From a virus, in IMG/VR virus record IMGVR_UViG_3300037189_012662, positions 1 to 64,000 of that record: DNA of 64,000 bases; one strand, written 5' to 3'. The position numbers were made by a program, and so were the translations under genes. Under the pieces are notes generated by a model. The model saw nothing but the letters and a program-made list of their open reading frames with translations, was not told the origin of the DNA and made no database searches. This document shows, piece after piece, positions 1-64,000 of this stretch; the first letter of the stretch is position 1, and each line of letters opens with the position of its first letter.

Positions 1-46
1 CAAATTCCTGAGCAAGGCTTCCGAATGGGTCATTAAAAATAACCAT
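1..46 (-). CDS. 5' end of an unidentified gene, cut by the window edge
   Basis: Only the first 15 codons are visible, encoding MVIFNDPFGSLAQEF; the rest lies left of the window. A good ribosome binding site (AAGGAG) sits about 10 bases before the ATG, and a consensus promoter lies at 103-131. The fragment is too short to assign a function. Confidence 0.7.
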   Translation of the reverse strand, partial: MVIFNDPFGSLAQEF

Positions 47-102
47 ATATATCATCTCCTTATATTAAGCGAGTTAATTGCCCCCAAATGGCAGGCATAT
101 AT

Positions 103-131
103 ATTATAACATTTTAGTTAAGCAATGTCAA
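103..131 (-). promoter_or_regulatory. Consensus sigma70-type promoter, TTGACA-N17-TATAAT
   Basis: On the minus strand TTGACA (126-131) and TATAAT (103-108) are both perfect and exactly 17 bases apart. The site lies just past the stop codon at 133 and drives leftward transcription of the gene starting at 46, leaving a leader of about 50 bases. Confidence 0.85.
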
Positions 132-132
132 G

Positions 133-1044
133 CTAAATTAATCTGGAAGACTTTGTGTAGTCTTTTCCAAAATCAGAGAACATGGCCTTATCGGCTTCAC
201 GCTGAGCAATTCTACGAGACCAGGAATACCCTGCGTCCCCACCCCAAGCAAGCCACATGATATATCCGTTAGATGGATTAGCCTGGTTGCCCCAGTCTTT
301 GCCCTTTTTGTCTACCTCGTGACGTGAAAAGTATGAGTACATACGCTTTACAGTGCTTAGCGAGAGTGTCTCTCCATTAGCCAATTGTCTAGCTCTTGTC
401 CATCCAACTGCAGTTCCTGCTCCTTTGGCCTTACCTTCTTCTTTGAACTTGATAGCACGACGAGCAGCAGCACGAGCCCCAGCAGGAGGAGAGTAGCCTT
501 CAGCTTTATCCATAAGTTTTTCATCTTCGTAATCTTCCATACTAATATTAGGCATGTTAATTCTATTTACATCAGACATGAGTGCACCAATAGAGTAAGG
601 TGTGTAATAATATACTCCATCATCCTCTTCCAGCATTCTAATAGCTACCGCTGGATTTTCTGGTGTAGACTGAACCGCATATGGATTGCCTGGTTCTCCA
701 TAGGTTCCACCCTCACGCATAACGTGTTCTACTTGGCCAACAATTGGTCCCTCAGATGTCATTGCTATTACGAAGTCACCCTCAGTAATCGCAGCATCTG
801 CCTTAGATACTGGAACACAGTTAGGAACCATTCTGCCGTTATCTCCTGGCTTCATACCACGCTGAGTGTACCCATCCCAACATGGATCAGCTTTGTCTAT
901 GTTGCCCTCAGACTGATTGATGGCATAAATTTGATTAGCTGCCTCTTCCTTGGTCGTGTGACAACCCATTACGGTGCCATCATCTTTTAGGGCAGGGTAC
1001 CCTGAGCAACCGTAAGATCCTTTTTCTCCAACATGATATGGCAT
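133..1044 (-). CDS. Phage virion-associated protein with an MPYHV-type N-terminal domain
   Basis: A 303-residue protein. The N-terminus (about 1-50) has the MPYHV...C..YPA..DDG.VMGCH pattern often found in actinophage capsid maturation proteases and related head proteins. The C-terminal third (about 185-290) is a basic helical domain with ARAAARRAIKFKEEGKAKG, then SRHEVDKKGKDW and WLAWGGDAGYSWSRR, again a module I recall from phage head proteins. The middle is rich in Gly, Pro and acidic residues. No catalytic triad is evident. A structural or maturation role is inferred; the biochemical function is not known to me. A TATAAT box six bases before the ATG suggests a leaderless mRNA. It is transcribed divergently from the methyltransferase at 1087. 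Confidence 0.7.
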   Translation of the reverse strand: MPYHVGEKGSYGCSGYPALKDDGTVMGCHTTKEEAANQIYAINQSEGNIDKADPCWDGYTQRGMKPGDNGRMVPNCVPVSKADAAITEGDFVIAMTSEGPIVGQVEHVMREGGTYGEPGNPYAVQSTPENPAVAIRMLEEDDGVYYYTPYSIGALMSDVNRINMPNISMEDYEDEKLMDKAEGYSPPAGARAAARRAIKFKEEGKAKGAGTAVGWTRARQLANGETLSLSTVKRMYSYFSRHEVDKKGKDWGNQANPSNGYIMWLAWGGDAGYSWSRRIAQREADKAMFSDFGKDYTKSSRLI

Positions 1045-1050
1045 GGTTAT

Positions 1051-1059
1051 ATTATAGCA
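1051..1059 (-). promoter_or_regulatory. Extended -10 box (TGCTATAAT), probable leaderless start
   Basis: On the minus strand TGC-TATAAT ends six bases (ataacc) before the ATG at 1044, so transcription would begin at or next to the start codon. No convincing -35 is visible and no ribosome binding site is present between the box and the ATG. Confidence 0.6.
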
Positions 1060-1086
1060 TCAATGGCTACATGATATACTATAATT

Positions 1087-1779
1087 ATGGCAAAAATACC
1101 AACAAGGTTTTTAGATTATGAAGAACTCCCAGGCTCCAATGATGGTGAGATAGAGCCTGCAAGGCCAATAAATCAGAACCAGCTAACCAATGCCAAAATT
1201 TTTTCTAGCCGTGAGGAATACATAAAGACTCTGCCATCTGGCATCAAGTATATGGAAATTGGTGTTGCCTGGGGATACTACTCTGAGCTAGTCTGCCAGC
1301 AAACAGCCCCCTCAGAAATAGTGCTCGTTGACCCCTTTAACAATGATCTAAAATGCTGGTCATGGCGTAAATTTGGTGAATGTAAATGTACCAATATGAA
1401 GCACGAACTCCTTTTTACCCCTGAAACTAATGAGCAATATATCATTGATCTATTTTCAAAATATGGCAGTGTTAGAACAATTAAAGGATTTGCCCCACAA
1501 GTTTTGCCAAATGAAACTGGATATGATTATATATACATAGACATGACTAATGGTAGAATAGAGATAAGAGAAGTATTAAAGAAAGTTTCGTCAATGGTCA
1601 AGAGTGGTGGGCTAGTTGGACTTAATGACTATTTGATTTATGATGGAGTAATTGAAGACTCCCCATACGGAACCTTTCAAGCAGTGAACGAATTCTTACA
1701 TTTTAATCAAGGTTGGGCTGTAGATGCACTTGCCCTACACCCTATTGGTTTTTACGATATATATTTAAGGAAGCTATGA
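1087..1779 (+). CDS. Class I SAM-dependent methyltransferase
   Basis: A 230-residue protein. Motif I of the Rossmann-type SAM site is visible at residues 57-63 (EIGVAWG), and an acidic residue ending strand 2 at D82 (VLVDPF). A YIYIDMTNG stretch corresponds to motif IV. It resembles the Methyltransf_24-type enzymes common near sugar and lipid modification genes; the substrate cannot be told from sequence. It overlaps the next gene by ATGA, so the two are translationally coupled. It belongs to the only plus-strand group in the window. Confidence 0.75.
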   Translation: MAKIPTRFLDYEELPGSNDGEIEPARPINQNQLTNAKIFSSREEYIKTLPSGIKYMEIGVAWGYYSELVCQQTAPSEIVLVDPFNNDLKCWSWRKFGECKCTNMKHELLFTPETNEQYIIDLFSKYGSVRTIKGFAPQVLPNETGYDYIYIDMTNGRIEIREVLKKVSSMVKSGGLVGLNDYLIYDGVIEDSPYGTFQAVNEFLHFNQGWAVDALALHPIGFYDIYLRKL

Positions 1780-2693
1780 ACCAAAAAGATTTTTTATTAA
1801 CTGAAAATATTTTTTCAAAGAGTACTGCAGCTTGGGATGTATTTTTAAATAAGTTTGATATAACCTGGGCATTTGGACACGAGTGGCAAGACTCCAATAG
1901 AGAGTTAACAATTACCCCAATAGAACATTTACAAAATGTAAAATATGATGATGGATCAATCAAATATAAATATAACAATGAATGGTTTAGAAGTGATGAC
2001 TTTACAGATATTCACAACAATAAATATCATATTTTATTTGGTGGCTGCTCAGAAACTGAGGGAATTGCTAGCCCAATAGAAGAAGTTTGGTCTAAAATGC
2101 TTCACGAAAATATTAAAAATAAACATGACATCGATGGCTTTTATAGTATAGCTCGTTCTGGCTTTGGTTGGCAAAAAATAATTCTCAACTTTATGATTTA
2201 TGTAGAAAAGTATGGATTTCCAACACACTTTTTTGTACTTTTACCAAATCTTGGAAGATTTTTTAAATGGGAAGAAGAGCAAGAAACATGGAGATATGTT
2301 CAAAAAGCTCCGCCCACAGAGGTTATACCACAAAAAGATCGAAACTTTTTTAATGACATAACTACTCCGCTAGACCATAAAGACTTTTTTATAAACTTTT
2401 TGGTAAGTTGGAAACTATTTGAAAAGTATTGTGAATCTAATGGCGTAAAACTTTTATGCTCTACCTGGGATTATCTAGAAGGTCAGAATATTGACAAGAT
2501 TACAACTTTAAAATCATTTTTTAGAATGAATAGCTCTGAAGTTCAAAGCTATATTCAATCTGCTAGGCCAGATGGAAAGATTAATCCTGGAGATTTAAAG
2601 AGAAGAGATGGTCACTCTGGCAGGCTAATACATGAGTATTGGCTCAAATCTTTTAAGGAAGAAATAGAGTCAAGAGGTCTTTTTGATGATTAA
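1776..2693 (+). CDS. SGNH/GDSL-like hydrolase domain protein
   Basis: A 305-residue protein. The start at 1776 is chosen because AAGGAAG precedes it and it overlaps the preceding stop by ATGA. A block GGCSETEG (about residue 92) resembles the SGNH block I (GDSxTxG), and RRDGHSGRLIHEYW near the C-terminus resembles the block V D-x-x-H catalytic pair. SGNH enzymes are esterases or acetyl transfer/removal enzymes on glycans and lipids. Pairing with a methyltransferase suggests action on surface sugars, which is inference. The N-terminal part (residues 1-80) is not recognised. Confidence 0.55.
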   Translation: MNQKDFLLTENIFSKSTAAWDVFLNKFDITWAFGHEWQDSNRELTITPIEHLQNVKYDDGSIKYKYNNEWFRSDDFTDIHNNKYHILFGGCSETEGIASPIEEVWSKMLHENIKNKHDIDGFYSIARSGFGWQKIILNFMIYVEKYGFPTHFFVLLPNLGRFFKWEEEQETWRYVQKAPPTEVIPQKDRNFFNDITTPLDHKDFFINFLVSWKLFEKYCESNGVKLLCSTWDYLEGQNIDKITTLKSFFRMNSSEVQSYIQSARPDGKINPGDLKRRDGHSGRLIHEYWLKSFKEEIESRGLFDD

Positions 2694-2766
2694 AAAAATA
2701 ATACTATGGTATAGATTTAGAAAAATCAAAAAAGAATTAAATAAACCAAAAAGATTTATCTACTAG
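2686..2766 (+). CDS. Possible 26-residue basic peptide
   Basis: A short frame starting within the last codons of the preceding gene (GATGATTAA overlap) encodes a basic/aromatic peptide, MIKKIILWYRFRKIKKE then LNKPKRFIY. Similar very short basic peptides ending in FIY are familiar to me from marine phages, but this is a weak memory. No independent ribosome binding site is seen; coupling to the upstream gene is plausible. Confidence 0.35.
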   Translation: MIKKIILWYRFRKIKKELNKPKRFIY

Positions 2767-3044
2767 TTGCCTGAGTCTCCGCCAGTAAACATCTTCCCAA
2801 GCCTAACCTCGCATAGCTTACCCTGGTGTCTATCAACAATTTCTCCGTCAATTCTTGCTGTAAAGGCAGGTGTCTCATTGAACTTCCAACCACCAGAAAG
2901 GCTAGCAAAAAGATCCATGTCATCTTCTGCCTTTAGCTTGGTAATAACTACATCTGGGTTCTGCTGGCTAAATAGGTCTACCTTTTCTTGGACCTCTACA
3001 GAGGCTGTACAACCATCAGCAGTGGCAAAAATTAATTCTTTCAT
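2763..3044 (-). CDS. Thioredoxin-fold protein with a monothiol CTAS site
   Basis: A 93-residue protein; the start at 3044 is preceded by AAAGGGAAC, while the upstream in-frame start has no such site. The N-terminal MKELIFATADGCTAS has the position of the thioredoxin CxxC motif but only the first cysteine, and a TPAF segment supplies the expected cis-proline. Length and pattern match small thioredoxin-like proteins. With a single active-site cysteine it may form mixed disulfides or act as a chaperone rather than a classic reductant. Its stop overlaps the end of the plus-strand frame at 2766 in a shared CTAG. Confidence 0.6.
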   Translation of the reverse strand: MKELIFATADGCTASVEVQEKVDLFSQQNPDVVITKLKAEDDMDLFASLSGGWKFNETPAFTARIDGEIVDRHQGKLCEVRLGKMFTGGDSGN

Positions 3045-3087
3045 AGTGTTCCCTTTCGTATTGAACAACTAATTGTACCAGATTTTA

Positions 3088-3096
3088 TGCTATAAT
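3088..3096 (+). promoter_or_regulatory. Extended -10 promoter (TGCTATAAT)
   Basis: TGC-TATAAT lies about 23 bases upstream of the ATG at 3120, leaving room for a ribosome binding site (AAAGGAAT). No clear -35 element is present, as expected for extended -10 promoters. Confidence 0.65.
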
Positions 3097-3119
3097 TTTT
3101 ATATAACAAAAGGAATCCA

Positions 3120-3842
3120 ATGATCAGAGAACGCCTAGAAGATGCGGCAAATAAGATAACTAGAAGCCGTAAAGAAAATACATTTCCATACGAATCCCCA
3201 ATTCCTGGCCTACATATCTATAGCGATGTATGGCCAAACTCCATGGAGTTCTTTAATAAAATAGAAAATGACGAATACTGGGAACGAGGTCTTCCTGGAA
3301 ATAGAAAATGGATTCGAGAAGATTATCTAGACGAAGATACTGGCAAGAAAAGTCGTACATGTTGGGTATGGGAAGATCCAGAGGTTACCACAAATCTTGA
3401 AGAAGTTATTGACTCTTATCTTTATCACTGGAACCTAGATCCAAAAAGTAGAGAAGATTTAAGAATTACAAAGTTTACTGGTCCTGGAGAGTTTTTTGGA
3501 TCTCACTCAGATGATACTTTTGCCACGCCCAGAACAGCATCTTTGGTCTATTATCCAAATGATGATTATGAAGGTGGAGAGCTAGAGTTTATTCATTTTG
3601 GCATTACTATAAAGCCAAAAGCTGGACAGCTCTTTATGTTCCCTTCTGGATATAGCTATGAGCACAAGGTACATCCAGTTAAAAGTGGCACAAGGATTAC
3701 AATGGTGTGCTTCTTTAATGAAATTACTTTTGATGAAAGACAGGATAGGCAAGATCTTCTAGATCCTAAGAAATATTATCAGCCAAACCTTGAATATGTC
3801 TTTAGCCCAACATTTGGAAAAGTTAAGCCCAACAAAGAATAA
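3120..3842 (+). CDS. 2-oxoglutarate/Fe(II)-dependent oxygenase (prolyl-4-hydroxylase-like)
   Basis: A 240-residue protein with the double-stranded beta-helix signature: H129-x-D131 (GSHSDD), the distal histidine H182 in HKVHPV and the 2OG-binding R192 in SGTR. YEGGELEFI lies between them, as in the 2OG-FeII_Oxy_3/P4Hc group. These enzymes hydroxylate proteins or small molecules using O2 and 2OG; the substrate is unknown. It is preceded by its own extended -10 promoter. It is one of six such oxygenases in the window. Confidence 0.85.
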   Translation: MIRERLEDAANKITRSRKENTFPYESPIPGLHIYSDVWPNSMEFFNKIENDEYWERGLPGNRKWIREDYLDEDTGKKSRTCWVWEDPEVTTNLEEVIDSYLYHWNLDPKSREDLRITKFTGPGEFFGSHSDDTFATPRTASLVYYPNDDYEGGELEFIHFGITIKPKAGQLFMFPSGYSYEHKVHPVKSGTRITMVCFFNEITFDERQDRQDLLDPKKYYQPNLEYVFSPTFGKVKPNKE

Positions 3843-3889
3843 AAAAATGAACAGTTTTAAGACTTGTTCAGGTCTTGTTGTGTAGCTAT

Positions 3890-4267
3890 TTACTTTTTAG
3901 TTGCTGGCTTCTTTGCAGCTGTCTTCTTAGCAGCTGTCTTCTTTGAATCACCTGATGCAACTTTGCCAGTCCCAGCGGATGGCTTTGTGGTTGTCTTTGC
4001 AGTTTCTTCACTAATCTTTTTTGATACAGAAGACGCTACAACCTGAGCTACCAAACCAAAAGCTGGGTCCTTCTTGTTAGCCCAACGAATCAGAGTTGGC
4101 ACGGCTGCTGCCCATAGACCATTGGCTACTGCTAGCCATTCTGCAACACCAAAGTCTAGTGGAGAGGATACCCCTGCACTAGCCATAGTAGTAGTTACTA
4201 GGGCCAATCCAACACCAAGCAGATTTCTTAGATAAGAATCTAGTGCTGCTTTTACTTGATTTTTCAT
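3890..4267 (-). CDS. Holin-like small membrane protein with Lys/Ala-rich tail
   Basis: A 125-residue protein; the start at 4267 is preceded by GAAAGG and avoids an unsupported 10-residue extension. Residues about 10-35 (LLGVGLALVTTTMASAGVS) and 40-60 (AEWLAVANGLWAAAVPTLI) form two hydrophobic segments, followed by a polar tail of repeated KKTAAKK/KKPATKK units. Two membrane segments plus a charged tail are typical of actinophage holins, which time lysis by permeabilising the membrane. The lysin genes lie about 4.5 kb upstream on the same strand. The holin role is inferred from architecture. Confidence 0.6.
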   Translation of the reverse strand: MKNQVKAALDSYLRNLLGVGLALVTTTMASAGVSSPLDFGVAEWLAVANGLWAAAVPTLIRWANKKDPAFGLVAQVVASSVSKKISEETAKTTTKPSAGTGKVASGDSKKTAAKKTAAKKPATKK

Positions 4268-4281
4268 TTTTTTGCCTTTCG

Positions 4282-4452
4282 TTACCATAATGTCCACTTG
4301 TTGGCATTAAGGATTTTATCATGATGATCGCAGACATCGATAACCTTTGTCTCGTCTTCATAAATCTCTGTTGCCTCTTCCTCACAATAAGAAATTTGGC
4401 AAACCTTATAATTATATGTGTCCGTTTCAGCATAATCTTTAATTGAAAACAT
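4282..4452 (-). CDS. Small Cys/His protein of unknown function
   Basis: A 56-residue protein with GGAGGA four to five bases before the ATG at 4452, which decides the start against a longer frame. It contains C..SYC and VCDHHD, a spacing that could bind a metal ion, and it is otherwise acidic. It resembles the DUF7455-type protein at 8277 in having a CxHH-like C-terminal pair. Function unknown. Confidence 0.6.
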   Translation of the reverse strand: MFSIKDYAETDTYNYKVCQISYCEEEATEIYEDETKVIDVCDHHDKILNANKWTLW

Positions 4453-4480
4453 TTTTCCTCCACAGCCCAATGGCCAAAGA

Positions 4481-4879
4481 TTAGTTTACCACATCATTTG
4501 GAAGCATTTGCTTTAACTTCTCATATTCCTTTTTGATAGCAATTATGGCCTCTTGATCAGAAGCTATTTTATTAGCAAAATAAGGAGACACCTTTGCATC
4601 AAACTCTGAAAGAGCTTCCTGGACATCCTCAATGTATTTAAAGGCCCAGTCACGAGATTCAGATATAAACTTTAAAAAGCCATCAGATTCCTCAACGCCC
4701 TTGGCTTCAATTTCTGTTAGGGCATCTCTTAATTTTTCTAAAACCACAGACTTTTCAATTTCAGCCCTCACATACTTTTCTAAAAGCTCTTTCTCAGCCT
4801 TTCTTTGTTGTAAGACTGTTACTACCAAAAGTACGCAAATTAAAGAAGGTATAGCTACTGCTATGGTGTCAAGAATCAT
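4481..4879 (-). CDS. Membrane-anchored coiled-coil protein
   Basis: A 132-residue protein. Residues 3-23 (DTIAVAIPSLICVLLVVTVL) form a single membrane segment, followed by a charged, helical, probably coiled-coil cytoplasmic or periplasmic domain. An N-terminal anchor with a helical tail recalls i-spanin-like or accessory membrane proteins, but there is no specific evidence for a lysis role. The start overlaps the stop of the upstream gene at 4876. Confidence 0.6.
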   Translation of the reverse strand: MILDTIAVAIPSLICVLLVVTVLQQRKAEKELLEKYVRAEIEKSVVLEKLRDALTEIEAKGVEESDGFLKFISESRDWAFKYIEDVQEALSEFDAKVSPYFANKIASDQEAIIAIKKEYEKLKQMLPNDVVN

Positions 4880-5112
4880 AGCTCTGCCCCACCCTCTCTA
4901 ACCAGTAATACGATAGCTCCATTGTCTTCTAAAGCCTTTTTAACCCTAACCATATATTCCACTGCGTATCTTTTCTCCTGATCAGAAAGTCTTAGAAAGG
5001 CATCCTCTTTGGCCCTTACGCTAATAAAATGCTCATTGTCAACTAACTGAACCCCAAAATTTTTAGGGGGAGTAATTGAGTGAAAAGCCATCTTCATTGC
5101 ATCTGTATACAT
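4876..5112 (-). CDS. Hypothetical protein
   Basis: A 78-residue soluble, charged protein. Its start overlaps the WhiB stop as TAATG, so it is co-translated with WhiB. The C-terminal half looks like an alpha-helix followed by a beta-strand (KKALEDNGAIVLLVREGG). No family was recognised. Confidence 0.6.
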   Translation of the reverse strand: MYTDAMKMAFHSITPPKNFGVQLVDNEHFISVRAKEDAFLRLSDQEKRYAVEYMVRVKKALEDNGAIVLLVREGGAEL

Positions 5113-5393
5113 TAGTTATCCATCGTTAAGTTTTTCCATTTTTCAGCCCACTCAACCTTGGTTCGATGTCTGTTAAACTCTCTAGATATCTCTCCATTTT
5201 CAAGATAAACTCCGCCCCAGACTCCCCACTCTTTTTGGGAAATTCCTATAGCAAAGCATTGCCTTACTACTGGACAGGAGTTACAGAGTTGATCAATTGC
5301 AGGTCTTAGGGTAACACTTTCTTCATATTTATCAAAAAAGAAGTTTGTGTCATAGTTACGACAAGAGCCGTGATCTTTCCATTCGTTTTTCAC
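5112..5393 (-). CDS. whiB: WhiB-family Fe-S transcriptional regulator
   Basis: A 93-residue protein with the four conserved cysteines C11, C37, C40 and C46 (C...CxxCx5C), which ligate a [4Fe-4S] cluster, followed by the family turn GVWGG at 57-61 and a short basic C-terminal segment (NRHRTK). WhiB proteins bind the sigma factor and adjust promoter choice; they are restricted to Actinobacteria and their phages, so this is the strongest host indicator here. It probably redirects host or phage transcription. It is upstream of, and coupled to, the small gene at 4876. Confidence 0.92.
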   Translation of the reverse strand: MKNEWKDHGSCRNYDTNFFFDKYEESVTLRPAIDQLCNSCPVVRQCFAIGISQKEWGVWGGVYLENGEISREFNRHRTKVEWAEKWKNLTMDN

Positions 5394-5395
5394 GG

Positions 5396-5605
5396 CTACC
5401 TCATAAACTTATCTGGTATCTCCCAGCCGTCAACAGTAGCTTCGTATCGTTTCTGTACAATCCATCTGTTATTAACGTAGGCACCGTCTTTAGATACGAC
5501 ACCATTTTCCTTGAAATTGTTTTCAACAACTGTCCAACCATCCCAAGAGAGAGCCTTATTGTTTTCTACAATGGTCTCCATTTTTTCAAGTGAATTAATT
5601 AGCAT
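5396..5605 (-). CDS. Hypothetical protein, Trp/Val-rich
   Basis: A 69-residue protein starting at 5605 after AGGGGTG. It contains WDGWTVVENN and a partly repeated VDGWEI, suggesting a small beta-rich fold. It precedes whiB closely (two-base gap). A long palindrome at 5631-5658 lies in its leader. No function recognised. Confidence 0.6.
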   Translation of the reverse strand: MLINSLEKMETIVENNKALSWDGWTVVENNFKENGVVSKDGAYVNNRWIVQKRYEATVDGWEIPDKFMR

Positions 5606-5630
5606 AATCACACCCCTATTGCTTTTACTA

Positions 5631-5658
5631 ATATAGATACAAGAATTAGTATCTATAT
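5631..5658. promoter_or_regulatory. Perfect 10-bp inverted repeat upstream of the whiB operon
   Basis: ATATAGATAC and GTATCTATAT are exact reverse complements separated by eight bases. The repeat spans the stop of the gene ending at 5646 and the leader of the gene starting at 5605. No T-run follows on the minus strand, so an operator or an mRNA hairpin is more likely than an intrinsic terminator. Confidence 0.55.
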
Positions 5659-5996
5659 ACACCAACCTCTACATCTTTAGCATCTGCTAAATCTACTAAA
5701 CTAGAAACAGTTTCTTTTGGCTTACTAAAAAATGCAAAATAATCAATACTGTGAATGTTTTGTTCAATCCAGGAAGGTGGTACCTTTACGACCTTGATCT
5801 TTTTTCCCCTTGCCTTCAGACTTCTTTCAGAAATGTTTGCAAACTCTATTGCCATTGCATTAACTTTAAAAGGTCCTGCAGAAAAGATACTAATTTCTGT
5901 GTCTTCAGAATCCATGGTTGACATGGCTGTTCCCATAGCTCTTAGGAAAACATTGTAATCTTCAAAATTACGTGTTCCTTGAATTGCGATCATCAT
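5646..5996 (-). CDS. SLOG/YspA-like Rossmannoid protein
   Basis: A 116-residue protein. The N-terminus MIAIQGTRNFEDYNVF matches the G-[ST]-R-x-F-x-[DN]-Y pattern of SLOG/DUF2493-type Rossmannoid domains, which bind nucleotides or their derivatives. The remaining alternating strands and helices fit. Two adjacent ATGs are possible starts; AAGGGG precedes both. A role in sensing or binding a nucleotide ligand is inferred. Confidence 0.5.
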   Translation of the reverse strand: MMIAIQGTRNFEDYNVFLRAMGTAMSTMDSEDTEISIFSAGPFKVNAMAIEFANISERSLKARGKKIKVVKVPPSWIEQNIHSIDYFAFFSKPKETVSSLVDLADAKDVEVGVYRY

Positions 5997-6399
5997 GGTT
6001 TTCCCCTTCCGTGAGCTTGTCTACAATAATCATTATTTTCTCCAATTGTACCTTATCCATACCCATTGTGTCAACCCTTCTTGTTGAATCATTATTGATT
6101 AAGTAGTTTTCATCTATATCAGCAGTGTAGAATACATTGTCTCTAATCCAGTAAGCCTGGCCATCTACCATAACTACACGAACTGATTGAGAATCTTCGT
6201 AATCGGATGATTGGGTCTTTTTAGCCCTTTTAGGAGTAGCATGGGGCATAAGGCCAAGCGGTCGCAATATTTCGACTATATGGCTTTGACAGTATCTCAC
6301 TTTAATTTTTTTATCTACATTTAGGCTGTTTTTAATCACAAACCTATAGGACAACACAACCAGGGTAGCCCCAATAAAAAATCCAAGCAAGAATTCCAT
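5968..6399 (-). CDS. Single-pass membrane protein of unknown function
   Basis: A 143-residue protein with an N-terminal membrane segment (residues 2-20, EFLLGFFIGATLVVLSYRF) and a soluble tail. A TATAAT box lies six bases before the ATG, and no ribosome binding site is seen, suggesting leaderless translation. Its 3' end overlaps the SLOG-like gene by 29 bases. Function unknown. Confidence 0.6.
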   Translation of the reverse strand: MEFLLGFFIGATLVVLSYRFVIKNSLNVDKKIKVRYCQSHIVEILRPLGLMPHATPKRAKKTQSSDYEDSQSVRVVMVDGQAYWIRDNVFYTADIDENYLINNDSTRRVDTMGMDKVQLEKIMIIVDKLTEGENHDDRNSRNT

Positions 6400-6405
6400 G
6401 ATAAG

Positions 6406-6411
6406 ATTATA
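6406..6411 (-). promoter_or_regulatory. -10 box (TATAAT) for a probable leaderless mRNA
   Basis: TATAAT ends six bases (cttatc) before the ATG at 6399. There is no strong -35 and no Shine-Dalgarno sequence in between. Confidence 0.5.
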
Positions 6412-6425
6412 CTACTTTAGTTAAA

Positions 6426-6833
6426 TTACTTAGAGTGTTTTTCTCTTGCTTTTGCAAGTGCATCAAAATCTTTTACCTTGGTGTCTCCAAGATATCCCCA
6501 AGCATAACCCTTTTCAATCATCTCATGGTTGACTGAGTTGCCATCGCCATCAAGATATAACCATCCTAGAATACGTCCATACTTTTCAGATGAGTCCATT
6601 TTTTCAGTCTTAATAACAATATTCTTGGCTGCCTTAATCCTAGTCTCAAGATACTTCTTTGACTCTAGACCAAGGGCCTTTTCCTTCTTGTCTGTTGTAC
6701 GAGACTCTGGGGTATCAATGCCAGCAAGACGAACACGTGAGGTAAAGCTAATATCAAAACCTAGATCAATAACAACGTCAATTGTGTCACCATCAACAAC
6801 CTTAATAACATTTTTTACATAATACTCAAACAC
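6426..6833 (-). CDS. Staphylococcal-nuclease-like thermonuclease
   Basis: A 135-residue SNase-family protein. Catalytic residues R35, E43 and R87 fall at the same numbers as in Staphylococcus aureus nuclease (RVRLAGIDTPE; SEKYGRILGW), with Ca2+-site aspartates in VVDGDTIDV (D14, D16) and D40. There is no signal peptide, so it should act in the cytoplasm, for example in host DNA or RNA degradation. It starts with GTG, eight bases inside the preceding gene, with AAGGAG at correct spacing. Confidence 0.88.
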   Translation of the reverse strand: MFEYYVKNVIKVVDGDTIDVVIDLGFDISFTSRVRLAGIDTPESRTTDKKEKALGLESKKYLETRIKAAKNIVIKTEKMDSSEKYGRILGWLYLDGDGNSVNHEMIEKGYAWGYLGDTKVKDFDALAKAREKHSK

Positions 6834-7332
6834 TTCTAAGCTCCTTTATTCTTTTTAGTATAACATCAACCCAATACTCTACTGAGTTGTTATCCTCTGT
6901 TCCAAGAGATGTGATATGAATATCATATTCGCTAGGATCTGGCTCTTCCCAGTAATTCAGTTCCTGGAATTCTTCTCCACTGTGGTTGTCTACAAGCTGA
7001 ATCTTTCGCTCAACGTACCCTGGAATTTTATCGAAGTCTTCGTGTGGAACAGTATCTACATAAATCGCTAAGTCTGGCATCTTGCGTCCAGGCTCAATCT
7101 TGTATTGCTCTCTAGCTTCAGCTGTAGCAAAGTACCCACTAGTAATAATGTCACCATGATAGTTTCTATCAAATACTTTAGACACTACACGTAGCCAACG
7201 TGCCTGCTGAGGCTGTGTGTGACCCATTGGAAGGTCTGTGCTTGCCAAGTACCAAGCGTCAAGCTCTGATGCGAGAGCTGTTCCGATCTCTTTTCTGGCA
7301 TAAGCATCCATGCCGAACATTTGAATAATCAT
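6826..7332 (-). CDS. P-loop-kinase-like protein with a lost Walker A motif
   Basis: A 168-residue protein starting at 7332 (ATGA overlap with the preceding stop). Its opening MIIQMFG...ALASELDAWYLASTDL aligns with the opening of the kinase at 7522 (MIIQIIG...ALLEKIDAIHLNADEV), but the Walker A GLPGSGKTT is replaced by GMDAYARKE, removing the catalytic lysine/threonine. The C-terminal part has VERKIQLVDNHSGEE and a YDIHITS strand. It is probably a non-catalytic partner of a nucleoside- or APS-kinase-type fold; ligand unknown. Confidence 0.55.
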   Translation of the reverse strand: MIIQMFGMDAYARKEIGTALASELDAWYLASTDLPMGHTQPQQARWLRVVSKVFDRNYHGDIITSGYFATAEAREQYKIEPGRKMPDLAIYVDTVPHEDFDKIPGYVERKIQLVDNHSGEEFQELNYWEEPDPSEYDIHITSLGTEDNNSVEYWVDVILKRIKELRSV

Positions 7333-7532
7333 TTTTTCAGTCCCCATCTAATCTTGCTCCAGATTCTTTCATGCCAGAAATAAACCACTATCTTGATTAT
7401 AACTTCTATGCTTACAATAGCTGCAGCCATTTCTATTTTACCAGTAACTATTAAAGATATCAAGAAGGTGTTGGCACTTTGCCAAAACCTATAAGTTAAT
7501 GCTTTTGTTATTGATCTTAGACTAGATTCCAA
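7329..7532 (-). CDS. DUF2061-family membrane protein
   Basis: A 67-residue protein with two membrane segments and the DUF2061 hallmarks: R-S-I-x-K-A-L-x-Y-R-F-W near the N-terminus and YFWHERIWSKIRWG at the C-terminus. The start is TTG, 11 bases inside the preceding gene, with AAAGGA upstream. Function is unknown; I recall DUF2061 near sulfate-assimilation genes, which would fit the adjacent APS-kinase-like protein, but this is not proven. Confidence 0.7.
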   Translation of the reverse strand: MESSLRSITKALTYRFWQSANTFLISLIVTGKIEMAAAIVSIEVIIKIVVYFWHERIWSKIRWGLKK

Positions 7533-8280
7533 GTTCTTTCCTTTTTTGTGTGGCAGAAATAGCTTGAATTTCTGGCGGAAGATCTATGTGCTCAATTTTA
7601 TATCCAACATCTCTACCATAAACAATATTGGTAATGTTGGGTAGCCTGAGAACTAAGGTCCCCACTCGTTCTTCGCTATTCTGATATATATATCGTTCAA
7701 CTTCTTCATAAGTGAGCGGATCTTTTTCCGAAGTCCCATATGTATTCCTTACTCCAACTAAAACTTGTTCTGTTCGCTTATGTGCCTCATCCTTTAAGGC
7801 TTGGTGACCTTCGTGCCATGGCTGATATCTACCAAGCTGTAGGGTCGTAGGTGCAGACCAATCAAACAGCTCTGCTTCTTTAATTACTAAGGCAACCTCT
7901 TCATCAATTGTAAGACCATCTTTAATTCTAAGATCACATACTGCTGGATTTTGCCAAATAGAATTGGTATCTTCAAATCTACCCTTGTCGATTCTATCCA
8001 TCCAAATTAAAAAGTCACTATAGCCAAAGGCCTTTCTTGTTTCTACTGTTGGACAAACAAAGTCAACAATAACAGTTCTACCCTGAGCAGAGAGCAGCTC
8101 TGCCATTGCTCCAAGCCTTCTGGCATTTTCAATTCTGTCATCAATATTAAAACCAAGGTCAGAGTTTATGGTTGCTCTGACTTCATCAGCATTTAAGTGT
8201 ATTGCATCTATCTTTTCTAGCAATGCTTTTGCCAATGTGGTCTTACCGCTGCCTGGTAGACCAATAATCTGAATAATCAA
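7522..8280 (-). CDS. Bifunctional P-loop kinase / nucleotidyltransferase
   Basis: A 252-residue two-domain protein. Residues 1-140 form an APS-kinase-like P-loop kinase with Walker A GLPGSGKTT at 7-15. Residues 145-252 form an HxGH nucleotidyltransferase: RYQPWHEGH with H156 and H159, and ISATQKR at 241-247, corresponding to the ISSTxxR ATP-binding motif. The combination recalls NadR (NMN adenylyltransferase plus ribosylnicotinamide kinase), but the domain order is reversed. An NAD-salvage or activated-sugar role is possible. Followed by DUF2061 and by the degenerate kinase paralogue. Confidence 0.75.
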   Translation of the reverse strand: MIIQIIGLPGSGKTTLAKALLEKIDAIHLNADEVRATINSDLGFNIDDRIENARRLGAMAELLSAQGRTVIVDFVCPTVETRKAFGYSDFLIWMDRIDKGRFEDTNSIWQNPAVCDLRIKDGLTIDEEVALVIKEAELFDWSAPTTLQLGRYQPWHEGHQALKDEAHKRTEQVLVGVRNTYGTSEKDPLTYEEVERYIYQNSEERVGTLVLRLPNITNIVYGRDVGYKIEHIDLPPEIQAISATQKRKELGI

Positions 8281-8516
8281 TTTTCTCCGACCAATCTATT
8301 TTCAATGAGTCTTTCTCTCTCATCCAAGAACTCATATGCGAAATTCATCATTTTTTCATATCCAACAGGATCATTCATGATTTTTTCATAGTGGTGAGAA
8401 CAGAATAAAAGATCTCCAGTAACTCCAGTAGCTTTTACGTAGGCTTGGGCAGAACACCCATAGTCACATCTATCGTTAGCTGTTAGCGTCCACTGTTGCT
8501 CTACAACGTCTTGCAT
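8277..8516 (-). CDS. DUF7455-like zinc-binding protein
   Basis: A 79-residue protein with RCDYGCSAQAYVKA followed by LLFCSHHYE, the paired Cys and CxHH layout of the DUF7455 proteins very common in Actinobacteria and their phages. Likely zinc-binding; role unknown. Its stop overlaps the start of the kinase-nucleotidyltransferase gene by ATGA-type coupling. Confidence 0.7.
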   Translation of the reverse strand: MQDVVEQQWTLTANDRCDYGCSAQAYVKATGVTGDLLFCSHHYEKIMNDPVGYEKMMNFAYEFLDERERLIENRLVGEN

Positions 8517-8525
8517 GCGTTGCTC

Positions 8526-8702
8526 CTATTTGTCTGTGCTGTAAAATCCGCTACCCTTAAAGGTAACTCCTAAAGAAGAGTATACCCTACTATAGTCAAT
8601 ATTGCAAGCTAAACATTTAGGAATTTCTTCCTTGTCAGCAATGCCTCTAGAGATTGTTATAGAGGCATCGCAAAGCTTACACTTATACTCGTAAGTTGCC
8701 AT
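8526..8702 (-). CDS. FmdB-like zinc ribbon protein
   Basis: A 58-residue protein starting at 8702, where the ATG overlaps the preceding stop as TAATG. It has CKLC (residues 8-11) and CLAC (30-33), then GVTFKGSGFYSTD, the typical end of FmdB-type zinc ribbons. These are presumed regulatory or nucleic-acid-binding. The gene fills the gap between the lysin at 8702 and the DUF7455-like gene. Confidence 0.8.
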   Translation of the reverse strand: MATYEYKCKLCDASITISRGIADKEEIPKCLACNIDYSRVYSSLGVTFKGSGFYSTDK

Positions 8703-9469
8703 TATGGTAGCTTTATTACCTGTCCCACACTAATAGAATTAGCATTCTTAATGTTATTTAACTTTGTCAAAGCGGCTACTGTAGTGCCATTTTTTGCAGC
8801 AATCTTGCTTAGGGTGTCTCCAGACACTACCTTGTGTGACTTTTGCTTTGCTACTGGCTTAGCAGCTGGTGCCTTTTTTACTGCTGGCTTTGCTGCTGGT
8901 TTTGGTGCTGCTTCAACCTTTATAATTTCAGCTGGGGCATCTTCTGGAGTTGCTTCGTTAGCAAATCCTGCTGCCTTTTGAGAAGCAATAACAGACTTTG
9001 TAAACTCAATTGGTTCAACAAATCCCTTACCATTGTCTGACCAACCGTGCTGGCTACCCTTCCAAATCTCCCAGTGCAAATGAACACCAGTGCTCATACC
9101 ACTAGTCCCCATCACTCCAAGAACTTTTCCAGCTTCAATCTTATCTCCAGTTTTTACCTGAAGAGATCCTTTGGCAAGATGAGCATAAAGATGGCTATAC
9201 CATTCTCCATTAATCTTGCTTGTAACTTTTACGTAATAGCCAAATCCACTTGGCTCTCCATCAGAATTTTTAGTCTTTGATGGTCCAGCATATGTTACTT
9301 TACCGTCAAACGCTGATTCAATAAAAACTTTGCTGCCTTTTCCAATGATGTCTGTACCATTGTGATGCTTCTTAGTTTTTTTAACTGGATGAACTCTCCA
9401 GCCCATTTTACTTGTTACCTTCCAGTCCTTGCCTGGAACCCCATCAATGGGAAATTGTGCTTTAGCCAT
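8702..9469 (-). CDS. M23 peptidase with C-terminal LysM (endolysin-like)
   Basis: A 255-residue protein. Residues 1-150 form an M23/LytM metallopeptidase: zinc ligands H36 and D40 (HHNGTD) and the HLHWE motif near residue 120. A Lys/Pro/Ala linker (about 185-210, KPAAKPAVKKAPAAKP) leads to a LysM peptidoglycan-binding domain (about 212-255, VVSGDTLSKIAAKNG). It would cut peptide cross-links in peptidoglycan. There is no signal peptide, so it needs a holin or acts as a virion lysin. An extended -10 promoter and GGAGGTG precede it. It is a paralogue of the neighbouring gene at 9518. Confidence 0.88.
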   Translation of the reverse strand: MAKAQFPIDGVPGKDWKVTSKMGWRVHPVKKTKKHHNGTDIIGKGSKVFIESAFDGKVTYAGPSKTKNSDGEPSGFGYYVKVTSKINGEWYSHLYAHLAKGSLQVKTGDKIEAGKVLGVMGTSGMSTGVHLHWEIWKGSQHGWSDNGKGFVEPIEFTKSVIASQKAAGFANEATPEDAPAEIIKVEAAPKPAAKPAVKKAPAAKPVAKQKSHKVVSGDTLSKIAAKNGTTVAALTKLNNIKNANSISVGQVIKLP

Positions 9470-9487
9470 AACGCACCTCCAGGTACA

Positions 9488-9496
9488 ATTATAGCA
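9488..9496 (-). promoter_or_regulatory. Extended -10 promoter (TGCTATAAT)
   Basis: TGC-TATAAT about 18 bases before the lysin ATG at 9469, followed by GGAGGTG as ribosome binding site. Confidence 0.65.
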
Positions 9497-9517
9497 GAAG
9501 ACTTAAATAAAATAAAG

Positions 9518-10174
9518 CTAGCTTTTTTTCTTTTTGCCACCAAAACCAGGGACTGGGTTTACTAATTTTGTGCCCTTTCCTGGTTTTTTCTTAGCAGCAA
9601 GACTAGAAACATCTAAGCTTGGAGGAGTATCATTAAGAACACCATCGTCTGGAGTTTCATCTTTAGCAGAATCCTTTAGCTTTTCCCAAGCCATTACAGC
9701 TTCAACAAAGGCAATAGGGCTAACAAACCCTTTACCGTTTAGATCCCAGCGGTGAACCTTGCCTTCAACAATTTCAAAGTGCAAATGCCTTCCAGCTGAA
9801 GCCCCAGTGTTTCCCATAATTCCTAGGATAGTTCCAGCCTCAACCTTTTGCCCAGTCTTAACCTTTAGGCTACCCTTTTCCATGTGGCCAGAACGAGTTA
9901 CATACCACTTGCCATTAATCTTAGAACGAATATCTACGTAGTAACCAATGCCTCCTAGAGAGCCATCGGCATTCTTTAGTTTTGATGGTCCTGCATAAAC
10001 AACAGTTCCATCATGCCATGCTTCAATATAGATCTTTGGGTTAGGTCCCCAGATGTCATCGCCGTTATGATGCTTTTTGATTTTTTCGATGGGATGTACC
10101 CTCCATCCGAACGGACTTGTAATCTTCCAAGCCTTGCCCTTTTTTCCATCAATTGGGTATTGTGCTTTTGCCAT
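9518..10174 (-). CDS. M23 peptidase without LysM (second lysin)
   Basis: A 218-residue protein closely related to the preceding lysin over its first 150 residues (same MAKAQ-PIDG start and GWRVHP, HHNGDD with H36 and D40, and HLHFE). Instead of LysM it ends in a basic tail (AAKKKPGKGTK...GGKKKKS). Cell-wall hydrolysis is expected. The tail could bind anionic wall polymers. The gene duplication is clear; why both copies are kept is not known. It has its own extended -10 promoter. Confidence 0.85.
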   Translation of the reverse strand: MAKAQYPIDGKKGKAWKITSPFGWRVHPIEKIKKHHNGDDIWGPNPKIYIEAWHDGTVVYAGPSKLKNADGSLGGIGYYVDIRSKINGKWYVTRSGHMEKGSLKVKTGQKVEAGTILGIMGNTGASAGRHLHFEIVEGKVHRWDLNGKGFVSPIAFVEAVMAWEKLKDSAKDETPDDGVLNDTPPSLDVSSLAAKKKPGKGTKLVNPVPGFGGKKKKS

Positions 10175-10211
10175 TTTATCAACCCCTTACACAAGTTATA
10201 TTGGCAAGATT

Positions 10212-10220
10212 ATTATACCA
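10212..10220 (-). promoter_or_regulatory. Extended -10 promoter (TGGTATAAT)
   Basis: TGG-TATAAT immediately after the stop of the oxygenase gene ending at 10221 and about 37 bases before the second lysin gene (start 10174). Confidence 0.6.
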
Positions 10221-10865
10221 CTATTCGTCCCCATTTGAGTGGATAAAATTGGTCATATTGTGGTACCAGTGTGGCATAGAATATCTTGCCCCCTTTGTTA
10301 TTGCGTACACCTCATGTACGTACAAAAAGTTAGATGGGAAGAATATAATGCTTCCAGCCTCTGGCTTTATTTTAACATTAGATTGCCTAAATTCAATCTC
10401 TCCGCCTTCATAGTTGTCATTAAGATACATTACGGTAGACAGGACACGGCTACTGACTCCCTGATCTTGGTGTGCTGGAAGGTGTCCGCCTTCCTCATAC
10501 TTTAATAGATGAATGCTTTGTTCACGACTTTTAATATTTTTTGCTGCAAATGGGTATATGGTATTTGAGTAGTGGTCAAAAGCGGCATCTAGTGATGAAT
10601 ACAGCATGTCTGAAACAGACTTCATTTCTTCCGCATAGTAGTCATCAGGTCTGATATTCTTTGATTCTGGAAAAAACTTTTGCCAATTAAATGTTGTGTC
10701 TCCATAGGTCCAGGCAGTCCATGGCTTAACGCTAGTGTAATTGTCTCCGTGTTCACCATTCAAAAATCTGTTATCTACACTGTTGACAGTATCTATTATG
10801 AATTGTGGGCTTGGTATTGCATTTTTATAATAAACTAGTCCCAAATCTAGTATTTCGTATTCCAT
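10221..10865 (-). CDS. 2-oxoglutarate/Fe(II)-dependent oxygenase
   Basis: A 214-residue protein starting at 10865 after AGGAG. Metal ligands H132 and D134 (PAHQDQG) and H184 (YVHEVYAITKGARY), with R194 for 2OG, define the P4Hc/2OG-FeII_Oxy_3 type. YLNDNYEGGEIEF lies between, as in the oxygenase at 3120. It is directly downstream of the carbamoyltransferase, suggesting both act on the same metabolite or surface structure; the substrate is unknown. Confidence 0.85.
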   Translation of the reverse strand: MEYEILDLGLVYYKNAIPSPQFIIDTVNSVDNRFLNGEHGDNYTSVKPWTAWTYGDTTFNWQKFFPESKNIRPDDYYAEEMKSVSDMLYSSLDAAFDHYSNTIYPFAAKNIKSREQSIHLLKYEEGGHLPAHQDQGVSSRVLSTVMYLNDNYEGGEIEFRQSNVKIKPEAGSIIFFPSNFLYVHEVYAITKGARYSMPHWYHNMTNFIHSNGDE

Positions 10866-10876
10866 TAGCCGTTCTC

Positions 10877-12295
10877 CTATCGAATAATTTTTGTTCTGTA
10901 TGTCTGTTCCCACTCAATGATATCACGTTCATCATTTAAAAGTGGCTGCCCCTTGATATTAAGGCTTGTATTTAGTAGTATTGGTACGCCAGTTGCCTTG
11001 TAAAATTTTTCTAATACTGCATATAATCCAGGATGCTGCTCTCTTGTTACCGTTTGAACCCTAGAGGTTCCATCAATATGAACCACTGATGGGATCAGCT
11101 CAGGCTTTAAACACTTTGGGGTATACTGCATATAAGGAGATTCATAGTCCATATCAAACCACTCAGATGCATGTTCAGCCATTACAACTGGAGCAAATGG
11201 CCTAAAGAGTTCACGCTTTTTAATTCTATTTACTTTATCTTTGATCTCAGGATCTCTTGGATCTGCCAGAATACTTCTATTCCCAAGAGCACGTGGACCA
11301 AACTCTGCTCTACCAGTAGCTACAGCAGCAACCTTGTTCTTCATTATTTCATTAAAAATTTTTTCTACTGGGTAATCTCCACCCAAATCATATCCAAGGT
11401 ATGGACCCTCCCACTTAGCATGCTTGCCATACAAGGCCAGTGCTGCACCAAGTGATGAACCAGCATCTCCTGGATTTGGCATAATCCAGATATCTTTAAA
11501 AATCTTCCACAGCTTTGTGTTTGCAGAGGCATTTAGTGCACAGCCTCCCATAAATACTAAATTGTCATATTCTGGGAGCCATTTTGTTTTTACTTCACAC
11601 ATAAACTCTTGCAATCTTATTTCATAAATTTTTTGTACAGCTGCTGCAATGTCAAACTTTGCCTGGTCATCAATTGGTTCATCCCAGTCAACAATGCCCT
11701 GATGAAAGTTATATTTCTGTTCATTTATGCTAGGAAAGTATTCTTTGATCTTTCTGTAGTACCGTGAGTGATTTCCGTAGCCTGCCATCCCCATAAGAAT
11801 ATATTCGTGCTCATTTGGCTTTAGCCCAATAAGCTCTGTAAACGCTGAGTAGAACAGCCCAAAACTCAATGGATAGTTAAACTGTTTTACAAGCTTAATC
11901 TTTTCACCATTTCCAGACCAAACAGTCGATGTTGAAAATTCTCCAATTGCATCTATTACAACAATTGCTGCCTTGTCAAATGGACTTGTGTAGTAGCCTG
12001 CTGCAGCATGCGAATAGTGGTGCTTAAAACTTTTTTCATAAGGGTGTGTTGGTTTCCAGTCAGAGGCTCCGCCTCTTAAAGAGAGTCTAAGCTTTTTAAG
12101 ATATGGCTTTTCGTAATAGGCAATAACGTAGGGATTTCCAAACCGCAAAGCATTTAGCCAAAGTCCTTTATTCGTATACCAGTCATTCTTTACTTTGCTA
12201 TATCTTTCTGCATGACCAGCAAATAAAATATTGCCATTTTCAATGACTGCTAAAGCGGCATCGTGCGAGGTTTCGTTAAAGCCAAATATTTTCAC
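10877..12295 (-). CDS. Carbamoyltransferase of the NodU/CmcH family
   Basis: A 472-residue protein with the HSP70-like ASKHA domain (GFNETSHDAALAVIENG at the start; KHHYSHAAAGYY with H92, H93, H96; IDAIGEFSTSTVWSG) and the Carbam_trans_C domain (GRAEFGPRALGNRSILADPR, then RPFAPVV). The family transfers a carbamoyl group from carbamoyl phosphate to hydroxyls of sugars or antibiotics by way of carbamoyl-AMP. It is the core of a decoration cluster with a glycosyltransferase-like gene and two oxygenases. Somewhat shorter than bacterial relatives, but both catalytic regions look intact. Confidence 0.9.
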   Translation of the reverse strand: MKIFGFNETSHDAALAVIENGNILFAGHAERYSKVKNDWYTNKGLWLNALRFGNPYVIAYYEKPYLKKLRLSLRGGASDWKPTHPYEKSFKHHYSHAAAGYYTSPFDKAAIVVIDAIGEFSTSTVWSGNGEKIKLVKQFNYPLSFGLFYSAFTELIGLKPNEHEYILMGMAGYGNHSRYYRKIKEYFPSINEQKYNFHQGIVDWDEPIDDQAKFDIAAAVQKIYEIRLQEFMCEVKTKWLPEYDNLVFMGGCALNASANTKLWKIFKDIWIMPNPGDAGSSLGAALALYGKHAKWEGPYLGYDLGGDYPVEKIFNEIMKNKVAAVATGRAEFGPRALGNRSILADPRDPEIKDKVNRIKKRELFRPFAPVVMAEHASEWFDMDYESPYMQYTPKCLKPELIPSVVHIDGTSRVQTVTREQHPGLYAVLEKFYKATGVPILLNTSLNIKGQPLLNDERDIIEWEQTYRTKIIR

Positions 12296-12895
12296 TTACT
12301 GCCTAACGTATGGGTGTTGCTGTGCCATCCACATGCTTCTGTTTACTTCTGGATGAAATTCTGGATCTAGGTATTTTGGAATACTAGTGTGCATATACAG
12401 TGCTGTATGCCTTGTTCCAGAAGTTACCGTAGTAATTCCATGGATGTATTCTGAGCCAGCTGATGGAAAAAATACTGCGGAGTATTGTCTAGGCTTATAC
12501 TCAAATCCCTGATTGGGGAAGTATATAATACCACCCTCATATTCTGAAGGATCATTAAGATATATGATTGTGCTCCACTCAATAAATGGCTCTGGATCTT
12601 GTGCATCAATGTGCAGGTCACCCTTGGTGCCTGGTTGCCACCAAGAACCAAATGCCTTAAAAACATAGATTGGGTTCACAAAACTATTTTGTTCTCTATG
12701 AACCTCATTAGATTTATGACCATACTTAATTAGTAGGTCCATTACTGTTTTGTTGTATGGGAATGCTGTTCCACCAAAACGCTCACTATAGTATTCTGGA
12801 TATGGGTTTACCTGAGAAGGATTCTTCTGCTCATTAATCAAAGTTTGAGCATCTTCTGGTGTAATAAAATTATCAATAATATGTATTCTGTGCAT
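12296..12895 (-). CDS. 2-oxoglutarate/Fe(II)-dependent oxygenase
   Basis: A 199-residue protein; the second ATG of an ATGATG pair (12895) has the better spacing from AGGAG. Ligands H95 and D97 (LHIDAQD), H152 (YIHGITTVTSGTRH) and R162 are in place. An extended -10 box (TGATATAAT) sits just upstream, inside the end of the preceding gene. The gene abuts the carbamoyltransferase (adjacent stop and start). Substrate unknown. Confidence 0.85.
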   Translation of the reverse strand: MHRIHIIDNFITPEDAQTLINEQKNPSQVNPYPEYYSERFGGTAFPYNKTVMDLLIKYGHKSNEVHREQNSFVNPIYVFKAFGSWWQPGTKGDLHIDAQDPEPFIEWSTIIYLNDPSEYEGGIIYFPNQGFEYKPRQYSAVFFPSAGSEYIHGITTVTSGTRHTALYMHTSIPKYLDPEFHPEVNRSMWMAQQHPYVRQ

Positions 12896-12912
12896 CATAC
12901 TCTCCTGCATCA

Positions 12913-12921
12913 ATTATATCA
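12913..12921 (-). promoter_or_regulatory. Extended -10 promoter (TGATATAAT)
   Basis: TGA-TATAAT overlapping the stop of the gene ending at 12919; it would start a short-leader mRNA carrying AGGAG for the oxygenase and then the carbamoyltransferase. Confidence 0.55.
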
Positions 12922-13770
12922 GTAAATAGACTTTGTCTTGGATATAAACTTTCTGGCATCTATGTCTTGAAACTTAAGGCCATATGGGTCATATTGCACG
13001 TCATTCGTTGAGTATGGCAGCCTTTTTATTTTAAAATCATCTATGCCGTGGAACCTAAAAAAGTCTTTTTTTGTTCTGGGAGTGTTGTTGGTCTCGTCAA
13101 TAGACTCATCATTAATTATGTCTACAACCATATTGTAGTTATGATCTTTTGAAAATGGCACATACAATCGATCGAAAGTCTTAAGATTTAAATTTGTATA
13201 AGTTTGCACTGGTGCACTATATATATCATACCCAGCACGAAAAAAGTTTAAACTTAATAATTCTGCCTCTCCATTATACTTTAAAAAATATGGATATTGT
13301 ATAGACTTCCAAATTTTATTTTTAGTAAATGTAAAATCTTTATCTATATAATTTGTTAAGATAGACTGCCCAGATGTTTCTTCTGTTGTAGAGAAAAAGA
13401 ATGGTCCATTTTTTACTAGCTTGATATTAGAGTTTCCAGAGACAACGCAATTTTTAGACTCTACCAACTTTATCATTTCGATGTCCCAGCCATCAGAAAG
13501 AAGGCAATCATCTGATATCTCCAAGATGTAGTCAGCGGTTGACCTGTTAATAGTATCCCCCTTCTTTTCGCTGGGGCTATAAATTTTATCCCAAAATATA
13601 TACTCGTAGTCTATTCTCTGGTCTTTAAAAAGAGAAGTTCTATCTATAGGATTTTGATCAAACACATTAATATAAATATCACTCTTTGTATTATTTAAGA
13701 GTGCATCCACAACTAACTTTAAGTTTTTATTTTTATAAGAATATACTAGGGCATCAATCCTGGTCATCAT
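12919..13770 (-). CDS. Glycosyltransferase-like protein
   Basis: A 283-residue protein. The N-terminus (TRIDALVYSYKNKNLKLVVDAL...IYINVFDQNP) looks like the nucleotide-binding half of a GT-A fold, and ADYILEISDDC at about residue 85 has the acidic cluster of a DxD-type metal site. RFHGIDDFKI near residue 245 may be part of the acceptor side. It resembles GlcNAc-transferase-type GT families, but similarity is judged by pattern only. Position upstream of the carbamoyltransferase supports a sugar-decoration role. Confidence 0.5.
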   Translation of the reverse strand: MMTRIDALVYSYKNKNLKLVVDALLNNTKSDIYINVFDQNPIDRTSLFKDQRIDYEYIFWDKIYSPSEKKGDTINRSTADYILEISDDCLLSDGWDIEMIKLVESKNCVVSGNSNIKLVKNGPFFFSTTEETSGQSILTNYIDKDFTFTKNKIWKSIQYPYFLKYNGEAELLSLNFFRAGYDIYSAPVQTYTNLNLKTFDRLYVPFSKDHNYNMVVDIINDESIDETNNTPRTKKDFFRFHGIDDFKIKRLPYSTNDVQYDPYGLKFQDIDARKFISKTKSIY

Positions 13771-14524
13771 GACTCACATCTTTAAATCTTTTTCCAAAAA
13801 TACCAAAAAACTTTTTTCTCCAAGCGGTTTTCTTATAATATCCAAAAAGCATAGACCTTCTATTTTCTGCCATGAATTCATGCTTATCTATAGCGGATTC
13901 ATCTGATACAACTTCTAGCTCCCAGTCATCACGTTTAAATGGAATAATCTGCATAATTGGAGTTCCTTTAGGAATTACTCCACGAAAGTTTCTTTTTAGA
14001 AAAAATGCTATAAAAACTGGAAGTCCCCAAATATCTGATTCGACTATACCAGATTGAACATAAAATGGCAGATCGTGCCTATTCATTGGGTGAGTTATTA
14101 AAACTGAATATCCTGGTGGCGTTTCATAATACCAGTTCATTCTCCAGCCATAGTGTATTGGGTGGCAATTATCTGGAACAACTATGTCAACGATTGGGCG
14201 TTTGTCCACAAGCATGACATCTCCCTCCCACCAAAGCAATGGCCTGCCCTCTTCATCCAGATCTATATGCAGGTCATCCTCTAATACATACTGATATCCA
14301 GCTGTCATAGCGTCAAAGAACGGCATGCACATCTTGGTTGATACCTGAGCACCATCTGTTCCTAGATTATTTACTGGGTTAAGCGTAATTTCATCGTTAG
14401 ACTTGTCAAACTTTGCTAAGGACCTATACCACTCTGGAACGTGGCGAACGGCTGGTTCTGGTGGAGAAAGATGTCCAGTAAAATTTTTAAACGCTGGAAT
14501 AAATTTTATCTTTAAAGGAATCAC
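13754..14524 (-). CDS. Conserved phage protein, paralogue 1 of 3
   Basis: A 256-residue protein related to the next gene (14521): both open with an IKF-P motif, then PPxPAxxxVPxWYR, a CMxxFDAMTxGY segment, and end with GxIxxGTPIxQxxPFKRxxW. Here these are HVPEWYRSLAKF, CMPFFDAMTAGYQYVL and PKGTPIMQIIPFKRDDW. I do not recognise a function; the pattern is typical of uncharacterised proteins in large environmental phages. The start is GTG, overlapping the upstream stop as GTGA. It overlaps the glycosyltransferase-like gene by 17 bases. Confidence 0.65.
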   Translation of the reverse strand: MIPLKIKFIPAFKNFTGHLSPPEPAVRHVPEWYRSLAKFDKSNDEITLNPVNNLGTDGAQVSTKMCMPFFDAMTAGYQYVLEDDLHIDLDEEGRPLLWWEGDVMLVDKRPIVDIVVPDNCHPIHYGWRMNWYYETPPGYSVLITHPMNRHDLPFYVQSGIVESDIWGLPVFIAFFLKRNFRGVIPKGTPIMQIIPFKRDDWELEVVSDESAIDKHEFMAENRRSMLFGYYKKTAWRKKFFGIFGKRFKDVSHDDQD

Positions 14525-15246
14525 TTATAATCTTTTTTGGTCCAAAAATTTTCTTTATATGAGTTGATAAACTTGCTACGAAGAATAAGTCTTTGAACTG
14601 TTAAAGTTTTTAGTGCTTCAGCCATCGTGACTATCCTGCTAGTCCACGACTCACGCTTAAATGGGTATACCTGAATTAGTGGAGTGCCTTGCTTAATAAC
14701 TCCCTTAAAGCCTTTCTTTACCAAAAAGGACATGTGCCCCTCTGAAACAAAGCCATCTGTATCTATAATGCCAGGGATAGCTAGAGTGTCTAGCTCTCTG
14801 TGTAGTGGTTGTAGGTACATGCAGCTATATCCCTTTTGAGTTTCAACAGACCAGAATGGGAAAATTCTTAGCAACTGTTTGTGATAAATGCTGTGATCTA
14901 GTGGATAGTGGTCATACTGCTCAAAAGAGTGTACCGCAAACATATCTGATTGGTATTGCTTAATTTTTATTGGAACAGAGTAGGATAGCTTTTCTGGATC
15001 TGTGGCATCAACGTATATGTCACACGGTGCCAAGATTAAATAGCCCATTGTCATTGCATCGAATATTGCCATGCACTTTTTAACGGTTGCATCAACGCCA
15101 CCACCAATATATGCATTGTCGTTTTTGATAATGCCTGGTTGCTTCCTGTACCAGTCTGGAACCATTTTGGTTGCTGGGATAGGCGGTGGTGCAAACTCTG
15201 CTGAGGCTTCGTTAAACGGATAAAACTTAATTACATTCTTCTTCAT
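14521..15246 (-). CDS. Conserved phage protein, paralogue 2 of 3
   Basis: A 241-residue protein with the same motif order as its neighbour: PPPIPATKMVPDWYRK, CMAIFDAMTMGYLIL and KQGTPLIQVYPFKRESW. AGGAAATTCT precedes the ATG. The predicted alternation of strands suggests a beta-rich fold. No catalytic motif is evident. The tandem arrangement indicates duplication with divergence, perhaps for subunits of one complex. Confidence 0.65.
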   Translation of the reverse strand: MKKNVIKFYPFNEASAEFAPPPIPATKMVPDWYRKQPGIIKNDNAYIGGGVDATVKKCMAIFDAMTMGYLILAPCDIYVDATDPEKLSYSVPIKIKQYQSDMFAVHSFEQYDHYPLDHSIYHKQLLRIFPFWSVETQKGYSCMYLQPLHRELDTLAIPGIIDTDGFVSEGHMSFLVKKGFKGVIKQGTPLIQVYPFKRESWTSRIVTMAEALKTLTVQRLILRSKFINSYKENFWTKKDYK

Positions 15247-15889
15247 AGAATTTCCTAACTCTTTCTATAATTATATCATCTGCTTTAATGGTTATGTCGA
15301 AAAGTGGGCTTTTTCTTTTAACTTTTCCTACATTTTCAGACTCCATATGTGTTCCAAATCGCTTAAATCTAAATGGAACCATTGCTGGCTCAACAAACTT
15401 GGTATCACTGGGAATCGTCACATACCTATGCTCTTTGCTATAGGCCATGATGGGGGATTCTGGAGAGCTATAAAAGCTCACATCAGCGTCTCCATCAATA
15501 AACCATGGCACATAAAAAACGAAGGCATCACTAAAGCATCCTGTAGATGGCTCACGATTGTGGCTAGACTGATAAAATTGTCTTATCCATGGCCTATCAA
15601 GTGCCTTTAGTTTTCCAGCTTCCTCTATTAGCAATATCTCAGCATGGTTGTGCTGTCTTAGAGTAGCAGTATCTTTTGTAATGTTTACTAATTCTGGGAA
15701 TGGATAAAGATTTTCTGCATAGCTGTTGACTGGCTTAATTACTGAATCCCTATACTTGCTTGACAAAACTCTGTCATAAGATACCCACTTTTCTGGGACC
15801 TTTGATCTTGCACAAATATCAATGAAGTTTGGATCGTATGTGTTATACCAAACATTAAAATCATAACTAGTATCAGTTAATATATCCAT
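15227..15889 (-). CDS. Conserved phage protein, distant paralogue 3 of 3
   Basis: A 220-residue protein, more diverged: KVPEKWVSYDR replaces VPxWYR and VEPAMVPFRFKRFG replaces the PFKR ending. FYVPWFIDGDADVSF lies in the middle. It overlaps both neighbours, so it is part of the same transcription unit. Membership in the family is likely but rests on a few motifs. Function unknown. Confidence 0.55.
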   Translation of the reverse strand: MDILTDTSYDFNVWYNTYDPNFIDICARSKVPEKWVSYDRVLSSKYRDSVIKPVNSYAENLYPFPELVNITKDTATLRQHNHAEILLIEEAGKLKALDRPWIRQFYQSSHNREPSTGCFSDAFVFYVPWFIDGDADVSFYSSPESPIMAYSKEHRYVTIPSDTKFVEPAMVPFRFKRFGTHMESENVGKVKRKSPLFDITIKADDIIIERVRKFYEEECN

Positions 15890-16593
15890 TATCTACAATC
15901 CACATATAGGGAAATGAAATCTTCTTGCGAAAAGTTGTAGCTTTCTAGACTATCGTATAGCTTGCCAACTCTTGTTTTAATTATCATTTCATTTTTCATG
16001 GTTAAGTTTACACCCAAACCAATAATGTTTTCTTTAGGTATTACGGAAGCAATGTCCTTTATCACTTCTTTAAATGTCCCATTGTCATCTCTGCGATTTT
16101 TTACAATAAAGACTACACCTCTACCCTCACCATATAGCTTTTCCAATAGCTGAAGTCTTTCAGTTTTGTCAGATGGAATCTCATCTTCAAATGTAAACCT
16201 TCTGCTATCAACACCTAGAACTGCTGGTAAGGTAGAGACAATGGATGGTCCAGGGAATACAGAGACCCTATGACCAGCTCTATGTGCATAATCTATTAGC
16301 AATCCACCTGGATCAGCTATACCTGGCATGCCATCGTCAGACAGCAATAGAACGTCATCTCCGTCAGCAAGGTGCTCCATGATCATATCAATTACATTTT
16401 GCTCTTCTACGGCATCCATAGGAGAAAAATACTCAACTACTTTTGCTCGTGGAGCTAGACCTAGTTCAGAGCATAGGCGATTAAAATTATGAATGTTTTC
16501 AACCACAATAACCCTGAAATGTGAAATGGCATTTATAATTCTTGAGCTGACATCCATTCTATTTCCGATGTCTATTCCACCAACTATTAACAT
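15889..16593 (-). CDS. RsmI-like SAM-dependent methyltransferase (tetrapyrrole-methylase fold)
   Basis: A 234-residue protein starting at 16593 after AGGAAAAAT; a longer frame would run into the tRNA-Thr gene and is rejected. LLSDDGMPGIADPGG matches the RsmI signature SDAGTPGISDPG, and FPGPSIVSTLPAVLGV matches PGPSA..aLaaSG. RsmI 2'-O-methylates C1402 in 16S rRNA; this phage version could modify rRNA or another target. It directly follows the tRNA cluster on the same strand, consistent with a translation-related role. Confidence 0.75.
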   Translation of the reverse strand: MLIVGGIDIGNRMDVSSRIINAISHFRVIVVENIHNFNRLCSELGLAPRAKVVEYFSPMDAVEEQNVIDMIMEHLADGDDVLLLSDDGMPGIADPGGLLIDYAHRAGHRVSVFPGPSIVSTLPAVLGVDSRRFTFEDEIPSDKTERLQLLEKLYGEGRGVVFIVKNRRDDNGTFKEVIKDIASVIPKENIIGLGVNLTMKNEMIIKTRVGKLYDSLESYNFSQEDFISLYVDCR

Positions 16594-16607
16594 ATTTTTC
16601 CTATCTG

Positions 16608-16681
16608 AGCCACCTGTGAGATTCGAACTCACGACCCTCCGCTTACAAGGCGGATGCTCTGGCCAACTGAGCTAAGGCGGC
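16608..16681 (-). tRNA. tRNA-Thr (anticodon UGU)
   Basis: 74 nt; acceptor GCCGCCT/AGGTGGC pairs (one G-U), D-arm TTAGCTCAGTTGGCCAGAGCA, anticodon loop CTTGTAA, T-loop TTCGAAT. Reads ACA. The CCA end is not encoded. Confidence 0.93.
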
Positions 16682-16682
16682 G

Positions 16683-16755
16683 TAGTCCGTACCAGATTCG
16701 AACTGGCGATCTTCTGCGTGAAAGGCAGACGAGATAACCGCTACTCCAACGGACC
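16683..16755 (-). tRNA. tRNA-Glu (anticodon UUC)
   Basis: 73 nt; acceptor GGTCCGT/ACGGACT (G-U at the first pair), anticodon stem TCTGC/GCAGA with loop CTTTCAC, T-loop TTCGAAT. Reads GAA. CCA not encoded. Confidence 0.9.
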
Positions 16756-16759
16756 AAAG

Positions 16760-16833
16760 CGACTCCGATGGGACTTGAACCCACGACCCCCACCGTGACA
16801 GGGTGGTGCTCTAACCAACTGAGCTACGAAGCC
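16760..16833 (-). tRNA. tRNA-Asp (anticodon GUC)
   Basis: 74 nt; acceptor GGCTTCG/CGGAGTC with two G-U pairs, anticodon stem CCACC/GGTGG with loop CTGTCAC, T-loop TTCAAGT, discriminator G as usual for tRNA-Asp. Confidence 0.93.
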
Positions 16834-16835
16834 AA

Positions 16836-16874
16836 AATAGCATAGGCTTGACTATAAGCCTTACCCATGCTATT
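16836..16874 (-). ncRNA. Structured spacer hairpin between tRNA-Asn and tRNA-Asp
   Basis: AATAGCAT (16836-16843) pairs with ATGCTATT (16867-16874) and AGGCTT (16844-16849) with AAGCCT (16856-16861), leaving a six-base loop and a five-base bulge. A second stem, GCTTGC/GCAAGC, lies at 16882-16918. It may guide tRNA processing or be an untranslated RNA; there is no long T-run to make it a clear terminator. Confidence 0.4.
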
Positions 16875-16929
16875 AAAGTTTGCTTGCTTTTATCTTATAC
16901 CCGAAGAGTGGTGCAAGCCGAACCATTAG

Positions 16930-17001
16930 CTCCCCACCCTAGATTCGAACTAGGAACCCACGAGTTAACAGCTCGTTGCTCTGCCGTTGAGCTAGTGAGG
17001 A
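16930..17001 (-). tRNA. tRNA-Asn (anticodon GUU)
   Basis: 72 nt; acceptor TCCTCAC/GTGGGGA, D-arm TAGCTCAACGGCAGAGCA, anticodon stem ACGAG/CTCGT with loop CTGTTAA, T-loop TTCGAAT, discriminator G. It is the first of four tRNAs after the promoter at 17015-17044. Confidence 0.93.
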
Positions 17002-17012
17002 TTGCTACAGTA

Positions 17013-17816
17013 CTATTGTAGCACGGAGACAAACTTGCTGTCAAGTTGTCCAAGCAAATACTTTACTGCAACTGCAACATTTCCAGCAGAAGTTGTGTTT
17101 GGAATTAGACCAAAGATCTTTGATGAATAGTTTGACACTGATCCAGTTGCAAAATAATCTGTATTTGCATCAAATGTAAATACACTAGCGATGTTGCCAA
17201 GCCTGTTTAAGTCACCCACTCCAACAGAGTTTACATCTTCAATACAGGCTGGATAATTTACAGCTGCTCCTGCTCTGTTTCCAGTTGATGAAAACACTGG
17301 AATACCCTTGGACTTTAGAGTAGAGATTGTGGCACGAATCTGTGGATCTACCACTCTAACATTAACTCCGCCAATGGCTGCCAAAGAACATGGTCTTGGG
17401 CCAGACAGATTGTATGAGAATGATACTGCATCAACATCATTTCTGTTGTTTACATAAGATAGTGCACGGAGAAAGTCATTTCCATTTAAAGTAGAAATAG
17501 TTACAACATTTGTGCGAGGATTTCTAGTTAGTGATGCAGCACTAATAAGGACTAGCTTAATATCTGGGTCTTGCTTAAGAGCAACCTCTGCCATAGCAGT
17601 TCCATGATTATATGCGTCTGAAAATCCAGAGCGTGGAGTTGGTGTTAGCTCACAGCCAGAAACAGCAAGACAGACAGATTCTACATCGCCATCAATCTTT
17701 GATGCATCAAAATAGCTATCAATGATGACAAGAGTCTTAGTCTCTTCTGCCTGGGACGGTGTTACGAATGATACTGCAAGAAATGCAGCAAGTACAACTG
17801 AAAATAGTTTTCTCAT
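17013..17816 (-). CDS. Secreted subtilisin-like (S8) serine peptidase
   Basis: A 267-residue protein. Residues 1-23 are a signal peptide (MRKLFSVVLAAFLAVSFV, cleavage after SQA). The S8 triad is visible as D33 (VIIDSYFD), H71 (YNHGTAMAEVAL) and S243 (NTTSAGN, in place of GTSxAxP), with the oxyanion Asn in SSTGNRAGA. There is no propeptide domain, so it is compact compared with typical secreted subtilases. AAAGGG precedes the ATG. It may act on cell-surface proteins or on neighbouring secreted phage proteins. The serine block is unusual (NTTS rather than GTS), so activity should be regarded as likely, not certain. Confidence 0.78.
   Translation of the reverse strand: MRKLFSVVLAAFLAVSFVTPSQAEETKTLVIIDSYFDASKIDGDVESVCLAVSGCELTPTPRSGFSDAYNHGTAMAEVALKQDPDIKLVLISAASLTRNPRTNVVTISTLNGNDFLRALSYVNNRNDVDAVSFSYNLSGPRPCSLAAIGGVNVRVVDPQIRATISTLKSKGIPVFSSTGNRAGAAVNYPACIEDVNSVGVGDLNRLGNIASVFTFDANTDYFATGSVSNYSSKIFGLIPNTTSAGNVAVAVKYLLGQLDSKFVSVLQ
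17015..17044 (-). promoter_or_regulatory. Promoter TTGACA-N18-TACAAT for the tRNA cluster
   Basis: TTGACA at 17039-17044 and TACAAT at 17015-17020, 18 bases apart, overlapping the 3' end of the subtilase gene. The predicted start lies a few bases before tRNA-Asn, as expected for a stable-RNA promoter. Confidence 0.75.
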
Positions 17817-17830
17817 ACCCTTTTCTTTCT

Positions 17831-18028
17831 TTATTGATTTAATAGTTTAATTACTGGGGAACATGGGTCTCCGCCATCTTCCCATTCTTTTTCTTCTTCT
17901 TCTGTCATGTAAGGGTCACCATCATGCGTGTAGCAAAATGGTTCAGAAACCCAACCTTTGTCAAGACCTATTTGTAGCCATTCCCACATGTCTTGCTCTT
18001 CAAGAATGATGACATCTTTTTTTTCCAT
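17831..18028 (-). CDS. Small acidic protein of unknown function
   Basis: A 65-residue protein rich in Glu/Asp and Trp (EQDMWEWLQIGLDKGWVSEP; MTEEEEKEWED). The mRNA would be leaderless: TACAAT ends six bases before the ATG. It lies between the proteasome-like hydrolase and the subtilase. Acidity and small size suit an inhibitor or mimic, but that is speculation. Confidence 0.6.
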   Translation of the reverse strand: MEKKDVIILEEQDMWEWLQIGLDKGWVSEPFCYTHDGDPYMTEEEEKEWEDGGDPCSPVIKLLNQ

Positions 18029-18034
18029 GGTTAT

Positions 18035-18063
18035 ATTGTACTCCTATGTGCTTAAAATGTCAA
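18035..18063 (-). promoter_or_regulatory. Promoter TTGACA-N17-TACAAT, leaderless geometry
   Basis: TTGACA (18058-18063) and TACAAT (18035-18040) are 17 bases apart and overlap the 3' end of the hydrolase gene. The -10 ends six bases before the ATG at 18028, so the mRNA should have essentially no leader. The downstream ataaccATG is identical to that at 1042-1050. Confidence 0.75.
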
Positions 18064-18574
18064 CTGTTCCAGAACAAGTTGGTGAAAATTTTATTGCAGT
18101 TTTAACTGCTGCCTCTACCCTACTTTCTGGGGAACTCTTGGCCATTGATGTTGCAGACAAATGCCCCATAGCAAATGCCGAACCACTGCCAATACACGTA
18201 AATGGAGAAGAAAATTCGTTTAAGGACATGTCAGAGGCATTATGCTCATATAGCTTATCTCTAATCCCTATTAGTAATGACAGCTCTGAATCTCTTGATG
18301 TATCTACCCACCACTCATCATAAAAATCCTTAAGATATCGCATAAATTTAGTATTCATAAAAATATCTAGATCTTCGTCTGGATGTGGTTTTGGTGGATC
18401 GAAAGAGTAGGTTAGTCGTTGTCCGTCCATACTTCCAGCAAACCCAATTATGTATGGGCCAACTGTCTTGACTTTTGGCTTTGATAGGTGTAGGATTGTG
18501 TCATCAGTAGAGGCTCCACGCTCCCCTGCCATATATACCTTGCCATTGGCCTTTAGGGCAGCTATACAGGTCAT
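18044..18574 (-). CDS. Proteasome-beta/HslV-like Ntn hydrolase
   Basis: A 176-residue protein. After removal of Met1 the N-terminal residue is Thr (MTCIAAL). Counting from that Thr, E17 (AGERGAS) and K33 (SKPKVKTVGPYIIGFAGS) occupy the positions of proteasomal D17 and K33, and the GFAGS strand-loop is typical of beta subunits. CIGSGSAFAMG is the conserved glycine-rich segment before helix H2. It is shorter than bacterial 20S beta subunits, close to HslV. Target unknown; assembly with host proteasome components is possible. Its ribosome binding site is inside a long inverted repeat (18580-18630). Confidence 0.78.
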   Translation of the reverse strand: MTCIAALKANGKVYMAGERGASTDDTILHLSKPKVKTVGPYIIGFAGSMDGQRLTYSFDPPKPHPDEDLDIFMNTKFMRYLKDFYDEWWVDTSRDSELSLLIGIRDKLYEHNASDMSLNEFSSPFTCIGSGSAFAMGHLSATSMAKSSPESRVEAAVKTAIKFSPTCSGTVDILST

Positions 18575-18579
18575 AAGAA

Positions 18580-18630
18580 AGTCCCCTCTAGATTTAGTGT
18601 ATTATCATTATACACGACCCAGAGGGGACT
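18580..18630 (-). promoter_or_regulatory. Two-tier hairpin that can hide the ribosome binding site
   Basis: AGTCCCCTCT and AGAGGGGACT are a perfect 10-bp outer stem (18621-18630 with 18580-18589). Inside it GTGTAT (18610-18615) pairs with ATACAC (18597-18602). The 3' arm AGAGGGGA is the Shine-Dalgarno of the gene starting at 18574, eight bases before the ATG. In mRNA reading through from the holin-like gene the site would be sequestered. Confidence 0.7.
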
Positions 18631-18635
18631 GTCAA
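18607..18635 (-). promoter_or_regulatory. Consensus sigma70-type promoter, TTGACA-N17-TATAAT
   Basis: TTGACA at 18630-18635 and TATAAT at 18607-18612, both perfect, 17 bases apart. The predicted start near 18600 lies inside the hairpin, so mRNA from this promoter lacks the 5' arm of the outer stem and exposes the ribosome binding site of the proteasome-like gene. Confidence 0.88.
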
Positions 18636-18653
18636 GGGGTTGGGCTAAGTCAA

Positions 18654-18920
18654 TTACTTAGAGTTTTTGTCTACCTTTGAAAAGGCATCGTTGATCTCTT
18701 GCATGGTTAGCTTTCCATCTTCTAGGAATGCCCTGGCTAGCTTTTCAACTACTGTCGCAACACCCAAAATACCTGCCATAAATACAGCTGATATTAGGTC
18801 AATTCCAACAACGGCTCCAGCACCTAGAACTGATAGTCCAGATGCTGCAAATACAGCCAGTATTCTCCAGAATACATTCTTTAATGTAGCAAGCCCTCCT
18901 GCTACTCCCTGTTCGTCCAT
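18654..18920 (-). CDS. Holin-like membrane protein
   Basis: An 88-residue protein with two hydrophobic segments (about 15-35, NVFWRILAVFAASGLSVLGA, and 40-60, IDLISAVFMAGILGVATVV) and a charged C-terminus (KLTMQEINDAFSKVDKNSK). AAAGGAG precedes the ATG. Size and topology suit an actinophage holin; a second holin-like gene is at 3890. Which one works in lysis cannot be decided. Confidence 0.6.
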   Translation of the reverse strand: MDEQGVAGGLATLKNVFWRILAVFAASGLSVLGAGAVVGIDLISAVFMAGILGVATVVEKLARAFLEDGKLTMQEINDAFSKVDKNSK

Positions 18921-18970
18921 TTTAACTCCTTTCTGTGGGGTTTAGTCTAAATGGTTATTTATTTAGTTAT

Positions 18971-19045
18971 TCATATAGCCTGGCACCTCAACCTGAGCGT
19001 GTCAGTCTTTCTGGTTATTTCTTGTAGTTCGCAATAGCTGTTCAT
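18971..19045 (-). CDS. Possible 24-residue peptide
   Basis: A short frame (MNSYCELQEITRKTDTLRLR then CQAI) starting one base after the stop of the preceding small gene, with GAGGAA about six bases upstream. Close coupling and a ribosome binding site make it plausible; nothing more can be said. Bases 18921-18970 hold no gene. Confidence 0.35.
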   Translation of the reverse strand: MNSYCELQEITRKTDTLRLRCQAI

Positions 19046-19046
19046 G

Positions 19047-19217
19047 CTATTCCTCACCGTCCTTTCTTAATGGGTATGTGATTGCCCATAGCCCAAGAGT
19101 ACCAATAATGCAATAGCCAACTATTGTCTTTGCACTACCCTCCAATACTACCCAGGCCACAAACATACCCAAAAGTGTCCATGCTTGATCTAGCATGTCT
19201 TTGAAGAATTTCTTCAT
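19047..19217 (-). CDS. Small membrane protein (56 residues)
   Basis: MKKFFKDMLDQAWTLLGMFV is followed by a long hydrophobic region (WVVLEGSAKTIVGYCIIGTLGLWAITYPL) and a charged end, RKDGEE. AGGAGG lies seven bases before the ATG, within the last codons of the secreted repeat-protein gene. Two short membrane spans are likely. It could belong with the holin-like protein at 18654 as a lysis accessory, or assist the secreted neighbours; not decidable. Confidence 0.7.
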   Translation of the reverse strand: MKKFFKDMLDQAWTLLGMFVAWVVLEGSAKTIVGYCIIGTLGLWAITYPLRKDGEE

Positions 19218-19218
19218 C

Positions 19219-21036
19219 TTATATCCTCCTGGTGCCGCTTGAGGCTGTTACGGTAGTAGCTGTTGCTACTGCACTAACTGCTGCCTGAACGGCTATAACT
19301 GATGCAATAACTGTTTTTTCCGCATCCTCACGAACTTGGGGAGACATGTCTGCACCAATATTTCCTACATTGTTAAATACTTCCAATGCAGCACCAGCTA
19401 CATCTCCTAAGAGTGGTATAGCTGCTAATTCTTGTGGTAATTCTAAGTCATCTGCTTCTGCCGCAATCATAAGGGCATCTAAGGCAGCCTCATACTCTTC
19501 TGAGCCTTGCTCTGCTACTTCAAATATTGCCAAGGCTGCTTCCACTAGCTCCTCTACCTGTTCATCAGTCAAAGCTGATGGATCAATAGAGGCAGCATCT
19601 TCAATTATTTCAACAGACTCTTCTACAGATAACTCAGGTTCTCTGGGTTCTGGGGTTTCTGGCGAGACTGGCTCTGGTAGCGGAGTGGGCTCAGTTTCTT
19701 CTGGCTCTTGAGAAGGCTCCTCGCTAGGCGTAGGTTCAGGTGTTGGCTCTTCCTCAGATGGAATGGATGGCTCTGGTTCTGGTTCTGGGGTTGGTTCTGG
19801 GCTAGGCTCAACAGTTGGCTCCTCTACAGGTTCTTGCGTTGGCAAAGGTTCTGGCTCTATTATAACTGGGTTTTGTGGCTCAGGCTGTGGCTCAGGCTGT
19901 GTAGGGCTAGGTTCTGGGGTAGGCTCAGGTGTAGGAGTTGGGGCAACTGGGACATCCTCATAAACTACAAGAAAAATAAGAACCTTTGGTGTTCCAGGAG
20001 CTGGGTCATTTCCAAATACAGTATTTGAGACCTCAACTGTTGCAGAAGTTGATCCACCAATTAGGTCGAATAAAATTGACGAAACGTCTTGACCACGAGT
20101 TCCATCATTAGGGTCTCCATAATATCCCGAAACGCTTGCAACTCTTTGTCCTTGTGGAGCAACTACTGAAAAGCTAGAGTTTTCCTGAACCACTGTTGCA
20201 CCTTCTGGAACAACTGGAGCACTTACAGATGGGGGTGGAGTTGGTGTTGGAGACTCTGTGGGCGTAGGTGTGGGCTCAGGAGATGTTGTAGGTGATTCTG
20301 TGGGGGTAGGTGTTGGTTCTGGGGATACTGTGGGGGACTCAGTGGGTGTTGGGGTTGGCTCTGGAACAAAAGGTGATTCAGTAGTTGGTTCTGGGGCCAG
20401 CTCTGGGGTCTCTTCTGTTTCCTGAATTCCATATGTCTCAAAGTCTACGACAGTCCCATCGTTAAGGCGTACACCAGTTCTTGGATTGTTCTGTGGATAT
20501 TCTGGACCACTTAAAGTGTAAGCCATGGCTACCGTGCCATCTGAAAGAATAGCAGCTGTAATAACGATATTTGTTGGCTCTGGTGTATTTTGTAGCCAAA
20601 TAGGTCTGGCAGAAATATCTACCTGAAATCCTCCATCAGAAGATCTAATAATTAAGTGCTCATCGTTCCTCCATTGTGGGTATACAACCCAGTCAAAAGA
20701 GTATAAAGAGATTGATGGTGTGCTTGGATAGGTCCAATAGGTACCGTCTGGTCTACCAAAGGTGATTACTGAATTTGTTGTCGCATAGATTCTGTCATAG
20801 CTTACCCCATCAAAGGTAACATTGACGGACAGTGGGACCTGATAAGAGACATCGTCTCCACCACAGGTGTTGATTTCTACAACTACTGGCTCAGATGAAG
20901 ATGCCTGTTGGGCAGCTGCTACAGCAGCCACCTGACCTGGATTCACACAGTTCGCATTCGCCATATCGGCTATGCCAAATACTGGCAAGAATGATAAAAT
21001 TATTGCAGCAGAGGCTCTAAAAAATTTATTCTTAAT
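19219..21036 (-). CDS. Secreted surface protein with Pro/Thr/Glu repeat linker, probable ATT start
   Basis: A 605-residue protein if it begins at the ATT codon at 21036, five bases after AGGAAGTGA. The first residues, [20 protein letters not shown] then GIADMANA, form a complete signal peptide with AxA cleavage; the only canonical start (TTG at 20988) would cut the signal peptide in half. A beta-sandwich-like domain follows (about 45-195), then long [10 protein letters not shown] and PEPEPEP repeats interrupted by a second compact domain (about 270-355), then an acidic helical region and an Ala/Val-rich C-terminus ending TRRI that may be a membrane anchor. It resembles a cell-surface adhesin. 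Function unknown. Confidence 0.7.
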
Positions 21037-21084
21037 TTAAATCACTTCCTAGGAGGGGTGTCTAGAACGTTATTTCCTAGTACT

Positions 21085-21100
21085 ATTATACTAGATTATA
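21085..21100 (-). promoter_or_regulatory. Tandem -10 boxes (TATAAT twice)
   Basis: TATAAT occurs at 21095-21100 and 21085-21090, just after the nrdF terminator and about 50 bases before the secreted-protein gene. No strong -35 is visible. Confidence 0.4.
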
Positions 21101-21102
21101 TA

Positions 21103-21133
21103 AATAAAAAAGGGCATAGCCGTAGCCATGCCC
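21103..21133 (-). terminator. Intrinsic terminator after nrdF
   Basis: A nine-base-pair stem GGGCATGGC/GCTATGCCC closed by a UACG tetraloop of the stable UNCG class, followed by seven T on the minus strand. Confidence 0.9.
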
Positions 21134-21149
21134 CTCTCTATACTATTTT

Positions 21150-24200
<3,051 letters not shown>

Positions 24201-24208
<8 letters not shown>

Positions 24209-24602
24209 ACAGTAATTCTAACCTCTCTTTTATTTTGTTAACATCCTCATCAGTGCCGAATATTTCTACCCTAGCAATTATAGGTACACCTGTTTTTGCT
24301 GAGATCACATCTGCTGCTTTGCAGTAATGCTCTCCAAAATTTGTATTGCCAGTACCTATTACTCCACGCAATAGGCTTCTGTTTTGTTCGATATTTAAAA
24401 AATGTCGAACCTGTCGTGGGATTGCAGTTTTTTCGCTACCTCCACCATAAGTGGGTACAACAAGAACATACTCGCTATGAACAATAGTGGGGCTAGAGTT
24501 ATCCCAATCAATAGGAATACGAGTAGTAGTTCCATTTAGTTTCTCCACAAATCTTTTTGTATTTCCCGAATAGTTAGAAAAATATACAATTTGTATGGAC
24601 AT
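24201..24602 (-). CDS. nrdI: NrdI flavodoxin-like RNR activator
   Basis: A 133-residue protein with the FMN-binding loop [12 protein letters not shown] at the N-terminus, [21 protein letters not shown] and [13 protein letters not shown], all NrdI hallmarks. NrdI generates the oxidant that assembles the manganese tyrosyl-radical centre of NrdF. It is first in the operon. No clear promoter motif was seen directly upstream, but the terminator at 24639-24665 separates it from the preceding gene. Confidence 0.93.
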
Positions 24603-24638
24603 CTATTCTAACTCCTTTTTAAAATTTAGAGACAGCAA

Positions 24639-24665
24639 AGGGGAGGGCATCTCTACCGCTCCCCT
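24639..24665 (-). terminator. Hairpin after the secreted Ala/Thr-rich protein gene
   Basis: AGGGGAG and CTCCCCT form a seven-base-pair stem with a 13-base loop between the stop at 24682 and nrdI; the following TTTGCTGT is only moderately T-rich. Confidence 0.5.
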
Positions 24666-24681
24666 CGCTAGTCTATCTTGT

Positions 24682-25608
24682 TTACTTTGAGCTAATTAGC
24701 TTTACCTTTGCACGTGGGAACTTCTTGTTCCACTCTCTGGCAAGCTTGTTGTGTGCCTTGCGATTCTCAACAGCCTTAGCCTCAGCTGCAGCCAACTGAG
24801 CAGTTAGCGTTGCAACCTGTGCACTAAGTGTTGCTACCTGTCCAGAAAGGTCTGCTACAGAAATTGTAGAGATAACCTCAGTTACTGGCTTTGCAAGACC
24901 TGCAACAGCAGAAGCAGTAATTGTGTTTGCAATCACTGTATTTCCTGCAGTAGCAGGAGCAGTTAGAGTTGCCTCATAACGCTTATCGGTTGCATCGTAT
25001 GAGAATGAACCTAGTGTACCACGAATAACTGTAGACGAAATGGTAGCGTTAGTTACAGCATTACCAAATACGTCAGTTACAGTTGCAGTAACTTCTACAG
25101 CTGCACCCAGGTTGGCAACTGTTGGTGCAACAACTGCTAGGTTGTACGCAGCACCAGCATTACCCTTAACAAAGTATGTAGTAGTAGCATTGTTTGCAGT
25201 TACTGCTACAGTACCAGTCAAAGTTGTTGTGGTGTATACATAAATGTCTGCAGTTGTTCCTGTACCAGTAGGAATAGTTGCTGAAGTAGTTCCAGCATCT
25301 GCCTTTACAACAGCAGAACCAGATGTAATTGAAGTAACTACTCTTGCATTTGTTGCAGAAACTACAACATTGCTTCCAGCAACTAGGTTAGACAATGCGA
25401 TGCGTAGAACATCAGCAGAATCTACACTGTTATCAGCAGGTACTGGGAGAGCAACCGCAGTTGCAGAGGAAGTACCAGCTGTAGCAGGGGCAGAACCAGC
25501 AACAGTAAGTGCTGTGGTAGCTGCATTAGCAGGACCTGCAAGAATTACAGATCCAATTAGTGCTACTGCAGAGGCAATAGCAATTAAAGGCTTCTTAATA
25601 GAAGTCAT
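24682..25608 (-). CDS. Secreted Ala/Thr/Val-rich protein with Ig-like region and coiled coil
   Basis: A 308-residue protein. Residues 1-29 are a signal peptide (ending GPANA-ATT). The central region (about 30-250) is low-complexity in Ala, Thr and Val with beta-strand spacing and an Ig/invasin-like segment (VTATVTDVFGNAVTNATI). A heptad region (LSGQVATLSAQVATLTAQLA, about 253-275) and a basic tail (WNKKFPRAKVKLISSK) follow. It looks like a host-type surface-layer or fibre protein acquired by the phage. A role in modifying the infected cell surface, or as a decoy, is inference. AAAGGAG precedes the ATG. Confidence 0.75.
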   Translation of the reverse strand: MTSIKKPLIAIASAVALIGSVILAGPANAATTALTVAGSAPATAGTSSATAVALPVPADNSVDSADVLRIALSNLVAGSNVVVSATNARVVTSITSGSAVVKADAGTTSATIPTGTGTTADIYVYTTTTLTGTVAVTANNATTTYFVKGNAGAAYNLAVVAPTVANLGAAVEVTATVTDVFGNAVTNATISSTVIRGTLGSFSYDATDKRYEATLTAPATAGNTVIANTITASAVAGLAKPVTEVISTISVADLSGQVATLSAQVATLTAQLAAAEAKAVENRKAHNKLAREWNKKFPRAKVKLISSK

Positions 25609-25633
25609 TTTTCTCCTTTGTTTTGTTTTTGAT

Positions 25634-27409
25634 TTATATCAAATCAAATCTTTGTAAATAATCTGCCACATCTTTGGGCATAGGTTTATATTTTATCACA
25701 TTGTTGACATTCATGTCAAGCTGATTTTTAGGCCTGTCCCTAAAAGTATGAACCTCTACCTCAAGGTTTTGTGGCTTTGACGTATGAGATATTGCACCAA
25801 AGACAGCACCACAAACAGCATCCGCCAAGTCCTTGGACAGCTTTCTTGGGTGATCTACACGATTATTTTTCATAATCTTAAGCTCTGTTAGTTCTTCAAA
25901 TAACAAATCAATAGCTGGCATTGCCAACCTTTCTTCGTATATTAGCATAGCCATATCTTCATAATGCTTTTTAGCAACAGATACCGTTTCAGTTCTCATG
26001 CCAACTTGCTTTAGCTCATTCTGAATATCAAATGACTGCCAACGGTCAAATGAAACCATTCCAATATTAAAGCCCTGCCTTCTTAAATTTTGAATCCATT
26101 GCTTTACCTCAGAAAGGTTTACAGGTCCTTCAATCTTTGGCTCCCAGTATACGACTGCATCTACAATTACCATAGGGACAACCTGTTCATAATCTCTCAT
26201 TACCTGGACAGATACCCATTTTTCTACGTGAGCAATTGCAACAGCACACTTGTCATGCTTTTGTGCAAGGTCAGCATGAACAAAATATGTTTTTTCAGGA
26301 TCTGGCTTGAATGTCTCATCAAATCTTTTTGCACTGTCTATTGGATTTCTAATTGTCATACAGGCACGAACCTTTTCCTGTTGCTTAAAAAAGGCATCTG
26401 AGGCAAAGGTAGGCACACATGCAAATCTCTGCATGGCATCTCCAATATCAGTATAAAACGCTAACTTAAAGTCATCAATTTTTCTTGTTGGGTTTACAAC
26501 CCAGGTCGGACGCTTTAATGCAAACACTCCTGGATATTTATAAGAAATGATTGTTTCTTCATCCCACTGAATCTCTAAAGAATTTCCCTCTGCATCTTCT
26601 GGAAGTTCTGGATTCATAACAAACTTGTGAGTCTTTGTAACTGAATCTTTTTCTGCAATAACCGCATCGTATCTTTGGGAAATAAAGTCTCCTGGAAAGC
26701 GTGGGAATGATAGCAGTGCTACCTTACCTAGGTCTGGGAAACGAGAGTCTACTGACGCACGGAAGGCTTTATAGATGTTGTCTGCTGTTTTACCTTGGTC
26801 ATTGCCAGTTCCAATTTCAGTAGCAAATCCAGAGATCTCATCAAGTACCGCCAAGATAAGGTTAAGACCCTCGTGTGACTCTCTTTCCGAGTGTCCAGAA
26901 TATACTGTGATAGATTTGTCAAACTCAATTGATTCAGCCTTGGCATAAAACTTACCAGAGAACCAAGAGGACTTCTCAATCTTTGTCTTAAAGCCTTTAA
27001 AGAATACGTTTTTCGCTTGCTGTGCGTTGATCGCAACGTTAATGATATCAATGGCATCACCACTAGGCTTACCAAAATATCGTGCAGGATCTTTAAGGCA
27101 TAAAAGCTTGTATACAATATAGGCACATGCAACTGTTGAGGTAAAATCTTTTCCAGAACCTTTTCCAAGCTGAAGAATAATTTCATTTTTTGTATACTTT
27201 GCATAGTGCTGCCTTCCCTTTTCTTCGCCCATAATGTCTATCAAATCTTCTAGTCGATATATCTGGCTCATGGCCTCTACAATGTCGTACTGAATATCAG
27301 ATAGTGGTGGCTGTGCCAAATAGTCTTCGCCCTCAACAAAGGTCTTAGCGTCTACTGGCTTTTCTTCAAAGATGTCAGCTTTTAAGACTTCTATAAAATC
27401 ATCAAACAT
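25634..27409 (-). CDS. terL: Terminase large subunit
   Basis: A 591-residue protein. The ATPase domain has Walker A LGKGSGKD (K87) and Walker B LILAVLDE (D190, E191). The C-terminal RNase-H-like nuclease has its first acidic residue in YFVHADLAQKHD and further acidic residues near FDRWQSFD and the DLADAV end segment. It packages DNA into proheads. The small subunit overlaps its start by eight bases. Together with the siphovirus-type tail genes it identifies the phage as a tailed dsDNA virus. Confidence 0.93.
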   Translation of the reverse strand: MFDDFIEVLKADIFEEKPVDAKTFVEGEDYLAQPPLSDIQYDIVEAMSQIYRLEDLIDIMGEEKGRQHYAKYTKNEIILQLGKGSGKDFTSTVACAYIVYKLLCLKDPARYFGKPSGDAIDIINVAINAQQAKNVFFKGFKTKIEKSSWFSGKFYAKAESIEFDKSITVYSGHSERESHEGLNLILAVLDEISGFATEIGTGNDQGKTADNIYKAFRASVDSRFPDLGKVALLSFPRFPGDFISQRYDAVIAEKDSVTKTHKFVMNPELPEDAEGNSLEIQWDEETIISYKYPGVFALKRPTWVVNPTRKIDDFKLAFYTDIGDAMQRFACVPTFASDAFFKQQEKVRACMTIRNPIDSAKRFDETFKPDPEKTYFVHADLAQKHDKCAVAIAHVEKWVSVQVMRDYEQVVPMVIVDAVVYWEPKIEGPVNLSEVKQWIQNLRRQGFNIGMVSFDRWQSFDIQNELKQVGMRTETVSVAKKHYEDMAMLIYEERLAMPAIDLLFEELTELKIMKNNRVDHPRKLSKDLADAVCGAVFGAISHTSKPQNLEVEVHTFRDRPKNQLDMNVNNVIKYKPMPKDVADYLQRFDLI

Positions 27410-27938
27410 CGCTGTGCACTACCGTAATCACCTGTTGCTCTTTAGAAACTGCTGATAGCCTTCTCATAATTTCGTCACGAATTTGTGGATATTCAGAAGC
27501 AATGTCTCTAAGGATTCCTACAAGAATGTCTTGCTTACGCTCAATCTCAAGCATCTCTTCAGCCAACTCTTTATTTTCTAGCAGGCCAGCTTTTTGCAGC
27601 ATGTCAATACGCTTGGCCTCAATGTCTAGCACAAGCTTGATTGCAGAAGTTTTTGCATTTAGGTTAGCTGTAGTTGTGGCATCATCAATAACCTCATATG
27701 CTTTTTGAATAAGTTTGTTGTAGTGAGTGTCTGCTCCAACGAGAGCTTCTTTTGCTCGTGCACGAATTGCAGCATTGTCAGAAGCCATCTGCTTCCACTC
27801 ATTAATATATAGCATTACCTTTTGACGAGGCATTGCTAGCTCTTTAGAAATTTGGGTTGGCTCAGCTCCCTGAAGATACTTTTCTACAACACGATTAACA
27901 TCATCAAGATGCTGGATTAGCTGTTCCTCTGTTGACAC
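27402..27938 (-). CDS. Terminase small subunit (probable)
   Basis: A 178-residue, almost entirely helical protein. Its N-terminal third has a helix-turn-helix-like segment (PTQISKELAMPRQKVMLYINEW) for DNA recognition, then an oligomerisation-type helical domain (LVLDIEAKRIDMLQKAGLLENKELAEEM). Its position directly before and overlapping terL supports the call. Confidence 0.8.
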   Translation of the reverse strand: MSTEEQLIQHLDDVNRVVEKYLQGAEPTQISKELAMPRQKVMLYINEWKQMASDNAAIRARAKEALVGADTHYNKLIQKAYEVIDDATTTANLNAKTSAIKLVLDIEAKRIDMLQKAGLLENKELAEEMLEIERKQDILVGILRDIASEYPQIRDEIMRRLSAVSKEQQVITVVHSDV

Positions 27939-28230
27939 GTGCCACCCTCTTTCTTTTTACTGGTATTCTCTTTACTCTATCTGGAGAGAAAGACCTAAAC
28001 ACTGAAGATCTTCCCATAACAAATTCAAAACAATCGATCCACTGTGCTCCAGAAACTGAGTTTGTAACAAAGCTATGAAACTTAAACTTCACCCCATGCT
28101 CACCCTGGATCTTAATTATATCACCACGACTAATCAAGAAGCCATCGATTTCTATGGAGTCTTCCTTTATAAGATATGTCTCCTTGACCTGTGCCGCCTT
28201 TTTACGCACTAGCCAGCCTTCCCTTAGCAA
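27904..28230 (-). CDS. Small basic protein upstream of the terminase genes
   Basis: A 108-residue protein with a beta-rich core (YLIKEDSIEIDGFLISRGDIIKI...VKFKFHSFVTN) and a basic C-terminus (VKRIPVKRKRVARVNRG). Similar proteins (DUF7246-like, from memory) lie in this position in other actinophages. The basic tail suggests nucleic acid binding. It overlaps both neighbours by about 30 bases. Confidence 0.6.
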   Translation of the reverse strand: MLREGWLVRKKAAQVKETYLIKEDSIEIDGFLISRGDIIKIQGEHGVKFKFHSFVTNSVSGAQWIDCFEFVMGRSSVFRSFSPDRVKRIPVKRKRVARVNRGTANPAS

Positions 28231-28468
28231 TTTTTAGCAAAACTAGATATCCAATTAGGTCATCTATGTCGTTATCTCCTGGATAGCTTCTGCCCCTGGC
28301 AAATCTTGAAATCTTGTCATCTATCCTAACCAAAATTTGCTCAGTGGCATCTGCCTTTGAGAAAATTCTTACAGGGCTTAGTGCAGAGTCTCCATAAGAT
28401 AAGTTTTTGCTCATCAGCATATCTCTGATTTCGTTGCAAACTCTGTTTATGTCATTAATTGTATTCAT
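28202..28468 (-). CDS. DUF1599/Nmad1-like helical protein
   Basis: An 88-residue protein with KNLSYGDSALSPVRIFSK, VRIDDKISRFARG and a DDLIGYLVLLKIAKGR ending. This matches the pattern (K-N-x-D/S-Y-G, D-K-I-x-R, D-L-I-x-Y) of DUF1599-type 'nucleotide modification associated' proteins. The family name reflects genomic association with base modification; the activity is not established. It overlaps the HTH gene by ATGA. Confidence 0.6.
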   Translation of the reverse strand: MNTINDINRVCNEIRDMLMSKNLSYGDSALSPVRIFSKADATEQILVRIDDKISRFARGRSYPGDNDIDDLIGYLVLLKIAKGRLASA

Positions 28469-28617
28469 CTACGTGACTTCCTTAGTCCAAATTTAGCAAG
28501 ATATACGTATATAGTTTCCACGCTAGTGTTGCATTCTTTTGCAATTTCTTGTGGAGTTTTCTTATCAACATGGTATCTTTTTTTCAACCATGCCTCACTA
28601 GTATACAGCTTGCTCAT
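28465..28617 (-). CDS. Small helix-turn-helix protein (50 residues)
   Basis: A 50-residue protein, MSKLYTSEAWLKKRYHVDKK followed by TPQEIAKECNTSVETIYVYL and AKFGLRKSRR, a clear HTH: TPQEIAKECNTS is the first helix and turn, VETIYVYLAKFGL the recognition helix. Such domains occur alone or attached to HNH endonucleases. It fills the gap between the resolvase and the DUF1599-like gene with ATGA coupling. A small transcription factor or DNA-packaging factor is possible. Confidence 0.8.
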   Translation of the reverse strand: MSKLYTSEAWLKKRYHVDKKTPQEIAKECNTSVETIYVYLAKFGLRKSRR

Positions 28618-29193
28618 TTATTTGTCAATCTTTCCCCAATTGTTAATTGCGTAGTGGCCAATACCAATTGCATCTGCGACATCATCATCAGTTATATCTT
28701 TATCATAGTAAGTATTAACAAACTTAATTGTTCTTTGTTTGCGAATCTCTCTGGACTTATTCTGATACCAATTTTTTGATTTGCCAGGAAACTCAGCCAT
28801 AAGGTCTTGCTTTTCTTTTGCGGACAACTTGTTGTTTCCAATAAAGCTTTGCCAAGTAATAGGATTGATAGATCCTGCTGTTGATACTCCAGAAATTTTT
28901 GCTGCACCAAGTAGGGCACCTTGAATTAATGCAAGATCTGATGCAGTCTTTGGACTATTCATAAACACTGTGTGCTCAATAACAATCGCATCTATTTCAA
29001 ATAACTTAAAGAATGGCATAGACTTTTTTGCAGCATCGCCAAGCTTTTGGTAAGCGTTAGCCCCTTCAAACTTAATTTTGCCACACTTTACCAAGTTGTT
29101 GTCTGAAAAAATTGCAAAAGCTAAGCTATGAGTGCTAGCATCAATTGCACATATATTTTTAGGTTTTTCGCTACTCTTTTTTATTCCTGCCAT
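28618..29193 (-). CDS. RuvC-like Holliday junction resolvase
   Basis: A 191-residue protein starting at the ATG at 29193 after AAGGGA. RNase-H-fold acidic residues are visible in CAIDASTHSLAFAIF (first Asp), DAIVIEHTVF (Glu) and DDDVADAIGIGHYA (last Asp pair), the RuvC arrangement. It should resolve recombination or branched replication intermediates before packaging; it lies near the terminase genes and downstream of the Cas4-like nuclease. Confidence 0.85.
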   Translation of the reverse strand: MAGIKKSSEKPKNICAIDASTHSLAFAIFSDNNLVKCGKIKFEGANAYQKLGDAAKKSMPFFKLFEIDAIVIEHTVFMNSPKTASDLALIQGALLGAAKISGVSTAGSINPITWQSFIGNNKLSAKEKQDLMAEFPGKSKNWYQNKSREIRKQRTIKFVNTYYDKDITDDDVADAIGIGHYAINNWGKIDK

Positions 29194-29470
29194 TTGCAAG
29201 TCCCTTAATCTGTTTTAAAATTTTAGACACTTCCTTTGGATTGATCAAGCAGTTTTGACATAGCGAGTCATCATTATATATTGACAGGCTTGCTCCACAA
29301 GAATTGCAAAGCCTAACTTTACCAGTTCTTTTTTTCCTACGTGATATATGATATCTAGCTGCAATCTTTTCTTTTGTAGCAGAATCTCTACACTGCACAG
29401 AGCAGTATATCTGATAAGTTATATCTGTCTCGAACTGAGTGTCACACCACTGACAATGCTTTGTCTTCAT
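29171..29470 (-). CDS. Double zinc-finger protein
   Basis: A 99-residue protein with CQWC...CSVQC (residues 6-27) and CNSCGAS...CQNC (about 53-73), two four-cysteine zinc sites joined by a basic segment (RRKKRTGKVRL). HNH catalytic residues are not evident. It overlaps the start of the resolvase gene and the end of the Cas4-like gene, so it may assist one of them. Confidence 0.65.
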   Translation of the reverse strand: MKTKHCQWCDTQFETDITYQIYCSVQCRDSATKEKIAARYHISRRKKRTGKVRLCNSCGASLSIYNDDSLCQNCLINPKEVSKILKQIKGLANGRNKKE

Positions 29471-30254
29471 CCAAGGGCTCCAGTGACTTTATTTCGATGT
29501 CTCCCAGCCCAGCATTTTCACAAGCATCCCTAATTGGACATGTCTTGCAGATTTTGGAATTAGATCTATAGTTTTTGGTTGGCAGGGTTTTCTTTTCCCA
29601 TGCACCACGAACTGTCTTCATCCATTCAAATGTGTTCTCTACCCACTCATACATATACGCATTTAATTCAATTGGGAATACCAACAATTCATGGTTATTC
29701 TTGTTTTCATAAATTAGTATTGCTTTGTTTTTATTAAGTATCTTCATGTAAATCAAAAGCTGGATTAGGTGTCCAGTCTTTGGCTTACCAGCATTTTTAC
29801 GATACTCAAAACCTTCATGTGGCATTGTCTTGATCTCACCAAGCAATGGGGCATCTTCCCAATTAAGAAGAACATCTCCAAAACCAAAGATTGGTGGATT
29901 TTCATAAGTCACCTTAAACTCAGAATCTAGGAGAAGGCCTGGCACGTTTGCCATAGCTTCCTGAATTCTTTCGTGAGACTTTGTACCAGATGTCATATTT
30001 GCTGCACCATAAGCATCTGCATTATCTTGAAAGACGGCTCCTTCAAAAGCCAGATACCAGTATCTTGGGCATTCTCCATGAGAATATGCGATAGTGCTTG
30101 GTGCAAAAGAATTCTTTTTCTGAAACTTTTCTGTTCTGTTTACAGTATATCCAGAATTAATTTTTTGGATCAATGCGTCTGTATCAAGAAATGTTTTCTT
30201 AAAAGGAACCCTTTTGGTTTCTAACATAACCTGCTTCAATAAACTTTTAGCCAT
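29442..30254 (-). CDS. Cas4-like PD-(D/E)XK exonuclease with Fe-S cysteines
   Basis: A 270-residue protein. Nuclease core residues: GFGDVLL (Asp) and LLGEIKT (E-x-K), followed by a GHLIQLLIYM helix (QxxxY-like). A cysteine in GECPRYWY and three in CKTCPIRDAC match the four [4Fe-4S] ligands of Cas4/AddB-type nucleases. There is no CRISPR array here; as in many phages it probably processes DNA ends for recombination with the RecA and RuvC-like proteins. Confidence 0.85.
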   Translation of the reverse strand: MAKSLLKQVMLETKRVPFKKTFLDTDALIQKINSGYTVNRTEKFQKKNSFAPSTIAYSHGECPRYWYLAFEGAVFQDNADAYGAANMTSGTKSHERIQEAMANVPGLLLDSEFKVTYENPPIFGFGDVLLNWEDAPLLGEIKTMPHEGFEYRKNAGKPKTGHLIQLLIYMKILNKNKAILIYENKNNHELLVFPIELNAYMYEWVENTFEWMKTVRGAWEKKTLPTKNYRSNSKICKTCPIRDACENAGLGDIEIKSLEPLDEDKALSVV

Positions 30255-30262
30255 GATATACC

Positions 30263-30568
30263 CTATCGAACAATATACTTTAGTGCTGAGACTAGATCAG
30301 AGATTGCCTCATGTGCGGTAAAGTAGATGTTCTTCTTCTCCCTATTTCCTTTTTCAACATTAACCATCCAGGTTGCACGAAATGCCATCTTAGCCGCAAT
30401 AGCTTGCAGTCTAACAATTTCAAGTGTAGCAACATTCATAGGAATGTCTGGCTTAATAATTAACTTTGCAATAACGGTTAGGGCCTGGGTTAGCTCTTCA
30501 TCATTCATGAAGTCAGCTATCTCTGCCAGACCATTTACCATCTCTATTGTTGTTTTATCTTGCTGCAT
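30263..30568 (-). CDS. Hypothetical helical protein
   Basis: A 101-residue, all-helical protein (TIEMVNGLAEIADFMNDEEL...VATLEIVRLQAIAAKMAF). It lies in the recombination operon just before the Cas4-like gene. Small proteins of this kind are common in this position in actinophages. Function unknown. Confidence 0.55.
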   Translation of the reverse strand: MQQDKTTIEMVNGLAEIADFMNDEELTQALTVIAKLIIKPDIPMNVATLEIVRLQAIAAKMAFRATWMVNVEKGNREKKNIYFTAHEAISDLVSALKYIVR

Positions 30569-30589
30569 TATTTTCTTTCTTTTTTATTG

Positions 30590-31321
30590 TTAAAGTCTAT
30601 TATACATGTTCCATGCATCCTGGTACTGCTTTTTCGTTGACAATTCTTCTAGGTATTCTCGCATCTTTTCTGGATATTTGTTTGGATCAATTGGATCGTC
30701 TTCTCCTGTAAAAGCCCAATCTGTTGGTGGAGAATAGTCAAAGGTTACAATTTCCAAAAAGTCCCCCTCTTTCCACTCACGCTTTGGTCTCCAATGAACT
30801 TGGTTAACTGCACTAAAAATTATGGCATCTCCAGTTTTAAGGCTATGCTTTTCTCCATCTATGTAAATATCCCAGTCAATGTTGCCACCAAGCTGATAGT
30901 TGAATGTCACAAGATTTTCAGTACTGTCAATATGTGGTGGCAGTGATGGCTCATACCTTCCATCACCGTACTTTAAATTATAGTCTATGTAGCTGTAATG
31001 TGCAAGCTTTATTTCATCTTTGTGGACTGGCTTACAGTATGAGTCCATTACAGACTCTATGGATTTTGGACAAATAAATTCAATAATCATTCTTGACATA
31101 TGTGTCATTATTCTTGGGTCCAGCCTACTTGTGCTGCTCGTAAACTCTTCTTTGTCACCTGGCAGGATCTCTGAGGCCAATGGACGTGAACGTATAGAAT
31201 CTATAGAATTACGAAGCTCTTCTGCCTGTGAGGCTGTGAAGGGCTTTTCTATGTATATTGGTAGAGTTTTATTGTATCTGTCAAATCCAGTGAGATATTT
31301 ATGCATTTTTGCAATTGGCAT
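30590..31321 (-). CDS. 2-oxoglutarate/Fe(II) oxygenase, tandem copy 3
   Basis: A 243-residue protein with H130-x-D132 (PPHIDST), H176 and R178 in VNQVHWRPKREW. The HWRP-x-REW ending is shared with the next two genes and differs from the P4H-like enzymes at 3.1, 10.2 and 12.3 kb. The substrate is unknown. It has a longer N-terminal region (about 50 residues) than the other two copies. Confidence 0.8.
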   Translation of the reverse strand: MPIAKMHKYLTGFDRYNKTLPIYIEKPFTASQAEELRNSIDSIRSRPLASEILPGDKEEFTSSTSRLDPRIMTHMSRMIIEFICPKSIESVMDSYCKPVHKDEIKLAHYSYIDYNLKYGDGRYEPSLPPHIDSTENLVTFNYQLGGNIDWDIYIDGEKHSLKTGDAIIFSAVNQVHWRPKREWKEGDFLEIVTFDYSPPTDWAFTGEDDPIDPNKYPEKMREYLEELSTKKQYQDAWNMYNRL

Positions 31322-31324
31322 CTA

Positions 31325-31906
31325 TTACTCAATTCCAATTTTTTCACGATAGTCTTTTGCTCTGGCAAGCATGAGGTCATTGTGCTCTGATGAGTTTACA
31401 GGAAAACTTGGAGAATGCAGGTGGCAGAATATCATGTCCATGTATTCGCCCTCAGTCCACTCTCGCTCTGGCCTCCAGTGAACTTGGTGAGTTCCACTAA
31501 AAGTTACAGCCTCATTATCTTTCAATACAGATTCATTTCCTTCAACAACGATGGGCCAAGAAATATTTGATCCTAGCTGATAGTCAAAGGTAAACCTTGG
31601 CTGATCGAATGTGTCATGGTGTGGTGCCAACTTTGGAATTGATGTCACACCATCTTCTCTAATAAATTTTTCATATCTAGCAAACTGATATGCCTCTAGA
31701 ATTAAATCATCGTATCCAGATATCTCTTTAGAAACTTTAAGAATTTTTTCCATAACAGAGTCAGGCATTCTGAAGTCAGATACTTGCTGACCTAGATGTG
31801 GCATAATAAACTTATTGTATGACTGATCAACCATTGCATAAATTTCTTTGATTTCTGACTCAGTCAGCAAATCTTTAACCACAACATTTATTTCATCAAA
31901 CTTCAT
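31325..31906 (-). CDS. 2-oxoglutarate/Fe(II) oxygenase, tandem copy 2
   Basis: A 193-residue protein: H96-x-D98 (APHHDTF), then RFTFDYQLGSNISW, and H143 and R145 in THQVHWRPEREW, followed by DMIFCHL. It overlaps its upstream paralogue by 11 bases and ends three bases before the next one starts. Ligands are intact. Confidence 0.82.
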   Translation of the reverse strand: MKFDEINVVVKDLLTESEIKEIYAMVDQSYNKFIMPHLGQQVSDFRMPDSVMEKILKVSKEISGYDDLILEAYQFARYEKFIREDGVTSIPKLAPHHDTFDQPRFTFDYQLGSNISWPIVVEGNESVLKDNEAVTFSGTHQVHWRPEREWTEGEYMDMIFCHLHSPSFPVNSSEHNDLMLARAKDYREKIGIE

Positions 31907-32531
31907 TTGTAACTACCTCATTTCCAATTCCAGACTCATGCATTAAAAAGCTTGCTCTTTCACGCAGAATATCTTCCTGCCCCTCATCAAGTGGCAATGT
32001 GTTGACATACTCTAGATGACAAAAAATCATATCAATTTCTGCATCCTCAGCTATTGTTTTATTTTCTCTCCAATGGATTTGCTGGGTTCCTGCAAAAATT
32101 AAGCCTTGGTTATCCTCTAGGTAAAATGGCTCGCCTTCCACAACTACCGCCCAGGGCTCAGATGCCTTTAGTTGAATGTCAAAGGTTATTCTTTGTGCTT
32201 CTCTAGTATCGTAGTGTGGGAATAGCTTACACTCATAGCCAAACTTTCTAGAGTATCTTGCAAAAGAATAGTCATAATTTAAGACCACGATGTCTCCCAA
32301 AACAGATTGGGCAACAGCAGTTATCCTGTCTTCAATCTCTTTTGAAAACCTGGTGTCCCAAATTTTATGCCCAGCCCAGGGCTGAATTCTTGTTTGGCTT
32401 TCTGGTAAAGCAGAAACTGCGGAGTAAATTTCTGATATTTGTTCTGGCAATAATACATCTGAAACAACCAAAGGCTTGAAGTCCTGATTGCTTACGTATG
32501 GCTGAGATGCTACTAAGTCTGCGTATTTCAT
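31896..32531 (-). CDS. 2-oxoglutarate/Fe(II) oxygenase, tandem copy 1
   Basis: A 211-residue protein: H106-x-D108 (FPHYDTR), RITFDIQLKASEPW, H153 and R155 in TQQIHWRENK, then DMIFCHLEY. It is the first gene of the triplet and has a -10 box six bases before its ATG, suggesting a leaderless mRNA for the group. The three copies share order of motifs but only moderate identity, so duplication is old. Confidence 0.82.
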   Translation of the reverse strand: MKYADLVASQPYVSNQDFKPLVVSDVLLPEQISEIYSAVSALPESQTRIQPWAGHKIWDTRFSKEIEDRITAVAQSVLGDIVVLNYDYSFARYSRKFGYECKLFPHYDTREAQRITFDIQLKASEPWAVVVEGEPFYLEDNQGLIFAGTQQIHWRENKTIAEDAEIDMIFCHLEYVNTLPLDEGQEDILRERASFLMHESGIGNEVVTNEV

Positions 32532-32537
32532 ATCTTA

Positions 32538-32543
32538 ATTATA
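32538..32543 (-). promoter_or_regulatory. -10 box (TATAAT) for a probable leaderless mRNA
   Basis: TATAAT ends six bases (taagat) before the ATG at 32531 and overlaps the stop of the preceding gene; it would start the oxygenase triplet transcript. Confidence 0.5.
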
Positions 32544-32823
32544 CACCATCAATAATTTGCTCAAGCAGCGAGGCTTCTATAACCGCAAGCCTTGTCTTAA
32601 CTCCATCTTTTCCAATGACAACCATGATCGCAGGATCATTTCCATTCCGAATAGCATCTGTGACTGCCTTGGCCCAAACGTCCTTATTGATAGTAAAAGA
32701 TTTCTGAACCTCTTTAAAGTCAACAGTAAAGTTTTTCCAGGTCGCATCCCCCTTATGGGTTCCACGTCCAGAGTTTTTATGCTGCTTAGCGTTAATTCGC
32801 TTACTTTCGCTTTTCTCGCTCAT
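32539..32823 (-). CDS. Small nuclease/resolvase-like protein
   Basis: A 94-residue protein. NSGRGTHKGDATWKNFTVDF then KEVQKSFTIN and the LAVIEASLLEQII ending match a small protein often found next to recA in actinophages and annotated there as a Holliday junction resolvase-like PD-(D/E)XK protein; D-x-K at FTVDFKE would fit. This is recalled by pattern and uncertain. It overlaps the zinc protein gene at 32801 by 23 bases. Confidence 0.5.
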   Translation of the reverse strand: MSEKSESKRINAKQHKNSGRGTHKGDATWKNFTVDFKEVQKSFTINKDVWAKAVTDAIRNGNDPAIMVVIGKDGVKTRLAVIEASLLEQIIDGV

Positions 32824-32989
32824 AGTCTTTCTTTGTTTTTTTAACTGGCTTTAGGTTTACCGTGCTTAGATGATTCTGAGGACAAAGCCAAGTAAGCTCT
32901 CCAGAGTCCAGGTATTGCCTAAGACTGGTAACTATAGTTTTGCAAGTATGGCATGGAAATTCTCCATTGTAAACATTATACTTCGCCAT
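32801..32989 (-). CDS. Small zinc-ribbon protein
   Basis: A 62-residue protein with FPCHTCK (residues 11-17) and WLCPQNH (34-40), a CxxC...CxxxH zinc site, and a Lys-rich tail (KPVKKTKKDYEREKRK). Probably nucleic-acid-binding. It overlaps the end of recA by 14 bases. Confidence 0.65.
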   Translation of the reverse strand: MAKYNVYNGEFPCHTCKTIVTSLRQYLDSGELTWLCPQNHLSTVNLKPVKKTKKDYEREKRK

Positions 32990-33989
32990 TGACCTTGTTC
33001 CTAATTGTCTCTTGAAGCTCTATATCGTTCTTGATATGAGTAACAAAAGCTTCTCTACCCTGCAACTTAGATCCATCTGGAAGAATGTACCAAGCACCAG
33101 TTCTCTCTACAATACCCAACATTTCAGCAGTATCTACTAGATCTCCCACTGAGTCTATTCCAAGACTGTCTCCCTTAAAATAAAAGTCATACTCACCACT
33201 ATCTCCTGGTGCAGATGTCTTAGAATTTTGAACTTCCCAGCGAACCTTGCGACCCAACTTTTGTTCAATAAGCTTGTCTCCAACCTTAATCTTTCCCTTG
33301 ATTGCCTGAGCATCAGAGCCAGACGAGAACAGCTTAACTATTGTGGACGAAAAGAATTGTGTTGCATTTCCTCCAGTAGGTACTGATTGCGTATACATTG
33401 CTGTGATGTTATTTCTTGCTTGAGAAATAGCAATAACAAGGGCAGGCTTCTTTTGATTATTTGCATAATTTATCATCATCCATGCATGCTTCAAGTCCTT
33501 AGACTCTGAACCAATTTGCTTTGTTTGGTCCAACTGCTTTAGCTCTGTTGAATCTTTCTCAAAGTATACTGCTGGCAATAATGAGCTAATTGAGTCTATG
33601 ACAATCAGGTCTACACCTGCATCCAAAAGTGCAACAGTCACATCAACCATGTCATTGATACTTCTAGCTTCAGAATAAATCAGCTGAGTGGTATCTACAC
33701 CAAGCTTTTTTGCCCACTCTTCATCATAAGACATTTCTGCATCTACCCAGGCACAAAGCTTTCCGTCTTTCTGTGCCATTCCTATGGTCTGCAAGCAAAG
33801 AGATGACTTTGCACTAGACTTGCTACCCCACAAAAGAACCTGTCTACCATATGGAAGGCCACCACCCAATGCCCTGTTTAATCCTGGACTTGGTGTTGGC
33901 TGAAGCTCAGTCTTAATGCCAACCGCTGGACCAAGCCTTTTTCTTATTTTAGGATCTAGTTGTGCTAACGCTTCTTCTATTGTTGTCAT
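32976..33989 (-). CDS. recA: RecA-like recombinase
   Basis: A 337-residue protein starting at 33989, right after the nrdH stop (TAATATG). Walker A is GSKSSAKS at 55-62, with Ala replacing the usual Gly of GPESSGKT; the Walker B strand is DLIVIDSISSLLP, and NQKKPALVIAISQARNN carries the loop-L1/L2-flanking Gln. It should form filaments on single-stranded DNA for recombination-dependent replication. The Walker A change and the SSAK sequence suggest a divergent, possibly slower ATPase. Confidence 0.88.
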   Translation of the reverse strand: MTTIEEALAQLDPKIRKRLGPAVGIKTELQPTPSPGLNRALGGGLPYGRQVLLWGSKSSAKSSLCLQTIGMAQKDGKLCAWVDAEMSYDEEWAKKLGVDTTQLIYSEARSINDMVDVTVALLDAGVDLIVIDSISSLLPAVYFEKDSTELKQLDQTKQIGSESKDLKHAWMMINYANNQKKPALVIAISQARNNITAMYTQSVPTGGNATQFFSSTIVKLFSSGSDAQAIKGKIKVGDKLIEQKLGRKVRWEVQNSKTSAPGDSGEYDFYFKGDSLGIDSVGDLVDTAEMLGIVERTGAWYILPDGSKLQGREAFVTHIKNDIELQETIRNKVNGEV

Positions 33990-33990
33990 A

Positions 33991-34212
33991 TTAGGCAGCC
34001 AATCCATTAATCTTGTCTGGATTAAAGCCAGCCCAAGAATCGTTGTCTGTTATTACAACTGGAGCTGACTTAAAGCCCATAGATATGATTTTGTCATAGG
34101 CTAACTGGTCTTCTGTAATGTCAATTGTTTCAAAGCTTAGTCCATGCTTTGTCAGCAATCTTTTTGTGGCATCACACTGAACGCATGCTGGTTTTGTATA
34201 TACGGTAATCAT
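33991..34212 (-). CDS. nrdH: NrdH-like glutaredoxin
   Basis: A 73-residue protein starting at 34212 after GGAG. The CVQC redox pair (MITVYTKPACVQCDATKRLL), cis-Pro in SAPVV and a WAGFNPDKI ending are diagnostic of NrdH, the thioredoxin-reductase-dependent electron donor for class Ib ribonucleotide reductase. Unlike in bacterial nrdHIEF operons it is about 10 kb from nrdIEF, between recA and the polymerase gene. Confidence 0.92.
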   Translation of the reverse strand: MITVYTKPACVQCDATKRLLTKHGLSFETIDITEDQLAYDKIISMGFKSAPVVITDNDSWAGFNPDKINGLAA

Positions 34213-34240
34213 TATTTTAGCTCCATTCCTTATTAAGTTG

Positions 34241-37200
34241 TTAGACGCTTTCAACGTCTTCCATAATGACAGTTCCATCTTTAGTTTGTCCAAAGGTAAA
34301 GTTATAGGCATTACCCTCTTCAATTTTCATATATGCTTTTGCAAAAGCTGTAGGGAAAACGGTTACAGCATGCAGGTCTCTATCGGTATCTGCCAGAACT
34401 AGCGATGCCATCTTTTTACCTGCTTTTGTAACTCGTGGCTTAAATGATACCACAAACTTTTGATCATCTTTATATGGCAACATTCTGTAGTTTAAGAATT
34501 TAATAAAGCCATTTGTAGAACCTTTAAGCTCGTCTACTGGTACAGCAGAGACAATTCTATTATCGCTAGCTAAGACCATATAGGTTTTTCCGCTTTCAAT
34601 TGTTGTCTGCTCTTCATCAAAAATACCAACGCTACCAGTTTTGTCTAGAATTTCTACACGTGACCAGCCCTTGCTGCGTTTTATATTCTTTACCATTCCC
34701 ATCAAAACGAAGACTCCCTTTTCTTCGTACTCCTCTATATCATTAATAAAGGCATGATAGTGTGCAGGAATAGATGTGTTAAACTCTGGCAAGTTTAAAT
34801 ACTCATATAGGTTTTCACGAATTTCTTCATCGTTTCTTGGATTATCCTCAAAAGTTGCAGCACCAACTAGTCTCAGTGCCTGGAGTGCACGACTGTTAAC
34901 ACCACTTCCCTTTGTAAAGGTAAACTCTTCTAATTCAGCATAAGAGCTAAATGGACGTGCAGCCATATATTTGCTAGCAATGTTATCTGAAATATACTTA
35001 ATTGCACTCAGTCCAAAACGAATTCCCTTGCCCTCAATCTTAAAGTCAATGTCTGACTCATTGATGTGTGGAAGTTTGATAGAAATACCCATACGCTTGG
35101 CTTCAATCAAATACTCAGTGCGAGCATCTTTGTCACTCTCATTTTTAAGTAGAGAGTACATAAACTCAATAGGGTAGTAATACTTTAACCATGCAGTCCA
35201 ATAGGAAACTGTTGAGTATGCCACAGCGTGAGACTTGTTAAAAGAGTACCCTGCGTGTGCCTCAAAGTCATGCCATAGGTCTTCTGCCAAGTTAGGAGAG
35301 ATGTACCTAGATGCACCCTTTACGAACTTTTCCCTAAACTGGTCAAACTCTTTAGCATCCTTTTTCTTACCAATGATCTTACGAACCTTGTCAGCTTCAG
35401 CCATGGTCATTCCGCCAAGCTCAGTACAGGCCTGCATAACCTGCTCCTGATACAAAACACATCCATAGGTTTCTGCAGTAAATGACTTCATAACTTCGTG
35501 GTGATAGCTAATGTTTTGCTTACCATGCTTACGAGCAATATAGTCTTTACCAATAGTGTTCATTGCACCTGGACGAACTAGAGCATTAGATGCTGCAAGC
35601 TCTGCAAAGTTTTTAACGCCCATCTTAACTAGAAGATTTGTGTATGGTGTAGCTTCACATTGGAAGACACCTTTCGTATATCCATCAGATAGCATTGTAT
35701 AGACATTAGCATCTTCCATGTTAATTGAGTGTAGGTCAATCTTCCTGCTACTTCTACCGTCAATAATTTTTAATGTATCCTGAATTACTGACAAAGTTTT
35801 TAGACCAAGTGCATCAATCTTAATAAGACCAATACGCTCTGCTTCTGTCATGTCTACTGCAACTACTGGAATTCTTTCTTTTGTTCCTGGAGCAGTTCTT
35901 GTCTCCATTGGAGCATACTTAAAGATAGGCTCCTTAGCAGTTACAACTCCAGCTGCGTGAATACCAGTTCCACGAATGCGACCTCGCAACTGTTCTCCAT
36001 ACTCTTCAATTTCTGGATACTTTTCACGGAACCAAGCTGTCTGTTTTGAAGTGCAATAGTCATCCCAATCATCTACAAGCTTCAATACCTTGTTTACATC
36101 AACAAGTGGGATGTTTAGCACACGTGCAATATCTCTAACAATTCCCTTGCCCTTAAATTCTAGAAAGGTTGCAATAGACGCTACGTGACGATACTGCCTA
36201 ACAAGATAATCCTTTACCTCTTCACGACGTGAATCCTGAATGTCTGTATCAATATCTGGGAAGTCGTTACGTTCTGGATTGATAAATCGGAAAAACAAAA
36301 GTCCGTGCTGAATAGGATCAATGTCAGTAATGCCTAGGGTGTAGCAAAGCAGAGATCCTGCAGAAGATCCACGACCTGGACCAACCATAATCCCCTCTTT
36401 CTTTGCCCACGAAATCATATTACGGACAACAAGAAAGTATGGCCCAAAGTTTTTATTTGCAATAACCTCTAGCTCTTCTTTTAACCTGTCTAGGTATTCC
36501 TGATTCTTGTCTAAGCCACGTTCTCTAAGTCCATCCATTGCCAAGTTAGCAAGCTCTTCATTTGGATTTTGATATTGAACTGGTAGCAAGTCTTGGTTAT
36601 CTTTTATTGAGTATTCCTCAATCTTATTCATAATCTCAAGAGTTGTCTCATACATGTCTTCTCTATCAATGCCCTGTGCACTCATTGCCTGGTGCATTTC
36701 TTCATTTGATAGTAGATGAATCTCAAACTTATTAAAGGACATCTGTCGATCTGCACCATACAAGTAGTCCAAGCGATCCATTAAGTTATCATATTCCTTG
36801 GACTCTTCATACGTAACATCCTTTTCAGTCTTGTTTGCGTATGAGTTAAGGATAAGCTTCAGCTCCTGGATTTCTTTTTGAGCTGGGTCGGAGTGGTGGC
36901 AGTCTGGAGTAACGACTGGCTTTACACCAAACTCGTCTGACAACTCTAAAAGCATCTTGTTAATTTCTGGGGGATTGTGTGGCATTACCTCAATGTAGTA
37001 ATCGTCACCAAAAGTATCCTTGCACCACTTAATGTGCTTCTTCGCATATGCTAGATTGTCTGACTCAATAGCTTTTGCCAAAACACCAGATAGGCAGCCA
37101 GAGGTAACAATGAGACCCTCTTTATATTTTTCTAGAACTTCCCAGTCAATGCGTGGCTTTTTAAAGAAGCCCTCAGTCCAAGCAATTTCATTTAGCTTGT

Positions 37201-37519
37201 TTAGATTTTGAAGCCCAATATCATTTTTGGCAAGAATAATTAGGTGGTTGTAGTTAAGGTCAAGTGGGTCGTTCTTGCTCTTCTTGTCTTCGTGGTCAAG
37301 CCTGTCTTTTGTAATATACCCCTCAATGCCCAGGATTGGCTTGATGCCCTTTTCCTTTGCAGCACGAAACATTTCTCTGTGACCAGAAAGAGATCCATGG
37401 TCTGTGATTGCAATAGCAGGCATGTTTAGTGCAGCAGCCCTATCGACATATTCTTGTGGAGTTGCAATTCCATCAAACAAACTATAGTGTGTATGTACGT
37501 GAAGACCTACGTAACTCAT
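34241..37519 (-). CDS. dnaE: DNA polymerase III alpha subunit (C family)
   Basis: A 1,092-residue protein. The N-terminal PHP domain (VGLHVHTHYSLFDG; AITDHGSL) has metal-binding histidines, and the catalytic palm contains NDFPDIDTDIQ with two of the three Asp residues. GPGRGSSAGSLL and a C-terminal OB-fold-like region (about 930-1,050) follow. It replicates the phage genome. Phages with a bacterial-type DnaE are a minority, mainly larger ones. A consensus promoter lies at 37553-37581. Confidence 0.95.
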   Translation of the reverse strand: MSYVGLHVHTHYSLFDGIATPQEYVDRAAALNMPAIAITDHGSLSGHREMFRAAKEKGIKPILGIEGYITKDRLDHEDKKSKNDPLDLNYNHLIILAKNDIGLQNLNKLNEIAWTEGFFKKPRIDWEVLEKYKEGLIVTSGCLSGVLAKAIESDNLAYAKKHIKWCKDTFGDDYYIEVMPHNPPEINKMLLELSDEFGVKPVVTPDCHHSDPAQKEIQELKLILNSYANKTEKDVTYEESKEYDNLMDRLDYLYGADRQMSFNKFEIHLLSNEEMHQAMSAQGIDREDMYETTLEIMNKIEEYSIKDNQDLLPVQYQNPNEELANLAMDGLRERGLDKNQEYLDRLKEELEVIANKNFGPYFLVVRNMISWAKKEGIMVGPGRGSSAGSLLCYTLGITDIDPIQHGLLFFRFINPERNDFPDIDTDIQDSRREEVKDYLVRQYRHVASIATFLEFKGKGIVRDIARVLNIPLVDVNKVLKLVDDWDDYCTSKQTAWFREKYPEIEEYGEQLRGRIRGTGIHAAGVVTAKEPIFKYAPMETRTAPGTKERIPVVAVDMTEAERIGLIKIDALGLKTLSVIQDTLKIIDGRSSRKIDLHSINMEDANVYTMLSDGYTKGVFQCEATPYTNLLVKMGVKNFAELAASNALVRPGAMNTIGKDYIARKHGKQNISYHHEVMKSFTAETYGCVLYQEQVMQACTELGGMTMAEADKVRKIIGKKKDAKEFDQFREKFVKGASRYISPNLAEDLWHDFEAHAGYSFNKSHAVAYSTVSYWTAWLKYYYPIEFMYSLLKNESDKDARTEYLIEAKRMGISIKLPHINESDIDFKIEGKGIRFGLSAIKYISDNIASKYMAARPFSSYAELEEFTFTKGSGVNSRALQALRLVGAATFEDNPRNDEEIRENLYEYLNLPEFNTSIPAHYHAFINDIEEYEEKGVFVLMGMVKNIKRSKGWSRVEILDKTGSVGIFDEEQTTIESGKTYMVLASDNRIVSAVPVDELKGSTNGFIKFLNYRMLPYKDDQKFVVSFKPRVTKAGKKMASLVLADTDRDLHAVTVFPTAFAKAYMKIEEGNAYNFTFGQTKDGTVIMEDVESV

Positions 37520-37552
37520 TTTTTCCTTAATCTTGTTTACCTATTTGTAAAA

Positions 37553-37581
37553 ATTATTGCATATTTTTGACACATTGTCAA
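37553..37581 (-). promoter_or_regulatory. Promoter TTGACA-N17-AATAAT before dnaE
   Basis: TTGACA at 37576-37581, AATAAT (one mismatch) at 37553-37558, 17-base spacer, about 35 bases before the dnaE ATG, which has AAGGAA upstream. It directly follows the terminator at 37596-37623. Confidence 0.8.
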
Positions 37582-37595
37582 GACGTGTAAAGCAA

Positions 37596-37623
37596 ATGAG
37601 GGTAGCTGTTGTGCTACCCTCAT
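37596..37623 (-). terminator. Hairpin terminator after the SSB-like gene
   Basis: ATGAGGGTAGC and GCTACCCTCAT form an 11-base-pair perfect stem with a six-base loop, 10 bases after the stop at 37634. The following TTGCTTT is moderately T-rich. Confidence 0.75.
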
Positions 37624-37633
37624 CAACTTATTA

Positions 37634-38287
37634 CTACCAATCAATATTGCTTGAAGTTGCAGATGGGCTATCAAACCCTAGGTAGAATGCCTCTTGCTCT
37701 GCATATGGCACATGGCGAACAACAGTGTCCAAATTAAATGGCTCAATGCCGTCCCACTTAAATGGTTCTACGTCTGGCTTCATTGGAATGAGTGTGTAGT
37801 TGGTCTCAGTTCCCTGCCCATTACGCTTAATCTTCCACTCAAGATTTGAGATGGATCCAGTCTCTAGTGCATACTCACGAAGAGTGTTGAATGCTGACTG
37901 CTTAGAGACACCCTGCGACCATACGGCTACGTACGGCTCCTCTGTTCCATCATCAACTAGAACGTTGCAGTAAAAACGAAGACGAGCCTTCCAGCCTGCC
38001 TTGGGGTCCTTGCGGTGCATCTCTTCTGCCCAGTCACGACCCTCAGTGTCCATGGTGTCCAAGGCCTTACGCTTGTAATCCTTTGGATTTGTGTGTTCCT
38101 TAACTACGATAGCAAGACCACGGTCTGCACTGTAGTTAGCTGATTCCTGGTCAAGCTCTTCAATAAAACGAATCTTGGCAGACTGTCCATCTGCTAGCTT
38201 TACCCATCGTACCTTTGTTCCTGTGTTTTCATATTTTGGCTTATCGACTAATGCTCCGATATCTTTTAGCCCTCTAGTTATACTCAT
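37634..38287 (-). CDS. Single-stranded DNA-binding-like protein
   Basis: A 217-residue protein. A core of alternating basic and aromatic residues (KVRWVKLADGQSAKIRFI; GWKARLRFYCNVLVDD; NLEWKIKRNGQGTETNYTLIP) suits an OB-fold, and it ends acidic/aromatic (SSNIDW). Size, abundance of its own promoter (TTGACA) and terminator, and position between primase and polymerase fit a phage gp32-type SSB. Sequence identity to known SSBs is not obvious. Confidence 0.65.
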   Translation of the reverse strand: MSITRGLKDIGALVDKPKYENTGTKVRWVKLADGQSAKIRFIEELDQESANYSADRGLAIVVKEHTNPKDYKRKALDTMDTEGRDWAEEMHRKDPKAGWKARLRFYCNVLVDDGTEEPYVAVWSQGVSKQSAFNTLREYALETGSISNLEWKIKRNGQGTETNYTLIPMKPDVEPFKWDGIEPFNLDTVVRHVPYAEQEAFYLGFDSPSATSSNIDW

Positions 38288-38314
38288 TTTTCTCCTTGTT
38301 TTTGTAACGGTTTA

Positions 38315-39259
38315 TTATTGTAGCATACTGGCAATAGACTTGTCAAATGATGAGTCTATATTTCTAATTGCCTCATCTGACATATCACCAATATCCTTAT
38401 ATTGTTTATCTAATTTAACAACAGTGACACGAGACCCTAATCTTTCAATAATTCGGTTTTTCATGTTACCGCCTGCCTCATCATTATCAGCAATAACAAT
38501 GATGTTATTGAAGTATTTTTGTAGCAAGTCTATTTGTGCACTGGACACGTTTGCACCCAGGGTAGCCACGGCAGAAAATCCACACTGATCTAGCCTTATG
38601 GCATCAAATGATGATTCTACCACATAAACTTTGCTAGATGATTTTGTTCTATGAATGTTGAATAATGTTTTCCCTTTAGGAAGGCCTGGTGTATTCTTAA
38701 ATTCCTTACCCTCTATGGATCTGCCAACAAACCCAATTTCCATTCCATCTGGGGAGTGAACAGGGACTGTCACCATGTCTTGCTTCTCAGAAAACCCCAG
38801 AGAGAACTTTTTTACAGACTCTTCCGTGATTGATCTTCCTGCATAGTAACGCATTGCCCTAGGGGATTCTAGTGCCTGCTGATTTAGTCTTTTAAGAAGT
38901 ACTTGGTCAAATTGAATAAAGTCTGGTTTTGATTGTAGCTTTTTTCCAACCTCTTGCAGTAGATCAGACTCTGTCTCTTTGCTTTTAATAAAACGGACTG
39001 ATTCAAAATAAGACCTAGATGATGTATGCATAATAAGCTCTACCAAACTTGCAACGTGATGACAAGAAAAGCAGAAGAAGGTTCCAGTACTCTTGTCTAC
39101 CTCTCCAGCTGGAGATCTGTGATTGCTATGAAAAGGACAGAATATAATATAGTCAGAATCTACTTCAGATTCGATTGAGATGCCTGCCCCAGATAAAACT
39201 CTGTTAATCTGTTCGGCTGTGTAGACACCACCGTTGTTCCGTCTATCCCCACTATGCAT
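38315..39259 (-). CDS. dnaG: DnaG-like primase
   Basis: A 314-residue protein, about half the size of bacterial DnaG. The zinc-binding domain has C41, H44, C63 and C66 (FCPFH...FFCFSCHH); the Toprim domain has VYVVESSFDAIRL and IIVIADNDEAGGNMK. The bacterial C-terminal helicase-interaction domain is missing. It makes primers for the phage fork together with the helicase at 39523. Its start lies 100 bases inside the preceding gene, a long overlap. Confidence 0.9.
   Translation of the reverse strand: MHSGDRRNNGGVYTAEQINRVLSGAGISIESEVDSDYIIFCPFHSNHRSPAGEVDKSTGTFFCFSCHHVASLVELIMHTSSRSYFESVRFIKSKETESDLLQEVGKKLQSKPDFIQFDQVLLKRLNQQALESPRAMRYYAGRSITEESVKKFSLGFSEKQDMVTVPVHSPDGMEIGFVGRSIEGKEFKNTPGLPKGKTLFNIHRTKSSSKVYVVESSFDAIRLDQCGFSAVATLGANVSSAQIDLLQKYFNNIIVIADNDEAGGNMKNRIIERLGSRVTVVKLDKQYKDIGDMSDEAIRNIDSSFDKSIASMLQ
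38317..38346 (-). promoter_or_regulatory. Promoter TTGACA-N18-TACAAT before the SSB-like gene
   Basis: TTGACA (38341-38346) and TACAAT (38317-38322) are 18 bases apart inside the 3' end of the primase gene, about 29 bases before the ATG at 38287, which has AAGGAG. Confidence 0.78.
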
Positions 39260-39510
39260 TCTATTCTTCTTTTCCCTATATAAACACCATGTATTGATAA
39301 CTTAAATTCAAAGTAATTCTTTTGTTCATTATACCTTATTGTAAAGTCTGGGTCAATATCCAATCTTGGGACATATCCAGACAGCCTCATCTCTAACAAT
39401 AGCAGTCGTACATATTCAATTTTGAGCCTGGCAATATTTGACTCATCATTAATAACACCGTCAAGACCGAATTTCTTTATTGGCTTGTGGTGAACATTCT
39501 GTTGAAACAT
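39160..39510 (-). CDS. Conserved protein between helicase and primase
   Basis: A 116-residue protein with a basic N-terminus and an alpha/beta core (SNIARLKIEYVRLLLLEMRL; DPDFTIRYNEQKNYFEFKL; RRIECIVGIDGTTVVST). The last 33 codons overlap the primase start in another frame. Proteins in this position in actinophages are common, role unknown. Confidence 0.6.
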   Translation of the reverse strand: MFQQNVHHKPIKKFGLDGVINDESNIARLKIEYVRLLLLEMRLSGYVPRLDIDPDFTIRYNEQKNYFEFKLSIHGVYIGKRRIECIVGIDGTTVVSTQPNRLTEFYLGQASQSNLK

Positions 39511-39522
39511 GTTTTATTATAA

Positions 39523-40743
39523 CTAGTTATCTTCAAAATCCTTGTATTTGTACCAGCCCTTGTCGAAATCAGCCTGAACTAAGAATTCGCCCATAAAGCC
39601 ATTACGATTCTTTCGGAATACACATTCAATGATATCTGAGTTGGTTGCACGGCCAAGAGCCAGGACCCAGTCAGCATCATAGGCTATTTGACGAGACCAC
39701 GCAGTCTGCCCCAAAGTTGGAACAGTGTCTAGCTTTGTAACGTCATCTGGCGTTGCTGAGGAGATTGCAATAATTGGAATTTCTTCACTAATAGCGAGAA
39801 GCTTTAGTTCACGTGACAAGTTCTTCATGCGAACAGTTTCATTGTCCGATTTCTGATTAGGACTCATTAGCTGAAGATAGTCTACAATTATTAGATCTGG
39901 CTTGTATTGATCAATCTTTCCACGAATAACTGATGGAGTTATGTCTCCTCCAGAATCATTAGATATGATGTGGAATTCTGGCTTGCCAGACAAATCCTTT
40001 TTGTGCCAACGCTTAAGATCATCTATATCTATTTGTCCATCACTAAGTTTACGATGTGACCAAAGTCCATCACCCATAATTGTAAACACACGGTTACGAA
40101 CTTCTGTCTCGCTCATCTCAAGCGAAATTACCAATGGTGATTTGCCTTGCTTCCATGCCTGTACCGCAAAGTATAGAGCCATCCAGGACTTACCAATACC
40201 TGGATAAGCCAGAAACACACCAAGCTGTCCTGGCATAATTCCTGCAGGAAGATAGTTGTCGAAACCTGCTAGGCCAGTTTTAATTCCAAGCTGACCCAGC
40301 TCTTTTTGCTTTTGAACATTTTCGTAATACGCTACAGCTGATTCTAAATCTGTAGCATCAATATCTCTAATGACAGAAGTGTTTTTCTTTAGCTCAGAAG
40401 TTTTTGTTATAAGCTCTTCCAGTGCCTTTGAGCCTTGTCCACCCTGTACCTCAGTTGCAGCAGAACGAAGAATATCCTTTAGGCTGTCATTAAGATATTC
40501 AGTCTGCAGCTCCTCCAGGTGATGCTTTGTAGATCCCACCTCATTAACTGGCTGAAAGTCTCTAAACTTTTCTACTACCAATGTGGATGGTGGCAAGGAG
40601 CCATTATTTTCAGAATAGTTTCTTATAAAATTCCAAATATCATTGTGGGTACGAAGCAAGGTATCAACATTTGCCTGCAAAAGAACGTGTATTTGCTTGT
40701 CTGCAAGAACTGCAGAAATTAGTTTAGACTCTGTATTATTCAC
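39523..40743 (-). CDS. dnaB: DnaB-like replicative helicase
   Basis: A 406-residue protein. The N-terminal helical domain (1-130) leads to a RecA-like ATPase with Walker A AYPGIGKS (180-186), the GGDITPSVIR segment and Walker B DLIIVDYLQLMS, and an arginine finger region in FRKNRNG. It is a ring helicase for the lagging strand. It overlaps the gene at 40736 by eight bases. Confidence 0.93.
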   Translation of the reverse strand: MNNTESKLISAVLADKQIHVLLQANVDTLLRTHNDIWNFIRNYSENNGSLPPSTLVVEKFRDFQPVNEVGSTKHHLEELQTEYLNDSLKDILRSAATEVQGGQGSKALEELITKTSELKKNTSVIRDIDATDLESAVAYYENVQKQKELGQLGIKTGLAGFDNYLPAGIMPGQLGVFLAYPGIGKSWMALYFAVQAWKQGKSPLVISLEMSETEVRNRVFTIMGDGLWSHRKLSDGQIDIDDLKRWHKKDLSGKPEFHIISNDSGGDITPSVIRGKIDQYKPDLIIVDYLQLMSPNQKSDNETVRMKNLSRELKLLAISEEIPIIAISSATPDDVTKLDTVPTLGQTAWSRQIAYDADWVLALGRATNSDIIECVFRKNRNGFMGEFLVQADFDKGWYKYKDFEDN

Positions 40744-41047
40744 TTAACCATACCCTAGCTGCCTTACGGCGTTCAGCCCTTTCCTGTAAATCTTTCTTGT
40801 AATCTTCTCTTGCTTCAATTAGTTTGTCTGCATAGTTAGCAAAATATTTCCATGTTGGAGACTGAGCAACTTCAAAATAGTATTCTAGCAGATCATAGCA
40901 GAATGCTATTCCGTAGGACTCTATAAGAGCATCTGCTGACCACTGCTCAACATTTAGGTTTAATAATGGCTTTTCTTTATACTTAGCTGTATGCAGCTTG
41001 CTATAGCGAGAAAGCAAAGCCATTCGGTCTTTGCGTTCTACTGCCAT
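40736..41047 (-). CDS. Possible helicase-loader-like protein
   Basis: A 103-residue, helical protein (SRYSKLHTAKYKEKP; IAFCYDLLEYYFEVAQSP; YADKLIEAREDYKKDLQER). Its position directly before the helicase and ATGA-like coupling suggest a loader or accessory factor, but no loader motif is evident. Confidence 0.5.
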   Translation of the reverse strand: MAVERKDRMALLSRYSKLHTAKYKEKPLLNLNVEQWSADALIESYGIAFCYDLLEYYFEVAQSPTWKYFANYADKLIEAREDYKKDLQERAERRKAARVWLSE

Positions 41048-41238
41048 TAGCTTTCCTGGTTCTCAGCAATTTTTTCTGAAAGCTTAGATTCAACGTATTT
41101 ATAAACACGCTCAAAGGCATCGTTGGTTGTTTCTCCATTTCTCTTGGAGTCTTGAATGCCTATATCAATTCTTAGTGATTGAAAATTACCCAAATTAAGT
41201 GTATATCCTAGCGATACAGTGACCTTAGTCTCTTCCAT
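41047..41238 (-). CDS. Conserved small actinophage protein
   Basis: A 63-residue protein starting at 41238. VTVSLGYTLNLGNFQSLRID then IGIQDS, with ERVYKYVESKLSEK, is a pattern I know from many actinophages upstream of replication genes. Function unknown. Confidence 0.65.
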   Translation of the reverse strand: MEETKVTVSLGYTLNLGNFQSLRIDIGIQDSKRNGETTNDAFERVYKYVESKLSEKIAENQES

Positions 41239-41251
41239 ACCCATTTCCTAA

Positions 41252-41797
41252 CTATATTGATTCACTCCAAATTGGAATAAATCTTCCGTCTTCTGTCCTT
41301 GTATACGTTAGTATACCATCCCCCATACGCCTTGTCAACTCTTGTTTGGATGGAGTGATGTCATTGGTAATAAGCCTGTCTCCTCTTGGCCTACCCATAT
41401 GATATGAGGCAAGTATATCACGAATTTCTCTAACTTGCGACTCTGAATAATAACTTCTTACCTGCCAGCCTGTTGATCCGCCCTTTTGCGATCCTGTGGG
41501 ATGTGGAATAATACCACGCTTCATTAGGCTGGGCATATACTTTTTGTGTCTATTTACAAGAGTTGCCGTTTCTCCAACAGTAAAAGCTCTTTCACGATTT
41601 TTCTTAAAATCACTAATTAAACAACTTTCAATTCTATCTTGAATAATATTATAAACAGACATTATGCCATTTGATTTATTGTGATGATGAACTCTAACAA
41701 GGTCACCATTTAAGAACCACACTTTTTTGCTGCCAGGAATTATTGGTGCAGAGTTGTACCCTTCTTGCTCAATGCTGCCTTTTTTATTAATGGGCAC
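41252..41797 (-). CDS. MerR/HTH-like DNA-binding protein
   Basis: A 181-residue protein; the GTG start at 41797 follows AAGGGA with correct spacing. A winged-helix-like segment, FTVGETATLVNRHKKYMPSL then MKRGIIPHPTG, followed by GGSTGWQVRSYYSESQVREI, resembles MerR or excisionase-type HTH with a YYSESQV helix. The N-terminal part is beta-rich. It lies exactly between the tail and replication modules and contains the promoter at 41310, so it may act as a switch regulator. Confidence 0.6.
   Translation of the reverse strand: MPINKKGSIEQEGYNSAPIIPGSKKVWFLNGDLVRVHHHNKSNGIMSVYNIIQDRIESCLISDFKKNRERAFTVGETATLVNRHKKYMPSLMKRGIIPHPTGSQKGGSTGWQVRSYYSESQVREIRDILASYHMGRPRGDRLITNDITPSKQELTRRMGDGILTYTRTEDGRFIPIWSESI
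41310..41338 (-). promoter_or_regulatory. Intragenic promoter TTGACA-N17-TATACT
   Basis: TTGACA (41333-41338) and TATACT (41310-41315), 17 bases apart, lie within the HTH-protein gene and point at the replication genes (41238 leftward). It would separate replication transcription from the tail operon. Confidence 0.65.
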
Positions 41798-41807
41798 GAT
41801 GATTCCC

Positions 41808-42254
41808 TTAGTTTGGAATGCCAATGATAATTAAATTAATTCCTACCTTGGCATCACCAGAAACGTTAAACTTTACTACACCCTCAACCTTTGAGGTTGT
41901 TACATTTTTTAAAATTATGCTAGCACTTTTTCCAGCATCAGTAGTTCCTATCATAACTGGGGTAGCGGTAACTATTGGTGCATACTTAAATTCTCCACCA
42001 GTTATGGCATACGAAAACTCTTTTTCGTTAGAGGCTGAAACAGTACTATTGTTTGCTACCTCAATATACCCACCAATAATTTTTGCCTCTGATGCCTTAA
42101 CATTTTGCTTTCCAGAAGTAGGGGTATCCACTGTGACATACTTATACGAAGATGGAGATATTTGTGTTGATAGGTTGTTAACAGCATTTGCAATTTCGTA
42201 CAAATATGTAAGATCTACTGGTTGCCCTCTTTGGGGAAGTGGAATTTTAGCCAT
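41808..42254 (-). CDS. Tail fibre/receptor-binding-like beta protein
   Basis: A 148-residue protein. The N-terminal RGQPVDLTYLYEIANAVNNL is a helical stalk, followed by a beta-rich C-terminal domain (GEFKYAPIVTATPVMIG; VEGVVKFNVSGDAKVGINLI) like H-type-lectin fibre tips. It probably contacts the host. The mRNA may be leaderless: TGATATAAT ends seven bases before the ATG. Confidence 0.6.
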   Translation of the reverse strand: MAKIPLPQRGQPVDLTYLYEIANAVNNLSTQISPSSYKYVTVDTPTSGKQNVKASEAKIIGGYIEVANNSTVSASNEKEFSYAITGGEFKYAPIVTATPVMIGTTDAGKSASIILKNVTTSKVEGVVKFNVSGDAKVGINLIIIGIPN

Positions 42255-42261
42255 AACTTAT

Positions 42262-42270
42262 ATTATATCA
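42262..42270 (-). promoter_or_regulatory. Extended -10 box (TGATATAAT), probable leaderless start
   Basis: TGA-TATAAT ends seven bases before the ATG at 42254 and immediately follows the stop at 42271. Confidence 0.55.
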
Positions 42271-42774
42271 CTAAACGGTAATCTGGGATAGAGAATAGAC
42301 CAAAAGCTGCTGGTTGCTCCTTGATACTGGGACGCTCTCCAGGTAAATCTCTAAAGATAGTTCGTCTGGTCGCTCTTCTTGATCAACACCATTTACTGAG
42401 TATGTTGGCGGAATTATCATAGATATGCTATTTATGTTTGATTTGCCATCATAAATCCAGTCACCCTCTCCGTCCTTGCCCCATTTAACCCAAATATCAT
42501 AGTCTCTAATTGTTCCAATTAGGTTGCCAGATTTTTGTATCCGAACCTTATTCCAAACTATTGAAATGGTGTTCCCAGACTTTGTTACTTCTGGAGTCAG
42601 TTGGGGAAGGTAGACATAGCCTGCATCAATATAGTGTGTTGGTGACCAATGTGAAACTCTGTTTTTATCCTCAGACACGATGCGATATCGGACAGCATAC
42701 CCCTTTACTTTTGAATTTATAATTGGTAGATCATTATTAAAAATTGTTACGTTTTTGATTCCAGGATCTGCCAT
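42271..42774 (-). CDS. Fibronectin-III-like tail protein
   Basis: A 167-residue beta protein with KGYAVRYRIVSEDKNRVSHW and WNKVRIQKSGNLIGTIRDYD followed by WVKWG, the strand pattern of FN3/Ig-like folds used in tail fibres. Its start overlaps the preceding stop. Confidence 0.6.
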   Translation of the reverse strand: MADPGIKNVTIFNNDLPIINSKVKGYAVRYRIVSEDKNRVSHWSPTHYIDAGYVYLPQLTPEVTKSGNTISIVWNKVRIQKSGNLIGTIRDYDIWVKWGKDGEGDWIYDGKSNINSISMIIPPTYSVNGVDQEERPDELSLEIYLESVPVSRSNQQLLVYSLSQITV

Positions 42775-43931
42775 TACTGCACTCCCATTGCAAACCTAAA
42801 CTCTATAAAGTTAGTTGTGTTTGCTGACTTTACGATTGCTCTTGAGTCTGTATTTCTAATAACTGAGTATCCTGTCAAACCGTATAGAGGGTTTGCTGAA
42901 GACAGATTTTGAAGCCTTAGTGCGTCTAGACAAACATAGTAGTCTGCTGATGGAGTTCCGTTCTTTTCTACAGACGCATAAATCTTAACTACGTCAACAG
43001 TGCTCCAGGTAAACCCTGTGCTCTTATATAACTCCTGCATTTGCTTTTTGGCAACCACGTATCTATTAGTTGAAAAATCATGCTTGCCCTGGGTATTTCC
43101 GTTTTCTAAGATTACCTCAAATCTTGCATATTGCGATCCAGCCTCATTGTGAACATCTGTAGATGCAAACTCTAGTAAAATCTTTACCTTGTCTGGATCT
43201 GGACCATCCACCACCTTATTGATTACTGAAAACGCAAGACGCAATTCATCATTTGGTGCATTCTGATTTAAATCTAGGTTTGCACCAAGTAAATGTATGT
43301 GGTTTGATCCTGCTGTTGGAGACAGGTGACCGCCAGAAACGTTTAATGTTGAATCATTGCCAGCAATCGCAATCATGTTATTTAAGAATCTACATCTTTC
43401 ATGCCTAGCAACTCTATCCTCGTCAGTAAATATTCGATTGTCTGCATTTGTTTGAAATACTGGCTTGTTGTAAGCTGGATAGCCAACCTCGTCATGAATT
43501 GTGTTGTCTCTAAAGTCTCCGTCTAGTGGCTCATATATGGTTGGAATAGCAATTGCTTGTGCTGGGCTTACGGTGTGATATTCCCAAGCCTCATTGTTAA
43601 AAGCATAAATGGTTTTGCTACCGTTGGCACCAACTGCAGGGTTAGACCCAGCCGAATAAACTCCAACTTCTGTTATTTCATATCTTTCTTCTGATGGTAG
43701 TTCAGCTGTAAACACAACTTTAGATATATCATTTTCATTAACATATCCTCTAGAAACAATAGGTACTCTAAACATTTCAAAATCTAAGTTTCTTTTTTCA
43801 GAGTAATCACCAAGAGTTGCGTCAGAGGCTAGTGGCCTGGCACCACAGCCAACGGCAATATATGAGGCATAGGCTGGAGCCTGTCCAATTAAATATTTTG
43901 CAATAATGTCTTTGCCAGTATTAGTTATCAT
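42774..43931 (-). CDS. Minor tail protein / fibre
   Basis: A 385-residue protein. The N-terminus (MITNTGKDIIAKYLIGQAPA and YASYIAVGCGARP) and EITEVGVYSAG are typical of minor tail proteins that begin with a baseplate-docking domain; the C-terminal 200 residues are beta-rich and may bind sugars. Start overlaps the previous gene by ATGA. Confidence 0.7.
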   Translation of the reverse strand: MITNTGKDIIAKYLIGQAPAYASYIAVGCGARPLASDATLGDYSEKRNLDFEMFRVPIVSRGYVNENDISKVVFTAELPSEERYEITEVGVYSAGSNPAVGANGSKTIYAFNNEAWEYHTVSPAQAIAIPTIYEPLDGDFRDNTIHDEVGYPAYNKPVFQTNADNRIFTDEDRVARHERCRFLNNMIAIAGNDSTLNVSGGHLSPTAGSNHIHLLGANLDLNQNAPNDELRLAFSVINKVVDGPDPDKVKILLEFASTDVHNEAGSQYARFEVILENGNTQGKHDFSTNRYVVAKKQMQELYKSTGFTWSTVDVVKIYASVEKNGTPSADYYVCLDALRLQNLSSANPLYGLTGYSVIRNTDSRAIVKSANTTNFIEFRFAMGVQ

Positions 43932-44425
43932 GATTCATCCTCATATATTGTATCATCTAGGATCTGTCCTGCAGCCAAAATCTGGACCTCCACCTGCTCA
44001 TTATTCTGCATATTTATAACATTTATAATTAGATTTCCAGTTTGACTATCTATATAAACATACTCTCCGTTTGGACCATTACCAACATTTGGAATGTGGG
44101 CATCTAGCTTAATCGGAAAGTTATTGAAAAAGGTTTCTGATGTGTTCTCAAGGGATATAATGTTTTTAGAGTTATATTGAAAGTTAATGTCCAATAGGTT
44201 TTTGATTGGGCTATACCGAATGTTTTGCCCATTGACAGAATCGTTTCTAGCAATATTAATTATCTCTTGACCACCAATATCTTCAAAGATTAGGTCTGTC
44301 ATAACATCAATTTGAACTTGTTCGTTATTTTCTAATATTAGGTCTGGTGTAGCTATTTTAATAGCAGGCCTTGGTGGAGATACCTTGGTCTCCAAGAAAT
44401 ATTGCGTTGGAACTGCATCTACCAT
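43928..44425 (-). CDS. Hypothetical tail-module protein
   Basis: A 165-residue protein, beta-rich with many Asn and Ile (ENNEQVQIDVMTDLIFEDIG; NLIINVINMQNNEQVEVQIL). It lies between the large tail protein and the fibre gene with close stop/start spacing. A structural role is inferred from location. Confidence 0.55.
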   Translation of the reverse strand: MVDAVPTQYFLETKVSPPRPAIKIATPDLILENNEQVQIDVMTDLIFEDIGGQEIINIARNDSVNGQNIRYSPIKNLLDINFQYNSKNIISLENTSETFFNNFPIKLDAHIPNVGNGPNGEYVYIDSQTGNLIINVINMQNNEQVEVQILAAGQILDDTIYEDES

Positions 44426-44426
44426 C

Positions 44427-47400
44427 TTAGACTACCTCACTTAAAAATACGGTCATTTCTGGTCCATTGGGTGTTCTATTATACTCTATGCTATATATCA
44501 CAAACCTAGAGTTATCAGAAGCTATTTCGTCAAAGCCCTTCTTATTCATGTACCTAATATTTACAATATCTCCAAGTTGCAAGATTGGCATTGAAAATAT
44601 TTTTAACCCTACAGACTTTCTAGGTTTCATAATTTTTGAAACAAGCCAGCCCATCAAAGAGTTTGCGTCATCTCTAGTCTGAACATATTCTGCATCTAGA
44701 GAAAACTCTTTTCTGCCATGGGTTGCACGACTATATTTTATGTCTAAAAATTCTTGCTCTGCGACCAAAGGAGAATAGACTAAGTTCGATCCAGATATTT
44801 GTGGATTAGAGGAGTCACTCTTCTTTGCAAAATAATCATCTACAGTTAATTCATTTGAAGACTGTTGCGTAAATGTCACGCCCTGTATTCTTAAATAGTT
44901 TCCGCTGGATTCGTCCAGGCTTAGAGCGGTATCTGTAGAATTAAAGATCAAAAACTCTGCACCATAGGCTCCAGCCACAAATCCAGATGTTGTGTATCCC
45001 TTTAAATTATTAAATGTTGGAGATAGCTTGGCATATAGTGCTGGATATGCTTTATCATATCGAACATTAAAATATGCAGCTTCCCTCATGATGGTTCCAA
45101 ATTCCTCAAAGTAAAGATTGTACTTTGGCGGAGATGCTGAGGCTATTCCAGAAAGATATGTTGATTGAATCATACCGCTCATGGAGTACTTTCTAAATGA
45201 CTCATTTACGCTAATTTCGTCATCGCCAAAAACAGAATTTACTGGCGTATCCAAAATATAGGAGGTGTCCCTGCTATAGTTGTTTGTTATTGCATAAAGA
45301 TTTTCAAACATGCACCTTGCAGATCCACGTACAAAGAGTGCCATATTGTTATAAATTGGCAAAGGGTCATCATCTTCCACAATGGCAACAATATTATTAT
45401 TTAAATAAAGATAGAACTTTCTTGATGAACCTATGTTTTCATACTCTACAGCAAGGTCGTATACGGTTGTAGCTTCTTCGCCAATTATTCTAGACTGTCC
45501 AACAAATGTTCCACTATCTACTAGAATTTGGGTTAGGCCTGCCCACAATTTTATTGGGATTGCTTCTGTGGTTCCATTCTTTTGCTTTACCTTATAAAAA
45601 ATAATATTGTAGATATCGTTGTTCGTAGAATTTTCCAACTTCGTATCTGATAAAGCAATTAGCTCAAAATAATATCCAACATTTGTTTGTGGGTTTACCA
45701 TCACTGCCAGTCCTCCAGAGGAGCCAGCAATGTTTACAGTAGAGTCATTGACACCAATTCCAGAATAATATGGTGTGCTTCCTATAGGAGTTTGAAACTT
45801 ATCTAGATTGTTTTCTGATTTGCCAACAATTCTCATTCTAGTGCCAAAGTGTCTATAGTGATCTCCAAGTGCTTTGTGAACATATGTAACAGAGTCTAGG
45901 GGCTTTTCTGTAGTTGTAAATGATGGACCATTCAAGATTAGTGCAGACGATTGAACGGTTCCAGTTTGTGTAGATCTAAGACCATTAAGCTCTGATTCAG
46001 TTATGTATGAGGAGCTTAGGAAATTCTTTATTACCCCATTAACAGTAGTTTTTGACGCAATTGATGGACTAATACCAGCTGGTCCAATTGCAGTTGCTGG
46101 AATGTCTTTATCAGAAAATAGGTATGATGAGTCCATAACACATGCTTTTCTGTTAGATGGGTTAGACCAATAGTCGCTAAGCCCTGCTTCATGGCTAGAG
46201 ATTGTGGTTCCAAACTGGCCTCTACCGTGTTTCTCAACTGGTCCATTCTTTAACCTAGCAACCCCATCTACAGTTTCATATTTTGGTTGTGAGTATATTC
46301 TTACCAAACCTGTTGGGTAAATTTTTCCATTAAAAGAAAGCTTAGAGAAATAGCTGTCATACTCCTCAATGCTAGTAATCCAAACATTGTTGTCTACAAC
46401 AGATACCCCAGTTGATGTGGAAACAGTTTTAGGAATATTAAATTGAACAGCGTCATACCGTATAATTTCTCCATTAGCATAAAAGTATCCGTTATATCTG
46501 GTAATCCAGTAAACACCTTCACCAAGGTCCATGATATTGTCTACAACCCTATGGTTGACTACTTGGGGAACCCTTTCACTAAGACGAGAATTTAATGGCA
46601 TTGCTCCTAAAACATAGGATGACTGACTAGAGATTTCTCCATTGATTGACCTAGTTCTGTCAGTGCCAGTTACCTCCCAAAGCAATGCTGGCTTATATAC
46701 CCATGTTTTGTCCTGGTCTAAAAGATATGCTTGTCTAATAGAACCATAAGTTTTTTGCAAAGACCTAGAGGTGTAATTGATTCTACCGTCATTGTAGATG
46801 CTATTGTTTTCAGCTGAAATTTCTACAATGTTTGCAGGATTTTTAGTTCTACGATAAAGGCCTGCAGATACTGGAGAATTCTGGGTGTCTGACCATACAT
46901 ATATTTCCTGGTTAACTCCAACCGTATATGCTCCACCAAACTTGTCTTTTGGAAGCATTGCAACTGAGCTAACTTGATCTATATATGGGTATTCGTTTCC
47001 ATTAGAGTCTACTAGAATGTCTTGCCCATATAGAGAGATGTCAGTTGGTCTTTCTGATTCTGATGGCAACATATAGTTTTTGCTCATCATAATAAAGTTA
47101 TTGTACTCATCAAAGAACATTGCAGTTTGTGTAGAAACTGCTATATCTTGAAGAACTTGGGCAACAGACTTGTCTGTTCCAATAAAGAAACTAGGAATCG
47201 TCATTTCAGTTTCTCCAGGTGCCCTCTTAAACATATAGTTAGAGAATCCTATGTTGTCCAATAGGAAAGACACTGCATAGCTAACAGAAACATTTTGGAG
47301 AAATATTTGTGGTGCTGTTAGTGATTCAAAATAAAAAAACATATCTCTGAGAGGAATAGTAACTCTTTTTGAATTGCTATCGGTTTTAGGCATTGTGTCA

Positions 47401-48872
47401 GAGTATAGTGTTTTTATTGGTACATAGTAATTTGCAATATCTTCTGCTTCTAAAATCGCTTCATAAAACTTAAACTTAATTTTCTTATCTAGATGAGCTG
47501 AAACCAGGCTATCTGGATTATTGCTATTGAAGACTTGGGCTTCATCAAAAATTGACAAGCTTCCAGATGATGCCAAAAGCTGTCCAACTGGTAAACCGCT
47601 AACACCAAGATCTGATGCATGCTTGCTAACATTAAAGTCCAGAACCATATCTGATATGTCTCCAACTAGTCTTGGTGACATTTCAATTAAGTCAAAGGTT
47701 GAGTCTATTTTATTCATAGTGTCTACAACAACCCTTATACCAGAAATATATTCTATGTCCCTGTACCGTCTTTTCCCTGAGCCAATATCAATATAGGTAT
47801 CTGGATTGGACAAGTTTTCAACCAACCCATTCAAAATTACATCAGACTCATGATACAGCATCCATCCATATGTTGGAGTAAATGTTCTATATGAGTTGTT
47901 GAACCATATGTGATATTGCCCTAGATCGTCATCACTGCTTTTTACCAAAAAGGCTTCGCCCTCAAAAGGGTTTTTTGGCAAAACTAAATCTGAGTACAAG
48001 ATGCCTGCATGCTTAAATATACCCATATACTCTCTAGGGACAATCATTCCAAAATATAGTTCTACATAGCCATCTGAACCAACTATTGGAGAGCCATCTA
48101 GTCGTGTAGAACTTGCATCAAAAGTTTTTGCATCTACCCATGCACCGTCTTGCAGTGTTTGAATCTTCCACTTAACTGGGGTAGTCTTGTTTGAATTTCC
48201 ATATAGTGGATCTGGAAATGATCCAAAAGAATTTGAAAATGGTCCTAGATCAATATCTCCAACATTGGTCTGCATTTTTATGGTTAATCTATTTGCTGGA
48301 ACACTTTCCTTATAAACAACAAATGGTGCTGCATCGTCAATAAAGAATTGACCATTAAAACTATTTTTGGCAATTCCTCTTTCTATATTATTTTCAATTC
48401 TATAAGATGTCCAATACTTAAAAGAGTCATACTTATCTGCCATATAGTATCTTGGTCTCTGGGCCATATTTATGTTGCTGTGATGTGAGAATTTATTATC
48501 AAAATATCTTAGCTTATTGATTCCAGATCTTGGCCTGAATTTTCCAAAACATTCTTCTAGGGAATATAGGGATTGCTCTTTTTCAATCCTTGACTCAAAA
48601 AATATTGGCTGGTTGTTGTCTCTAAATCCACCATCAACCTTAACATCAGAGTAGGTTGCATTAGTGTAAAAATTTCCATCATCATTTGGATCAAACGTAT
48701 TAATTGTTGTCTTGTATACTGAGCCTGATGGGTCTAGTGGACGATGCCTGTAGTTGCCAAGTGTACGAATATTCTCTAAGGAATTCATGTTCCATTCAGC
48801 AATAACAATAGACTCAGACTTTACTGAGCTGGCTGTCTCTAGGTGATTTTGTAACAAGACATCTTGAAACAT
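44427..48872 (-). CDS. Large minor tail / baseplate-associated protein
   Basis: A 1,481-1,482-residue protein starting at the ATG at 48872 (GAGGAAG upstream), immediately after the distal tail gene. The N-terminal 550 residues carry several beta-sandwich segments; about 1,030-1,180 has a jelly-roll pattern like LamG/concanavalin domains (GYYFELIALSDTKLEN; SSRKFYLYLNNNIVAIVEDD), and the C-terminus (YSRATHGRKEFSLDAEYVQT; LGDIVNIRYMN) looks like a Tal/gp27-like hub segment. Position after Dit suggests the tail tip and host-glycan recognition. Confidence 0.75.
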   Translation of the reverse strand: MFQDVLLQNHLETASSVKSESIVIAEWNMNSLENIRTLGNYRHRPLDPSGSVYKTTINTFDPNDDGNFYTNATYSDVKVDGGFRDNNQPIFFESRIEKEQSLYSLEECFGKFRPRSGINKLRYFDNKFSHHSNINMAQRPRYYMADKYDSFKYWTSYRIENNIERGIAKNSFNGQFFIDDAAPFVVYKESVPANRLTIKMQTNVGDIDLGPFSNSFGSFPDPLYGNSNKTTPVKWKIQTLQDGAWVDAKTFDASSTRLDGSPIVGSDGYVELYFGMIVPREYMGIFKHAGILYSDLVLPKNPFEGEAFLVKSSDDDLGQYHIWFNNSYRTFTPTYGWMLYHESDVILNGLVENLSNPDTYIDIGSGKRRYRDIEYISGIRVVVDTMNKIDSTFDLIEMSPRLVGDISDMVLDFNVSKHASDLGVSGLPVGQLLASSGSLSIFDEAQVFNSNNPDSLVSAHLDKKIKFKFYEAILEAEDIANYYVPIKTLYSDTMPKTDSNSKRVTIPLRDMFFYFESLTAPQIFLQNVSVSYAVSFLLDNIGFSNYMFKRAPGETEMTIPSFFIGTDKSVAQVLQDIAVSTQTAMFFDEYNNFIMMSKNYMLPSESERPTDISLYGQDILVDSNGNEYPYIDQVSSVAMLPKDKFGGAYTVGVNQEIYVWSDTQNSPVSAGLYRRTKNPANIVEISAENNSIYNDGRINYTSRSLQKTYGSIRQAYLLDQDKTWVYKPALLWEVTGTDRTRSINGEISSQSSYVLGAMPLNSRLSERVPQVVNHRVVDNIMDLGEGVYWITRYNGYFYANGEIIRYDAVQFNIPKTVSTSTGVSVVDNNVWITSIEEYDSYFSKLSFNGKIYPTGLVRIYSQPKYETVDGVARLKNGPVEKHGRGQFGTTISSHEAGLSDYWSNPSNRKACVMDSSYLFSDKDIPATAIGPAGISPSIASKTTVNGVIKNFLSSSYITESELNGLRSTQTGTVQSSALILNGPSFTTTEKPLDSVTYVHKALGDHYRHFGTRMRIVGKSENNLDKFQTPIGSTPYYSGIGVNDSTVNIAGSSGGLAVMVNPQTNVGYYFELIALSDTKLENSTNNDIYNIIFYKVKQKNGTTEAIPIKLWAGLTQILVDSGTFVGQSRIIGEEATTVYDLAVEYENIGSSRKFYLYLNNNIVAIVEDDDPLPIYNNMALFVRGSARCMFENLYAITNNYSRDTSYILDTPVNSVFGDDEISVNESFRKYSMSGMIQSTYLSGIASASPPKYNLYFEEFGTIMREAAYFNVRYDKAYPALYAKLSPTFNNLKGYTTSGFVAGAYGAEFLIFNSTDTALSLDESSGNYLRIQGVTFTQQSSNELTVDDYFAKKSDSSNPQISGSNLVYSPLVAEQEFLDIKYSRATHGRKEFSLDAEYVQTRDDANSLMGWLVSKIMKPRKSVGLKIFSMPILQLGDIVNIRYMNKKGFDEIASDNSRFVIYSIEYNRTPNGPEMTVFLSEVV

Positions 48873-48873
48873 A

Positions 48874-49536
48874 CTAAACTTCCTCAAGTGTCATTGATAT
48901 ATTCCACAAGTCGTAGTTCGTTCCACCACGCTTCTGAATTGAATAATTGAAGTCTGTTATGTACATTTCTACAACTTCATTATATCTTTGTAGCGTTGCA
49001 AGAATGTTGTTTGGATGAGCCAGACCAAGCTCTTTATAATTGTCGTATGCTACAAAAACCCAAAAAGATCCTTTGTGTCTGTCATACCAGTCTTTTAGTT
49101 CTACACCACCTGCACCACCATCTGTCGTATACCTATTATCGGCTAACGTAGGACTTCCAGAAACATTGAGGCCTGTTTCTCCAGTATTAATTGAAAAATT
49201 TGGCTTAGATGAAAATGACCTAGATGGAAGCATGGTCCAAGAAATAGAGAAGGATCTCTTGTCTGCTATATGATGTGAACGCATCCTCCCATTAACCATA
49301 CGTTCACGATTTTCTATTCTAATAATTTTTACATCTATTGGTTGACGATTATCGTCAGAAAGAATCATAAACTGGTCTAGCAGCCTTGGGTTAGATACTG
49401 AAACAGTATTTGTGCCAGACTCATGTCCAATTGGAACACGAGCTCCATCATCAATTACTCCTGGGTTTTCTGAAAATAGCAGGGCTTGTGGCCTGTCATA
49501 CTTTCTTCTTCCAGACATATAATTATTGGTAGCCAT
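48874..49536 (-). CDS. Distal tail protein (Dit-like)
   Basis: A 220-residue protein placed between the tape measure and the large tail protein, the canonical Dit position. GRMRSHHIADKRSFSISWTM and GTNYDLWNISMTLEEV are beta-strands typical of Dit N-domains. Function: hub connecting the tail tube to the tip. Its ATG overlaps the tape measure stop (TAATG). Confidence 0.7.
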   Translation of the reverse strand: MATNNYMSGRRKYDRPQALLFSENPGVIDDGARVPIGHESGTNTVSVSNPRLLDQFMILSDDNRQPIDVKIIRIENRERMVNGRMRSHHIADKRSFSISWTMLPSRSFSSKPNFSINTGETGLNVSGSPTLADNRYTTDGGAGGVELKDWYDRHKGSFWVFVAYDNYKELGLAHPNNILATLQRYNEVVEMYITDFNYSIQKRGGTNYDLWNISMTLEEV

Positions 49537-52500
49537 TAGAAACTATTTCCTCTTATTCTTTGTGAATCTATCTGCTTAATCTTAGATATAACAGTTCTTG
49601 CAACATCGTCTGCACTTAGATTTGTTCCAGACATATTCACGTTCAACTCATAATTATACACTGATTCGCCATTGAAGGTTCCGTTATTTATTGACTTCAA
49701 CCTGTCCAATCCAAAATCCTTAACGGCATATTTTCTAACTACAAACTCACCTGGTGTTAGCATTGCTGGAACTGTATCGCTACCCATCGCAAATCCTCCC
49801 ATAGAGAACTTCTTAATAAGTCCACCCCAGTTCTTTTTGGTTGGCTTTCCAGCAGTTGGATCTCCAGTTAGGTCACGCAACTCCTTGATTAGCTTAACGT
49901 TTTGTGCCATCAACCTCTTGTCATTTGCTGTGGTTCCCTTACTTGCTGCTACTGCTGTGCGGTTAGCAGTAATCTGCTTGTTCAGAGCATCAATTCTTGC
50001 CTTGTTTGGATCTACATTTTGTCCATTATTGCCAAGTCCGCCTGCAGCAAATCCTGCTTGTAGTTGTGGTATTAGTGCGATAGCATCTTCAATAGCCTTC
50101 TTGTACCCCTCAGCCTCTACCTTAGCAAGCCTAACTCCATTCTCTATCTTCTTCCACTCTGACTCATTTTTCTCAAGATATGTTACTGACTTATCTGCTG
50201 CGTCTTTGTAGCCATTAGCTAGGTCCAAAGCTCTTTGCTGTGGCTCAAGAGTCTCTTCTTCTTTTTTAAGAATTTCATCCTTAAGTGTTTTAATCTTAGA
50301 TTCAATTTGAACACGAGTCATTCCATTGGTAGCAAGAACTTTAGAAAGCTCTACTTCTCTTGCAGCCTCAAGAGCATTCTTTTGAGAATCAATAGCTCTG
50401 GATGCTTCGTTTTGTCTTGCCTCCTGGACAGCTGCTGCTGCTGCCGCAATGTCTCCTGTTGCTAGAGCATTGGCAATGTTGAGCTGGTCTTTACCAATTT
50501 GTGCATTCTTTTCATTAAGCTTTTGAACCTTGTCAAGGGCATCAATTCTCTTGTCATAGGATTCATTAATCTTTTCTTCTTTTTCTTGAATGCCCATGAG
50601 CTGGTACTCATAGTTATCTATTGAGAATTCTCTTTCTGCAATATATTCCTGTGCTTCCTTGATAGATTTTTGAATTGCAGTTGTGTTGTATGGTAGACCT
50701 GTTAATGGATTAATCTTATTCTTACCACTGATATTTGTGCCCATTTCAAAATCAATACTTATCTGCTCTCTCTTTGCAGCAAAGGCAGCAGATATATCTG
50801 AGAAAGCTTGGTTAACCTTATTTTCCATGTCTTCAATAGTCAGGCCAATCTTAATGTTTTTAACTGATGCAAGATAGTCTCTAATTGATTTTGCGTTAAC
50901 CTTTCCATCCTTAATGTCATCAGCAAACTTCTTAAGAATGTCTGGGTTGTTTCCGATCTGAGATGTGACCCTTTCAACCTGCTCAGCAGTATATCCAATC
51001 TTAGATAGGTACTTTTCGATAGAAGCTATTTGCTGAGTAGTCTCAGACTCTGCAATATTCTGATTAGTTAGATTTCTTAGTTCTGCTACAGCTGCTTCTG
51101 CATTAACCTTATTTATAAGAGCAACAAGTTCTTTCCACTTTTTGGTACCAACCTTTTCTGCAGCCAAAGCAGCAGCAAGAATTGGATCTTTGGCAATTCT
51201 AAATGCTTTAGTAACCTCAACTCCAGCAGACCTAAGTTTGTTGAATGCTGAAGACGTGTTGATAATTTCTTTTCTTTGATCCTTTAGCTGCTCAATTGCT
51301 TGCTCAAAAGGAGTTTGTTCTGCAGTACCACCAGTAGCTGGAGCAAGGTTTTTATATTTAGCAAGGGTTGTGATAAACTCATCAACAGTTCCGTTAGCAA
51401 CTGCAGCAACATATGCTGATTTTAGCATTTCATTATTAAGAATTAGCTGAGCATCTGCTGCCAATTTTGAATTAGATTCAAGATCAGCCTTGATCTTTTT
51501 ATCTTCCTCTAGGTCCTTAACATAGTCATCAAAATTCTTTAAAGATGTAGCCTTTTCATTTGCATCATCAACTGCCTCTATGCTACCCTTCCATCTATTG
51601 TAGGCTTCTACAGCAGCATCAATATTTGTTGTGACATTTCCATCTGGGTCTGCCTCTAAGTCTTTAATCTTTGCACTAGCAAAAATATTCTGCCACTTTG
51701 CATCAGTCAATGCCTCATATGCATCAGCCTCGTCCATACCAGCTTTAACAAGCTTTGGTGCCAGATCAAGTATTTCTTTATTTTGAGTTATCTCAGTTTC
51801 TATGGCGGATAGGTCTACAGATGCCTGAGTCTTTATATTTTGCTCAGCTAATTTTTTAGAAGCATCAATAGTATCTTCAATTGCGGCCTCCTTTGCATTT
51901 TCAAGATCTATCAGGGCTTGTGCTCCTGCAGCCTTTTCGGCATCAGTGGCATTAGCATCATCAGCAGCATCAAGTGCAGTTATGATTGCAGGATCAACTA
52001 CTGCCCCCATCTGAAGTGCTTGAAGAAGTGCAAGCTTATTGGTCAGATTTGTTATTCCAGAAACAAGCTCTCCATCAATTCCATAGGTTGCTATTAGCTC
52101 ATTCATTGCTGGACTTGCAATTAGTGATGGTATATTCTTTAAGTTGTTGGTTAGTGTTTCTGAACGAAGGTTAAACTCGTCTAGTCCAATAGTTCCTGCA
52201 CCTAGAGCTGTTCTGAGTTGTTCAAAAGCTGAGGCTGTTTCATTAAAGACTTGTCTAGCATCAGCCCCAAATTGAACCTGTAGTTGCCTTCCCTTTGATG
52301 AACCTGATTTAATTGGCTGACCACTTGGAGAAAGTTCTCTTTGTCTTTCAACTATATCAGTAGCAAGCTCAGTAGTTCTGCCTTGCAAATCTTCAATAAC
52401 TGCTGAAATATTCTGATCAAATGTTTCTGGGTCTGCATATGGATTTACTGCAATTCCTAGAGTTATTCCTTCTTTTCCAGCCTTGTTTGCAAGAGCAATA

Positions 52501-55500
52501 ACGAACTCTCTAATCTTAGATATATCGGTACCCTCAGGAGAAATGGCAATAAGCTGATTCATGAGCGAAGTCATCTGTTGTCCAGCTTGTTCAAGTGATG
52601 CCTTCTTCAATCCTTCAAACTCTTGGAAATAAGTTCCATTTTCTGCAATAAGACTATTTAGTGCATCGCTATTTGCCAGATCGCTTGCACCAATTTGTTC
52701 TGAAACACTTGTTCCAGTAGCAGGAGCTTGTATTCCTCTTCCATACTCTGAAGGATCTCTGATTGGATCAAAGCCAATGATTCCAGCAATTGCTTTAAGA
52801 TTTTCTCCTGCCGTGAATGCAGCCTTACCCATAAAGTCAAGTCTTGCTCTACTATCCTTTGAGGCTTGAGCAATCGCACCAAATGCTATAACAGACATTC
52901 CAACAATTGGAGCTAGTTTTAACAGACCCTGGCTTACCCAGCTTAGGTTGGACCAAAGTGTTCTAGCTATTACAGCTAAGTTTGAAAGATTTGTTGACAG
53001 CTTACCAGTTTTTAAGGCACCCAATCCACCAGCCATGGTTACTGATTGACCAATCTTTGTTCCAGAAAGTGCATTCAGGATTCCATCAATAAGATTCTTT
53101 GCACCTTCTTTTGCTGCAATTGCAGCTCGTTTAGCCTCAAGCATAGAGAGAACCTGTACGATTCCTGTAAGAGCAAACAAACCTGTTGTAATTCCGTAAA
53201 TTGCTTCGCTAAGCCAGCCAAGATCATTTCCAAATATAGATGATGCTGCAGCTATGGAGCTCATGGCAAAGCTAGCATTCATTGCCTTAGTGCCAAAGCT
53301 ACTTAGTTTAGAAGATGCCTCTTCTGCATTTCCTGCAACCAGGAGTAGCTTTCTTGATGCTATGTCTGATGCCATGGTGGCTGGACCCACATTTGGTGAA
53401 ATAAATCTATTTTGTGTTTGAGCACCTCTTGCAACAATTCCAGATATCTGATCTGACATAGCCTGCAAGTATACAGACTGGTCTGTTGTAGCACGTCTTG
53501 CACCTGGTACCTTGTAAATTTTTTGAGCAACTGCATTAACTGATTGAGCGACTCCTGTGCCCAATGCTTGACCAGCTTCCCTTACTTCTGGGCCTGCTTG
53601 ATTAACACCAGCCTCTACATTCATGGCTAGCTCGTCAAATGTTCCTGAAGGAGAACTAATTCTTAGTCCTCGTCTTGCGGCATCCATAATTTCATCAAAT
53701 GCCATCTGCATAGCTATTTCTGTGCTATGTCCAAGTGCCTCTATTTCTTTTACACGTTTTGTCATTAAGTCAGCTGCACTTGGCCCACGACCTGCAGAAA
53801 TAGCCTCTGGTCCGCCCTCAATACTGTAACCTCTTGATGCGGCCTTTCCAAATGCTGCTGTTGGCCTTAGGGCAAACTTGGATGCAGAACCTTGTCCAGC
53901 AACAATGGTAATAAAGCCATCCACTGCCGTAGAGGCAGAAACCATTTTAGCTTGAAGCATTGACTGTGCTCTTGTTAATGCCTCTACCTCATCCAAACCA
54001 CTCTGACGCAATCTTGCATATTGTTGGTCAACAGTAGCGACCCTTCTCTGTGCCTCTGCTGCCCTTTCGATGTCAGAAGAATACTGGTTATCTCTTAGTA
54101 GTGCTTGCTGTATTCCTGTAACTGCTCTGTCTCTAGAAAAAGCATACTGCTTTTCAATTGAGCTAGATGAGGAAAGGGCTTCACGAGCTTCCCTTGCTTC
54201 TCTGACAAGCAGCTCTAGCTCAGCCTGAACCTGCTCTGATCTTTTTGCATTTTTATTAAATGCAGTTGCCATGTCTTGTCCGCTAGAAGCTGCCTGCTCA
54301 AGTGCTAACTCAGCACCTTCTCCCATGGACACTACGTCTTGTAGAGTAAATGAAGCACCTCTTGCACCATCAATACCTTGCCTTGCAAGTGCTCTACGAG
54401 ATGCCTCATATGCACCAGAATTTCTTGCAGCTGATTCTAGAACTGTTGTTCCACCAAAAGTTTGACCACGCACAAAAGCAGTTTGATCCTTAACATCCTC
54501 TTCTGTTAAATCTCTTACCCTCTTAATTGTTTCTATTGCCTCTAGCTGCTTTTTACCATTAAGCTCAATTTGTTTTCCGTATTCATCTAGAATTGGAACT
54601 AGCTTTACAAGCCTAATTTCTAGATCGCCAAATTCCACATCAGCCTGGCCAGCAGCTCTAACACTTGCCATAAGTGATTCTGGATCAAGGCCTGCCATAT
54701 GAGAAGCATTGGTGTAGAAACTTCCAGTAGATCTAAATCCTTGTGCAATATCGGCCTTTTTACCAAACTGGTATCCAGGTATGTTTCCAGAAATCATTGC
54801 ATTAATCAGTGGTGCATATTGCTTGGCCTTATCTGCTGGAATAACTGCCTCACCTGGAGAAAGCATTGCAGGAACAATGTCTCCAGCACCCTTTGGACCA
54901 GGAACTGAAACAATTCCAGATGCAAGCTTTATTCCTGTTGCAGGACCAACACCAGGAACAGTTGAGAATCTAGCTTTTGCCTGAATAGCCTTATTGTAAA
55001 CTTCAATAAGCCTTATTACCGCATCTTTTTCAGAAGTGAACCTTTGCTCTAGTTGCATGTGTGCACGTTCCAAAGAAGATGCTACAGCTGCTGCCTCCAA
55101 CTGTTCACGAGTCATGTAGTCCATTTGTTCACCAAGGGTCGTTGTAGACTCTTTGGTTTTTTGGAATAGGCCTCTGACTGCAGAGAATCCCTTAATTATA
55201 TTGGCTACACCATTGGCTAAAAGACCAAATAGCATTAAGAATACTGGACCAAGACCTGCCAGAATTGCTCCACCAACAACAACAAAGTTTCTGACTCCCT
55301 CATTCATAGAGTTGAAAGAGTTTAAAATTTTAGTTACAAATTCTAGAATTGGAGTAACTGCTTTTAAGAATTGTTCTCCAATTGGTGCAATCGCTACCCT
55401 CAATTCTTCAATAGCTTTTTGGAATCTAAAGGTTGTAGAATCTGCAACACTTCCAAGTTCTTTTTCTGACAAAGCTGCTAGCTCAGCTGTGGTTGCATTT

Positions 55501-56912
55501 GTTAGTGCCAAAACTCTTTCTGCCTGAGTACCTTCGGCAATTACGTTTTGGAATAGAGTGGAAAGACGTGAAAACTGGAACTTACCAAATAGCTGCTCAA
55601 TTGCCTGTGCACGGTTTAGTGGGTCTAGTGTGTCTAAGGCTTTTGCAAAATCAATTACGATACCCTTAACGTCACCCTTGTTGGCCTCAACAATGCCCTT
55701 GATGTTAATTCCAAATCCAGAAAGCATTTCTGCTGCTCTGCCTGTTGGGTTAATCAAAGATGCAAGACCAGACTTTAGAGCGTTAGCACCTTCAGATGCA
55801 TTAATTCCACCTTCCTTCATCGCTGTCAGGAAGAAAGCTAGGTCTTCTACGTTTCCACCAAGCTGTTGAACAACTGGACCTGCTTTAGGAATGGCAATGG
55901 TCAAGTCTTCAATAGATGTTACAGTTTGGTTTTCAACTGCGTTCAAAAAGTCAATTTTGCTAGCAAGGTCTTCTGTCGCTACCCCAAAAGCATTGGTTAC
56001 AGAAATAGTTGTTTCTAGTGCCTGCTGTTGTTCTACGTTACCAAGGACTGCTAGTCTGTTTGCTTCAGTAACCTGCCCCAAAAGATCTGTTCCAGTTTTA
56101 CCCATAGCTGCAGCTGATGCTGCAAGATCCATGGTACTTTCTACTGCAACACCATATTTCGTAAATTCTAAGGCAAGCTCTTGAAGAGACTTGATCATTG
56201 AGTCTGTTTCTTCTGGAGATGTAAATAACTCTCCATAAACACGCTTAAACTTAATGGCCTGTTTCTCAAGGTCCATAAAGGTTTTTGCAGCAAGATTTCC
56301 GAATACAGACAATGGAATAGTGAAACCAACCATAAGCTGTCTACCAGCCCACTGGGTGTTCTTACCAAAATTCAAAAGGTTTGTTGAACCTTGCTGAAGA
56401 AGCTGATTAAAAATTTGCTGCTTTTGTGCAGCAATCTGCATCTGTGTTCCAGCATCTTTAAGATCAAGCACCATTGGTCTGATCTTTATTGCTTCTAGAG
56501 ATCCGTTGGCATTTCTTCCAAGCTGTATGTACTGTGTCTGAAGGTCTTTAACTCTTTCACGAGCTACCTTCTCAATTGTGTTAAATTCTTTTGTAAAGTT
56601 TTGGCCAAAGGTCTTGCTTGCTCCACCTGCATAGCGGAAGTATTCTCCCATGGAGAATTTGTTTTTTTCTAGTGCAGAAGTAAATGATTCAGTCGTTGAC
56701 TTAATGTTAGTCATGCTGGCAGAGAATTTGCCAGTAGCATTTAGGTTGTTTATTAAGTCTTTTTGTAGACTGGCAGAAGCGGCAGCGGCAGTTGATGAGC
56801 CCCTGGCGAGAGCGGTATGAAAGGCTGAAATCTCTCTTTGGAGATTCTTAATAGCTGCTAGTGCATTGGACGTATCAAGATTGATACCAATACTGGTCTC
56901 AATATCAGCCAT
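49536..56912 (-). CDS. Tape measure protein
   Basis: A 2,458-residue, mostly helical protein. The N-terminal half contains the PhageMin-type tail-length domain (LEKQAIKFKRVYGELF; TAELAALSEKELGSVADSTT) and several membrane-like stretches (NFVVVGGAILAGLGPVFLML; about residues 530-560 and 1,240-1,300). DIVPAMLSPGEAVIPADKA occurs about one quarter along, and DTVPAMLTPGEFVVRK near the C-terminus. Coiled coils dominate 1,550-2,300. If about 1.5 A per residue applies, the tail is near 370 nm, long for a siphovirus. Preceded by the tail chaperones as expected. Confidence 0.93.
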   Translation of the reverse strand: MADIETSIGINLDTSNALAAIKNLQREISAFHTALARGSSTAAAASASLQKDLINNLNATGKFSASMTNIKSTTESFTSALEKNKFSMGEYFRYAGGASKTFGQNFTKEFNTIEKVARERVKDLQTQYIQLGRNANGSLEAIKIRPMVLDLKDAGTQMQIAAQKQQIFNQLLQQGSTNLLNFGKNTQWAGRQLMVGFTIPLSVFGNLAAKTFMDLEKQAIKFKRVYGELFTSPEETDSMIKSLQELALEFTKYGVAVESTMDLAASAAAMGKTGTDLLGQVTEANRLAVLGNVEQQQALETTISVTNAFGVATEDLASKIDFLNAVENQTVTSIEDLTIAIPKAGPVVQQLGGNVEDLAFFLTAMKEGGINASEGANALKSGLASLINPTGRAAEMLSGFGINIKGIVEANKGDVKGIVIDFAKALDTLDPLNRAQAIEQLFGKFQFSRLSTLFQNVIAEGTQAERVLALTNATTAELAALSEKELGSVADSTTFRFQKAIEELRVAIAPIGEQFLKAVTPILEFVTKILNSFNSMNEGVRNFVVVGGAILAGLGPVFLMLFGLLANGVANIIKGFSAVRGLFQKTKESTTTLGEQMDYMTREQLEAAAVASSLERAHMQLEQRFTSEKDAVIRLIEVYNKAIQAKARFSTVPGVGPATGIKLASGIVSVPGPKGAGDIVPAMLSPGEAVIPADKAKQYAPLINAMISGNIPGYQFGKKADIAQGFRSTGSFYTNASHMAGLDPESLMASVRAAGQADVEFGDLEIRLVKLVPILDEYGKQIELNGKKQLEAIETIKRVRDLTEEDVKDQTAFVRGQTFGGTTVLESAARNSGAYEASRRALARQGIDGARGASFTLQDVVSMGEGAELALEQAASSGQDMATAFNKNAKRSEQVQAELELLVREAREAREALSSSSSIEKQYAFSRDRAVTGIQQALLRDNQYSSDIERAAEAQRRVATVDQQYARLRQSGLDEVEALTRAQSMLQAKMVSASTAVDGFITIVAGQGSASKFALRPTAAFGKAASRGYSIEGGPEAISAGRGPSAADLMTKRVKEIEALGHSTEIAMQMAFDEIMDAARRGLRISSPSGTFDELAMNVEAGVNQAGPEVREAGQALGTGVAQSVNAVAQKIYKVPGARRATTDQSVYLQAMSDQISGIVARGAQTQNRFISPNVGPATMASDIASRKLLLVAGNAEEASSKLSSFGTKAMNASFAMSSIAAASSIFGNDLGWLSEAIYGITTGLFALTGIVQVLSMLEAKRAAIAAKEGAKNLIDGILNALSGTKIGQSVTMAGGLGALKTGKLSTNLSNLAVIARTLWSNLSWVSQGLLKLAPIVGMSVIAFGAIAQASKDSRARLDFMGKAAFTAGENLKAIAGIIGFDPIRDPSEYGRGIQAPATGTSVSEQIGASDLANSDALNSLIAENGTYFQEFEGLKKASLEQAGQQMTSLMNQLIAISPEGTDISKIREFVIALANKAGKEGITLGIAVNPYADPETFDQNISAVIEDLQGRTTELATDIVERQRELSPSGQPIKSGSSKGRQLQVQFGADARQVFNETASAFEQLRTALGAGTIGLDEFNLRSETLTNNLKNIPSLIASPAMNELIATYGIDGELVSGITNLTNKLALLQALQMGAVVDPAIITALDAADDANATDAEKAAGAQALIDLENAKEAAIEDTIDASKKLAEQNIKTQASVDLSAIETEITQNKEILDLAPKLVKAGMDEADAYEALTDAKWQNIFASAKIKDLEADPDGNVTTNIDAAVEAYNRWKGSIEAVDDANEKATSLKNFDDYVKDLEEDKKIKADLESNSKLAADAQLILNNEMLKSAYVAAVANGTVDEFITTLAKYKNLAPATGGTAEQTPFEQAIEQLKDQRKEIINTSSAFNKLRSAGVEVTKAFRIAKDPILAAALAAEKVGTKKWKELVALINKVNAEAAVAELRNLTNQNIAESETTQQIASIEKYLSKIGYTAEQVERVTSQIGNNPDILKKFADDIKDGKVNAKSIRDYLASVKNIKIGLTIEDMENKVNQAFSDISAAFAAKREQISIDFEMGTNISGKNKINPLTGLPYNTTAIQKSIKEAQEYIAEREFSIDNYEYQLMGIQEKEEKINESYDKRIDALDKVQKLNEKNAQIGKDQLNIANALATGDIAAAAAAVQEARQNEASRAIDSQKNALEAAREVELSKVLATNGMTRVQIESKIKTLKDEILKKEEETLEPQQRALDLANGYKDAADKSVTYLEKNESEWKKIENGVRLAKVEAEGYKKAIEDAIALIPQLQAGFAAGGLGNNGQNVDPNKARIDALNKQITANRTAVAASKGTTANDKRLMAQNVKLIKELRDLTGDPTAGKPTKKNWGGLIKKFSMGGFAMGSDTVPAMLTPGEFVVRKYAVKDFGLDRLKSINNGTFNGESVYNYELNVNMSGTNLSADDVARTVISKIKQIDSQRIRGNSF

Positions 56913-56934
56913 TCATTCGCACCTCTATTCGTTG

Positions 56935-57261
56935 TTAATTTGCTGCTGTAGTTCCAACAATCCCTGTTCCGCCAAGATTGATACCAGATGCTGCTTCTAC
57001 AATTACGTAAACTGTAGGCAGGTCTAGAAGGTCCTCTAGCTTCTTGATATCTTCAGCAATTTCTGGCTTGTACTGCTTCATAGCAATTTGAGCACACTGC
57101 ATCAGGATATCCATGGATTTATTGTTGTCATCAGCAACCTTTGAAATATCGTCAAACTTCTTCATGAAGTCACGAAGTAGCGAAATCTTTAGTGGACGAA
57201 CGCTAATCTCTGTGCCATCAATAAGTAGGACTTTCTTTTCCTCATTAATTGTTGTAGACAT
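56935..57261 (-). CDS. Tail assembly chaperone, short paralogue
   Basis: A 108-residue protein aligned with the first 105 residues of the next-upstream gene (57315): both have LIDGTEI-V-PLKI--L--FM-KF, CA/V-IAMKQY-P-I and DLPTVY/DLATMY blocks. It ends in a Gly-rich tail (GGTGIVGTTAAN). No slippery heptamer was seen near its end, and no extension in another frame overlaps it. It lies directly before the tape measure gene, as chaperone genes do. Confidence 0.75.
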   Translation of the reverse strand: MSTTINEEKKVLLIDGTEISVRPLKISLLRDFMKKFDDISKVADDNNKSMDILMQCAQIAMKQYKPEIAEDIKKLEDLLDLPTVYVIVEAASGINLGGTGIVGTTAAN

Positions 57262-57314
57262 TTTTTCCTCTCATATAACCATTTTGGGTCAATCAATTAT
57301 AACACACGGAGGCC

Positions 57315-57998
57315 TTATTTTTTAGTCAAATCCTCATAGCCTATGCCTAGGCCAATTCCGAATCCAGCCTTTTGAGCATTTGGGCCTTGTAGTGCTGTTA
57401 TATCATTTGCATCTTTTGCTTTTCCTCTACTGAAGACTCTAGCCTTCATTTCTTGCCAAGCATCCTTTTTACCAGATTGCTCATCTAGGTCTATGCCCTG
57501 GATTGCAGCCAAGAATTTTTTGCTTTGATAGTCTAGCTCTCGTTTTGAGGATAGTGTTGCAACTAGTTCAGGCATAGAAAGAGATGTTTCTAGTTCTTCA
57601 TAGTCTTTCCAGATACCCAGCAAAAATACTTCAGATTCTAGTTTTGCAAGATCTAGCTCGTCCCAGCTTCCTCCCTCATTTGCCTGATCTTTGATAGGCT
57701 TTTCAGAATTCTCTTTTAGAGATATGCCAGCTGCAACATCTATTATTTTATACATTGTGGCAAGATCTATTGAATCTTCCACATCTTCTATAGTCTTTAT
57801 TCTAGGGCAGTATTGTTTCATGGCAATCTTAACGCACTGAACCAAGCTGTCTATTGCCTGGTCATCGTTTGTTGCCTTTCTGACCTCTTCAAACTTAATC
57901 ATAAACTCCTTTAGATACTTGATCTTAAGTGGAGTCACGTATATCTCAGTTCCGTCTATTAGGCTGACGGTATCTGAGTCGTATATCTTTGTTGGCAT
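57315..57998 (-). CDS. Tail assembly chaperone, long paralogue
   Basis: A 227-residue protein; the N-terminal half is homologous to the short paralogue and the C-terminal half (about 125-227) adds an acidic helical domain (LAKLESEVFLLGIWKDYEEL) followed by a basic Gly-rich end. In many phages the long form is made by a -1 frameshift from the short gene; here it is a separate upstream gene. A -10 box TATACT lies six bases before its ATG. Confidence 0.75.
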   Translation of the reverse strand: MPTKIYDSDTVSLIDGTEIYVTPLKIKYLKEFMIKFEEVRKATNDDQAIDSLVQCVKIAMKQYCPRIKTIEDVEDSIDLATMYKIIDVAAGISLKENSEKPIKDQANEGGSWDELDLAKLESEVFLLGIWKDYEELETSLSMPELVATLSSKRELDYQSKKFLAAIQGIDLDEQSGKKDAWQEMKARVFSRGKAKDANDITALQGPNAQKAGFGIGLGIGYEDLTKK

Positions 57999-58004
57999 CC
58001 AATA

Positions 58005-58010
58005 AGTATA
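58005..58010 (-). promoter_or_regulatory. -10 box (TATACT) in leaderless position
   Basis: TATACT ends six bases (tattgg) before the ATG at 57998, directly downstream of the terminator at 58019-58048. No strong -35 is visible. Confidence 0.45.
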
Positions 58011-58018
58011 CCAAATGC

Positions 58019-58048
58019 AAAAGCCGCTTAGCTATAAAGCTAAACGGC
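58019..58048 (-). terminator. Intrinsic terminator after the major tail gene
   Basis: GCCGTTTAGC and GCTAAGCGGC pair over ten bases (one G-T) around a six-base loop, followed by TTTTGCATTT on the minus strand. Confidence 0.82.
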
Positions 58049-58067
58049 CTTGCTATTAAATTATAGT

Positions 58068-58712
58068 TTATGACTGAGCTGGAATTGTACGGTCAACAAT
58101 CTTACCGTACGAAGCACTGTCATTTGGTAGCAAACGGAATGAAACCTCAAACATAGTAGCCTCATCACGCTTTGCACCAACTGTAACACTCTCAATCGAA
58201 AGTGCACGATACGCTACGTAAATACGCTCTAGTTCGTCACCAATTGCACAGTCACCTGTACCTGGACCAACCGCAACCAAACCACGCTCTACTGGACATT
58301 CTCCAATGTCACCTGCAGATAGATTTAGTGCTGGGTTTCCTGCTGCCCATTGACCAGATGCGATGTTCGCAAGATCATCATCCTGGCCTGCAAGAGCGAA
58401 CAGTAGATTCTCTAGTGTTGCTTCTGCGAAGGTTGTGTTTAGGTTAACCTGCATGCCCTGCTTGTAAAGCTTTGCAACGTCAAGAACCTGGTCAACCTGT
58501 ACCTCACCAAAGTCTGGCTGGAACTGAAGCTCCAAACCATTCATGGTGTAACCTACGTTACGGAAGTCTGTATCAGTACTTAGCGTATCCTTAAAGGATG
58601 TGCCGTCTACCACTGCTGGTAGGTCTGTGTCTGAAAGGTCTCCAGCTTCATAAGTAAATAGTGCTGCAGCACCAACAATAATGTTAGCACTTGAACCACG
58701 TGTATATGCCAT
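58068..58712 (-). CDS. Major tail protein
   Basis: A 214-residue protein starting at 58712 (MAYTRGSS) after AGAGGTG. A beta-rich core (NVGYTMNGLELQFQPDFGEV, VTVGAKRDEATMFEVSFRL) fits the tail tube fold. It has its own TGN-extended -10 promoter and terminator, as expected for one of the most abundant virion proteins. Confidence 0.8.
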   Translation of the reverse strand: MAYTRGSSANIIVGAAALFTYEAGDLSDTDLPAVVDGTSFKDTLSTDTDFRNVGYTMNGLELQFQPDFGEVQVDQVLDVAKLYKQGMQVNLNTTFAEATLENLLFALAGQDDDLANIASGQWAAGNPALNLSAGDIGECPVERGLVAVGPGTGDCAIGDELERIYVAYRALSIESVTVGAKRDEATMFEVSFRLLPNDSASYGKIVDRTIPAQS

Positions 58713-58763
58713 AATATTCACCTCTTCTTCTTTTGAATTAGTGGGCGTTGTTTCCTCAAGTTA

Positions 58764-58772
58764 AGTATACCA
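58764..58772 (-). promoter_or_regulatory. Extended -10 promoter (TGGTATACT) for the major tail gene
   Basis: TGG-TATACT lies about 50 bases before the ATG at 58712, after the end of the gene at 58778. Confidence 0.5.
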
Positions 58773-58777
58773 GCCTT

Positions 58778-59446
58778 TTAGGATATAGGTAGATACTTAT
58801 TTGGATCATATGGTTTGGTCTCATCAAAACCTTCTCCACCATTTATGTTTATTCCAGAATTATTAGGATAATCTGGATCATTCCATTCTGGATTTAGCTC
58901 TGGCACCAAATGATACTGATATTCAATGATTATCTTGTTTCCACCATATGTTCTGGCTGTTCCAAAGTCTATGATGTCTGCTACCTCTTCTAGCTGATAT
59001 ACCCTAAATTTGTGAAAGTAGAATTTTGGAGAAAGTCCAGCAAATGTCTTACCCTTGGCCCAATTATTAATCTCTTCTGCAGTCTCATCTTCACGATCCA
59101 TTAGTCTCAGGGTTAGCTCTGTTACTGCTACCATTTTTTCTGTCACACCCTCTGAAGTTGCAAAGAAGTAATACAAAAGCTGCTCGCCCTTAATATGTGG
59201 CATTGGAGATCTTCTAAGCCTTGTTAGCCTATCATAGGTGCAACGAATTCCACCATATCCATAATTTTGACCACCAATATTAACAAATGTTTCTGTCAGA
59301 TCATCTATAGTGTTTGGCGATGGTGGAAAAAATGGAACTCCAATTTCTAAAAAGTTTGCCAGCTTTTCTTTTAAATACTCATTTATCCAAAGCATTGGAG
59401 TATTTATTAAACCATTGGAAACTTCTTCTGCTGACCTTATGCTCAT
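58778..59446 (-). CDS. Tail terminator/tail-completion-like protein (probable)
   Basis: A 222-residue protein in the position between connector proteins and the major tail gene, where the tail terminator usually lies. LTETFVNIGGQNYGYGGIRC and an IIEYQYHLVPELNPEW strand are visible. The family was not identified from motifs; the call rests on gene order. It starts by ATGA overlap. Confidence 0.55.
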   Translation of the reverse strand: MSIRSAEEVSNGLINTPMLWINEYLKEKLANFLEIGVPFFPPSPNTIDDLTETFVNIGGQNYGYGGIRCTYDRLTRLRRSPMPHIKGEQLLYYFFATSEGVTEKMVAVTELTLRLMDREDETAEEINNWAKGKTFAGLSPKFYFHKFRVYQLEEVADIIDFGTARTYGGNKIIIEYQYHLVPELNPEWNDPDYPNNSGININGGEGFDETKPYDPNKYLPIS

Positions 59447-60117
59447 GCTTCTGCTCCTGCGTTAGCTATCCATCTATACCCTGTAGATATTCCAGTGGCT
59501 CTTCCTCCACGCTTACCTGCATTAATATTTTTCTTATAGAGGCTAGGCTTCTTTAGATAGTCAGAGATACCGCTTGAGTACAAGAAGGCTTGACTAAAGT
59601 ATACATCAAAGAATCTATCTAGTGTTTTTTGAAGTCCACCCTGGGCTGCCATACCACCTGGATTAACAACGTTGACTGGACCTTTTGAAAAAACTGTTTC
59701 CCCATTTACATCAAAAACGAGCGTCTTTGCAGTTTTTGGACGAATTGTTACTGGAATGCCTTCTTCCATAATTCTTGCCTTGTCATAAAAAGGAACATTG
59801 GATCCAGCCTTTACAGAAGTAGATTGCTTAAACGTTGAACCAATTGAGAGACCATTATTTCTTATTGAATAGTCTAGGTCAAAAAGCCTTGCATCTGGAC
59901 TTCCAGACATGCCCCACTCATAAACATGCTGTAGCAATTGGTCATCAACCTTTGCCATAGTATCTACATAGTTTTTAACTGAGTCAATAGTCTTTTTGCC
60001 AAGGTTTTCAAAAAACCTATTCTTTCCTCTTTGTACGCCATCTAGAAAGCCTATTGAGTAATCAATGATGTTCTGCATATCTTTCATAAAAACCGAATCG
60101 TCAGTTCTCATCTTCAT
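59443..60117 (-). CDS. Head-tail connector / neck protein (HK97 gp10-type position)
   Basis: A 224-residue protein. A helical N-terminus (MQNIIDYSIGFLDGVQRGKN) is followed by a beta-rich middle (IPVTIRPKTAKTLVFDVNGE). HK97 gp10-like and minor structural proteins occupy this slot. Basic C-terminus (KKNINAGKRGGRATG). Call is positional. Confidence 0.55.
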   Translation of the reverse strand: MKMRTDDSVFMKDMQNIIDYSIGFLDGVQRGKNRFFENLGKKTIDSVKNYVDTMAKVDDQLLQHVYEWGMSGSPDARLFDLDYSIRNNGLSIGSTFKQSTSVKAGSNVPFYDKARIMEEGIPVTIRPKTAKTLVFDVNGETVFSKGPVNVVNPGGMAAQGGLQKTLDRFFDVYFSQAFLYSSGISDYLKKPSLYKKNINAGKRGGRATGISTGYRWIANAGAEA

Positions 60118-60563
60118 ATCTCTACCGCCTGATTCTCAGACCTGCGTAAAACTACCTTGTAGTACTCTACTAATCCAAATGGTCCGACAACTGGTTCATT
60201 AGAGGCTACCTCAAACAGGGTTGGTTTGCCAGCACGTGGACCAGCAGTTTCGCTATAAATACTGTTTCCAGATCTATCACAAATATTTGTAACAAGAATG
60301 TTATTTATGCTATTGTTTTCCTTTTTTGAAGAAACCCTTATGTCGCTTTTAACTCTTCCAACAATTATAGTATCTTGCGTAATATTAATGTTTGGCTTAA
60401 CTTCTTCTGTCGAAGTTCCGCTACCTGAAGACAAACTGCAAACAGCAGTCTTGTCGTGCATCCATTGTCTTTTCACATTACCATAGGGGCCTTGCTCAAC
60501 TATGGGATAAAAAATATTCATTGTCATTGGGTAGATGAAGTCTGGGGTTTCGCAAACAGCCAT
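60114..60563 (-). CDS. Head-tail connector (stopper-like) protein
   Basis: A 149-residue beta-rich protein (QDTIIVGRVKSDIRVSSKKE and LVEYYKVVLRRSEN), matching the size of head-closure/stopper proteins. It starts by TAATG overlap with the preceding gene. Confidence 0.55.
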   Translation of the reverse strand: MAVCETPDFIYPMTMNIFYPIVEQGPYGNVKRQWMHDKTAVCSLSSGSGTSTEEVKPNINITQDTIIVGRVKSDIRVSSKKENNSINNILVTNICDRSGNSIYSETAGPRAGKPTLFEVASNEPVVGPFGLVEYYKVVLRRSENQAVEI

Positions 60564-61477
60564 TACAATACTCCGACTTTTTTAATAGGCTTAGCATACT
60601 TGTCAAGTATCTTATCGACTACTATATTTCCTGTTCCCTCTAACATGCTCTTATCGAATTGAATTCTAAATTGGTCAGTGTTGTAAGATGTGACATATCT
60701 CTGGTAGTAGTCAAGCTTACCGCATTTAAGATCATCTATCAGCATCTCTGTAGCGTAGACGATATCTGTTGGCAGACTTGAAAAGCCCTCATCAAGAATA
60801 AAGGTGTAGTCATATCGTTCTGGGAAAGTTCCGTAGTTAAAAATAGCAGTTGCAATATCTCCGCTGCTAGCTGGTAGCTTTATTGTTGGAGATGATATTC
60901 TGTTGGCCTCTCCAGACTCAACTCTGTATATTGCAGACTTATCTAGAGTTATGCGGAACTCATCTGCATAGGAATCTGGGTCATTAATATCATATATTAG
61001 AATATTGTTTTCGTAAACCTTTAATACCGAATTGGCATTTTTCCATACTGGCATATAGTCAGCATTTGACCCTCTAGTTTGATAAACTGACTTCTTGTTA
61101 TAGAAATCAACGCCCTCTGCATAATTGTCAATTATGGTTCTAGCTATAATTTCCCACTTCTTGTATTCTGCTATTTCTGATGCAGTAGACCCCATGCTAT
61201 TTGGATTTACATATGGTCTAATCAAATCATAAGATTCTGAAAAGATTGATACATTTTCTAATGATAGATCAACTGAGTAAGATGCATCATACCTAGGATC
61301 AAGATAGAAAGTAAGCTGGCTACCGCCAGAAGTGTCAATGATTGATGTAGAGATAGAGAGATCGCTGAGATCAGTTATCGTCAGAACATGCTCTCTTTCA
61401 GAGTGTGTTCCTGGTACCTGAATCGTAACCCCAATTCCATTTGAGCTAATATTCTCAGCGACTCTCAAAATCTCCAT
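60563..61477 (-). CDS. Head-tail adaptor-like protein
   Basis: A 304-residue protein. The C-terminal half is helical with DIVYATEMLIDDLKCGKLDYY, typical of adaptor (gp6/gp15-like) proteins that bind under the portal; the N-terminal half has beta-sandwich strands (EREHVLTITDLSDLSISTSI). Size is about twice a simple adaptor, so an extra domain is present. Confidence 0.6.
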   Translation of the reverse strand: MEILRVAENISSNGIGVTIQVPGTHSEREHVLTITDLSDLSISTSIIDTSGGSQLTFYLDPRYDASYSVDLSLENVSIFSESYDLIRPYVNPNSMGSTASEIAEYKKWEIIARTIIDNYAEGVDFYNKKSVYQTRGSNADYMPVWKNANSVLKVYENNILIYDINDPDSYADEFRITLDKSAIYRVESGEANRISSPTIKLPASSGDIATAIFNYGTFPERYDYTFILDEGFSSLPTDIVYATEMLIDDLKCGKLDYYQRYVTSYNTDQFRIQFDKSMLEGTGNIVVDKILDKYAKPIKKVGVL

Positions 61478-61945
61478 TTATACGCCGTACTCCCTAGCAA
61501 CCTCTTCTGGAGTTGCAATGCGGATGTGGTCACGAGTTGCCCACTTGTCAGCTGCTTCTTTTGTAACAATGTTGTATCCAATGTAGACTTTTCCGACACC
61601 ATTCCAGGTTACATTCCTTGTGGAGTAAACTGCTGTGATATCCTTCTTTTCCTTCTTCTTTACAACAGTCTCTTTCTTTTGAGACTTAGCTGGTACAGTG
61701 GTTGATCCCATGACACCGTTTGCCACAAAGCCAAGTGCTGGCTTTTCTTCTACTGGCTCTGGAGCAGATACAATATTATCTTCTTCTGCTTCCTTAGCTT
61801 CTGCAACTTCTACAGACTCTTTGTACTTCTCGACTAGGCTATTGATAGCATCTTCATTCTTTTTTGCATATTCTAGTGGAATGACTGCTTCACCTGGCTC
61901 TAGCATTGCTGGTACGACATCTTCGTTATTTGTATTTTCAGACAT
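61478..61945 (-). CDS. Small virion protein with a tape-measure-like PAMLEPGEAVIP motif
   Basis: A 155-residue protein. Residues about 10-23 read VVPAMLEPGEAVIPLE, almost identical to DIVPAMLSPGEAVIPAD in the tape measure protein. A Lys/Glu linker (about 40-95) leads to a C-terminal small domain (VYIGYNIVTKEAADKWATRD) like a head-decoration or Rho-N-like module. It lies right after the capsid gene with its own TGTTATAAT promoter and a GGAGG site. A head-completion or decoration role is inferred. Confidence 0.55.
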   Translation of the reverse strand: MSENTNNEDVVPAMLEPGEAVIPLEYAKKNEDAINSLVEKYKESVEVAEAKEAEEDNIVSAPEPVEEKPALGFVANGVMGSTTVPAKSQKKETVVKKKEKKDITAVYSTRNVTWNGVGKVYIGYNIVTKEAADKWATRDHIRIATPEEVAREYGV

Positions 61946-61964
61946 AATAACCTCCTAAACTATA

Positions 61965-61973
61965 ATTATAACA
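61965..61973 (-). promoter_or_regulatory. Extended -10 promoter (TGTTATAAT)
   Basis: TGT-TATAAT lies about 19 bases before the ATG at 61945 and just downstream of the capsid-gene terminator. Confidence 0.65.
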
Positions 61974-61984
61974 GATATTGAAAA

Positions 61985-62013
61985 GAGGGCAGGAGCCAAA
62001 AAACTCCTGCCCC
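61985..62013 (-). terminator. Intrinsic terminator after the major capsid gene
   Basis: GGGCAGGAG and CTCCTGCCC form a perfect nine-base-pair stem with an eight-base T/G loop, followed by TCTTTTC on the minus strand. Confidence 0.85.
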
Positions 62014-62035
62014 CTAAAAGGAATTCAGTTACAGA

Positions 62036-63178
62036 CTAGCTGTCTGCTCCTGCATCTGCGAATGCAATTGCATCCTCTTCTTCCCAAGTGATACCAAAGC
62101 GTACGAATACGGTGTACTCAATGGTGTCCTTCTTTGGCTTGTACTCACGGTTTACTGTGATGTCACGCTGGAAACCCCATACACGGTTCTGAGGGAATGT
62201 AAGGTCTACATAACCTGCAGGGTAGTAAGGAACTTCCTGAACATCTACACCTAGAACACGAGTAGTACGTGCTCCACCGAAAGTCTGTCCAGTACCATCT
62301 AGGTAAGCCTGACGGTTAGCTGGGGTACCTGCTGGAGTTCCAGCAAATGCTTCAGCAATAGCGTCAGCTAGGGTACCGTTGTGCTTGATGATTCCCTGGA
62401 ATGCGTCAGTACCAGCGTAGAACTTAAGGTTGTTCTTAAGTGCACGGTACTTACGTGGCATTGCCAAGATAATGTTTTGCATTACCTCTGGAGTCCAAGC
62501 ATTGTCAGCTACGGTTACAACAGACTCGTGTGCGTCACCAGTCTTAGCCTGGTTTACGAATCCGTTCATAATTGAAAGGAATGCATCGTTTCCAGTTCCT
62601 GTACCGTTGATCGCTAGATCTTCAATGTCATTCGCAAATGCGTTTGTCATCAAACGTACAAGGTGGTCTTCGAGTGCACCTCCTTCAATTCCGTCTTCTA
62701 GAGCTTCAGCAGATACTTCCCAGTCAAGACGAATCTTCTTGGTTGTAAGTTCTACCTTGGTGAACTGAGCACCAGTGTTTTCGTAGTTACCCAGAGCCTG
62801 TGCAGCTGCACGAATTACACGCTCTCCAACGTTAACCTTCTCAAGCTCCATTGTGTTGGCTCTCATGGTTACACGGCGGCCATCCTTGGCGAGAACTGTT
62901 GCATCCCACACGTAGTCAATAAAACGACGTGCCTGTTCAGGGCGTAGGATACCACTGCCTGCATCACCTGAAGGGTTAACAGCGTTTGGACCAGATGTAA
63001 GACCTAGCTCAGCATTTGGGATGTTGTTAACAACACCACCATTAGTATAGTTACCAGGAATGTTAGCACCTGCGTCTGAACCAGATGCAAAAGCACCCTG
63101 TCCTTGATATAGACCAGGAGCTGTGCCTCCTAGCTCGCCAGACTCTCCTGGCTGATTCTTAATAATTTCTTCCGACAT
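62036..63178 (-). CDS. Major capsid protein (HK97-like fold, probable)
   Basis: A 380-residue protein starting at 63178 after GGAGGTGA. The N-terminal 70 residues are Gly/Asn-rich and flexible (perhaps trimmed); then RRFIDYVWDATVLAKDGRRV and a RKYRALKNNLKFYAG spine-helix region. VPYYPAGYVDLTFPQNRVWG and IEYTVFVRFGITWEE are typical of phage capsid C-domains. It lies between the scaffold frame and connector genes, and has its own strong terminator. Confidence 0.88.
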   Translation of the reverse strand: MSEEIIKNQPGESGELGGTAPGLYQGQGAFASGSDAGANIPGNYTNGGVVNNIPNAELGLTSGPNAVNPSGDAGSGILRPEQARRFIDYVWDATVLAKDGRRVTMRANTMELEKVNVGERVIRAAAQALGNYENTGAQFTKVELTTKKIRLDWEVSAEALEDGIEGGALEDHLVRLMTNAFANDIEDLAINGTGTGNDAFLSIMNGFVNQAKTGDAHESVVTVADNAWTPEVMQNIILAMPRKYRALKNNLKFYAGTDAFQGIIKHNGTLADAIAEAFAGTPAGTPANRQAYLDGTGQTFGGARTTRVLGVDVQEVPYYPAGYVDLTFPQNRVWGFQRDITVNREYKPKKDTIEYTVFVRFGITWEEEDAIAFADAGADS

Positions 63179-63201
63179 AATTGTCACCTCCTAAGTGATT
63201 T

Positions 63202-63795
63202 TTATCTAAATAAATCGGCAGTTTTGAGGAAACGACCGCCCCATAGGGATTTCTCAACCTGTTCTGGTTGAGTTTCCTGAATGATCTCGCCTAGATCACC
63301 AGACTTACGGAAAGCGGTGTCAGCCTCAACAGCATCAACCCTCTTTCCAAACTCATTAAACACATCCTTGCTTGCAGTTACCTCATTCTTTACTGTAGCT
63401 AGAGATTTGTGTAGTTCAGCAATCTGCTCAGCCTGAGCTTGAACAACTGCTGTTAGATCGCTAAAGGCTTTGGTAACGGTTGACTTGATATCTGCAACTG
63501 CAGTTTCAAGTGCATCGTCTGACTTAGATACCTCTTCAGCTGCATCAACAGTTTCAGACTTCTTGTCATCATATGACTTGTCTTCTTCCATGTCCTTAGA
63601 CTTCTTTGCGGACTTGTCCATGTCTTCATCTTCGGACTCTTCCTCTTTGTCATCTTCATCCATGTCATCTGTCTTGGCAACCTCAGCTTCGTCTGTCTTT
63701 ACAACATCCTCAGCAACGGCCTCTGCCTCTGGAGCGACCTCTTGTGACTTTTCAACCGCAGCATCTTCAGCTGCAGTAGTATTTTCTTCAGTCAT
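63202..63795 (-). CDS. Scaffold-like protein made from an internal start
   Basis: Within the longer frame, AAGGAGG sits eight bases before an ATG at 63795. The resulting 197-residue protein is strikingly acidic (DMDEDDKEEESEDEDMD), helical, with a coiled coil near 110-150 (VQAQAEQIAELHKSLATV), as in scaffolding proteins, and ends directly before the capsid gene. This mirrors lambda C/Nu3, where the scaffold is translated from inside the protease gene. Whether both products are made is inference. Confidence 0.65.
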   Translation of the reverse strand: MTEENTTAAEDAAVEKSQEVAPEAEAVAEDVVKTDEAEVAKTDDMDEDDKEEESEDEDMDKSAKKSKDMEEDKSYDDKKSETVDAAEEVSKSDDALETAVADIKSTVTKAFSDLTAVVQAQAEQIAELHKSLATVKNEVTASKDVFNEFGKRVDAVEADTAFRKSGDLGEIIQETQPEQVEKSLWGGRFLKTADLFR

Positions 63796-64000
63796 AGGAC
63801 TTGCCTCCTTCTTAATCTCAATTGTATTAATGCCTTTAGCACTATCAACTAAGAATTTTACCATTTCTGTTTTTTCGTTATCGTTTTTCTCAACGAAACC
63901 TATATTCTGCATTGGGGCTCCAGAAGTGGGACTCATTTCAACTTCTTTTTCAGATAGCATAACAATTTGAGATTCTGGATCCCAGAAAACATTTTCAATT
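63202..64000 (-). CDS. Capsid maturation protease/scaffold reading frame, 5' end outside the window
   Basis: The frame is open to the window edge; the first visible residues are IENVFWDPESQIVMLSEKE. Upstream of the internal start at 63795 it carries VEMSPTSGAPMQNIGFVEKN. The visible C-terminal portion (to 63202) is acidic and helical. By analogy with other phages, the N-terminal part outside the window should be the capsid protease. Only the C-terminal segment is seen, so the catalytic domain cannot be confirmed. Confidence 0.65.
   Translation of the reverse strand, partial: IENVFWDPESQIVMLSEKEVEMSPTSGAPMQNIGFVEKNDNEKTEMVKFLVDSAKGINTIEIKKEASPMTEENTTAAEDAAVEKSQEVAPEAEAVAEDVVKTDEAEVAKTDDMDEDDKEEESEDEDMDKSAKKSKDMEEDKSYDDKKSETVDAAEEVSKSDDALETAVADIKSTVTKAFSDLTAVVQAQAEQIAELHKSLATVKNEVTASKDVFNEFGKRVDAVEADTAFRKSGDLGEIIQETQPEQVEKSLWGGRFLKTADLFR

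Follow-up and report, generated by a model that had tools for sequence, protein, structure and literature searches.

Bacteriophage T4 provides the textbook case of a translation lock that depends on the start site of transcription. According to two reviews of T4, hiding of the ribosome binding site in the leaders of the T4 genes e, soc, 49 and I-TevI depends on the promoter (PMC3014915, PMC2988022). The locus described here would resemble these leaders in that a long RNA hides the site, RNA started at a promoter just upstream is devoid of the stem's 5' strand and is translated, and related phages conserve the arrangement. However, unlike in T4, the 5' arm is here the -35/-10 spacer of a host-consensus promoter, a T-run follows the arm, and the element keeps its upstream neighbor but varies in the gene that comes next. 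Additionally, the promoter at this locus is TTGACA-N17-TATAAT and not the T4 late promoter (TATAAATA, gp55). We thus consider that the element works like the T4 leaders, but we do not count it among the T4 late set.

Three other systems are comparable. The SAS/ESAS of cluster K mycobacteriophages and cluster EF Microbacterium phages (PMC3203893, PMC7302621) likewise combine, in actinophages, an inverted repeat with a ribosome binding site of unusual type; they are described as near-identical copies at many genes per genome, with 17-bp repeats upstream of the SAS and spacers of mostly 4-13 bp. In contrast, our element has one strong copy in the window (the whole stretch of DNA analyzed, bases 1-64000 of a virus record, G000, of 94,811 bases in total), its arm is itself the binding site, and its arms covary. 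The element is also similar to intrinsic terminators, since most copies have a G+C-rich stem followed by a T-run, but it differs from them by a long loop containing the promoter and, in the window copy, by a short, interrupted U-tract and a low score. Finally, recycling of polymerase after termination has been reported for E. coli in a single-molecule study (PMC6978380). By analogy, a terminator near a promoter could let the terminated polymerase restart, which we raise here as an idea only. Searches of the openly licensed literature revealed no account of a phage promoter set within a stem that is terminator-like and hides a binding site, which is weak evidence of absence.

The features of the locus are the following, in the direction of transcription:

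18654..18920, minus strand: upstream gene, encoding an 88-aa small membrane protein by hydropathy (holin-like by look only)
18574..18635, minus strand: whole element, a promoter nested in a hairpin, reaching the base before or at the start codon
18630..18635, minus strand: -35 hexamer TTGACA, from the sequence
18617..18630, minus strand: 5' arm AGTCCCCTCTGGGT, with a core of 10 Watson-Crick pairs (18630-18621), then G-U rich
18597..18615, minus strand: inner stem GTGTAT (18615-18610) / ATACAC (18602-18597) of the predicted fold, enclosing the -10
18607..18612, minus strand: -10 hexamer TATAAT, in the loop, from the sequence
18600, minus strand: predicted transcription start, about 7 nt past the -10
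18580..18593, minus strand: 3' arm ATCTAGAGGGGACT, containing the Shine-Dalgarno GAGGGG (18588-18583)
18575..18580, minus strand: U-rich tail TTTCTT after the G-run, a weak U-tract, from sequence and family comparison
18044..18574, minus strand: downstream gene, encoding a 176-aa proteasome/HslV-like hydrolase

The hydrolase matched Pfam Proteasome at 24.3 bits (cut-off, 22.4) and PHROG 1040, the peptidase HslV family. The 88-aa membrane protein had no match in Pfam; its gene matched PHROG 26427, whose label of nuclease looks doubtful, as it fits a short hydrophobic protein poorly. The only named relative of this gene is DSL-LC01, which was assembled from a metagenome and has Actinomycetia as its predicted host (PMC10611076). 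The named phages nearest in DNA polymerase are Streptomyces phages (56.7%), and a search for hydrolase relatives in genome_contigs (host by homology) gave none that was confirmed.

On the minus strand, TTGACA (18635-18630) and TATAAT (18612-18607) are separated by 17 nt and match the consensus at 12 of 12 bases, as pointed out in a preliminary description of this DNA. Exact TTGACA-N17-TATAAT occurs twice in the window, compared to 0.04 expected from dinucleotide shuffles (0 of 100 shuffles held two), and all seven window matches with at most one mismatch lie on the minus strand, which also carries most of the genes here. AGTCCCCTCT (18630-18621) and AGAGGGGACT (18589-18580), the outer arms, complement each other perfectly over 10 bp. 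AGAGGGGACT is the ribosome binding site of the hydrolase gene, so that the preliminary description was correct in assigning this role to the 3' arm, and the promoter spacer is the 5' arm. The same description had placed the promoter inside the perfect 10-bp repeat. This holds for the spacer and the -10, whereas the -35 only touches the repeat, its last base being the first base of the 5' arm; the nested parts are therefore the spacer, the -10 and the predicted start. As RNA, the stem comprises 14 pairs counting G-U, plus the inner stem of 6 pairs in the predicted fold.

No exact copy of either arm is present in the rest of the window. A search of Rfam 15 with 18450-18750 gave only a chance match, to mir-384 (16.3 bits; gathering score, 72). 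Our model of the element (R1), which includes the window copy, matched 18574-18635 at 66.3 bits (E 8.4e-17) as the sole strong match of the window. Because the arms are found exactly only in this element and R1 gives one strong match, we rejected a SAS/ESAS-like repeat. The second exact promoter of the window (131-103, minus strand) is without a G+C-rich stem, and its gene lies beyond the window end. Another promoter, TTGACA-N17-TACAAT (18063-18035, minus strand), precedes a 65-aa gene whose start codon is 6 nt past the -10; its spacer holds AGGAG, so that its own RNA would be leaderless and read-through RNA would carry a Shine-Dalgarno.

We then folded both forms of the transcript. The read-through RNA reached -31.9 kcal/mol (z -4.1), with an equally good fold in 0 of 200 shuffles. 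In the RNA from 18600 onward, the stem was absent and the fold was no better than in shuffles (z +0.5), as anticipated for a transcript that starts past the 5' arm, with the -10 in the loop. In read-through RNA, the hydrolase binding site had a predicted unpaired probability of 0.0001, the lowest among 47 window ORFs (second lowest, 0.065; median, 0.42). The set was restricted to ORFs that encode 100 aa or more and have a Shine-Dalgarno-like motif, and probably includes some that are not genes. The predictions that read-through RNA would hide the binding site and that RNA from the internal promoter would escape the stem are thus in good agreement with our folding data and, for the former, with the covariation reported below.

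Similar results were obtained for the 78 flanks with a promoter and a G-rich arm, folded and scored for termination with a script that misplaced the arm in two of them (L209 and L261). The median unpaired probability of the site was 0.000 in read-through RNA compared to 0.43 in nested-promoter RNA, and the site was more unpaired in the latter in 78 of 78 flanks. It was below 0.1 in read-through RNA in 76 of 78 flanks and above 0.5 in nested-promoter RNA in only 28. Such predicted occlusion is what one would expect if the element were a translation lock only, as in T4 e, soc and I-TevI, with a T-rich spacer that has no role in termination. We regard this explanation as possible, though the less probable one, in view of the data on termination presented below.

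To see whether the stem is maintained in relatives, we built an alignment (A3) of 69 rows, 68 of them distinct; since the rows were picked for their stem (score of at least 18) and nine of 77 were excluded by hand, pairing is favored in the values that follow. In the 14-pair stem, 93.3% of the cells pair, compared to 83.0% in shuffles. Two-sided changes were found at 11 of the 14 pairs, in 126 cells compared to 37.5 in shuffles, although the copies are related and such counts do not represent independent events. The covariation score was reached in 0 of 500 shuffles, and it dropped from 0.524 to at most 0.23 when partners were slid by 1-3 columns. The outermost and innermost pairs contributed nothing: the former (6/59) showed no two-sided change, and the latter was unpaired in 24 of the 61 rows with letters. 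We also used parsimony with a tree based on the protein of the upstream gene, a weak tree covering 61 of the 69 rows with about 85 residues. It gave 74 two-sided changes that keep pairing, compared to 6-17 when partners were slid, and 51 changes that break or restore pairing, compared to 83-129. Wobble cells comprised 178 G-U and 24 A-C; as A-C cells pair only in RNA of the opposite strand, the excess of G-U indicates that it is the sense RNA that pairs. Overall, the comparison shows that pairing of the stem is maintained by selection in the relatives, in RNA of the sense strand.

These data also bear on two explanations that need no RNA structure. The palindrome could be a DNA operator bound by a regulator over the promoter, and the symmetric arms on either side of the start site would fit such a site. 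However, the half-sites are not conserved: the 68 distinct rows hold 41 distinct core arm pairs, changes are compensatory, loop length varies, and the G-U cells are a signature of sense-strand RNA. This makes an operator very improbable. Even less credible is chance or inheritance, by which the arm would be kept only as a binding site and the spacer only as a promoter. It is true that the 3' arm is a binding site and that the 5' arm sits in a promoter, but promoter spacers need no fixed sequence, yet this spacer changes in step with the arm, and in another clade the relatives have a promoter but no stem. We thus rejected both on the basis of the compensatory changes and the G-U strand bias.

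To determine which gene the element belongs to, we analyzed the loci of the upstream and downstream genes separately. A scan with the 88-aa protein gave 437 loci, of which 80 were kept; from the collected loci we took every distinct 3' flank of this gene, 81 in total, without selecting for a stem. A stem score of at least 22 was reached in 71 of these 81 flanks, compared to 3.1% of shuffles, and 69 of the 71 had a -10-like hexamer in the loop. According to a script, the 3' arm served the next open start as its binding site in 73 of 81 flanks; L208, in which the script had picked another stem, was added by eye. This coincidence, too, is in favor of a lock. The element was absent from flank L197 and, by eye, from L188, and 6 of the 81 flanks (L186, L187, L191, L207, L209 and L212) kept the stem off the binding site of the next gene. 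Contig L192 ends inside the loop of the element, perhaps because of an assembly break at the stem.

The genes behind the promoter-in-stem encode the hydrolase, a 123-129-aa family, a 56-65-aa family (whose member in the window is the gene following the hydrolase), a 156-aa protein or a 246-aa protein. L115 has an insertion of a 246-aa gene after the membrane-protein gene; here the element precedes the inserted gene, and the hydrolase that comes next is without it. This insertion, together with the several unrelated next genes, indicates that the element belongs to the junction and not to the hydrolase. We therefore rejected a hydrolase-specific element, and with it the view of the preliminary description that the device serves to keep this hydrolase off, since the element goes with the 3' end of its upstream neighbor. 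The timing proposed there, with no hydrolase made before the internal promoter fires, is putative. The T4 e/soc logic invoked there stands in part. Hiding that depends on the transcription start is predicted here as well, and T4 mechanics would apply at the junction. However, the promoter is a perfect host-type consensus and not a phage late promoter, and the upstream unit, which contains ribonucleotide reductase genes (NrdE, NrdF) and the genes for a 589-aa repeat-rich protein and the 88-aa membrane protein, cannot be called late. Hence, delay of a late gene, as in T4, would be no more than a possibility here.

The same association was seen among promoters. A stem (score of at least 22) from the spacer to the downstream region was present at 78 of 482 distinct strong promoters compared to 1.8 expected, in a sample that is not random since the loci had been fetched for relatedness. 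At a score of at least 18, there were 89 such promoters, 77 at the membrane-protein junction and 12 elsewhere, compared to 12.4 expected by chance.

For the hydrolase, we obtained 35 loci by scanning IMG/VR and, with a profile, 355 relatives, 80 of which were kept. The 61 distinct leaders compared were of two kinds. Behind a gene of the 88-aa family (36 leaders), the binding-site region was unpaired with a probability of at most 0.218, and below 0.1 in 32 of them. Behind a CHAP-type gene (18 leaders; the CHAP domain was identified in L138), this probability was 0.18-0.69, never below 0.1, and the promoter was kept. Of the three leaders behind another membrane gene, two were below 0.1; the leader of L115, behind the inserted gene, was at 0.43, and one of three leaders of unassigned class was below 0.1. 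Because lock and class of upstream gene are split by clade, common descent alone could explain their link. The pattern TTGACAGYCCCCTCT was found in 68 stretches of viral contigs; where a promoter and a matching arm are both present, a relative of the hydrolase comes next. The flags of L055 and L057 were due to a loose rule only, and most other stretches are unrelated. In L128 upstream of 2501 and similar CHAP-type leaders, the spacer CCAAAAATCTTTTGG is a small inverted repeat of its own, extending up to the -10 and not joined to the ribosome binding site. Close to where the hydrolase gene ends, L183 (about 3005) and L253 (about 3313) have a promoter with the stem CCTTTAGGA/TCCTAAAGG, whose score is near chance.

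We also looked for signs of transcription termination. A T-run of at least 3 followed the arm in 68 of 73 flanks. In 46 elements, the spacers between binding site and start were composed of 60% T and 5.5% A, compared to 27% T and 38% A at 644 other genes, a set that includes two stem-bearing or stem-remnant hydrolase leaders (L120, L172); a spacer T-run of at least 3 was found in 42 of the 46 elements versus 62 of the 644 other genes. Such T-rich, A-poor spacers are unexplained by a translation lock alone, except that some of the T's lengthen the stem, and neither does a lock account for the 6 of 81 flanks with the stem off the binding site. Among these, L191 and L207 have six T's after the stem, with the next start away from the arm; L207 has also lost the -35 and has a new, separate promoter further on. 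In L212, the stem with TTTTATTTT is likewise followed by a separate promoter. Stems and T-runs kept without overlap of a binding site indicate that the stem is worth keeping where nothing is locked. The separate promoters of L207 and L212 end 6-7 nt before the ATG, and the RNA of the next gene is probably leaderless.

Together with the T-run, the stems that cover no binding site point to a transcription-stopping part, which goes beyond the preliminary description; judged by sequence, the element family probably terminates transcription. One may then ask whether the element is an intrinsic terminator first, the overlap with promoter and binding site being an economy of space and the lock unimportant. 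The G+C-rich stem, the frequent T-run and the stems without binding-site overlap, including that of L212 with its T-run and separate promoter, are all in favor of this. However, at about 30 nt the loop is longer than expected of a terminator, a form of the d'Aubenton-Carafa score was above 0 in only 10 of 78 flanks, and a 3' arm that so regularly serves as the binding site (73 of 81 flanks) would be needless. We thus find a terminator with an unimportant lock unlikely. In the window copy, a stable G+C-rich stem is followed by the short interrupted U-tract TTTCTT and the terminator score is -48, so that its own termination may be weak or nil. This score, as well as the stem of L261, which covers binding site and start codon without a T-run, is better in line with a lock only.

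We therefore favor, with a probability of roughly 0.7, an operon-junction insulator of about 60 nt that combines a read-through lock, probably a partial terminator, and a nested promoter. A polymerase coming from the upstream gene would copy the 5' arm, and the nascent RNA would fold into the long stem. In this read-through RNA, the binding site would be locked and the transcript would probably in part be ended. A polymerase starting inside the stem-loop would begin past the 5' arm, so that neither the lock nor the stop signal would form, and the next gene would be translated from the nested-promoter RNA. That the promoter fires, that translation is blocked and that transcription stops at the element is what we infer from the features of sequence and comparison given above. 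In this reading, a T4-like logic would take the form of a conserved junction element of an uncultured phage group, with lock, promoter and probably stop signal overlaid within some 60 nt. Such an element might be used as a small insulator, and it would tell how phage genomes read in one direction separate adjacent operons without spacer DNA. A further version of the insulator, with three functions in one, is improbable. Transcription would stop in the T-run, RNA that slipped through would be locked, and the polymerase that had just released its RNA would restart at the promoter, which lies some tens of bases behind. If true, the next operon would always be read from a fresh 5' end, and the element would be a portable operon boundary across the uncultured phage group, whatever the gene behind it.

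Finally, we searched for the element elsewhere. The best match of R1 had an E value below 5e-6 in 18 of the 22 records on which it was run. Best values were 0.07 in G006, 3.7e-5 in G016 and 0.48 in G017 (CHAP-type or distant hydrolase leaders), and R1 gave no match on DSL-LC01. Folding of low-score matches revealed no nested stem in G006, G016, G017, L284, L285, L286 and L295. A second, different copy was found in the record of the window, outside the window itself, at 72468 on the minus strand. It consists of TTGCAA-N17-TATAAT with the stem AAAATCTCCTA/TAGGAGATTTT-ATT-ATG, behind an fn3 gene and before a 219-aa gene, and corresponds to about 8568-8623 (minus strand) of locus L296. Among the 179 starts of this record that were tested, two scored at least 24, with none expected. 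The stem was joined to the binding site in only 3 of 57 distinct leaders of relatives of the 219-aa gene, the nearest ones (L306, L307 and L308), which suggests that this second copy is young or easily lost.

Two other arrangements were observed in passing. L061 (minus strand, index 54 and 4310) and L071, unrelated small contigs, carry TTGACAGCCCCCTCTGGCACAGTTATATACTTGTTCTAACTGTGCCAG, in which a -10-like site lies between perfect 11-bp arms and which is present at both ends of L061. In L095, L096 and L103, which belong to another phage group, TTGACAGTCCCCTCTACCCCTGATAGGTTCAGGGGTGGAGGG forms a long stem over a possible promoter and is followed by a separate Shine-Dalgarno.
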